Of a stretch of DNA of 40,340 nt, positions 1 to 40,340 are shown piece after piece. The notes beneath the pieces are model-generated. The model was not told where the DNA came from. It searched no databases and worked only from the letters and a program-made list of their open reading frames with translations. A program made the translations under genes and the position numbers. Positions within the stretch are counted from its first letter, which is position 1; every line of letters starts with the position of its first letter. The stretch comes from an uncultured Acidimicrobiaceae bacterium (lineage in GTDB: Bacteria > Actinomycetota > Acidimicrobiia > Acidimicrobiales > Poriferisodalaceae), in contig CAJWBN010000007.1 of assembly GCA_913020735.1 (NCBI GenBank), forward strand, positions 1-40,340, in the 5' to 3' direction.

Positions 1-2060
1 CTCGCTAATTGAGGGTCATTGACAACGTCTCCAGCGTCGAGAACGGCGCCGGCGGGGACACCAACTCCTTGGAGGTCCTCCATGAGTTCCCGATCGTTGC
101 ATTCCGCTGTGAAGGATGCGATTCGTTCATCAATTTCATCGTGCCGATGCCACCTCTCGTCAACGTTGAGGTCTCGTAAATCACCCCAATCGGCTATTTC
201 ACAAAGTCCGTTCCAGGAGGCATCATCGATGACAGATATTGCTATCCAGCGGTCATGACCAGAGCAGGGGTAGACCCCTTGGGGAGCTCGTCCCGGTCGT
301 CGATTCCCCCATCTTTGGGGGGCTCCGTTTGTCTGAGCCGTTACGACATGCTGACCAATCATATTTATGGCTGTTTCCGCTTGAGCTACCTCAACCGTTT
401 GTCCCTTCAGACCGCAACATTGACGATCAAGCAAGGCAACTAGAGTGGCTGCCGCTGCATGCAGCCCGGCAGTTGGATCGGGCCAGGCAATCCCACATTT
501 CCAAGGAATTTCATTTCGATAGCCGGTCAACCACGTATGTCCTGCGTGACCGTCAATTGTCGGTCCATACGCGACCCAGTCCTTATTCGGCCCTGATCTT
601 CCATATCCGGGCATCGTCACATAGGTTAAATCTGGGTTGTGTTGCTTAAGAACGGTTTCATCTAATCCGAAGTTGGGCATAACCCTCGGCGCAAAGTTTT
701 CGATTACGACATCTACCTTTGGGAGCATCCGTAGAAAAAAATCTCGCCCCTCTTCCTTGTCGAGTTCGACAACTGTTGAAAGTTTGTTGTTGGCGTACTT
801 GTTGTGAAAACCAGTTCTATTCCAAGGTCGCTCTCCCGCTTCATCATCTGGGAAGAAGTGTGTGGAATCCACATAACTTTGCGGAACTTCTAGTGGTGTC
901 CGAGTCCAAGGAACCTCTGACATCAGAACTTCGGCGCCTAAGTCACCAAGAATGCGGGCTGCTAGTGGGCCCGCCCACACGCGAGTCATATCCAGCATCC
1001 GAAAGCCTGTTAATGGCCCATCATTAAGTTGACTTATTACCTCGCTCCCTGATTCCAAATCTCCATCTTTGTCCTTGGCTCCAATTTGCCAGTCATGATG
1101 ACTCATCCGAAACGGAGGGCCCGGAATATGAACTCCATGGCTATCTGACCGCCAAAACTCCCGTTCTCGAAGGTGTGGGTCGTCGAATAGGTCTTCCACC
1201 GTCGATATAGGCGCTATAGGAAGCCGGAGAGCTTGAAACAGTTCCACCAGCTGGTCTCGTTGCTGCGTCTTCAAAAAAGGAACTAATTCAGTGTCAAGAA
1301 GGTCTTGGTCTGTCATAACGTCATAAATCGTTTCAACGTCATCGCGTTCCAGAAGAGCGGTCAAACCCGTTACTTCTAAGAGGCGCTCCATCTGGTCACT
1401 TTGACTGATTGCTAATCCGATCCAGCCATCGGCGCACTCATAGGCTCCGATAGGAGTTCCCGGTCCGCTATATCGGTTTCCCATACGATTCAAGATTGCG
1501 CCATTGTGCGTATAGCGGAGAAGGCTGAACTGATGCAGCGCGGCAATAACTTCTTGGTGCGAAGTTTCAACTACCTGACCTTGTCCCGTACGAGCGCGGG
1601 TCATAAGGGCAGCAAGCGCCCCTATAAATCCAGTGACGCCGGCAGCCATGTGGACTAAGTCAGGGACACCGTTCAGCGGTTCTCTCTCTGGGCTACCGCT
1701 AAGTCTGAGATGTCCACCTATCGCAGCGTCGACTAAGTCGGTTGACCTCCAACCTGAATAAGGGCCGTGAGAAGCGAACGGTGAAATTCGCAGGACTATC
1801 TGCTGGGGGTTGCACGGCTCAAAAAGTGATGCCAATGGGTCGTTACTGGAAGATTGGATAACTACATCAGCTTTGTCGGCTATATCGACATCAACGAAAT
1901 GTTTAGATGCGTCAAAGAATACGTTCGCTGCCGAATCACGCCCATCTCTGTTTACATGGACTTCGCTGCCATAGTCAGCAAACAGTTTTCCGGCGTATGC
2001 CCCCGCTATTGAGTCGCCAATTTCCATCACTAGAAGAGATCCAAGTGCTGTTTGGGTCAC
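1..2060 (-). CDS. Family III (CaiB/BaiF) CoA-transferase, double-domain, 3' end truncated by the window edge
   Basis: Manual reverse-strand translation gives a continuous reading frame (MTQTALGSLLVMEIGDSIAGAYAGKLFADYGSEV...TGQGQVVETSHQEV...FRMLDMTRVWAGPLAARILGDLGAEVL...VVIENFAPRVMPNFGLDE...GVPAGAVLDAGDVVNDPQLA). It has two CaiB-like Rossmann modules. The likely GTG start at 2060 overlaps the upstream gene's stop (GTGA). It is absent from the ORF track because it runs off the window. Confidence 0.85.
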   Translation of the reverse strand, partial: MTQTALGSLLVMEIGDSIAGAYAGKLFADYGSEVHVNRDGRDSAANVFFDASKHFVDVDIADKADVVIQSSSNDPLASLFEPCNPQQIVLRISPFASHGPYSGWRSTDLVDAAIGGHLRLSGSPEREPLNGVPDLVHMAAGVTGFIGALAALMTRARTGQGQVVETSHQEVIAALHQFSLLRYTHNGAILNRMGNRYSGPGTPIGAYECADGWIGLAISQSDQMERLLEVTGLTALLERDDVETIYDVMTDQDLLDTELVPFLKTQQRDQLVELFQALRLPIAPISTVEDLFDDPHLREREFWRSDSHGVHIPGPPFRMSHHDWQIGAKDKDGDLESGSEVISQLNDGPLTGFRMLDMTRVWAGPLAARILGDLGAEVLMSEVPWTRTPLEVPQSYVDSTHFFPDDEAGERPWNRTGFHNKYANNKLSTVVELDKEEGRDFFLRMLPKVDVVIENFAPRVMPNFGLDETVLKQHNPDLTYVTMPGYGRSGPNKDWVAYGPTIDGHAGHTWLTGYRNEIPWKCGIAWPDPTAGLHAAAATLVALLDRQCCGLKGQTVEVAQAETAINMIGQHVVTAQTNGAPQRWGNRRPGRAPQGVYPCSGHDRWIAISVIDDASWNGLCEIADWGDLRDLNVDERWHRHDEIDERIASFTAECNDRELMEDLQGVGVPAGAVLDAGDVVNDPQLA

Positions 2061-3253
2061 GGGATGACTCCCGATTCTTTCATTTCTATGATGCGATCCC
2101 AATCGATACCCAGTTCGTTAAGAACGAGTTCTGTGTCTTGCCCAAGCGAAGGGGCACCATTCGAAACTTCCCATTCTGTGACCGAAAAATCGATGGGAGA
2201 CGCGACCATTTCTACAGTTTCTGCATCATCTGTACTCACCTGTATCCAGCAGCCAGCAGCTCTGCTTTGCGGATCCGTCAACAATTCGAGACTGGACTGA
2301 ACTGGTGCCCACCAAACATCGTTTGCATCAAAAATTCGACCCCATTCATCACGTTCTTTGGTTAGAAGAATTGCATCCATCTCAGCAGTCAGAATTGATG
2401 AATTCTCCATCCGGGTTTCAATTCCAGAGAATCGTTGATCTTCTAGCCATTTCGGAACTTCCAAAGCCTCAACTACCTGTGGCCAGTGTCGGTCTCCTTC
2501 AAGCCCTAGCATCCACAGCCATTTGCCATCAGAGCATTTGTAGCAATTAATGAGGGGGTTGGGCTGTTCATCTCGGCCTCTGACCACAACGTCATCACCT
2601 GTAGCTGCCGTCACGTTGTGATCCCAACCCAACATGTAGGTTCCAATTCGCATCAGCGAAGTTTCGACTAGTTGGCCTTCCCCGCTTCTTTCCCTGTGGA
2701 ATAAGGCGGCTGATATGCCAGCTACAGCTCCTAAGCCGGTCATATGATCTCCCATCCCTCCTCGTTGCACGGGAGGGTCATCTTGACCTGAGCTCAGAGC
2801 GTGGGCAATTCCAGACCGCGACCAGAAAGCTCCAATGTCGTATGCCTGGCGGTTAGCTTCTTCTCCACGAAGCGACATCCCTGTCACGCTTGCGTAGACA
2901 AGTTTGGGGTAGCGGTTACACAGTGTTTGGTGGTCCAAACCAAGACGTTCAAGGCCTGCTGGGCGATAGTTCGTTAAGAAAACGTCTGCTGTCTCCAGGA
3001 GGAGGTGCATGACTTCCATTCCTGGGGAACTTCGTAGGTTCATCGCGACGCTTCGTTTACCTCTGTTGTCTAACTCGAAGGGCGGGTTGCTGTCTCCGGC
3101 AAACAGCCATTCAAGTCCCCGGAACGGGTCACCTTCATGAGGCTCGACTTTGATGACATCCGCGCCCCAATCAGCAAGAATTCCGCCGCATGCGGGTCCG
3201 GCTACCCAAAGTCCTAGTTCTACGACACGCACTCCCTGCATCGGCCCTGGCAT
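2057..3253 (-). CDS. Family III CaiB/BaiF CoA-transferase
   Basis: 398-aa ORF: MPGPMQGVRVVELGLWVAGPACGGILADWGADVIKVEPHEGDPFRG; catalytic-Asp region GMGDHMTGLGAVAGISAALFHRERSGEGQ. Confidence 0.93.
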   Translation of the reverse strand: MPGPMQGVRVVELGLWVAGPACGGILADWGADVIKVEPHEGDPFRGLEWLFAGDSNPPFELDNRGKRSVAMNLRSSPGMEVMHLLLETADVFLTNYRPAGLERLGLDHQTLCNRYPKLVYASVTGMSLRGEEANRQAYDIGAFWSRSGIAHALSSGQDDPPVQRGGMGDHMTGLGAVAGISAALFHRERSGEGQLVETSLMRIGTYMLGWDHNVTAATGDDVVVRGRDEQPNPLINCYKCSDGKWLWMLGLEGDRHWPQVVEALEVPKWLEDQRFSGIETRMENSSILTAEMDAILLTKERDEWGRIFDANDVWWAPVQSSLELLTDPQSRAAGCWIQVSTDDAETVEMVASPIDFSVTEWEVSNGAPSLGQDTELVLNELGIDWDRIIEMKESGVIP

Positions 3254-3286
3254 TTCGTCACTCTCCTCCCTGATGCGGGATCGTAG

Positions 3287-4591
3287 TCACTTCCGAGCGT
3301 CTAGGGTTTTGTAACCGGATGATGTCGCCCGAATTAACGAGTCAGCAGGTAGGCCCGGGACTAGCGGTGAGACAACCGTCATGGCTCTTGCTTCAAAATC
3401 CGAAACGGCTTCTTGGTTTCGAAGGGGTCTTGCAGTTGCAACGTGAATCCATTCATCTGGGTCGACGGGAACAACAGGTGAGTCCGAAGAGAGAGTGACC
3501 TTGATACTTCGCTCAACAAGCGACGACAACGGCCATAACCACGCCTGTTCAACGGGCGATAAATCTTCAAGATATTTGTCTAGACGTCTAGTTAGAAATG
3601 ACGGCTGAGTGCAGACAGACGCATCGAGTTGAGCTAGACGATCTAGTTGTTCAGGCATCGCAAGCGAGCAATGCTCCAGCCGGTCAAGAGTAAGTGCTGG
3701 TGGTGGTGAGGATTCAAGGGCATGCAAGGTGTCGTCAAGCATGTCGATATCCATGACGTGAACCGCTACAGGGAAACCGCTGGCATGCGCCTGATTGACG
3801 AGCCAGCTGAGATCTTCTTTACCGTCTAGATCAGGCATCACCTTGGCGTGGCCTATCCGAATGCCTTTGTATGTTTCACCGAACTGCATGCCGTCTAGTC
3901 GGTCTGCACCAACCATTGCGGTAATGCGAGGACCGTCGCACTCTTCAGCTATTTCAGCCAAAATATCTATAGAGGCCCGATCGTTGGTGTGGGTAGCGTC
4001 AGTGATCGCCACTAAACCCATTCGCTTCCAGTCTTTGAAAAGATTGCCAGCGGTCTGTTTAAGGTCTGCCAATTCGAGTCTCGGAACGCGACTCAGTAAG
4101 TCTTGTCGCTCAACCAAAATTCCATCTGGATAGTCATGAATTTCTAATATCTCAGCAGCGACGCTGTTCACAACGGCGACATGACCTGATCGATCGTGAA
4201 CGACAGTCGGGATCCCCCGCGTAACCTGATCTAACTCCAACTTCGTAGGGTGACGCTTCTCTCTCAGCAAGCTAGGTTCATACCCCCATGCACGCATCCA
4301 GCCGTTCTCTCCGGCGGAACTGGACCTAAGTAGATCTAATAAATCAGCTAGGGACGTGGCGTTTGATACATCAATTGAGCAGTGAGTGGCCAAAGTTGAA
4401 AGAAGGTGAAGGTGGTCGTCTCGCCAACCAGGTTGCACAATTTCGTTTGTATCTAGCTCGATGACTTCGTCAGCTTCTTCAGCACTGGTCTCGATTTCAT
4501 GAACTACCCCATCGCGCAGCAATAAATTTGTCGCGACGGGTCGACTCGCATCGAAAGTATGGACCTTTCCTCTCACGAGGAGCGAGGTCAT
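3287..4591 (-). CDS. Amidohydrolase (amidohydrolase_3/YtcJ-like)
   Basis: 434-aa ORF: LLVRGKVHTFD...LLLRDGVVHEIE...IVQPGWRDDHLHLLSTL metal-site motif; DRLEHCSLAMPEQ; LSSDSPVVPVDP. Confidence 0.8.
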   Translation of the reverse strand: MTSLLVRGKVHTFDASRPVATNLLLRDGVVHEIETSAEEADEVIELDTNEIVQPGWRDDHLHLLSTLATHCSIDVSNATSLADLLDLLRSSSAGENGWMRAWGYEPSLLREKRHPTKLELDQVTRGIPTVVHDRSGHVAVVNSVAAEILEIHDYPDGILVERQDLLSRVPRLELADLKQTAGNLFKDWKRMGLVAITDATHTNDRASIDILAEIAEECDGPRITAMVGADRLDGMQFGETYKGIRIGHAKVMPDLDGKEDLSWLVNQAHASGFPVAVHVMDIDMLDDTLHALESSPPPALTLDRLEHCSLAMPEQLDRLAQLDASVCTQPSFLTRRLDKYLEDLSPVEQAWLWPLSSLVERSIKVTLSSDSPVVPVDPDEWIHVATARPLRNQEAVSDFEARAMTVVSPLVPGLPADSLIRATSSGYKTLDARK

Positions 4592-4596
4592 TAGTT

Positions 4597-6168
4597 TTAG
4601 ATACCTAGTTCTTCAAGCAACGGGATCAGATCTCTTCTTAGGAGCTTGCCCGTTGAAGTGCGAGGCAACTCTTCCATCAGGTGAACTGCTTCAGGCCTCT
4701 TGAAGGGCGCAAGTTTCTCCTTCGCAAAAGCGACAAGGTCTTCGGGGGTAACTCCACTTCCCTCGCGGATGACAGCTGCCGCCACAACACGCTCGCCCCA
4801 TTCTTCAGAGGCAACCCCTACTACTGCGCATTCCAAAACGGCACTATTTTCATAGAGGACAGCTTCAACTTCGTCGGGGGAAACATTCTCTCCTCCTCGA
4901 ATAATCATGTCACCGGTTCGGCCACCTAGAAATAGATAGTCGTCTTCGTCTAAGTACCCGAGATCCCCTGTGTGAACCCATCCTTCGTCGTCAACGGTGA
5001 CGCGAGTTTTTTCTTCATTGCCCCAGTATCCGTCCATCGCTCGAAAGGTTCGGAGTTGGACTTCGCCTAGGACTCCAGCCTCAACCGGGTTCCCTGCTTC
5101 GTCAACGACTCTGACCTCAACATCATCGAGGACCTGCCCGACTGAGGAGAGACGCTTTAATTTCAGCGCTTGTTCTTCTTCTGTTCCTTCTACCCGGTGA
5201 TCATCAGGATCTAGCACAGCTACCGTCGAGGTAGTTTCGGTTTGGCCGTATGCACCGGCAAAGGAGACGTTCGACGGGAATTCACCGATAGCCCTGCGGA
5301 TCACAGAGGGAGGCATTGGCGCGGCGCCATATGTTATTGCTTCCATGCCAGCAAACGCTTCAGGCGAGAAGTTATCCGCTTCCATTACCCGGCCCAGCAT
5401 CGTTGGCACTAGGAATGCGTGAGTTACTGAATGTTTTTGGACAGTGGTAATCCAAGCCGAAGCTTCAAACTGAGGCAGCAGCACGACTACCCGTCCGCTG
5501 TAAAGAGCGTTCAACATCGAGGTCACGCCGGCAATGTGGTACAACGGCGCCGCAAGCGCCATTCTGCCCATGTCCTCTCCTGTAGCGGCATCATTGGTTC
5601 CCATGACGTAGCCAGTGAGGGCACCGTTGGTTAATTTCACGCCTTTAGGTAGTGAAGTTGTTCCACTTGTATAGAGAAGAGCACATAGCCCATCCGGATC
5701 AACATCTTCTGGCACTGGGAGCTCAAATGCTTCATCTCGAGCTTGGGCATATGAGTCTTCCTCATTAAGCATAAAAACATGTTCGACACTGTCTGGCCGA
5801 TTTTCATCCACCAGATCTCGATAGCGCGTCTCGGTGAACAGGACCTTTACTCCACTGTCAGACATGAGATGCGCTGCTTCTTCAGCCCCAGCGCGAAAGT
5901 TCATTGGAACAACAGTGGCCCCAACAAATGCGGCACCAAAAATTGCTTCAACGCACTCAACGCTGTTCGTGGCGAATACTCCGACGCGATCGCCGGCCTC
6001 TACCCCCAGCGTCGTTAGCAGCCCTGCTGTTCTACTAACATTTTCAAGGAGCTCGCCGTACGTAACTTCACGCGCGGCCCCTCCTTCGCTCTCAGTTGAA
6101 GTGTCAATTAGAATTATCTGCTCGCCAGCTATCGAGGCTGGCATGAAAAGCAACATTCCCAGGTTCAC
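4597..6168 (-). CDS. AMP-binding acyl-CoA synthetase/ligase
   Basis: 523-aa ORF with LLYTSGTTSLPKGVKLTN, GAYGQTET, GWVHTGDLGYLDEDDYLFLGGRTGDMIIRGGENVSPDEVE and PRTSTGKLLRRDL motifs. Confidence 0.95.
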   Translation of the reverse strand: MNLGMLLFMPASIAGEQIILIDTSTESEGGAAREVTYGELLENVSRTAGLLTTLGVEAGDRVGVFATNSVECVEAIFGAAFVGATVVPMNFRAGAEEAAHLMSDSGVKVLFTETRYRDLVDENRPDSVEHVFMLNEEDSYAQARDEAFELPVPEDVDPDGLCALLYTSGTTSLPKGVKLTNGALTGYVMGTNDAATGEDMGRMALAAPLYHIAGVTSMLNALYSGRVVVLLPQFEASAWITTVQKHSVTHAFLVPTMLGRVMEADNFSPEAFAGMEAITYGAAPMPPSVIRRAIGEFPSNVSFAGAYGQTETTSTVAVLDPDDHRVEGTEEEQALKLKRLSSVGQVLDDVEVRVVDEAGNPVEAGVLGEVQLRTFRAMDGYWGNEEKTRVTVDDEGWVHTGDLGYLDEDDYLFLGGRTGDMIIRGGENVSPDEVEAVLYENSAVLECAVVGVASEEWGERVVAAAVIREGSGVTPEDLVAFAKEKLAPFKRPEAVHLMEELPRTSTGKLLRRDLIPLLEELGI

Positions 6169-6291
6169 GGTATCCCCCTGTTGTCCTCAGGAATGATCGC
6201 GGATGAAAGCACCCGCGCGCCACACCAGAGCAAAGTTTCCTTTAAGTCGAGCTTCTGAACTTACGCTCTCAACCAAGTTATTCTTGCTTTT

Positions 6292-6915
6292 ATGGCAAAG
6301 AACATCGAATTTTGGGTTGACCCTATATGACCTTGGTGCTGGGTGACGGCCCGTTGGGTCGTCGACGAAGTCGCATCACAACGCGACCTTTCAATCACTT
6401 GGCAACCAATAAGCCTTCTGTTCAAAAACGAGCCCGCTGAAGACACTCCGTATCACGAGTCCACAATGCTTACACACAAAATGTTGCGGGTCATGGAGGC
6501 GGTAAGGGCTAGTGGAGCTGAGAATAAAGTTTTTGATCTGTATTGGGAATTTGGCAGTCGGATCCACCACGATGGTGACCGAACTTTCGATTTAGCAGAA
6601 GCTTTGGAAACAGCAGGGGTTGCTCGCGAATACTCAGCAGCCGCAGATGAGGAAAAGTGGGACGCGATAATTAGGGCCAAGATGGATGATGGATTGTCTT
6701 TAGTCGGCGACGATGTCGGAACTCCGATAATCGCCTGGGACCGCGGAAACGGTGACCGGGTCGCTCTATTTGGACCAGTCATAACAAGGGCTCCGCGAAA
6801 CGAAGATGCGCTGAAGCTTTGGGATGCAATGATGATGCTTGGAGATATCGAGGGGTTTTGGGAGCTAAAAAAGACTCGAACCGAACGACCTGAATTTGGC
6901 GAGCGACCCAAGTGA
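6292..6915 (+). CDS. Candidate selenoprotein: DsbA-family mycothiol-dependent reductase (Rv2466c-like) with a UPWC active site; TGA 6328-6330 read as Sec
   Basis: ATG at 6292 reads MAKNIEFWVDPI-TGA-PWCWVTARWVVDEVASQRDLSITWQPISLLFKN... in the same frame as the 6343..6915 ORF. The protein matches the remembered layout of Rv2466c (FWFDPLCPWCWITSRW; GEDVGTP; FFGPVLSKIPRGEEAGKLWD; FFELKRTRTE) as FWVDPI(U)PWCWVTARW, GDDVGTPII, LFGPVITRAPRNEDALKLWD, FWELKKTRTE. The TGA replaces the first Cys of CPWC. Confidence 0.85.
6345..6363 (+). promoter_or_regulatory. Candidate bacterial SECIS hairpin
   Basis: GACGGCCC-GTT-GGGTCGTC: 8 bp (7 Watson-Crick plus one G-U), triloop GUU starting with G. There are 22 nt between the TGA and the apical loop. 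Confidence 0.7.
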
Positions 6916-8087
6916 ATCCCGAGGTCTTCAAAGATTTAAAGGTGATTGACACCGACAGCCATTGGTCCGAGCCTTACGACCTCTGGACAAGTCGTGCGCC
7001 AGCAAAGTGGCGGGATCGAGTCCCTCAAATGGAGGAGCGTGACGGCAAACGTCGCTGGTGGTTTGACGGCGATATTCCGATCGGTCTTCCAATCGCATCT
7101 TCCGTGATTAATCCTGAAGGTGAAAAGATCACAGGTACCGCCTTCTTCGATATGGATAACGAGGTAGTGCACCGAGCCAGCTTCGACCCTGATGCTCGGG
7201 TTGCAATGCTCGATGCTTTAGGCATCCATGCGCAGATTATGTACCCAAATGTTGCCGGCTTCGGAAATCAAAATTTTCTTAAATCGCCCGATGAATCGTT
7301 ACGTTTGCTCAGTGTCGAAATTTACAACGATGCTCTCGCCGAATTTCAAGCAGATACCGACCAACGGGTATTCGGAATGGCTCTCTTGCCTTGGTGGAAC
7401 TTAGATGCCGCGGTACGAGAAATAGAGCGAGCCCACAGAAATGGGCTTCGAGGTGTAGTGACTTGCGCCAACCCTGAAGAGGCCGGAATGCCCGATATGG
7501 GAACAGATCATTGGGATCCAGTGTGGCAAGTTTGTTCTGATCTCGAAATGCCAGTGAACTTCCACATCGGTTCATCTAAAGGGAACATGGATTTTTTCGG
7601 TCGCGCTCCTTGGCCATCTTTTGGTGAAGAACGAAAATTGGCTGTTGGTTCGGCAAATTTATTTATGGGGAATGCTCGTACGATCGGGAATCTCATTTAC
7701 TCAGGTATCCCAGAGCGCTTCCCTGAGCTGAAGTTTGTGTCTGTCGAAAGCGGAGTCGGTTGGTTGCCATTCTTTCTCGAAATCCTTGACCATCAGATGA
7801 CTGAGACGGCGCCAAACGAGCTGGCACATTTGTCTCTTCTCCCATCAGAATATTTTCGCCGTCAGTTTTTTGGATGTTTTTGGTTTGAAAGGTCAACCAT
7901 CAAACCAACAGTCGAATTTCTTGGGAGCAATTGTCTGCTCTTCGAAACTGACTTTCCACACCCAACATGTCTTTATCCGAGAGATGATGCTCATTTGCTC
8001 GAGGCTTTCAGCGGGTTAGAAGACGCGGATATCCAAGCGATACTTCAAGATAACGCTGCAGCGTTATACCGGATAGATGTTTCTTAG
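6912..8087 (+). CDS. TIM-barrel metal-dependent amidohydrolase (amidohydrolase_2 family)
   Basis: 391-aa ORF: LKVIDTDSHWSEPYDLW...VNFHIGSS...FVSVESGVGWLPFFLE...LLFETDFPHPTCLYP. GTG start overlaps the preceding stop (GTGA). Confidence 0.9.
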   Translation: MNPEVFKDLKVIDTDSHWSEPYDLWTSRAPAKWRDRVPQMEERDGKRRWWFDGDIPIGLPIASSVINPEGEKITGTAFFDMDNEVVHRASFDPDARVAMLDALGIHAQIMYPNVAGFGNQNFLKSPDESLRLLSVEIYNDALAEFQADTDQRVFGMALLPWWNLDAAVREIERAHRNGLRGVVTCANPEEAGMPDMGTDHWDPVWQVCSDLEMPVNFHIGSSKGNMDFFGRAPWPSFGEERKLAVGSANLFMGNARTIGNLIYSGIPERFPELKFVSVESGVGWLPFFLEILDHQMTETAPNELAHLSLLPSEYFRRQFFGCFWFERSTIKPTVEFLGSNCLLFETDFPHPTCLYPRDDAHLLEAFSGLEDADIQAILQDNAAALYRIDVS

Positions 8088-8140
8088 TGAACGCGCCTTG
8101 CGCTCAATAATGACGGCGACACGGTTAACACGCCCTCAAT

Positions 8141-8461
8141 TTATCTGTGAGTGACCTGCTTGAGATTATCTATATGAGCTCCAAGTTCAGAAGCTGCCCG
8201 CATCATTCCAAGTCTCCACGAGATGGCACCTTGAAAGGGATTTGTCACCCATATATCGATTGCTCCCGAATTGGACATTTCTTCGGTGAAACGCAGACTT
8301 CGGGTTCGACCTTTGAAGCGCATGGTCACACCGACCGAGCCATCTTTCATCGTTACGGGCTCATCCATCCCTAAACCAGCGTTTCGCCCTTCGATCACGG
8401 CGGTACGGGCCTGTTGTCTGAGAACGGCGGTATTCATAACGCAGGGGACATTAACCGCCAA
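8141..8461 (-). CDS. Hypothetical protein (106 aa)
   Basis: ORF fills the gap between flanking genes; composition is plausible for a protein, but I recognise no family. Confidence 0.5.
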   Translation of the reverse strand: MAVNVPCVMNTAVLRQQARTAVIEGRNAGLGMDEPVTMKDGSVGVTMRFKGRTRSLRFTEEMSNSGAIDIWVTNPFQGAISWRLGMMRAASELGAHIDNLKQVTHR

Positions 8462-8541
8462 ATGAGCAATACCTTTTCATTTCAGCCATATTTCCATTTT
8501 CATTTGGCTTCGTTAGCCGAGTTATCCCCTTAGTTCAGTCA

Positions 8542-9849
8542 ATGAAACTGATAGATGGGTCAAAGAAGTCTCGGGTTAGAACTATCTTCGACGCCATGAT
8601 CAAAGAATTCGACAGTCCACTTGCAGGGGTCAAAGTGGTTGAGATCACCTCAATCTATTCAGGACCAATGGCCGGAATGATGCTCGCCGAACTCGGGGCT
8701 CAGGTGACAAAAGTCGAGAGCCCTAACGGCCCCGATCCTGTTCGTTCTCAGGGTTTGGCGGGAACTGCAGATGGGGTCAATAGCACCTTTTATTCGCTCA
8801 ACCGAGGAAAGCGCTTCTGCTCCATCGACGCCAAGACTTCGCGGGGCAAAGAATTACTTTTCGAACTCGTCACAAACGCAGATGTCTTTATCCATAACAT
8901 GCGCCCCGGTAAAGCCGAGGGCTTGGGACTCGACTACGAGTCCCTGTCAGCGGCAAATCCAAGAATCATTTATGGAGCCATCACCGGCCACGGGCCCGAA
9001 GGACCTGAAGCACACCTTCCGGCTTACGACTACGTGGTTCAGGCGAAACTAGGGATGGTTGACTACCAGAGGGATAAAGACGGACGCGGCGATTTAGTCC
9101 GCCAAGTCGTTGTAGACAAGACCTCAGCTAACGGTCTGGTGCAAGGCGTTCTAGCGGCTCTATATATGAGAGAAAAGACGGGGAAAGGACAACGAATCGA
9201 TATTCCGATGGTCGCTGCTGGGCTTGCTTTTCTTTGGCCAGATGGGCTGGCTCCGGCACACGCTGAACTAGAACCAATGATGCCCATTGACCAGCTGCCG
9301 CCCTGGCTCGAATCAGCACCAGGTTCTTTCCTAGTCGTGCTGGAGACCTCAGACGGCGAGATCGCCACCGGTATTCTTCTTCCGCCGTGGGATGGCCTGT
9401 GTTTAGCTCTTGAACGGACTGATTGGGTCACAGATGAGCGGTTCACTGACCAATTAAATCGAGTTCTCAACTTGCCTGCCCTAATAGATGAGGTAGCAAC
9501 CGAAGTAGCCAAATACTCAACCGAAGAAGTGCTGTCACGATTCCAGACCTACGATTTTGCAGCAGGCAAAGTGGTGACCAGAAGAGAAATTCAGGATGAC
9601 CCCACTATCCAACACTTGGGCCTAATTACCGAACAAGAGGCTCCCGGAGTAGGCCGTGTGCGCCAACCAGCGCCAATGTGGATGTTTAGTGACGCCAAAA
9701 CTGAAATAACCACAAGCTTGAACGTGACAGGGGGCGATTCACTCGAAGTTCTAATGGAGATAGGCGTTTCCGCTGACGAGTTCGAACAACTCAAAGAAGC
9801 AGGCATTGTTCTTGTGACAGATAGCAGTCAGGAACCTACAACTAGCTAG
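8542..9849 (+). CDS. Family III CaiB/BaiF CoA-transferase
   Basis: FDSPLAGVKVVEITSIYSGPMAGMMLAELGAQVTKVESPNGPDPVR...VDKTSANGLVQGVLAALYMREKTGKGQRID. Real start may be 8599 (MIKEFDSPLAG). Confidence 0.9.
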   Translation: MKLIDGSKKSRVRTIFDAMIKEFDSPLAGVKVVEITSIYSGPMAGMMLAELGAQVTKVESPNGPDPVRSQGLAGTADGVNSTFYSLNRGKRFCSIDAKTSRGKELLFELVTNADVFIHNMRPGKAEGLGLDYESLSAANPRIIYGAITGHGPEGPEAHLPAYDYVVQAKLGMVDYQRDKDGRGDLVRQVVVDKTSANGLVQGVLAALYMREKTGKGQRIDIPMVAAGLAFLWPDGLAPAHAELEPMMPIDQLPPWLESAPGSFLVVLETSDGEIATGILLPPWDGLCLALERTDWVTDERFTDQLNRVLNLPALIDEVATEVAKYSTEEVLSRFQTYDFAAGKVVTRREIQDDPTIQHLGLITEQEAPGVGRVRQPAPMWMFSDAKTEITTSLNVTGGDSLEVLMEIGVSADEFEQLKEAGIVLVTDSSQEPTTS

Positions 9850-9901
9850 TCTCCAAAATGGCAGCGGTTACATTCGTGTGGCACACCGCATCGAAACAAC
9901 C

Positions 9902-10615
9902 TCAGGAAGAGCGCGCCAACCTGCGTTCCAGTTGCAACCCAATTTCTAGGGGCAGATCTTGAGACGCTGCGATGCATCGTCGAAGTGCTGAAGCGACCGA
10001 TGGGTCAAGGCGCGCTAGTTGTTCTGCCATCGCCTTGGCGGTATCTCCGAGATCTATGGGCTCAACCAATTGGGTGACTATTCCCAGCTCAAGAGCATCA
10101 GGAGCATTTATCTCGCGACCTGTAAGGATAAGGGGCAACGCCTTATGGGGACCTATTACCTGACTAAGGCTCTGCGTTCCTCCCGCCGCCGGCAACATAC
10201 CGAGTTTGGTCTCAGGTAGCCCCATCACTGTGTTAGTTGCTGCTATTCGCAGGTCGCACAGCAATGCCATTTCAAGGCCTGAACCCATGGCATAGCCTCT
10301 GAGCGAAGCAATCGTTGGCACAGGGAGGCTTAAAAGAGGCAACCAAGGGTCTCTTTCCCATCTAATCCTCCGAGCCTCAAAGATTGAAGAAGCGGAACCA
10401 AATTCGCTGAGGTCTGCTCCAGCGCTGAAGTGTTCGCCTTCAGATCGAAGCAAAAATGCTCGGGCATCGGGATTGTCTCTAACTGCACTAATAGCTTCAA
10501 TCAATCCATCTCTCATCTCCAGGTCATAGATATTGAGAGGCGGGTTGGAAATAACTGCGGTGGCTACCCCTTGGTCCGAAAAGGAGAGGGTGACCTTGTC
10601 GCTCACGGTGTGCAC
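9902..10615 (-). CDS. Enoyl-CoA hydratase/isomerase family protein
   Basis: 237-aa ORF: LLRSEGEHFSAGADLSEF...GYAMGSGLEMALLCDLRIAATNTVMGLPETKLGMLPAAGGTQSL. Confidence 0.93.
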   Translation of the reverse strand: MHTVSDKVTLSFSDQGVATAVISNPPLNIYDLEMRDGLIEAISAVRDNPDARAFLLRSEGEHFSAGADLSEFGSASSIFEARRIRWERDPWLPLLSLPVPTIASLRGYAMGSGLEMALLCDLRIAATNTVMGLPETKLGMLPAAGGTQSLSQVIGPHKALPLILTGREINAPDALELGIVTQLVEPIDLGDTAKAMAEQLARLDPSVASALRRCIAASQDLPLEIGLQLERRLARSS

Positions 10616-11571
10616 TCCAAAGCGGCGACGGACTTATCTAAAGAAATTCGGCAAACCTGGGGAAGATCTCTCATCATTTGACCAAGAGCTACAGCGCATG
10701 CTTCTAATCCAGCTAATGGATCCGGATAAGAGAAAGCAGGGGTCACTGGTCGCCCCATCTGCCATCCATAGCCTGAAGTCGCGTGCACTCCTGTGCCATA
10801 GGCAACCCAGTCACTTTCATCGCTTGCCGAAGTAAATGCTGTGATTGTTAGAACTGCGATGTCCGGATTAATTGAGCGCAGCTGCTCCGGGGTGATCCCG
10901 AGGTTCATGTTGGCTCTCGGAGACAAAGATGTAACGATCAAGTCAGCAGCTCGAAGTAACCGATGAAATTCGCCACCTTCTGAACAATAACGAAGGTCAA
11001 TATCTGCAATTTCTTTTGATTTATTGAGCTCCTTAAACATCGGAGCTTGACCTAATCCATTATCCCCATCTCCATAACGCAGCCCATCAGGTCGACAAGA
11101 TGGTTCAATTTTGATGACCCGAGCACCAGAACGAGCAAGAAGTTCTGTGCAGAGCGGACCCGCCCACATCGAAGTTAAGTCAATTACCGTTAGGGATTTA
11201 GAGTCAATCGTTCGACTGCAATAACCCAGGTCATGGGGCGGCAGAGGTGTGGGGGATTTTCGGTACGGAGTAACTGGAAGTCTCCACACCTGCGCTCTTC
11301 GAGCAACTGACTCAGGGTCATGATCTGTTTCGGCTAAAGCTTCAAATCTTGTCCAAGTGTCCTTGTCGTCGGGACCCAAATCAAGACATATAAAACCATC
11401 CCCCCATGATGTGGCTGGTTGCGGTCGAGTTGGCTCATCAACTACTCGTTCTGGCATCTCAATCCAGTAATCAGCGGGACCTACGATGTCAGTTCCGACT
11501 CGACTGACGATTACATCAGCAAGTTCTACTCCTCGCTCATGAAGATTCGCAGGTAGCCAGTAATCGGTCAT
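10603..11571 (-). CDS. Atypical short CaiB/BaiF-like CoA-transferase protein (322 aa)
   Basis: Core LTVIDLTSMWAGPLCTELLARSGARVIKIEPSCRPDG ... AFSYPDPLAGLEACAVALGQMM begins about 120 residues in; the protein ends shortly after the catalytic-Asp region. Confidence 0.82.
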   Translation of the reverse strand: MTDYWLPANLHERGVELADVIVSRVGTDIVGPADYWIEMPERVVDEPTRPQPATSWGDGFICLDLGPDDKDTWTRFEALAETDHDPESVARRAQVWRLPVTPYRKSPTPLPPHDLGYCSRTIDSKSLTVIDLTSMWAGPLCTELLARSGARVIKIEPSCRPDGLRYGDGDNGLGQAPMFKELNKSKEIADIDLRYCSEGGEFHRLLRAADLIVTSLSPRANMNLGITPEQLRSINPDIAVLTITAFTSASDESDWVAYGTGVHATSGYGWQMGRPVTPAFSYPDPLAGLEACAVALGQMMRDLPQVCRISLDKSVAALECTP

Positions 11572-12392
11572 CGTCCAGAAAAGTCAGGCGGCCGCTTAGA
11601 AAAAAATGCTTCCAAACCTTCAGCACGGTCATCCGTGGCTGCTAATTGATGGTTGAGGTCGCCTTCAAGTCTTAGGCCATCTCGCAATGGGAGTTCACTA
11701 CCTCGATGCACAGCTTCTTTCGCCATCTGAAGCGCCAAAGGGCCACAGGACATCAGCAATTCGACGGTCTTTTCTAATTCGACCCCGTCGCCTTGGTCTA
11801 CAGAATGGATTAGACCCCAAAGTTCTGCTGTTGCTGCATCAATTTCTACTCCCAATAAGAGCATCGACGCGGCTCGCCCATGGGAAATAGCTCGCGGTAA
11901 ACGTTGCGTTCCGCCCCACATAGGAAGCAGACCATTTGTTGGCTCTTTAAGCGAAAAATAGCTATCAGGAGTTCCAATACGTATGTCACAAGCAAGCGCT
12001 ATCTCTAAGCCACCAGAGCTACATGTCCCTGAGATCATTGAAACTACGGGTATTTTCAGCGCTGATACACACGTCGCCGGGTCCGGTGAAACAAATTGCG
12101 GATCAAAGTCCTCTGCAAGACCGGTACAAAAGTCAGAACCAAGTGACGTCAGCACTACTACCCGGATCTCGCGATCCTCTTGGATACCTTGACACGCTTC
12201 GTTGAGTTCCGTTGCCGTGCGCGCTTCAAGGGCACCGCCAGGCATGGTCACCGTAGCTACGTGACCATCGGCTGATGTTGTAACGGCGACCGAATCGGAC
12301 TGCAGAATGGCCCTCGCTGTTTCGTCGTGTGCCGACTGATCAGTCGGCAGATTTAGTTTTCTTAGGCTCTTGCAGTTGCATGTCTTTACCAT
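11568..12392 (-). CDS. Enoyl-CoA hydratase/isomerase family protein (start uncertain; N-terminal part overlaps the next gene)
   Basis: VVVLTSLGSDFCTGLAEDF...GTCSSGGLEIALACDIRIGTPDSYFSLKEPTNGLLPMWGGTQRLPRAI. Confidence 0.9.
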   Translation of the reverse strand: MVKTCNCKSLRKLNLPTDQSAHDETARAILQSDSVAVTTSADGHVATVTMPGGALEARTATELNEACQGIQEDREIRVVVLTSLGSDFCTGLAEDFDPQFVSPDPATCVSALKIPVVSMISGTCSSGGLEIALACDIRIGTPDSYFSLKEPTNGLLPMWGGTQRLPRAISHGRAASMLLLGVEIDAATAELWGLIHSVDQGDGVELEKTVELLMSCGPLALQMAKEAVHRGSELPLRDGLRLEGDLNHQLAATDDRAEGLEAFFSKRPPDFSGR

Positions 12393-12597
12393 TGCACTGC
12401 AGGGTGATCTCGCCTGGCTTGGTAACCAGAACTTCGATGCCTGTATCTTCGTCTTGGTAGCGCTTCCCTACTTTTAGGCCCTCGCCGCCGTCATTGTGGG
12501 TGATATCACCTTCGCCGCCTTTGGTCACGATGACTTGAACACCGCCGTCGAAGTCGAGACGGTCACCTGCTTTGGTCGCCACTATGCGTACCCCCAT
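12340..12597 (-). CDS. Small repeat protein (85 aa), unknown function
   Basis: Three (V/I)x(V/I)xxTKxG repeats: VRIVATKAG, VQVIVTKGG, IEVLVTKPG. Located in the gap between the enoyl-CoA hydratase and the divergent epimerase. Confidence 0.7.
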   Translation of the reverse strand: MGVRIVATKAGDRLDFDGGVQVIVTKGGEGDITHNDGGEGLKVGKRYQDEDTGIEVLVTKPGEITLQCNGKDMQLQEPKKTKSAD

Positions 12598-12681
12598 ATC
12601 GATGGAACTTTCAGAGAAACCTACCGTAGATCAAGCCACTTTTTCCTCCCGCGACAAGAACTCAGCAGCGAGAATGTGGAA

Positions 12682-13773
12682 ATGATGACTGCGCTAATAA
12701 TTGGCGGCACTGGCCCAACAGGGCCATATGTCGTAAATGGGCTCATAGATCGTGGCTTTCAGGTCACTATTCTTCACACCGGTAGACATGAAACTGAGCT
12801 CATCGGTCCTGAAGTGGAACACATCCATAGTGATCCCTTTGACGTCAGAAAAACCGCTGAGGACTTAAATAATCGAACGTTTGATCTAGTAGTGGTGATG
12901 TATGGGAGGCTTCGTGATTTGGCTCAATTGTTGGTGGGGAGGGTAGGTCACTTCGTTTCCATAGGAGGTGTCGGTGTTTATCAGGGTTTCGCAAATCCAG
13001 ATGACTTGTTTCCCCTCGGAATGCCCATTCCACTTCCTAATGGCTCTGATCTAGTCAACGATGACGAATCCTTTGTGAAGCTTCGTCGAATCCGCGAAAC
13101 AGAAGAAGTTGTTTTTACCGCCCACCCTGATGCAATCCATCTGCGATATCCACAGCTATACGGTCCCCGTCAAATACTTCCCCGGGAATGGCCAATCGTG
13201 CGTCGCGCTCTTGATCGTCGACCATTCTTGATCGTCCCTGACGGAGGCCTCACAGTAAAGAGCCAAGCCTGGGTAGAAAATGCCGCTCACGCGACACTCC
13301 TCGCTGCAGACCGGCCTGATGCGGGCGTTGGAAACATTTACAACGTCTCGGACGAAAAGTTGTTCAGCATCCGCCAGATAGCAGAAATCATTGCAGACGA
13401 ACTAAATCATGAGTGGGAGATAGTTTCGCTTCCTCAAGAAGTCGCTACCTCTACTCGCCCCATGCTGACGAGTTGGTCAAGTTCACACAGGGTTCTAGAT
13501 ATTGGACCAACAATTAGAGACCTCGCTTATAGGGACCTAGTCAAGCCCGAGGATGCTTGGCGAAGTGCCGCTCGCTGGTTGGCTAATAACCCACTTGAAC
13601 GCGGCGGCAACATAGAAGCTCGGCTTCAAGACCCTTTCGAATACAGCAGCGAAGACCGCCAATACGAGATTTGGGAAAAGTGTCGGCAAAATCTCAGCGA
13701 AATTAATTGGTCAGTTGACCCAGGCTATTCATCGGCCTATGTAGGGCGTGTTCCGAACCCAGCGGCCGACTAA
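12682..13773 (+). CDS. NAD-dependent epimerase/dehydratase-like protein
   Basis: ALIIGGTGPTGPYVVNGLIDRGFQVTILHTGRH Rossmann motif; HLRYPQLYGPRQ; NIYNVSDEKLFSIRQIAEII. The listed ORF starts at 12496, but M at 12682 precedes the NAD motif and avoids the opposite-strand gene. Confidence 0.85.
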   Translation: MMTALIIGGTGPTGPYVVNGLIDRGFQVTILHTGRHETELIGPEVEHIHSDPFDVRKTAEDLNNRTFDLVVVMYGRLRDLAQLLVGRVGHFVSIGGVGVYQGFANPDDLFPLGMPIPLPNGSDLVNDDESFVKLRRIRETEEVVFTAHPDAIHLRYPQLYGPRQILPREWPIVRRALDRRPFLIVPDGGLTVKSQAWVENAAHATLLAADRPDAGVGNIYNVSDEKLFSIRQIAEIIADELNHEWEIVSLPQEVATSTRPMLTSWSSSHRVLDIGPTIRDLAYRDLVKPEDAWRSAARWLANNPLERGGNIEARLQDPFEYSSEDRQYEIWEKCRQNLSEINWSVDPGYSSAYVGRVPNPAAD

Positions 13774-16148
13774 TCGAGAACGCCACTGCCTCGCAACTGT
13801 TGGATTTCATCTTCACCCAGAGCAAGTAAAGAGGACAAAATTTGGTCAGTGTGCTGACCCAACATCGGTGCCGGGGATTTGACTCCATTTTGACAGTCAC
13901 GCAACAGCCATGGAATGCCCGTGTGCGCCAAGGTTCCAACCACTGGATGGTTGAGCCGTTCAATAAACCCTCTGTCGTTAAGGTGAGGGTCGCCTTCTAA
14001 GGATTGTGCATCAAGGGACGGCATCGCTGGTATCCCTTCACTTTGTAAAAGACGCGTTATCTCCCATTTATCGCGAAGTACAGTCCAATCTTCGATGTGG
14101 GCATCGAGTTCGGCTTCCCATTTCTTTCTTGAGGTTTGAGATTCAAATTTGGGATCATGCAGGCCTAGAACCGCTGCCAGGTCATGCCACTGTTCTTCGG
14201 TTGCGCAACTGATCGCTACCCACTCATCATCTCCTTTACAGCGGTAAAGATTGTGGGGCGCCATAATCGGGTCCCTGTTTCCATAGAGATCTGGTTGCTG
14301 GCCTGTTAGAACATGTTGAGTCCAGCCTTCGACGGTGCTCGAAGCCGTTGCTTCCCATAACGAAGTATCTATGAACTGGCCTTCCCCAGTCCGGCGTCGA
14401 GCGATTAAGGCAGCGATCAGTAGATGAGCGGTTGCAATACCTGCCGCCGGATCTCCAAGAGAGACACCTACTTCTTCAGGTTTTCCGCCTTCGTATCCAG
14501 TCATTGAGGAAAGACCTGATAACGGCGCGGTTGTAGGTCCATATCCTAAATAGTCTCGGTATGGACCGTAATTGCCATAGCCACTTATCACCCCGACGAT
14601 CACGTCGGGTCGTACCTCCATCAGGTCGTTATATCCGAGACCAAATTTTTCCATTACCCCAGTCGCATAGTTGGAGACAACCAAGTCGCAGCTAGTCGCT
14701 ATTTTCTTGGCGACCGCTCGACCCTCCACGGTCGACAAATCTAACGTGACACTCTTTTTGCCTTGACCCCACTGGTTGAAATACCCATTACTGTCCACCG
14801 AAGCTTCGTGGTTAACAGAAAAGAGTGGGAGGCGACGCCCTAAGTCCGGGGCTTGTTTTGATTCAACCTTTATTACTTCGGCACCTAGGTGGGCTAAATG
14901 CATCGTGCAAAAAGGCCCAGCCCATACCCATGTAAAGTCCGCTACGGTGACCCCTTCCAGAGGCCGCGAACGAGACTTTTCACGAACTAGATCACTGCTT
15001 CGAGGTTGAGTAAAGGTCGCGTCTTGGTGTTCTCCAAGAGACGGAGCGGGTTCACGAATAGACCACCAAGGCTTTGATAGTCGCGCTACCGGGCCGGGTA
15101 GCGCAATTTTGCCTAAACCAGGCTGATCTACCTCAACTATGAACCCCCGTTCGCGTAAATGAGGATCATCAAGCATTTGTTCGATCGTATTGACAGGGGC
15201 AAATCCAATTCGCTTACCTTGCCCAAGATGGAACAGATCCATGACTTGTTGAGGCGCTGCCCATTCTCCAAGCCACAGGTGAAGCAAATCTTCAGCATCT
15301 GCTCGGCCCGCTTGGGTGTCGAAGATCTCCATCTGAGACCATTCAGGGAAACCCATAACTTCTTTAAGACGTGACCACTGATCATCTTCCACGCAAACTA
15401 TGAAGATGCGACCGTCAGCTACCTCAAAGATGCGCCAAGGATTCAGAATTCGGCTCCCAGTTCTACCCGGGATTTCATTTAGATAACTCCAACTGATGAA
15501 CCCCGCCTCAAGCATGCTTGAGATATAAGCAATGCCTGCTAGATCAAGATGTTCTCCTTCACCGGTGCATAGAGCTCGGTCCAACGCTCCTAAAGCAATA
15601 GTCGCAGCGGCGAAGCCGATCTGAAAACCAGCTTGTTGCCCTGCTGGTTTAAGCGGTGGAAGGTCTGATTCATCCGAACAGCCTGGCGTGAGCCAACCCC
15701 AGCCTCCCCCATGAATCAGCTGCAGATCTTCAGCGGCCCAACGCGAATAGGGCCCGGATCGGCCAAAGGGAGTCACCGAAACTGTTACCAGCGAAGGGTG
15801 TTGCCTCGCTAGTTCATCTTCATGCAGACCAACTGAATTCGCAACATCAGGTGGCAGATCATGAAGCAGCAGGTCGGCTTCTTGCAGCAATTCGTGTAGT
15901 CGCGTTACATCCGAAGATTTGGTGAGGTCGGCCACAACACTTCGTTTGTTGATATTTAGATGAATAAATAGGCCACTTTGAGATGCATCCGGACCTCCCG
16001 GAAATGGACCTCGTTGTCTCGCGCGGTCTCCTTCAGGAGGTTCGATTTTGACTACATCCGCTCCCAAATCAGCTATTAAACGGGTAGCCCACGGGACCGC
16101 GATCATTTGTCCAAGTTCGACTACTCGTATGCCTTCCAGCCCTTGCAT
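13770..16148 (-). CDS. Fused double-domain family III CaiB/BaiF CoA-transferase
   Basis: 792-aa ORF with two modules: GIRVVELGQMIAVPWATRLIADLGADVVKIEPPEGD... and [41 protein letters not shown]...VSLGDPAAGIATAHLLIAALIARRRTGEGQFIDTSLWEA. Confidence 0.95.
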   Translation of the reverse strand: MQGLEGIRVVELGQMIAVPWATRLIADLGADVVKIEPPEGDRARQRGPFPGGPDASQSGLFIHLNINKRSVVADLTKSSDVTRLHELLQEADLLLHDLPPDVANSVGLHEDELARQHPSLVTVSVTPFGRSGPYSRWAAEDLQLIHGGGWGWLTPGCSDESDLPPLKPAGQQAGFQIGFAAATIALGALDRALCTGEGEHLDLAGIAYISSMLEAGFISWSYLNEIPGRTGSRILNPWRIFEVADGRIFIVCVEDDQWSRLKEVMGFPEWSQMEIFDTQAGRADAEDLLHLWLGEWAAPQQVMDLFHLGQGKRIGFAPVNTIEQMLDDPHLRERGFIVEVDQPGLGKIALPGPVARLSKPWWSIREPAPSLGEHQDATFTQPRSSDLVREKSRSRPLEGVTVADFTWVWAGPFCTMHLAHLGAEVIKVESKQAPDLGRRLPLFSVNHEASVDSNGYFNQWGQGKKSVTLDLSTVEGRAVAKKIATSCDLVVSNYATGVMEKFGLGYNDLMEVRPDVIVGVISGYGNYGPYRDYLGYGPTTAPLSGLSSMTGYEGGKPEEVGVSLGDPAAGIATAHLLIAALIARRRTGEGQFIDTSLWEATASSTVEGWTQHVLTGQQPDLYGNRDPIMAPHNLYRCKGDDEWVAISCATEEQWHDLAAVLGLHDPKFESQTSRKKWEAELDAHIEDWTVLRDKWEITRLLQSEGIPAMPSLDAQSLEGDPHLNDRGFIERLNHPVVGTLAHTGIPWLLRDCQNGVKSPAPMLGQHTDQILSSLLALGEDEIQQLRGSGVLD

Positions 16149-16269
16149 ATCCCCCTCAAACCTCTAATTGCCTACTAGCGAATAAAGCATGCCTCATCAG
16201 ACGGATTTATGCACGAGGTGACACTCCACCGCTAGATGTGATCCACTGTCTAGACCGGTCCGAGGGGGA

Positions 16270-17100
16270 ATGATGGAAAACCGCACTTACACAGAACGTC
16301 ACGAAGCGGCACTCGAGATTTTTGACGGATTTATGGGAGGTACGGTCGCTGAGCCAGAACGGGGCGCCCGATCTTTCAGCCGCCAACATGGAGCCCTAGG
16401 GAGCTTTGCGTTTGATGTAGTTATGGGGGATGTGTGGGCTCGACCCCAACTAAGTCGTCGCGACCGAAGCCTCATCGTTATCTCGGTTTTAGCAACCATT
16501 GGCAGCACTGAAGAACTGTCCTTACATACCCAAGTAGGCCTCAATAACGGCCTTACAAGAACCGAAATCGAAGAGTTGATCATTCACGTGGCTGCGTATG
16601 CAGGGTTTCCGATGGCTATGCAAGCGAATCGAGTTGTCTCTGATCGTTTTTGTCAGATCGATGGAGTTGATCGACTTCCCGAACGAACTGGTGCCGAACA
16701 GCTTGATGATGCTGAAAGGAGATCTAGAGGTCATGACGTTAGAAAATCACTGACAGCTGGCCGGTGCGCCGACACCGTTGAGGCGGATTATCAGGCAATG
16801 GTTGACCATCTCGGTGATGTGGGAGTAATCGCTTATCACTGGGCTTTCGGCGATTTGTGGTCTCGAGACGAATTAAGTCGTCGAGACCGAAGTCTTGTAG
16901 TGATCGCGATTCTCACCGTATTAAGCCGCATCGACGAACTCGCATTTCATGCTCCGGCCGGCCTCAACCATGGTCTAAGTCGGGAGGAGATTGAAGAGGT
17001 AATGGTTCAAATGACTATTTACGGCGGAATTCCAAGGGCCGTCGAAGGTATCCAAGCAGTGAGACGGGCGTTCGAGAAGATCGATGCGCGCAAGCAGTAA
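16270..17100 (+). CDS. Tandem-domain carboxymuconolactone decarboxylase-like protein
   Basis: Two similar halves: GDVWARPQLSRRDRSLIVISVLATIGSTEELSLHTQVGLNNGLTRTEIEELI and GDLWSRDELSRRDRSLVVIAILTVLSRIDELAFHAPAGLNHGLSREEIEEVM. Confidence 0.92.
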   Translation: MMENRTYTERHEAALEIFDGFMGGTVAEPERGARSFSRQHGALGSFAFDVVMGDVWARPQLSRRDRSLIVISVLATIGSTEELSLHTQVGLNNGLTRTEIEELIIHVAAYAGFPMAMQANRVVSDRFCQIDGVDRLPERTGAEQLDDAERRSRGHDVRKSLTAGRCADTVEADYQAMVDHLGDVGVIAYHWAFGDLWSRDELSRRDRSLVVIAILTVLSRIDELAFHAPAGLNHGLSREEIEEVMVQMTIYGGIPRAVEGIQAVRRAFEKIDARKQ

Positions 17101-17109
17101 ATCTCAGCC

Positions 17110-17889
17110 TTAGCCGAAATTACCGAAGCGGGATTGAGCATCCGCTGTCTTAATTGCCCGAGCTGAAGCATCGCCGTCGAATTCCGACAGGTCACCCATC
17201 CGACTCATTTGGCTATAACCACGCATTTGGTACTTCGCCATTTGCACAGACACCGAAGGCAGAGAAAGAATCCGTTCCGTCCAACGACCAACGGCGGCGT
17301 CTAGTTCAGTTTCGTCTCCAACTATCTCGTGAACAAGCCCCCACTCTGCTGCTTTTCTGCCATCGATCCGTTCTGAAGTCATGACCATCTGACGGGCGCG
17401 AGATGCGCCGATTTCATGAATCAGCCTGGGAGTTGCCCCCCAAGGAAGGGGTACTCCTAGTTCAACTTCCGGAACATAAAAGAGTGCGTCAGCTGTGGAA
17501 ATTCGAAAATCGCATGACGCAGCGAAACAACAGCCTCCCCCAATTGCATGTCCATGAATCCGGCCGATAGTTACGATTTCGCAGTCTTCGATTGCTCTTG
17601 CCGCTCGTCGGCCTAGTTGCCCTAAATATCGGGCCTCTAAGTCGTTCGTTGGCTCTGGTAGCTGTTCCTTTCGGTCGGCACCAGCGCAAAAAGATTTTCC
17701 ATTGCCACCTAGAACAGCTACTCGATATTCTGACTGGCTATTCAACGCCATGAACAAGTCTCCGACTTCTTTAACCATCTGTTGATTATGAGCGTTGCGT
17801 GATTCAGGTCGGTTGAACCAAATACGAACTACTTCTCCATCAGGTTCCACCTGGAGTGTCTCGAGCTTGAGTTGAAATGCCATGTTCAT
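17110..17889 (-). CDS. Enoyl-CoA hydratase/isomerase family protein
   Basis: 259-aa ORF: VAVLGGNGKSFCAGADRKEQ...GHAIGGGCCFAASCDFRISTADALFYVPEVELGVPLPWGATPRL. Confidence 0.93.
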   Translation of the reverse strand: MNMAFQLKLETLQVEPDGEVVRIWFNRPESRNAHNQQMVKEVGDLFMALNSQSEYRVAVLGGNGKSFCAGADRKEQLPEPTNDLEARYLGQLGRRAARAIEDCEIVTIGRIHGHAIGGGCCFAASCDFRISTADALFYVPEVELGVPLPWGATPRLIHEIGASRARQMVMTSERIDGRKAAEWGLVHEIVGDETELDAAVGRWTERILSLPSVSVQMAKYQMRGYSQMSRMGDLSEFDGDASARAIKTADAQSRFGNFG

Positions 17890-17964
17890 AGTCTCGCTGA
17901 AAGTTTCGTTCTGCGGGCTATGAACTTAGATTCTTCTAATTATTAATCTCTGACGTGTTCTGGC

Positions 17965-19416
17965 TCAACGGCGTTTTTCGGACTTTGTAGCAAACAGCGG
18001 AGCTGAATAACCCAGAGCTGCGATGACTGCAGCAAAGATGAAAGTTGCTCGCAGCCTGCCAAGAGACAAGTCCGCGCCAGCGAAAGCTAGCATTGACTGA
18101 ATACCTAAAATCATGCCCATCCACATCACTGTCTGGTTCATTCCATTAGCTATCCCTAGGTCTGAATCCTTAACGGAGTTCGCCACCATCGTCTGATAGG
18201 CCGGAGATCCGATACCAGCAGAGACGCCTGACAGCACAAGTCCAATAACGATGAACACCAGCCCGTAGCTCGCCGGGTTACTGCCGTAGGCGAAGGCCAG
18301 CATCGAGCAAATCATCGCTGTTGAACCTATGACCATTGGAAGACGCATGCCTGTCTTGGTAACCAGAGCGCCGCCAAGCGGAGATGCAATTGCAAAAACT
18401 CCAGGTCTGGGGACCATCAGTAGAGCGGCCGCGCCAACCGAATAACCATAAGGTCCCTGAAGAACACTAGGTATGACAACGAAGGCGCCCATGTATGCGA
18501 ATTGGCTGCACGCGGCAGAACCCAACGGCAAAGCAAAAGTGGGCTTAGTGAACAACCGGACATCTAGAAGTGGTTTGGCGACTCTCTTTTCCCAGAGCAC
18601 GAAAATCACGTAGAGGGGGATGCTGCTGGCGATAAGTACCAGAATGGGTAAGTCCCTAATCACCGATCCTCCTCCACGCGTCACCTGCGGAATTCGTGTG
18701 ATCGCGAGAAGTACTAGCAGCGTTGCCGTAGCAAGGAACAAAGCTCCTAACCAGTCAATTGAGGCCCGTTCCCCTTTAGGGATTGGCTTCACAACGAAGA
18801 TCGCAAGAACAGTGGCCAAGCCTCCTACAACACCAAAGATCGCGAAGACCGATCTCCACCCAAGGATGTCCAGTAGCGGGCCTCCAATCACGACCCCGAT
18901 AGTGGGCGCTCCTGTCATGGCAAATTGAAACCACCCAACAGCTCGCGCTCTCTGTTCAACACCGAAGGCATGCATCAAGAGGGCCATGCCATTTGGCATC
19001 AGGAGAGCACCGCTTATACCGAAGAGAACTCGGACAGCAATGAATGTGCCAATATTCCAGACCCAGTAGTTAGCAATCATCGTGACGGTCATTCCGACCA
19101 ACCCGGCAATGAAGCTATTTCGATGGCCATATATATCGCCAAGCTTGCCTCCTGCGGGTGTGCCAACCGCCATGGCAAGCATCAGTCCCGTGAGGACCCA
19201 ACCAGCGGTAGCTGTTGTCGTGTTCAGGTCCTCTGCGATAGTTGGAAGCGCGGCAGTGACCAAAGTCATTAAAGAACCAAACCCGAGAACGGACAGTCCT
19301 ATCACCCACAAAAGAATCCAACGGTAACGAGCCGCCTGGTGTCCTTCGTTATCAGCTACGTCTTGAGGTTCAATGCGCCAAACACTGGGCTCAACGGCTG
19401 ATGGTGCAAGGCTCAC
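17965..19416 (-). CDS. MFS transporter (DHA2/EmrB-like)
   Basis: 483-aa highly hydrophobic ORF; TLVTAALPTIAEDLNTTTATAGWVLTGLMLAMAVGTPAGGKLGDIYGHRNSFI. Confidence 0.92.
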   Translation of the reverse strand: MSLAPSAVEPSVWRIEPQDVADNEGHQAARYRWILLWVIGLSVLGFGSLMTLVTAALPTIAEDLNTTTATAGWVLTGLMLAMAVGTPAGGKLGDIYGHRNSFIAGLVGMTVTMIANYWVWNIGTFIAVRVLFGISGALLMPNGMALLMHAFGVEQRARAVGWFQFAMTGAPTIGVVIGGPLLDILGWRSVFAIFGVVGGLATVLAIFVVKPIPKGERASIDWLGALFLATATLLVLLAITRIPQVTRGGGSVIRDLPILVLIASSIPLYVIFVLWEKRVAKPLLDVRLFTKPTFALPLGSAACSQFAYMGAFVVIPSVLQGPYGYSVGAAALLMVPRPGVFAIASPLGGALVTKTGMRLPMVIGSTAMICSMLAFAYGSNPASYGLVFIVIGLVLSGVSAGIGSPAYQTMVANSVKDSDLGIANGMNQTVMWMGMILGIQSMLAFAGADLSLGRLRATFIFAAVIAALGYSAPLFATKSEKRR

Positions 19417-19424
19417 TGCCTTTA

Positions 19425-19458
19425 ATTATGTAGGTATTATGTTCTTTTTCTACATAAT
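19425..19458. repeat. Perfect 9-bp inverted repeat upstream of the MFS gene
   Basis: ATTATGTAG (19425-19433) and CTACATAAT (19450-19458), 16-bp spacer, AT-rich intergenic region. Confidence 0.6.
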
Positions 19459-19493
19459 CTTAGATTTTTATATTTTCTTAGAATCTGACCCGT

Positions 19494-20318
19494 TCACCTT
19501 GTTAAACGCTGGTCCTCAAGCATCGCTCTTGACTGGTTAACAGCGATTTCACCCATCTCCGGGTGGGTGAGAATCCAAAATTTCTCGTTAATCACTGCGT
19601 CCAAAACCATCGGACCTACTTCAGCAGGATCCATCCCGTTTGCCAAAGTTCGAGTCAAGAATTCCCAGAATTTTTGGCCTTGTTCAGAATCAATGTGGGC
19701 AGCAGCGTCATCAGGATCGCGATTTCGTTCACTATCAACGATCTGCGTATTAATCGGGCCGGGGCAAAGAACCGAAGCGCGTACTTTTGATTCTCGCCAT
19801 CGAAGGTCTCGCTCCAGTGATGCCATCAATGCAACTACTCCATGTTTGGCAACGTTGTAGGCACCCAAAGAAGCCCCGGCATATAAGCCCGCCATAGAGG
19901 CAGTCGAATTTATATGGCCCTCCCCTTGCTCCTCGATCAAGGGAAGGAAGGTCTCGACACCGTAGATGGGTCCCCACAAATCAATATCTAGAGTCCATTT
20001 CCAGTCAGCAATCGAGGTGTTTCCTACCGGTGCTCCAACTCCTACTCCGGCATTGTTGCAAAGCACATGGACAGCTCCGAACTCTTTAAGAGTTTCATCG
20101 GCAAGTGCCTGAACTTCATCAAGTTTCGATACGTCAGTACGGACTCCAATGGCACTATGTCCGTCCCCAGAAAGGTCATTGACAACTTCGTTGAGCGCTG
20201 CCTCTTCGATATCAGCCAACACAACTTTCATGCCTGAGTTGGCGAATGTTCTAGCCATTGCCAAGCCCATGCCGCTAGCCGCGCCAGTAACAACAGCTAC
20301 TTTGCCATTCACGTCCAT
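19494..20318 (-). CDS. Short-chain dehydrogenase/reductase (SDR)
   Basis: MDVNGKVAVVTGAASGMGLAMARTF; LCNNAGVGVGA; YNVAKHGVVALM. Confidence 0.95.
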   Translation of the reverse strand: MDVNGKVAVVTGAASGMGLAMARTFANSGMKVVLADIEEAALNEVVNDLSGDGHSAIGVRTDVSKLDEVQALADETLKEFGAVHVLCNNAGVGVGAPVGNTSIADWKWTLDIDLWGPIYGVETFLPLIEEQGEGHINSTASMAGLYAGASLGAYNVAKHGVVALMASLERDLRWRESKVRASVLCPGPINTQIVDSERNRDPDDAAAHIDSEQGQKFWEFLTRTLANGMDPAEVGPMVLDAVINEKFWILTHPEMGEIAVNQSRAMLEDQRLTR

Positions 20319-20356
20319 ATAGAACGCCCCCTGTAATTCATTTATCTTTTAGATGT

Positions 20357-21448
20357 TTACGAGAAATCGATCACTGTTCTAGCGCCAACTCGCTGGCGCA
20401 TCTGCTCATAGCCCTCGTTGATTTGGTCCAGATGAATGTGGCTAGAAATCATCTCATCGAGCATCAGGCGGCCATCGAGATACATATCTACGTATCGGGG
20501 CATATCAACCCGAAACGAGTTCGACCCCATCATCGACCCTTGAAGTCGTTTCTCCATCATGAAGACCTCGTAGCCCGGGATTTCGATTTTTTCTCCAAAA
20601 GGCATCATGCCAACAATGACTGTCGTTCCACCTAACTTCGAAGCAGCCCATGCCTGCTCACAGGTTGCCTTTAACCCAATACATTCAAAGGCGTAGTCAA
20701 CTCCGCCTTTGGTCATTTCATGAATCGCAGCGACAGCGTCTGTCTCTGCGCCATTTACTGTGTCTGTGGCTCCGACGGAACGAGCGGTTTCTAACTTATC
20801 CGCCGTCACATCCACGGAAATGATGCGACCAGCTCCTGCGATGCGGGCGCCTTGAACCGCTGAAAGGCCGATGCCACCAGCCCCAAAAACAGCGACGGTT
20901 GATCCGGGTTCAATTTTCGCTGTTTTGAACACAGCTCCCACACCAGTGGTAACCCCACATCCAATCAGTGCAGCACGATCCAATGGCATGTCTTCGCGAA
21001 CAGCGACAACCGCGTTTTGATGCACCAACATTTCTTCCGCAAAGCCACCGAGTCGAGCAAATTGGGCAACCTCAGTACCGTCGTCTTTGGTCAACCTTGG
21101 CGTTCCACCATCTGGTCTGCTGACAGCAGAGTTGTTTCGGCAAAGGTTTGGGCGTCCCGTCAAACACAGGTTGCAATTCCCACAAAACACCGACAGACAA
21201 GTAATGACGTGATCACCCGGTTTGACATAGGACACATCAGCCCCGACGGCTTGAACAATTCCAGCGCTCTCATGGCCCATAACCGCCGGCAGCTGAGTTT
21301 GCCAAGCAGCGTCCATAAAGTGCAGGTCGCTGTGACACAAACCAGCATTGACTACTTGCAGTAGAACTTCATTTGGTCCTGGCTTATCTATGGAGATGTC
21401 TTCAATCTCTAATTCACCGGGAATCTGATTTAGAACGGCGGCTTTCAT
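20357..21448 (-). CDS. Zn-dependent alcohol dehydrogenase (class III/MDR)
   Basis: 363-aa ORF: NAGLCHSDLHFMD, GHESAGIVQAVGADV, CGNCNLCLTGRPNLC, VFGAGGIGLSAVQGARIAGA. Confidence 0.95.
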   Translation of the reverse strand: MKAAVLNQIPGELEIEDISIDKPGPNEVLLQVVNAGLCHSDLHFMDAAWQTQLPAVMGHESAGIVQAVGADVSYVKPGDHVITCLSVFCGNCNLCLTGRPNLCRNNSAVSRPDGGTPRLTKDDGTEVAQFARLGGFAEEMLVHQNAVVAVREDMPLDRAALIGCGVTTGVGAVFKTAKIEPGSTVAVFGAGGIGLSAVQGARIAGAGRIISVDVTADKLETARSVGATDTVNGAETDAVAAIHEMTKGGVDYAFECIGLKATCEQAWAASKLGGTTVIVGMMPFGEKIEIPGYEVFMMEKRLQGSMMGSNSFRVDMPRYVDMYLDGRLMLDEMISSHIHLDQINEGYEQMRQRVGARTVIDFS

Positions 21449-21572
21449 AACCCCTGTCCCCTCTCGAAAGTGTGAAAGGGATCGTAGTCAAGGGAAGCGC
21501 TTCTGTCATAAGTGTCTGTGAGCTGCTCGAAATACCACTTTCAGGTCAGTGCCGAGAAACCCTCTTCAAACG

Positions 21573-22823
21573 CTAAATATCAGCAGATCTACGCATTCCA
21601 AGAACTTCTCGGTGAGTCACAACCCAAACACCTAATAGAAGTAGTCCGCTGACCGCCATAGTTACAACAGCAGACGAAGCTCCGATCTGTTCCGCTATCT
21701 CACCAAGCAAAAACGTCCCTATCGGCAGAGCTCCTATAGCCATACTTAACAGGCCCATCGCTCGGCCCCTCATGTCAGTGTCCACAATGGTCAGCACGAG
21801 CGTTGATTGGGTGGCGCCGAAAAAGCCTGAGCCAATGGCAGCTATAAATAAAGCGCTGGCAGCCATGGGCACAGAACTGCTGGTTGCAAACGGAACTAAC
21901 ATGATCATCCCAAATGCCACACCGCTGATATAGACAAGTCCGCGACGTTCAGGCTCCCAGAGCCCGACGATGAAGGACCCAGCCATCATCCCAAATCCAG
22001 TCATGGCTGCTATCAGTCCAATCTGACTTGGAGTGGCTCCAATTCGGTCACCGATCCGTTGGACTGCTGGAAAATAAGAGAACAAGAAAAAGTTGGCGAG
22101 GAACGTGACTCCGAGAATGCTGCGCAATCCAGTATTTGTTCGAGCCAGCGATAAGCCCTCTTTGAGTTCAGTCAACGTTGAAGAATTCGAGGGCGGAGAC
22201 CTCACGGCTGAGTTGTCGCTGGGTACCCAATTCAAACTGACGAGCCCAAGCAAGAGAAGACCTGCCACAACAAAGAACGCTTCGCCGATACCAAAGCTTT
22301 GGGCGACGCTTCCACCTATAAGGTTTCCTACAGCTACTCCACTGGCAAGCGTAAACGCCTCGTAGGCCATCGCGTTATCGATTCTGTCGGTACCCACCAG
22401 TTCGAACACCAAAGCTCGCCGACTGGTCATATCGCCCACCCATCCGACTCCAGATGCCAGGAGAAACGGGTAAATCATCCACACCGACAGTTGATCAATC
22501 GATTCCAAAAATCCGATCAGAACGACCATCGGTATCAGCAGAGCTAATTGCCATTGAACCGTTCGCAGCCGGTCGAACCGATCTGCGAATACTCCTCCCA
22601 GAGCCCCTCCCAAAAGAAGCGGAGCCCACATTGTTGTTCCTGTTAGTTGGACCATCCGCGGTGAGTCCGTGATCTCATTGATCCAAAAAGCCGACAAAAA
22701 TGCTATTCCCCATCTAGCCCAATGCCAGCACATTCCGGCAAACAGAAGCGGAAGAAAACCTTGGACGGCTAGAGCGCTTCTGTCTCGGCGCGAGCCCGTC
22801 AAAGTCCTTCCGCTTTGCTTCAT
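21573..22823 (-). CDS. MFS transporter (EntS-like, MFS_3)
   Basis: 416-aa hydrophobic ORF; GGALGGVFADRFDRLRTVQWQL; GSGFFGATQSTLVLTIVDTDMRGRAMGLLSMAIGALPIGTFLLGEIAEQIG. Confidence 0.92.
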   Translation of the reverse strand: MKQSGRTLTGSRRDRSALAVQGFLPLLFAGMCWHWARWGIAFLSAFWINEITDSPRMVQLTGTTMWAPLLLGGALGGVFADRFDRLRTVQWQLALLIPMVVLIGFLESIDQLSVWMIYPFLLASGVGWVGDMTSRRALVFELVGTDRIDNAMAYEAFTLASGVAVGNLIGGSVAQSFGIGEAFFVVAGLLLLGLVSLNWVPSDNSAVRSPPSNSSTLTELKEGLSLARTNTGLRSILGVTFLANFFLFSYFPAVQRIGDRIGATPSQIGLIAAMTGFGMMAGSFIVGLWEPERRGLVYISGVAFGMIMLVPFATSSSVPMAASALFIAAIGSGFFGATQSTLVLTIVDTDMRGRAMGLLSMAIGALPIGTFLLGEIAEQIGASSAVVTMAVSGLLLLGVWVVTHREVLGMRRSADI

Positions 22824-22890
22824 CGCCGGAGCCTAGGTTTCGCTGTCAAGGAATGCTCGCTGCTTCGCGGAAACGCCTACGATCTTCACA

Positions 22891-23940
22891 ATGACGGCAA
22901 CTTCGAAGGTGTGCGTAATTCCTGGAGACGACGCGGCCCCTGAAGCAATGCAAGCTTCCTTGCGTGTCCTCGATTGTCTTGAACTCCCCATTGAGTGGGA
23001 CCTGATGCCCGCAGGAAAAGACTTATTGAATGAGGGGATTGCGGAGCGGGAAAAATTGTTCAGAGAACGAATCGATGCAGCCGATACCGTCCTGTTCGGA
23101 GCGAGCAATGGAACGTCACCTGGGGCTGGATACATGCGTTGGGGCAAGTTGACCTTTGCAAACGTTCGGCCTATCTGCTGGCAGCCTGGCTTCAAATCAC
23201 CGTTGAGGGAACCTGAAAGGATCGACTACGTAATTGTCCGAGAAAATCTAGAAGACATGTACGTCGGCATCATGGGCGACGCGAAAGACCTGCTAGATGC
23301 CGGACTGGCAGACCCCAGGTCCCGTCTTCCTGAAGGCGCCACAGATGGGAGATTCGCGGCGAAGATCATCACGCGACCCGGAACCGAACAAGTCGCGAAA
23401 TTCGCATGTGAACTAGCCCTACAAAGGTCAGGACGGCTGACGGTCTCGGCTAAAACGAACATGCTGCCGGCAACTGACAGGTGGTTTTGTGAAATCGTCA
23501 AAGAGGTAACTCAGGACTATCCCGGTGTTCATTTCGAAGAATTCATAGTGGATGATATGGCTCACCGTTTGGTGGTGAAACCAGACGAACTTGATGTCCT
23601 GCTTCTTCCCAACCTCTACGGAGACATTTTGTCAGATCTTGGCGCGGGGACCATCGGTGGGCTAGGACTAGCTCCCTCAGGATGTTACGGACACGACTTT
23701 GCGTATTTCGAATCGTCTCACGGAACCGCGCCAGATATTGCAGGTATGGGAGTTATCAATCCAACCGCGACTCTATTGTCGGCGGCGATGATGTTTAGGT
23801 ACTTGAAACTTACCGAGGTCGCAGATCGTCTGGAAACCGCGATTACGGAGGTATATCTTGCTGGCTCTGACCTAACCCCAGATCAAGGCGGAGACGCCGA
23901 CACGGAAACATTTGCCGACGCTGTGATTGGAGCACTGTGA
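22891..23940 (+). CDS. Isocitrate/isopropylmalate/tartrate dehydrogenase family (beta-decarboxylating) protein
   Basis: VCVIPGDDAAPEAM; DYVIVRENLEDMYVGI; LLLPNLYGDILSDLGAGTIGGLGLAPSGCYG; FESSHGTAPDIAGMGVINPTATLLSAAMM. Confidence 0.93.
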   Translation: MTATSKVCVIPGDDAAPEAMQASLRVLDCLELPIEWDLMPAGKDLLNEGIAEREKLFRERIDAADTVLFGASNGTSPGAGYMRWGKLTFANVRPICWQPGFKSPLREPERIDYVIVRENLEDMYVGIMGDAKDLLDAGLADPRSRLPEGATDGRFAAKIITRPGTEQVAKFACELALQRSGRLTVSAKTNMLPATDRWFCEIVKEVTQDYPGVHFEEFIVDDMAHRLVVKPDELDVLLLPNLYGDILSDLGAGTIGGLGLAPSGCYGHDFAYFESSHGTAPDIAGMGVINPTATLLSAAMMFRYLKLTEVADRLETAITEVYLAGSDLTPDQGGDADTETFADAVIGAL

Positions 23941-25052
23941 CGAACTCGGATGAGCATTCACCTCGAGGGATACCCGAGGACCTTCCTAGCCATGACCAAC
24001 CTGATGGCCCAGTCAGCTTTTATATTGACCAGCTTCGACCTTGGGGGGTGCGTGCTTACTCGGCTGCCGGGATGTCCCTTGAAGACGCAAATACTGTTGT
24101 AGACAACCAACTGTGGTCGGATTTACGAGGAGTAGATACGCACGGGTTCCAAAGAGTGAGTTGGTACATCAACTGGTTTCGAGATGGCTCTACCGACCCC
24201 AAGGCCCAGCTCGAAATCGTTAATGAAACGCCTGCCGTTGTAGTGGCAGATGGGAACCACGGCCTAGGTCAGCTCGTCATCACCAGATTCATGGAACATC
24301 TAATTGAAGTTGCCTCAGACAGCGGGATGGTCGCCGGGGTTATTCGAAACTCCAATGACTGGGGTTGCGGCGCTAATTATCCATATAAGGCTGCTGAAGC
24401 AGGTTTCGTATGCTTTGGAACCACAACCAGTGTGCCCAATCTCGCTCCTTTTGGAAGCCGTCGTAAATTGTTTGGGAATAATCCGATTGTTTGGACATTT
24501 CCGCGGAAAAATCAACCTCCAATTGTTCTCGATATGGCGATGACGCCGGTCGCCCTCGGCAAAGTACTTCGAGCCCGCTCGGAGGGAACTGACATCCCTG
24601 AATCGTGGGGCTTTCTTGATCGGGATGGAAATCCAACCGTAGATCCCGATGTCGCTATGAAAGGGATCGTGCCTGCAATCGGAGGGTATAAGGGCATCGG
24701 AATGATCACCGCCTCCAATATTTTGGCGGGAATTCTATCGGGGTCAGCTCACACGGAAGATGTCGCCGTTGGGCATCGCGGCCAATTCTTCTTACTAATG
24801 GACCCTGCCATCTTCAGAGACAGTGAAGATTATTACAGGGACATCGAAAGTATGGTCGACCAAATCCGGGCCGCGGGCAACGAAGATGTCCTTCCGGGCC
24901 AGAAGGTTTACCTACCGGGCGAGATAGAACAACAAACCATGGAGCAACGAGCTGAGGACGGAGTCGTGGCCTACCCTGGTTCAGTCGTCAGGGCACTTCA
25001 CCAAGTAGGGGAAGACGTGGGAGTTGCATTTGACTGCGAAGTAGTCGAGTAG
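23937..25052 (+). CDS. Malate/L-lactate dehydrogenase (Ldh2) family oxidoreductase
   Basis: LWSDLRGVDTHGFQRVSWYINWFRDG; NSNDWGCGANYPYKAAEAGFV; GNNPIVWTFPRKNQPPIVLDMAMTPVALGKV; GGYKGIGMITASNILAGILSGS. 4-bp overlap (GTGA) with the previous gene. Confidence 0.93.
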   Translation: MTNSDEHSPRGIPEDLPSHDQPDGPVSFYIDQLRPWGVRAYSAAGMSLEDANTVVDNQLWSDLRGVDTHGFQRVSWYINWFRDGSTDPKAQLEIVNETPAVVVADGNHGLGQLVITRFMEHLIEVASDSGMVAGVIRNSNDWGCGANYPYKAAEAGFVCFGTTTSVPNLAPFGSRRKLFGNNPIVWTFPRKNQPPIVLDMAMTPVALGKVLRARSEGTDIPESWGFLDRDGNPTVDPDVAMKGIVPAIGGYKGIGMITASNILAGILSGSAHTEDVAVGHRGQFFLLMDPAIFRDSEDYYRDIESMVDQIRAAGNEDVLPGQKVYLPGEIEQQTMEQRAEDGVVAYPGSVVRALHQVGEDVGVAFDCEVVE

Positions 25053-25067
25053 CCCAGCGGATAGTTC

Positions 25068-26750
25068 TCAATCTTGCTTGGTTCGTTGATGAGCTGGCAG
25101 AGGAAGTTCGATTGGTGCAAGCACGCTCATGTCGATATCAAGAAGTGTCGGTCCTTGACGTTCTAATGCTCTAGCTAGAGCGGCCTCGAATTCATCAACG
25201 CCCTCGACCTGTTCAGCCTCAACTCCCATACCGTTAGCAACCGCCACAAAGTCGACTTTGGATAACTCGGTTCCATGCTTGTGTCCAAGGACACTGTCTT
25301 GAATCATTCGCAGAATGTTGTAACCCGAGTCGTTGAAAACAAGAACGATTACGGGAATTTGGTGCTCAGCGCAGGCAGATAGCTCTCCGATTGAAAGTTG
25401 AAGACCCCCATCTCCTTGCACTAACAAAGCATGGCTGCCTGTTCCGAGGGCCGCACCCATAGCAAGTGGCAAACCTGGGCCTATTGCCACAGCCGCAGGT
25501 CGAATCGAAGTTCTGCTCCGCACGATGGGTAAAAGTCGATTTCCCCAGGTGTAGTTAGGCACAGTTGAATCGCGAACAACCGGGCATTCATCAGGTAGCA
25601 ATCTCCGAATGATCGAGACGATTTCGGTATGGTCGACTCCTATTTCGCCTCGCACGGCTTCTTCATCCGCCGCCTTAATCTTCCGACAACGATCAACAAA
25701 TTGGATGTCTACGCTTCCTTGGTCAATTCGTTCAAGCATGCCCTGCAAAGAAAGTTTGGCGTCACCGACAATTGCCACAGCGGCCGGATAGTTGCGCCCA
25801 ATTACCTCGGGGTCAACGTCCACATGAATCAGGTTGTCCGGCATTGGCAATTGCCACACTCGCGTCGCGTAATTTTGAAAGCGAGTGCCAACAGCGAAAA
25901 CGACATCCGCCTCTTCGAAAATCTCAATTCCAGTGCGTCTATCCGTCCTGAAACCAAGACTTAATTCATGCATTTCTGATATCGCGCCGCGCCCCTCTAT
26001 GGTCGTGACAACCGGAGCACCTATCCGTTCGGCAAGAGCCGTGAGTTCATCACTAGCTCCAGAAATATTGACGCCTCCGCCGGCCCAGATGACAGGTCGT
26101 TCAGCTTTTTGGAGAAGGTCCGCTGCTTGGTCCAACAAACTGCCATCTGGAACCAAGCGAGTGACCTGTTGTGGTCGGGTTATCTCGATGTCGACTTTTC
26201 GGTACTGAAGATCAATGGGAATCTCCACAGCTCCAGGTTGTGGGCGCCCTCTCCGAATATCGTCAGCGACCGCCACTATGTCTCTACTGATGTCCTCGGT
26301 GTATCGAACTGAAGCAACAGATCTACATACAGTTCTAAGCATCTCGGGCTGCTTTTCATATTCATGCAGAAACCCCTTGCCTTTGCCTCGAAACCTGGAC
26401 TCAATTTGGCCCGTAATCATCAACAGCTGCGATGAAACAAAGGCAGCTTCGTATATCCCCGGCACTGCGTTTAAAGCCCCTGGTCCAGTCGAGGTAAGGA
26501 TCACACCTAATTTGCCAGTTACACGGGAATAGGCGTCTGCAGCGTGGGCTGCCGCTTGTTCGTGACGGACATTGGTGACTTCGATATCTGGGTGGAGTGA
26601 AAGAGCATCATAAATCGGCAGATTATGAACGCTTACGATTCCAAAAACTCGTCTCACACCAAGGGAATAGAGAGTCTCGGCGACCGCTTGGCCGCCCGTA
26701 ATCATGGCCATAGGGGCACCGTAGCTCTCATAATGAACTTTTGACAGCAA
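25068..26750 (-). CDS. Thiamine-pyrophosphate enzyme (acetolactate synthase/benzoylformate decarboxylase-like)
   Basis: 560-aa ORF: GGQAVAETLYSLGVRRVFGIVSVHNLPIYDAL; NVRHEQAAAHAADAYSRVTGKLGVILTSTGPGALN; VQGDGGLQLSIGELSACAEHQIPVIVLVFNDSGYNILR. Confidence 0.94.
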   Translation of the reverse strand: MLSKVHYESYGAPMAMITGGQAVAETLYSLGVRRVFGIVSVHNLPIYDALSLHPDIEVTNVRHEQAAAHAADAYSRVTGKLGVILTSTGPGALNAVPGIYEAAFVSSQLLMITGQIESRFRGKGKGFLHEYEKQPEMLRTVCRSVASVRYTEDISRDIVAVADDIRRGRPQPGAVEIPIDLQYRKVDIEITRPQQVTRLVPDGSLLDQAADLLQKAERPVIWAGGGVNISGASDELTALAERIGAPVVTTIEGRGAISEMHELSLGFRTDRRTGIEIFEEADVVFAVGTRFQNYATRVWQLPMPDNLIHVDVDPEVIGRNYPAAVAIVGDAKLSLQGMLERIDQGSVDIQFVDRCRKIKAADEEAVRGEIGVDHTEIVSIIRRLLPDECPVVRDSTVPNYTWGNRLLPIVRSRTSIRPAAVAIGPGLPLAMGAALGTGSHALLVQGDGGLQLSIGELSACAEHQIPVIVLVFNDSGYNILRMIQDSVLGHKHGTELSKVDFVAVANGMGVEAEQVEGVDEFEAALARALERQGPTLLDIDMSVLAPIELPLPAHQRTKQD

Positions 26751-26875
26751 CGATTCCTATCAGTTGACGCAACTCGTTGATTTTACGACGGATGGGCGAA
26801 TTCTCTCTTCAGCGCAACATCGCTCCCAAGGTAGACAGGGTCACTACGCTTTGTTCGGCGTAAGATGCCTTTGCT

Positions 26876-28162
26876 ATGTCGGCAGAGCTCTCGGTCATTG
26901 AATCTCGAATTCGCAACGCGGGTGAACTCGCAAATATCGATAAAGAACTTGTTGAACTAATTGCCAAACCAATTCGGGTAATCGAAATGAGTTTGATTCT
27001 CCAACGTGACAACGGCAAAAGATCCCTATTTTCGGCATGGCGAGCTCACCATTCTGATGTCTTAGCGGTCGACGGGATGAAGGGTGGATTTCGAATCGCA
27101 CCCGATGTGAACCGTGACGAGACGGTGGCTTTGTCGGCTGGCATGACCTTAAAGACTGCGCTTGTTGGTCTTCCTCTTGGCGGCGCGAAAGGCGGGATCT
27201 GCGCGGATCCCGCGACCCTTACATCAGCCGAAATAGATCGACTTGTTCGGCTTTATGCACGAGAACTGAACCCCCACCTAGGCGAGACCGGCAACTTAAC
27301 TGACATTCCTGCTCCGGATCTCAATACAAATCCACACCACATGGCAATTTTTGCAGATGAAATCTCACGCATTCGCGGAGGTCTAGTGGCGGGATGCGTG
27401 ACGGGAAAGCCAGTCGAGCTTGGCGGTCTTCCAGGTCGCCTATCTTCTACCGGGTTCGGGGTTGCTGCATTAGCTGAATTAGCTGCGGGCAGCTTGGATG
27501 GGCTCTTTGTAGCCCAGGAAGGATTCGGAAACGTAGGTCGCTATGCCGCTCGAACGGCACACGAACGAGGCGCTGTCTATGCAGCTATCTACGACATTGG
27601 CCTTGGCGGTTGTTTGTATTCCGAATCAGGGATCAACATTCCGGATCTTACGGCGATAGTCGATGAACATGGTTCGCAAGCCTTTGAGGTTTACGCCAAT
27701 CGCCACGGTGCACAATTCGGGGATTTCTCGTGGAGAGATGAGCATCTATCCAGCGGGAGAAAAATCGATTTGTTCCTACCCTGTGCCGCTTCCCAGACAG
27801 TTACTGCTCAGGCCGCTGAGAAGATGGTTGCTATGGGGCTGAAGTATGTGTCCGAGGGTGCCAACAACCCAACAAGTCCCGAGGCTGACAAGCATTTCTT
27901 AGAGGGCGGTGTAACAGTCATTCCAGACGTTCTAGCTAATGCTGGAGGTGTCGCTGGCTCCTACATGGAGATGAGTAAAGCTGCTTCTATGTCTATCCCA
28001 ACCGAACACGAGACTTTAGAAGCGGTCCGGGGCATCTTGACTACAGCTTGGGAACAGGTAGTCACGGCCTGCGATGGTTACGGCACGGCGAGCCTTCGAC
28101 TGGCTGGAGACGCCTTGGCTGTTTCCAAAATCGCGGCTGCTCATCAGATACGCGGCTGGTGA
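26876..28162 (+). CDS. Glu/Leu/Phe/Val dehydrogenase
   Basis: GGFRIAPDVNRDETVALSAGMTLKTALVGLPLGGAKGGICADPATLT; DIPAPDLNTNPHHMAIFADE; VSEGANNPTSPEAD; DVLANAGGVAGSYMEMS. Confidence 0.95.
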   Translation: MSAELSVIESRIRNAGELANIDKELVELIAKPIRVIEMSLILQRDNGKRSLFSAWRAHHSDVLAVDGMKGGFRIAPDVNRDETVALSAGMTLKTALVGLPLGGAKGGICADPATLTSAEIDRLVRLYARELNPHLGETGNLTDIPAPDLNTNPHHMAIFADEISRIRGGLVAGCVTGKPVELGGLPGRLSSTGFGVAALAELAAGSLDGLFVAQEGFGNVGRYAARTAHERGAVYAAIYDIGLGGCLYSESGINIPDLTAIVDEHGSQAFEVYANRHGAQFGDFSWRDEHLSSGRKIDLFLPCAASQTVTAQAAEKMVAMGLKYVSEGANNPTSPEADKHFLEGGVTVIPDVLANAGGVAGSYMEMSKAASMSIPTEHETLEAVRGILTTAWEQVVTACDGYGTASLRLAGDALAVSKIAAAHQIRGW

Positions 28163-28222
28163 TGCGGCCAAGCTACAAACGAGCACAGCTTAAAACCTGA
28201 AGGTTAAAGAGTTCAGTTAGAG

Positions 28223-29116
28223 CTACTTGGTATTTGATCCGCAGACAATAAGGACACAATTTTCGGTGTCGTTAACCTGCACGCGACCCGTTCTCAGGGC
28301 TGCGTACCCTGCGGATGCAGCAGGTTCAGCAACCACATCGAATTTATTAAACAACTCGGCTTGAGCTTCTTTAACTTCATCGTCGTTCACGATGCAACTT
28401 TCCGCTTTTGAATCAGCAAGCGCCTGCCAGCCAATTTCTCCCAACCTGCGTGCGCCCAAGGAGTCAGCAGCTACACCCGAGACATCAACATCAACCGGTT
28501 CGCCTGCTGCCAAAGACCGGGCAAAGGTCTGGGTACCTTCAGTCTCCACAAGCACCAATCGCTTCGAGTCTTTCCACCAAGTCGCTAACCCGCCCGCAAG
28601 CCCACCCCCGCCACAAGCAACGATGATTGTCGTCGCCGCCGCGACTTGACTATCAATCTCCATCGCTATGGTTCCGGCACCCAACACGATCTCGGGCTGA
28701 TCGTATGCATGCAATTCGACGCACGTACGTCCCTTCTGAAAAGACCGCGCTGCCTCGAGACTCTCCTGATACTCAGCTCCCACAACATGGATTTGGGCCC
28801 CATAGCTTTGGAGTCTCTCAAGCTTGGACTGAGAGATGATCGACGGAACGAAAATATTGGACTGATATCCAAGTGTTCGGGCAGCCCACGCTACCGCCGC
28901 ACCATGGTTACCTCCCGATGCTGCGACTACACCATCTGAACCCACATCCGAACTCAACATGGCGTTCATCGCGCCCCTAGCTTTAAACGAACCGCTGTGC
29001 TGTTCACTTTCAAGCTTGAGGCTTAAACGGTGCGCTACCGGAATGATCTTGGTGCGAATAACTTTGCCCTGCAGTCGCTTGGCTGCCCGCCTTATCTCAT
29101 CCCTATTTAGATTCAC
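28223..29116 (-). CDS. PLP-dependent threonine/serine dehydratase-like protein
   Basis: [21 protein letters not shown] (PLP lysine), [39 protein letters not shown]. Confidence 0.92.
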
Positions 29117-30573
29117 ACCTGGGGCCAGTCATCATTGGCTATGAATTTCTGAACGCGGTCGACATATTCGGACCGGTCGTAGATCCCGTAAAGCGCATGT
29201 TTCATTCGAACCGGGTCACCGAAGAAGAATTGTTCATAAAGCGCCTGACGACCCCCAAAGCCTGAAATCGTCATATCCCAAGCAAGACGAAACAAACGAA
29301 GTCGTTCTTCAGCTGAGCCATTCTTTCCCTGCAAGAACTTTCCAATATCAGCTCCGCGTTCACCTTCCCAATCGGCCTCACTAGGCACCATGATTAAACC
29401 GCTTGATGAACATAATTGAAGTACCTCTACCAGACGCTTGTGGACCGCCGGATAATAATTCCGAGCAGCATCCAAAGGCCCTCGTGCAGGTGTCATAACG
29501 CCGTATTTATTAATACTCGCTTCTTCTTCTGAAGCGAGCTTTAAGGCTTTCATTATTTCCAATGTGATGATCACTTCGGCAACCATTTCCTGAACGTGCG
29601 GATAATGGCCGGTGCCGATCATGTCGATGACTGACTGAAGGGTGCCCAGAATAGCTTCGGTTTTGGCAATCTTTAGATTTACTACCTGATGGGCCATATG
29701 CAGCACTGCACCTGTCTGTGCATAGGCCTGATTGGCTCTATCAATATCTCGGATCAAGAACACTCGATCCCATGGAACTAAGACATCGTCGAAGATGACC
29801 ATGGCATCTAATTCATCGAAGCGCGAACCCAAGGGATGATCCGCGTGACTGCGTCCCTGGTCCAAAGGTTCCCTGCATTGGAAGCGCAGGCCGGGCGTGT
29901 CATTGGGTATCGCAAACCCCAGAGCGTAAGGTCGCATCTCGTCGCCACCCTGAATGACAGTTGAAGGGAAGATTAAGATCTCGTCAGAGAGTGGCAGTGT
30001 GGCAAGCATCCTGGCACCGCGAACCAAGATTCCCTCAGCAGTCTCTTCCACCAAACCAAGTGCGATATAGGGATCGTCCAGTTCATTGGCCTGTTTGGAT
30101 TTATCGATCTGCGGATTCGTTAACGCGTGAGTTAACGTCAGATCATTTTCTCGCACATACTCGAAGTAGTTCCTCATATTTTCACCAAAACGTTCATCAG
30201 TTTCAGTGAAATAATCCGCTGCCATGCCCGCAGCCATCACGTTGACGTTCATGTAGTCGGGTGACCGACCCATATGACCCAAAGTCGCGTCCGCCCATAC
30301 TTTGTGCATTTCGGACCGTTGACGTAAATCGTCTTTGCTTTCAGGGACAACGAAACTTCGACCAACTAGATCGCCAGACGAAGGCGATTTAAATGTCATG
30401 ACATCTACAAGGTCTTCTCGATACTGAAGGTCATACAGCGCCGCAAGTGAACGTACTGCGTTGCGAGTACGTGGGTGAGTAGTCGGGTCTTCAACAAGTT
30501 GACCATCAAGCCAAAGAGTTGGGGGGTGCTGCTGTAATCGGTCGATCACTTCTTTACCGGTTCGTGCGGGCAT
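29113..30573 (-). CDS. hpaB: 4-hydroxyphenylacetate 3-hydroxylase-family flavin monooxygenase
   Basis: 486-aa [100 protein letters not shown]. Confidence 0.88.
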
Positions 30574-30656
30574 GTTTTATTCCTAGCTTTCACTCTCAAG
30601 TGATTTATCCGAATATAGAATACTCTAACCGATTATCGAGTAAAGTGTCAGCCAAC

Positions 30657-31349
30657 ATGGTTCCTAAATCATCCCCCGATTCAAGCCGTTCCCAAACACT
30701 TGACCGCGGCGTCAGGGCATTGAATCTCATCGCTACTTCTCCCAAACCTATGACCATCGATGAAGTCGCTGATCAACTTGCCTTGGGACGTTCGGTCACA
30801 TATCGAATAATTCGCACACTTGAGGACCATCGATTAGTGATGCGCGACGCTTCCGGTCGCCTGGCCGGAGGGACACAATTGGTTGCATTAGCCGGGGGTG
30901 TCCGAGCTGAGATGCAAGCAGTCGCAGCGCCTATCTTGACTGAGCTAGCGAACACACTTCAAATGACCTCGTTCCTCGTTGTCTCTGACGGCCAAGAAGC
31001 GGTGACTGTTCAAGTAGCTGAACCAACTAGCACAGCTGCGCACGTCGCTTACCGGCCAGGAACTCGACACCCGCTTGAGCGCGGCGCTCCTGGCATCGCC
31101 TTACTCGCTGGGCTAGATGTTCAACCCGGTGAGCGAACGGAAGTTGCCGCAGCTCGTGTCTCAGGTTGGGCCTATTCCGAGGGGGAAGTGATTGAAGGAA
31201 TGGCTTCTATCGCCGCTCCCGTTTCAACAAGTGACGGAGCAACAAAAGCAGCCATCGCGGTGGTCCACCTAGCCCTCAGCCTGAATTCCCATGATGTAGC
31301 ACCACAGGTAGTGAATGCAGCTAACGGCCTAGGAGTAAAACTCTCCTAG
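30657..31349 (+). CDS. IclR-family transcriptional regulator
   Basis: SRSQTLDRGVRALNLIATSPKPMTIDEVADQLALGRSVTYRIIRTLEDHRLVMRD winged HTH plus effector domain. Start taken at 30657 rather than the ORF-track 30519. Confidence 0.92.
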   Translation: MVPKSSPDSSRSQTLDRGVRALNLIATSPKPMTIDEVADQLALGRSVTYRIIRTLEDHRLVMRDASGRLAGGTQLVALAGGVRAEMQAVAAPILTELANTLQMTSFLVVSDGQEAVTVQVAEPTSTAAHVAYRPGTRHPLERGAPGIALLAGLDVQPGERTEVAAARVSGWAYSEGEVIEGMASIAAPVSTSDGATKAAIAVVHLALSLNSHDVAPQVVNAANGLGVKLS

Positions 31350-31357
31350 CTACAGCC

Positions 31358-32185
31358 CTACGATGCATAAACGAGCGGGAAATGCCGATCATCATCGGGG
31401 TACTGTCCGCTTTCTACGTTCGTATCTTCGTCTGTGACCGTTGGGTCACTGCCCGGATGCGGATACCAGGTCACGTCGTCGCCAAGCCACCGGGTGGACA
31501 AAGCGGTGCGACGCCTGTCCCCGGCATTGCCTGGGGCACCATGCAAAATCCATGCCGAAAAGAAGATTGCATCGCCTGGTTCAACATCAAAACCGACAAT
31601 GTCAAATTCATCGCGAGCGCCAGCGACATCAGGAGCAGGCTCACCTTGGAAATCACTAGTCCAATTCTTCGAGCCATCGAAAGCTTGGGGAGCGAAATAA
31701 GAATTCCAAGCGTGAGAACCTCGGACAAACTCCAATGAACTCTCCGCTACCGTCGCTTCATCTACAGAGACCCAAGCTGAGCAAATCTGTTTGCCCCAAA
31801 AAGGCCAATACGGAATATCTTGATGCCAAGGGGTAGGCGCTTCCGTCCTAGGTTCTTTAACTAACAGGTGATCAAAGTACAGACGAGCGGTTGATGATCC
31901 CATCAACGTTGCTGCCATCTGGGCTATCCCGGACTCATACACATATCGATTTACAACTGAATCAGTCTTCCATCGATAACGGCTAGTGAATAGCCGGTTG
32001 GTCTTGGCTCCTGGGTTGGTGTCCGTTACCCATTTACCGGGAGCTGCAAGTTCGTCCTCCGCCATACTCGCTATTTCAGACAACCACTCACCTGAAACTG
32101 CGCCTGGAATCTTCACAACACCGTCAGATAGATAGGACTCTCGGATGTCGTGGGTCACTTTCGGATGAGACGGCATCATAAGCAA
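31358..32185 (-). CDS. Phytanoyl-CoA dioxygenase family protein
   Basis: 275-aa ORF: LLVKEPRTEAPTPWHQDIPYWPFWGKQICSAWVSVDEATVAESSLEFVRGSH; VEPGDAIFFSAWILHGAPGNAGDRRRTALSTRWLGDD. Confidence 0.93.
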   Translation of the reverse strand: MLMMPSHPKVTHDIRESYLSDGVVKIPGAVSGEWLSEIASMAEDELAAPGKWVTDTNPGAKTNRLFTSRYRWKTDSVVNRYVYESGIAQMAATLMGSSTARLYFDHLLVKEPRTEAPTPWHQDIPYWPFWGKQICSAWVSVDEATVAESSLEFVRGSHAWNSYFAPQAFDGSKNWTSDFQGEPAPDVAGARDEFDIVGFDVEPGDAIFFSAWILHGAPGNAGDRRRTALSTRWLGDDVTWYPHPGSDPTVTDEDTNVESGQYPDDDRHFPLVYAS

Positions 32186-32308
32186 GACCCTTGTTATAGA
32201 AGCGGCACACCACGTTAACTTTCGACTTCAGCCCGGTAAAGGCAAATCTCAATACTCAAGAGGATTACATTAAGCCGGATTGCAGCCATCAAAGATTGGA
32301 ATGAAAGC

Positions 32309-33265
32309 ATGAAGGTTGGCTTTATCGGACTGGGTAATGTTGGCGCCAAACTGGCCGGAAGCATTTTACGCAACGGCTTTGACCTGACGGTACGAGACCT
32401 CGATCCTGCAGTAACAGGCGAGTTTTCACGCTTGGGCGCTAAGGTCGCCGGCTCACCAAAAGAACTAGCTGAAGATTGCGACGTAATCATCACCTGTCTA
32501 CCCAGCCCATCAATCAGCGCTTCAGTGATGGAAGATACAAATGGGGTACTTGCCGGCTTATCAGAAGGAAATATTTGGATCGAAATGAGCACTACAGATG
32601 AGCAAGAGGTCCTCCGGCTCGGGGCCAAAGTTCAGGAAAAAGGTGCTCTAGTTGCCGACTGTCCAGTTTCGGGCGGCTGTCATCGCGCAGCCACAGGGAA
32701 CATAGCCATCTTTGCTGGCTGCGATCGAAAAGTGTTCGACAGCGTTTTCCCTTTGCTTGCAGCTATGGGGAGACAGGTACTGCACACCGGGCCGCTGGGA
32801 ACAGCTTCAATCCTCAAAGTCGTAACGAACTATTTGGCTACAGCAAATTTAGTTTCCATTTGTGAGGCATTGGTCACCACAGAAGCAGCAGGACTAGATC
32901 TTGCAACTGCGTATGAAGCTATAAAAATTAGTTCCGGGAACTCATTCGTGCACGAGACAGAGAGCCAAGTCATACTCAACGGAAGTCGCGACATCAATTT
33001 CACTATGGATCTCGTGTTAAAAGACATATCGCTGTTCCAAGAAATTGCCGATCGTGGTCAAGTCCCGCTCGAAATTTCCCCCCTGCTGATCGATATTTTT
33101 CGGGACGCACAAGACCGTTATGGACCGAGAGAATGGTCCCCCAATGTGATCAAACGTCTTGAGGATGCGACAGGCCTAGTTATCCAGGCACCAGGGTTCC
33201 CATCAGAAATAAGCGACGAAGAACCCGAAGCCCCTGGCCAAGAAGTTGGAATCGCGAAGAGCTAA
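32309..33265 (+). CDS. 3-hydroxyisobutyrate/6-phosphogluconate dehydrogenase-like NAD(P)-dependent oxidoreductase
   Basis: MKVGFIGLGNVGAKLAGSILRNGFDLTVRD; ALVADCPVSGGCHRAATGNIAIFAGC; LGTASILKVVTNYLATANL. Confidence 0.95.
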   Translation: MKVGFIGLGNVGAKLAGSILRNGFDLTVRDLDPAVTGEFSRLGAKVAGSPKELAEDCDVIITCLPSPSISASVMEDTNGVLAGLSEGNIWIEMSTTDEQEVLRLGAKVQEKGALVADCPVSGGCHRAATGNIAIFAGCDRKVFDSVFPLLAAMGRQVLHTGPLGTASILKVVTNYLATANLVSICEALVTTEAAGLDLATAYEAIKISSGNSFVHETESQVILNGSRDINFTMDLVLKDISLFQEIADRGQVPLEISPLLIDIFRDAQDRYGPREWSPNVIKRLEDATGLVIQAPGFPSEISDEEPEAPGQEVGIAKS

Positions 33266-33409
33266 ATGCATGATCTTCCGAACAAGCAGATCCAACCAAG
33301 TAAATCCCAGATCCCATTTAAGGCGCTTTCTTCGAAATAACCCTCTACCCTTCTTACTTCGGATGAAGTCGAACACGGCTTCAGTTTTAATTAATTTAGG
33401 AGGCCCCAG

Positions 33410-33610
33410 ATGGGCCAAGGTACAGTCAAGTTTTTCAACGCGCAGAAAGGTTTCGGATTCATCGAACGTGAAGACGGCGATGACCTATTCGTACATTTCT
33501 CAAATATTGCTGGTGATGGCTACAAATCACTCGATGAAGGCCAACGAGTCGAATTCGACATTGGTCAAGGCCAAAAGGGTGACGAAGCCCAGAATGTAAG
33601 GCCTGTTTGA
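33410..33610 (+). CDS. Cold-shock protein (CspA family)
   Basis: [69 protein letters not shown] motifs; AGGAGG ribosome-binding site just upstream. Confidence 0.98.
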
Positions 33611-33640
33611 TCTCAGCGATATCTAACTAAATTTCTCAAA

Positions 33641-33672
33641 GGCCGCCCTGACTATTCGGGGCGGTCTTTTGT
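33641..33672 (+). terminator. Rho-independent terminator downstream of the cold-shock gene
   Basis: GGCCGCCCT-gactattc-GGGGCGGTC followed by TTTTGTTTTT. Confidence 0.88.
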
Positions 33673-33730
33673 TTTTCCCCTTTGGTCAGCAGAGAAAACG
33701 TCTCAGATCGCTTCTGAGTAATCTGGGTTC

Positions 33731-34681
33731 ATGTCAATTGGGCTATCAGACGACGCATTGCAACTCTTGCCGTCAACAGAAGAGGCGCCTAGGTGCTCGT
33801 CTTATTCTCAACTAATCAGCGCTGACCCATGTGGAACTGCCCTATCAGTTGAGGCTCTAATCCTTATTGAAATTCCTCTTCCCTGGCCCAAGCCCGTTTT
33901 TGATCATCCTCTTCTTCAAGGATGGAGTTCAACAATGAACACATCGCTTGGACTAACTCGCGTCTTAGCTGTAGTTCCCAGGGATGAAGGATCCGGTATC
34001 GGAGTTTTGGTATACCAACGCGATGAAGTAGGAGTGAAGAGTTGGGCTTTTAGGCCTCAAAGCCCTTCTGCTCTCGCCCAATTTGCGACCGATGTTCTCA
34101 AACTGACCCCTAGCCAATTAGAAACCGAACCAGGACATCCACATCCTCCTGAGTTAGCAGTGTTGATTTGCACCCAGGGAAGTCACGACATTTGTTGTGG
34201 CAGCGAAGGAACAAAGCTGGCAAACGAACTACAAGAACGGGCGCCAGGTCTAAACATTTTTCGCGTTAGCCATACGGGTGGCCATCGGTTCGCTCCGACA
34301 GCTATGACCCTTCCTGATGGTCGGATGTGGGCCTATTTGGACGCAGACACGACTTTGTCGATTCTTGAACTTACGGGAAAGCCATCAACCTTAAGTTCTC
34401 AATGCCGCGGCTGGTGGGGTGCTCCTTCAGGGCCAGGCCAAGTAGCCGAGCGCGCTGTATTTCAAGAACTCGGGTGGGACCTCGACACTTTGCCTCGAGA
34501 TATAACGGTAACTCCCTCAGAGGCTGGCTGGACCGTCAACCTCTCCGTGGCCCTCCAAGAATGGTCAGTAGACGTGCTTCAGGGAAGAGAAATCCCCACA
34601 ATTGCATGCCGCTCTAATGGTGGACTACCCGCTAAAGCAAACTATGAATACACAGTGAGTGAAATCAGGTCACCTCGATAA
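33731..34681 (+). CDS. Sucrase/ferredoxin-like family protein (thioredoxin-like Fe-S)
   Basis: AVLICTQGSHDICCGSEGTKLANELQERAPGLNIFRVSHTGGHRFAPTAMTLPDGRMWAYLD. Confidence 0.85.
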   Translation: MSIGLSDDALQLLPSTEEAPRCSSYSQLISADPCGTALSVEALILIEIPLPWPKPVFDHPLLQGWSSTMNTSLGLTRVLAVVPRDEGSGIGVLVYQRDEVGVKSWAFRPQSPSALAQFATDVLKLTPSQLETEPGHPHPPELAVLICTQGSHDICCGSEGTKLANELQERAPGLNIFRVSHTGGHRFAPTAMTLPDGRMWAYLDADTTLSILELTGKPSTLSSQCRGWWGAPSGPGQVAERAVFQELGWDLDTLPRDITVTPSEAGWTVNLSVALQEWSVDVLQGREIPTIACRSNGGLPAKANYEYTVSEIRSPR

Positions 34682-34695
34682 AGCATTTCCTGGGG

Positions 34696-35505
34696 TTACC
34701 GAAACGAAAAGTCGATAGTGCCCAGATCTCGGTATTCGACTTTGAAGTCATCACCTGCTCGACAATCGACAGGCCGCGTGAATGACCCACTCAAAACGAT
34801 CTGGCCAGGCTCCAATCCAACGCCATGGTCGGCGTAGCGTCGCGCCAACCACGCAACTCCCAAAGCCGGATGACCTAAAACTGCAGACGCGACACCCGAT
34901 TCTTCGATGTCACCGTTGCGACGACAAACCGCAGCAACCCAGGCCATATCGATGTTATTTGGATCCTCTCGACAGTCCCCCAAGATAATCCCGGCATCCG
35001 CGGCGTTATCAGAAATAGTGTCAGTCACTGAACGAGTAACCCCAGTTTCCGGGTGTTTGCGATAGGAACGGGCATCAATCAATTCGATAGCTGGGACTAC
35101 AGCTTCAGTTGACTCAAGTACCTGTTCGATGGTCACATCAGACCCTTCTATGCGGCTCCCAATGATGAAGGCAAGCTCAACTTCGATCTTCGGGTCACAG
35201 AAGGCAGCAGCTTCCAAGCGGCAGCCATTTTCGAAAACCATGTCATCCAACAAGTAACCCGAATCTGGTTCATCGATGTTCATTGCAAGCTGCATGGCTC
35301 GAGAAGTCAGTCCAATCTTGTGACCTACCAACGTCTGACCGCGCTCCAACTCAATCTGCAACCAGCGATTCTGGATGGCATAGGCATCATCAATTGTCAT
35401 TTCAGGGTGTTGCACCGTTACGGGATCAATTTGCTGAGCTGTCCTTCTGGCTTCGTCATGTAGACGCGCCTGAACTTCAATTTCTTTGTCGTCCATATTT
35501 CTCAA
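34696..35505 (-). CDS. hpaH: 2-oxo-hept-4-ene-1,7-dioate hydratase-like
   Basis: TIDDAYAIQNRWLQIELERGQTLVGHKIGLTSRAMQLAMNIDEPDSGYLLDDMVF; DPKIEVELAFIIG; GHPALGVAWLARRYADHGVGLEPGQIVLSGSFTRPVD. Confidence 0.92.
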   Translation of the reverse strand: MRNMDDKEIEVQARLHDEARRTAQQIDPVTVQHPEMTIDDAYAIQNRWLQIELERGQTLVGHKIGLTSRAMQLAMNIDEPDSGYLLDDMVFENGCRLEAAAFCDPKIEVELAFIIGSRIEGSDVTIEQVLESTEAVVPAIELIDARSYRKHPETGVTRSVTDTISDNAADAGIILGDCREDPNNIDMAWVAAVCRRNGDIEESGVASAVLGHPALGVAWLARRYADHGVGLEPGQIVLSGSFTRPVDCRAGDDFKVEYRDLGTIDFSFR

Positions 35506-37031
35506 GTTTTTCTCACTCCCAATTTCCCTATGTCATGTGCGTCAAAGGCCACGGCTACGTTCTTAGTTTCCATATAGAAATCGAAGCTGTAGTCACCGCC
35601 ATCTCGGCCGACGCCACTTCGTTTTGTTCCACCAAACGGAGTTGGTAGATGCCTGACATTTTGGGAGTTAACCCAGATCATTCCCGCATCAAGAGCTTCA
35701 GCCACACGATGCGCTCGTCCGACGTCTTGTGTCCACAAATACCCAGCAAGCCCATAGTCAACATCGTTGGCAATTTCGATGGCTTCACGTTCGTTCGAAA
35801 AAGGAATCACCGTAAGCGCAGGCCCAAAGATTTCTTCCTGGCTTACTCTCATCGAGTTGTCAGCCTCAATAAACAACATCGGGTTGACGTAATTTGAATT
35901 CTCGTCGAATGCATAGTCCCCAGTGACCACTCTGGCACCGTCTTCGATCGCCTTATCGACATATGAGCGCACTTTGTTGCAATGAATGGGGTGGATCAAC
36001 GGGCCAATCTCTGTCGCAGGGTCTAAAGGGTCACCGACCACAAGGCCTTTTACTCGTTCCGTTAGTTTCTCGACGAACCAATCATGAATCGTTTCATGCA
36101 CCAACAGACGACTACTTGATGTACACCGTTCACCGTTGAGGCTGTAAATCATGAAAACAACAGCGTCTAACGAACGTTCTAAGTCAGCATCATCGAACAC
36201 GATGACAGGATTTTTCCCACCTAACTCGAAATGCACACGCTTTAAAGAAGGGGCCCCTTGAGCTTGGATAAGCGCGCCAGTCGAGGATTCGCCAACAAAA
36301 GCAATCGCCTTAACCGCGGTGTGCTCGGTCAATGCTTTACCGGCTATTTCTCCAGTTCCATGCACGACATTCAAGACTCCTTTGGGCAGTCCTGCTTCGT
36401 GCGTGATTTCGCCCAAAATTGAAGCCGTTAATGGGCTCCACTCTGCGGGTTTGTGGACGACCGTGCAACCCGAGGCTAGAGCAGGTGCAATTTTCCAGGT
36501 GGAAAGCATAAACGGCGTGTTCCAAGGAGTGATGACTCCTACAGGTCCGATCGCCCGTCTGGACGAATAATTTAGGTGAGTCGGAGTGGGCATTGATTTG
36601 CCATCAAGAGCCCCGGGTGCGGCATCGGCAAAGTATCGGAAATTCTCGGCGCCTCGTATCGCTGCGGAACTCATAAATCGTATTGGTTGACCAGTATCGA
36701 CTGATTCGACCGCCGCTATTTCGTCCGCTCGTTTAACGATAAGTTCAGCGACTCGATTCAGAATTTGTTTTCGTTGAAGAGGTGGCCGTGAACACCATTC
36801 TTCGAACGCTGATGCAGCTGCTTCGGCTGCTAGCCCTATTTCAGTAGCTCCCCCGGCAGCGACTTGTCCTAAAAATTTTCCGTCAGCGGGAGAAACGTTG
36901 TCAAAGGTGTCCCCAGAAGCACTACCAACAAGCTCTCCGTCGATCAGATGCAAAAGGGGTCCTGAGGAATATCTCGTCAAGGCTTCTTTCGCTGCGGCCT
37001 GGTTCTCTTCAAAAGTTCGAGATGAATTCAT
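35502..37031 (-). CDS. hpaE: Aldehyde dehydrogenase, probably 5-carboxymethyl-2-hydroxymuconate semialdehyde dehydrogenase
   Basis: GVITPWNTPFMLSTWKIAPALASGCTVVHKPAEWSP; FELGGKNPVIVFDDADLERSLDA; NGERCTSSSRLLV; context between hpaF and hpaH. Confidence 0.9.
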   Translation of the reverse strand: MNSSRTFEENQAAAKEALTRYSSGPLLHLIDGELVGSASGDTFDNVSPADGKFLGQVAAGGATEIGLAAEAAASAFEEWCSRPPLQRKQILNRVAELIVKRADEIAAVESVDTGQPIRFMSSAAIRGAENFRYFADAAPGALDGKSMPTPTHLNYSSRRAIGPVGVITPWNTPFMLSTWKIAPALASGCTVVHKPAEWSPLTASILGEITHEAGLPKGVLNVVHGTGEIAGKALTEHTAVKAIAFVGESSTGALIQAQGAPSLKRVHFELGGKNPVIVFDDADLERSLDAVVFMIYSLNGERCTSSSRLLVHETIHDWFVEKLTERVKGLVVGDPLDPATEIGPLIHPIHCNKVRSYVDKAIEDGARVVTGDYAFDENSNYVNPMLFIEADNSMRVSQEEIFGPALTVIPFSNEREAIEIANDVDYGLAGYLWTQDVGRAHRVAEALDAGMIWVNSQNVRHLPTPFGGTKRSGVGRDGGDYSFDFYMETKNVAVAFDAHDIGKLGVRKT

Positions 37032-37417
37032 CGCAACTCCTCGTAATGGTCTCGCATCGAGTTTTCGTTGACACGCATCGCGGCCTCTATGGGTTGCACT
37101 TCAACTGACACGGCTATTGGTTGCTCCTGCATCAAATCGCCCAATGACCGTTGGAGGCCTTCTGCCAAGAGATCACGAACTTCAATTAGTGGGCCATGCC
37201 CTCGATCTCCATTCAATCGAGCGATTACGGCGACGAACATATTGGAGCTGTTGCCATTCGCAATTAGATATTGCTCGCTTCGTATAGCTCGCGTTCTTAA
37301 CCCTGCTAACGGAATCGAAGGGTGCGACGCAGCTGCTTCGTGCAGCGTCTGAAGCATCTCCGCCACGTCAATATGTTCTTCAAGGTTGGAAGAGTATTCA
37401 ATAAAGACGTGAGGCAT
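37028..37417 (-). CDS. hpaF: 5-carboxymethyl-2-hydroxymuconate delta-isomerase
   Basis: MPHVFIEYSSNLEEHIDVAEMLQTLHEAAASHPSIPLAGLRTRAIRSEQYLIANGNSSNMFVAVIARLNGDR. N-terminal Pro after Met is the family's catalytic residue. Start trimmed from the ORF-track 37477. Confidence 0.9.
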   Translation of the reverse strand: MPHVFIEYSSNLEEHIDVAEMLQTLHEAAASHPSIPLAGLRTRAIRSEQYLIANGNSSNMFVAVIARLNGDRGHGPLIEVRDLLAEGLQRSLGDLMQEQPIAVSVEVQPIEAAMRVNENSMRDHYEELR

Positions 37418-37462
37418 GTGGCCGCTTCCTGTTAAGGCCTCTAATTTGGCCAACTTATATGC

Positions 37463-37485
37463 GTAACATGTTACCAACTGTTGGT
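37463..37485. promoter_or_regulatory. Overlapping palindromes, candidate operator (MarR/HpaR type) in the divergent hpaF/hpaG promoter region
   Basis: GTAACATGTTAC (37463-37474, perfect) and ACCAACTGTTGGT (37473-37485, perfect around a central T). Confidence 0.55.
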
Positions 37486-37498
37486 GGAGGGCTTTCTT

Positions 37499-38365
37499 AT
37501 GAGATTCGTGACCTGTCGCTACGAAGGAAAAACTACTTGGGGGGCGGTAACCGAAGATGAGACTGGGGTTATAGATCTCGGCAGACGCTTACCCGACGTT
37601 CCCAATCTGAGTGCCGCACTCAAAACTGGTCGACTCACGGAAGCAAAGGAAGCTGCCGGCTGGGCTGATGCTGACTTTGCCTTGGCGGATGTTGAGTACG
37701 ATCGAACAGTTCCTTTCCCGGGAAAAATCTTCTGCATCGGCGTGAATTACGGAGGCCGAAACGCTGAATATGAAGATGCGACTTCAAGCAATAAACCAAG
37801 CGTCTTCATCCGATTCCCCGAATCCTTAACTGGACATAAGCAAGCGCTGGTCCGCCCGCCAGAAAGTGTTCAGCTGGACTACGAAGGGGAAATAGTTGCT
37901 GTAATCGGGCGCAGAGGTCGTCGGATACCTCGAAGCCGGGCACGCGATCACATTGCGGGGTTGACACTCGGCAACGAAGGAACCATTCGTGACTGGCTCC
38001 GTCACGCAAAATTCAATGTAACTCAAGGAAAAAACTGGGAACGTTCAGGATCGATGGGGCCATGGTTGGTTCCAACCGAAGAAATCGGAAACTTCGAAGA
38101 CCTCCGCTTGCAGACCCGAGTGAACGGTGAATTACGCCAAGACGACACAGTCGCATCCATGGCTTTCCCAATTGAGTTTCAAATCGAGTATTTATCGACG
38201 TTCATAACTCTGGAACCGGGTGATGTGATCTACACCGGTACCCCTATCGGAGCGGGAGCTCGGCTGGAACCACCTCAATGGTTAGAACCTGGTGATGTGG
38301 TTGAAGTTTCAGTCGACCAAATAGGCACTTTAGAAAACTCGATACAAGATGAGGTTCTATCTTGA
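37499..38365 (+). CDS. hpaG: Fumarylacetoacetate hydrolase-family protein (HpaG-like isomerase/decarboxylase)
   Basis: GKIFCIGVNYGGRNAEYEDATSSNKPSVFIRFPESLTGHKQALVRPPESVQLDYEGEIVAVIGRRGRRI; TLEPGDVIYTGTPIGAG. Confidence 0.9.
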   Translation: MRFVTCRYEGKTTWGAVTEDETGVIDLGRRLPDVPNLSAALKTGRLTEAKEAAGWADADFALADVEYDRTVPFPGKIFCIGVNYGGRNAEYEDATSSNKPSVFIRFPESLTGHKQALVRPPESVQLDYEGEIVAVIGRRGRRIPRSRARDHIAGLTLGNEGTIRDWLRHAKFNVTQGKNWERSGSMGPWLVPTEEIGNFEDLRLQTRVNGELRQDDTVASMAFPIEFQIEYLSTFITLEPGDVIYTGTPIGAGARLEPPQWLEPGDVVEVSVDQIGTLENSIQDEVLS

Positions 38366-38811
38366 GTCAGCCACTGCGGCCATTTGAACGATCGCTACCC
38401 ATGGCGCTGATGCGGGCCCGCGAAGCAGTCATGCGAGAATTTCGACCTCGACTAGCAACGCACGAGCTAACAGAACAACAGTGGAGAGTACTTCGAGCAT
38501 TAAACACTCAAGAAGCACCGCTCACGACACGTGAACTCAGCGAGATGACATTCCTTTTAAGCCCGTCGCTTTCACGGATCACGGCCAACCTTGCCAATCG
38601 AGGTCTTCTTAATCGAGACGCGAACCCATCTGATCAGCGGAGCAGTCTTCTTAGCTTGTCCCACGATGGGAAGGTGCTACTTTCCGCCATGGCCGCGAAT
38701 AGTGAATCTGGCTATCGCGCCATTGAAGAAAGTTTCGGACAGGACCGGTTAGAACTGCTCTACAACCTTCTTGATGACTTAGCTGCGACGCGAATAGCGA
38801 AAGACACCTAA
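38362..38811 (+). CDS. hpaR: MarR-family regulator, HpaR-like
   Basis: LRPFERSLPMALMRAREAVMREFRPRLATHELTEQQWRVLRALNTQEAPLTTRELSEMTFLLSPSLSRITANLANRGLLNRDANPSDQRSSLLSLSHDG; 4-bp overlap with hpaG. Confidence 0.93.
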   Translation: MSQPLRPFERSLPMALMRAREAVMREFRPRLATHELTEQQWRVLRALNTQEAPLTTRELSEMTFLLSPSLSRITANLANRGLLNRDANPSDQRSSLLSLSHDGKVLLSAMAANSESGYRAIEESFGQDRLELLYNLLDDLAATRIAKDT

Positions 38812-38848
38812 GGTTTCCGAAGTTCTACTAATTGAGGAGAGACTCGCC

Positions 38849-40072
38849 ATGACCGCACCGTTGGATGGCATCCGCGTGATTGAATTCGCGAACTTTGCAG
38901 CAGCACCTTCCGCTACAGCGATCATGGCTGACCTCGGAGCCGAAGTAATAAAGGTGGAGGCGATCGGAGGCGATCCCATCCGCGGGCTTATGAAGCAAGC
39001 AAAAGTGGCTGAGGGGGATCACAACCCTGATCACCCATTTCAATTTATTAACCGAGGCAAGAAAGGGATAGAACTAAATCTTGACAGTGAATCAGGGGCT
39101 GACATCGCTCGCCGCCTGGTGTCCCAATGCGATGTAGTCGTCATGAATTTACTCAAAGAGCGAAGGCAACGATTCGGCCTCGACACTAACGATCTCTTTT
39201 CAATCAAGCCCGATCTTGTCATCGGATTGTTGTCTGGCTATGGCGAGGTAGGCGAAGAAATTAATCGCCCCGGATATGACGTAACCGCTTTCTTCTCACG
39301 TTCAGGCGTTTTCGGTGGCGGCACCACCCCAGGTAGTCCGCCTCCCCATGCCCGACCAGGTTCTGGCGACCACACCACCTCGATCGCTTTATTCGGCGCA
39401 GTTATGGCCGGTCTGCGATCTCGTGATGTTACGGGAGAAGGTCAGGTAGTCGAAGCCTCGTTACTGAGAACTGCTACCTGGACGATCAGTCTTGATCTAG
39501 TTACCTCTTTGATCGATGGTAAACCCGCGTACGACCGTCCTAGAGAAAAAGGTTTATCAGCGATGCTGGAAGCCTTCCAAGCGTCGGACGGTAGATGGCT
39601 GCAATTTGCGATGCCCGATACCGGCGATGCCTGGAAACGCTTTTGTGTCGCTTTAGATAGGGAAGATCTTTTGACTCGAGACGAGTTTTCTAGCGGTCGG
39701 CTTCGCTATCAGAATATGACTGAGCTTCTGGCGACCTTGGATGAGAGTATCGGTTCCAAACCGGCCGCTCATTGGATCCCCCGACTTGATGAACATAAAT
39801 GCATCTGGGCTCCCATTAACGATTCAGCATCCGCCGTCCAAGATCCACAGGTTCGAGCCGCCGGCGCGTTCGAAACTATTACCCATCCGGTGGTCGGCGA
39901 TTTCGAGACCGTGGCAGCACCCTTTCGAATGCACGACTCTCCAGAAGTTCGGGTAAAGGGCCCCGCTCCAGAAAAGGGGCAACACACAACTGAGGTACTC
40001 AAACAGCTACTTAACTTGAGTGAGGTAGAGATCGCTGAGCTGGAATCAGATGGCGTTGTCCGCCGTGGATAG
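38849..40072 (+). CDS. Family III CaiB/BaiF CoA-transferase
   Basis: [42 protein letters not shown]...[38 protein letters not shown]. Confidence 0.95.
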
Positions 40073-40095
40073 CTCCCAGACTTAGGATCTTTGTA

Positions 40096-40340
40096 ATGGT
40101 TGAACTCACGTACCAATCCGGTTTCGGAAATCATTTTGAATCTGAGGCCGAATCAGGTGTTTTGCCTATCGGTCAAAACTCCCCCCAAAAGGTCATGGGC
40201 GGTCTGTACACAGAACAAATAACAGGAACAGCATTTACAGCGCCTCGGAGCTCGATGCAAAGAAGTTGGGCGTACCGAATACGACCTTCGGTTCAACACA
40301 TGACCAACTTGGTGTCTGTTGATATCGGCTTGATTCGCAC
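40096..40340 (+). CDS. hmgA: Homogentisate 1,2-dioxygenase, N-terminal part (truncated by the window end)
   Basis: Manual translation from ATG 40096: [68 protein letters not shown]. This is the characteristic N-terminus of the family; it is missing from the ORF track because it is open-ended. Confidence 0.92.

Follow-up and report, generated by a model that had tools for sequence, protein, structure and literature searches.

The gene at positions 6292-6915 of the window, by which we mean the whole 40,340-nucleotide stretch of an uncultured Acidimicrobiaceae genome analyzed here, very likely encodes a selenoprotein, probably an oxidative-stress enzyme of the Rv2466c type and a mycothiol-linked reductase. 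Judging from sequence comparison, selenocysteine (Sec) is almost certainly inserted at residue 13. An earlier sequence-only reading had proposed a Sec form of an Rv2466c-type protein, and conservation of the TGA codon, homologues with Cys or Sec at the site, the sel genes of the same genome and a covarying hairpin all agree with this proposal.

An in-frame TGA at the active site

Read through from the ATG at 6292 to the TGA at 6913-6915, the frame yields a product of 207 residues, MAKNIEFWVDPI-U-PWCWVTARW..., and the TGA at 6328-6330 is the sole stop within its 207 codons. The gene and surrounding features are as follows.

6292..6915, plus strand: candidate selenoprotein gene, Rv2466c-like; 207 residues, Sec as residue 13, terminal TGA at 6913-6915
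6328..6330, plus strand: in-frame UGA, the predicted selenocysteine codon (residue 13), opening the CPWC motif; TGA in 65 relatives, TGC or TGT in Cys orthologues
6337..6339, plus strand: Cys16 codon, expected resolving Cys of UPWC; TGC or TGT in 65 of 65 Sec loci
6343..6915, plus strand: truncated ORF from a standard caller, without the active site; from the ORF list
6345..6363, plus strand: SECIS-like hairpin, 19 nt, 8 bp, loop GUU at 6353-6355, 22 nt from UGA to loop; indicated by covariation, low synonymous divergence and the published model
6724..6726, plus strand: Pro145 codon in DVGTP, expected cis-Pro loop of the thioredoxin fold; invariant in alignment A3
6912..8087, plus strand: amidohydrolase-2 gene (PF04909), its GTG start overlapping the last bases of the selenoprotein gene; neighborhood kept in close relatives only

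The TGA in place of the first CPWC Cys of an Rv2466c-like frame, pointed out in the sequence-only reading, is read directly in the sequence and recurs in 65 aligned loci. The called ORF does start past the active site, as had been remarked: the ORF list has a single entry at the locus, 6343-6915 (190 amino acids, GTG start), which begins 3' of both active-site residues, its GTG being the codon of Val18 in the full-length protein. Because the list shows only this part, the active site is lost in ordinary gene calling. The rest of the protein is intact, with DVGTP, FGPV, KLWD and ELKKTRTE all found as claimed.

In codons -8 to -1 relative to the TGA, synonymous differences reach 0.76 per site and nonsynonymous ones 0.09 (pN/pS 0.12); for codons +12 to +19 after it, the values are 0.80 and 0.28. 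These flanking codons therefore argue for protein-level selection on the frame on both sides of the TGA.

Recurrence of the TGA among relatives

The gene with its TGA is present in 32 of 37 genomes of the same family. Across one order, 65 aligned loci from 11 family-level groups have the TGA at the identical residue and a Cys three residues on. MedAcidi-G3, a marine actinobacterium, and metagenome genomes of Acidimicrobiales are among the named relatives, which makes a marine Acidimicrobiales origin most likely for the window. Orthologues in related lineages carry TGC or TGT at this position. The sequence-only reading had suggested asking whether homologues align Cys or Sec at the TGA and whether the TGA recurs in related genomes, and both proved to be the case.

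Among 396 genomes sampled from the phylum, matches at E 1e-45 or better with an in-frame TGA are confined to this order. Seven matches lie elsewhere: none contains an internal stop, and the four that were read have Cys. Second TGAs in some relatives were set aside, being the terminal stop in those read.

A SECIS-like hairpin after the TGA

The hairpin at 6345-6363 has a folding energy of -12.2 kcal/mol. Bacterial SECIS elements have been modeled with a loop of 3-9 nt carrying a G in its first two positions, a stem of 4-16 bp, a spacing of 16-37 nt and an energy of at most -7.5 kcal/mol (PMC13188914); our hairpin falls within all these limits. An Rfam scan around the gene gave no match. Single-sequence folding at the gene produced weak z-scores, from -0.9 to -2, and a comparative test of the hairpin was therefore needed.

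This test used alignment A2, with 50 distinct sequences. The helix is paired in 97.8% of cells and shows 13 double changes, with three pairs varying on both sides; changes are compensatory and mostly synonymous, the third positions of Thr and Val codons pairing as G-C, A-U, U-A and C-G across the alignment. None of 500 shuffles reached the observed covariation score, and one of 500 reached the number of double-changed pairs. Since this shuffle control ignores relatedness, more weight falls on the variety of pair types and on a second control, in which sliding the partner strand destroyed the pairing. RNAalifold recovered the same helix.

Constraint at the codon level points the same way: synonymous divergence is 0.26 in the seven hairpin codons, versus 0.88 in the four preceding codons and 0.76-0.88 around. 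Sec sequences fold at a mean of -11.0 kcal/mol, versus -5.6 for their synonymous recodings. Among Cys orthologues, 10 of 11 fold no better than synonymous recodings, the hairpin being absent.

Selenocysteine machinery

The sequence-only reading had also proposed a search of the same genome for selA, selB, selC and selD, and all four are present. The tRNA-Sec gene, selC, has anticodon tca and exceeds the Rfam cut-off with 64.3 bits; SelA (TIGR00474) and SelB (TIGR00475) score above their cut-offs and adjoin each other on contig C9, and SelD, likewise above its cut-off, lies on contig C10. The selD gene itself (L068:1486-2541, G000:C10) reads GAGUACK with an in-frame TGA, at the usual Sec site of SelD. 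This SelD is probably a selenoprotein in its own right, and the position of its TGA makes it an internal positive control.

All 30 family genomes that bear a tRNA-Sec also have the Sec gene. Two others (G017 and G029, 77% and 81% complete) have the gene and no detected tRNA-Sec, and the five family genomes that lack the gene also lack a detected tRNA-Sec. Three of these five (G002, G005 and G031) contain an FrnE-like gene with an in-frame TGA, selC not being found; the family-wide contrast between gene and selC is therefore partly assembly loss. Order-wide, many genomes with Cys forms have selC as well. The presence or absence of selC within the family was rejected as a clean natural test, weakened as it is by incomplete assemblies with another Sec gene and no detected selC.

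Should the TGA be a genuine stop, the locus would be a pseudogene, a sequencing error or the source of the short product from GTG 6343 only. A standard ORF search does yield this short frame alone, but the product would be without both active-site residues, and this reading is hardly credible given the TGA shared at one residue by 65 independent loci, selection on the codons 5' of it, a covarying hairpin after it and Sec machinery in the genome. Read-through as such is demanded by the sequence, and UGA might instead be read as another amino acid, for example Trp, by general recoding or leaky read-through. We regard this as very improbable: the gene and others in the window terminate with TGA, a tRNA-Sec with anticodon tca is present, related lineages have Cys and not Trp at the site, and SelD of the same genome has a TGA at its usual Sec site. 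The earlier dismissal of both gene decay and a general recoding of TGA is upheld by the 65 TGA loci and by the TGA ends of this and other window genes. Under the selenocysteine reading, SelB carrying Sec-tRNA would bind the hairpin and insert selenocysteine at residue 13.

Protein family and predicted fold

Membership of the Rv2466c family, as first proposed, is borne out by Pfam, by sequence and by predicted fold. The window protein matches the Rv2466c-like family PF22234 over the whole model (E 8.5e-42, 143.8 bits versus a cut-off of 27), as do all 23 members of alignment A3, and it also matches DSBA (PF01323, E 7.4e-10). A sequence search of solved structures returned 4zil, 4nxi, 5xur and 4wkw. 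An AlphaFold2 model, computed from 23 sequences (window protein and relatives) with Cys substituted for Sec, has a mean pLDDT of 92.7; the ten top-ranking structures by fold are without exception Rv2466c or the M. leprae homologue, with a TM score of about 0.8 (about 0.83 to solved Rv2466c).

Rv2466c of Mycobacterium tuberculosis (Mrx2, a DsbA-like mycoredoxin; PDB 4zil, 4nxi, 5xur) thus shares Pfam family and fold with the window protein, together with a CPWC-type site with its second Cys, the DVGTP loop and a C-terminal ELKxTRTE stretch. The TGA aligns with the first CPWC Cys of Rv2466c and its M. leprae homologue, and the second Cys, DVGTP and FGPV are retained. However, the two proteins are about 40% identical, Sec replaces the nucleophilic Cys19, and the window protein belongs to a separate subfamily. 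Since an orthologue nearer to Rv2466c (67.5% identity to 4zil) is present elsewhere in the order and the identity here is only about 40%, substrate and electron donor may differ in the Sec protein. The window's genome also encodes a Cys paralogue (L046, G000:C10:1283-1912) with CPFA, that is, a single redox Cys; it is kept across the family.

Gene neighborhood

Genes for CoA-transferase III, one of them a tandem double, crowd the region 2057-16148 of the window together with those for enoyl-CoA hydratases, an acyl-CoA synthetase and two amidohydrolases. This is probably a catabolic region, and it is largely kept in close relatives. Close relatives likewise keep the overlap with the amidohydrolase gene, which other family-level groups do not; the two genes are probably co-transcribed in the home clade. 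We discarded a function deduced from the acyl-CoA neighbors, as this neighborhood is not kept outside the clade.

Function and mycothiol

Rv2466c uses Cys19 as nucleophile and Cys22 as resolving residue, and is reduced by mycothiol (PMC11841060, PMC8280269). The window protein has its two redox residues spaced as in CxxC (UPWC), and every Sec locus that was read retains Cys16. Mycothiol itself is likely present, to judge from gene content: Mca of the window's genome scores 277.7 bits, just above the cut-off of 277.15, and an MshC-like ligase scores 419.8 bits, which is below the cut-off of 485.1 and above its CysS model score of 359.8, so that the MshC call is insecure. A TGA within the MshC match of another genome, G042, was set aside as ordinary, since it lies just before the start codon.

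Homology and the mycothiol genes point to a mycothiol-linked reductase role, which we consider likely; a mycothiol-dependent nitroreductase activity may be presumed, and plain 'reductase' is the more cautious term. The protein could well act as Rv2466c does, but with a stronger nucleophile; its substrate and electron donor would be those we infer from that protein. On the Rv2466c pattern, the Sec selenolate, in place of Cys19, would attack mycothiolated or disulfide substrates. Cys16 would form a selenenyl sulfide and so resolve the adduct, and mycothiol together with a reductase that uses NADPH would regenerate the enzyme.

A selenoprotein that is not a mycothiol-dependent reductase, with another electron donor or with a substrate tied to the acyl-CoA and amidohydrolase neighbors, seems to us the less likely case. 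It would suit the identity to Rv2466c of only about 40%, the home-clade overlap with an amidohydrolase gene among CoA-transferase and acyl-CoA synthetase genes, and a weaker fold match to Kappa-class glutathione transferase. Against it, Rv2466c is the best match by profile and by fold and both active-site positions are retained, the genome likely has mycothiol genes, and the acyl-CoA neighborhood is not kept outside the home clade.

Evolution of the Sec form

In a maximum-likelihood tree, built by a quick method and with many weak forks, Sec forms make up a clade, and the branches just outside it are Cys genes (L043, L090-L092). Several Cys genes are nested among the Sec ones, and the fewest changes on this tree number 8. 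One of the Cys orthologues, L081 (G167:C1:127249-127872, minus strand), reads CPFC with codon TGC and has kept an intact hairpin of -12.2 kcal/mol; only 1.5% of its synonymous recodings fold as well. It pairs with a Sec gene, L117 (UPFC), with an SH-aLRT of 91; the hairpin is a probable relict of a Sec-to-Cys reversal. A distant Rv2466c-like homologue, L056 (G040:C126, about 5944-6543), about 32% identical, also has TGA at this site and may have gained Sec independently, its placement in the tree being unsafe. On balance we lean slightly towards an unnamed mycothiol-redox selenoenzyme, old and widespread in Acidimicrobiales (the order being judged from named relatives), which would have arisen from a Cys ancestor and undergone several Sec-to-Cys losses, with the L081 hairpin as a relict.

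Relation to known DsbA-like selenoproteins

DsbA-like selenoproteins with UxxC have been known since 2005 from the Sargasso Sea, where they were assigned to COG2761 (PMC1088965); the GOS study split DsbA-like selenoproteins into DsbA 1, 2 and 3 (PMC2398784), and a 2026 review recognizes DsbA-like forms 1 and 2, the latter described by DxxUP and not UxxC (PMC13188914). Like the window protein, these marine metagenome proteins combine the DsbA fold (PF01323) with UxxC (form 1, DsbA 1/2) and occur in marine bacteria; the Sargasso group is set apart from it, by description, as COG2761 and not the Rv2466c family. Compared by description, DsbA-like form 2 or DsbA 1/2 possibly include the Rv2466c-like Sec family, and DPIUP would fit DxxUP.

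Many of the genomes with the window's Sec gene also encode an FrnE-like selenoprotein (ITVWSDYLUPWCWVG; L049, L133-L135), which is likewise DsbA-like with a TGA at the first position of CPWC. It belongs, however, to a different subfamily, aligning with the window protein over a short N-terminal stretch only. An example lies at G010:C73:34572-35213; the copy in the window's genome (G000:C28:19887-20285) is cut by a contig end.

Corynebacterium glutamicum has two mycothiol-dependent DsbA-like reductases of the DsbA-Mrx1 cluster, NCgl2478 and NCgl2339, with CPFC, in which the first Cys is nucleophilic and the second resolving (PMC8280269). Likened by description, their site resembles the UPFC and CPFC of L117 and L081 in the window protein's family; unlike the window protein, both use Cys only.

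A search of largely open-access literature found no paper joining selenoproteins and Rv2466c or naming a Sec form of Rv2466c. Where papers mention selenoprotein alongside mycothiol, or selenocysteine alongside mycoredoxin, their titles and abstracts do not deal with a protein of this kind. The family may possibly have entered selenoprotein lists without its name. DsbA-like UxxC selenoproteins are already known, and it is the Sec form of Rv2466c that appears to be new.

Significance

The gene links selenium to an Rv2466c- or mycothiol-type redox protein, a pairing not found in the literature searched, and in all these genomes ordinary gene calls lose the active site. Rv2466c, a prodrug activator in M. 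tuberculosis, offers a ready biochemical yardstick. Close relatives supply natural orthologues with Sec, with Cys and with a relict hairpin, which makes the benefit of Sec over Cys directly testable.
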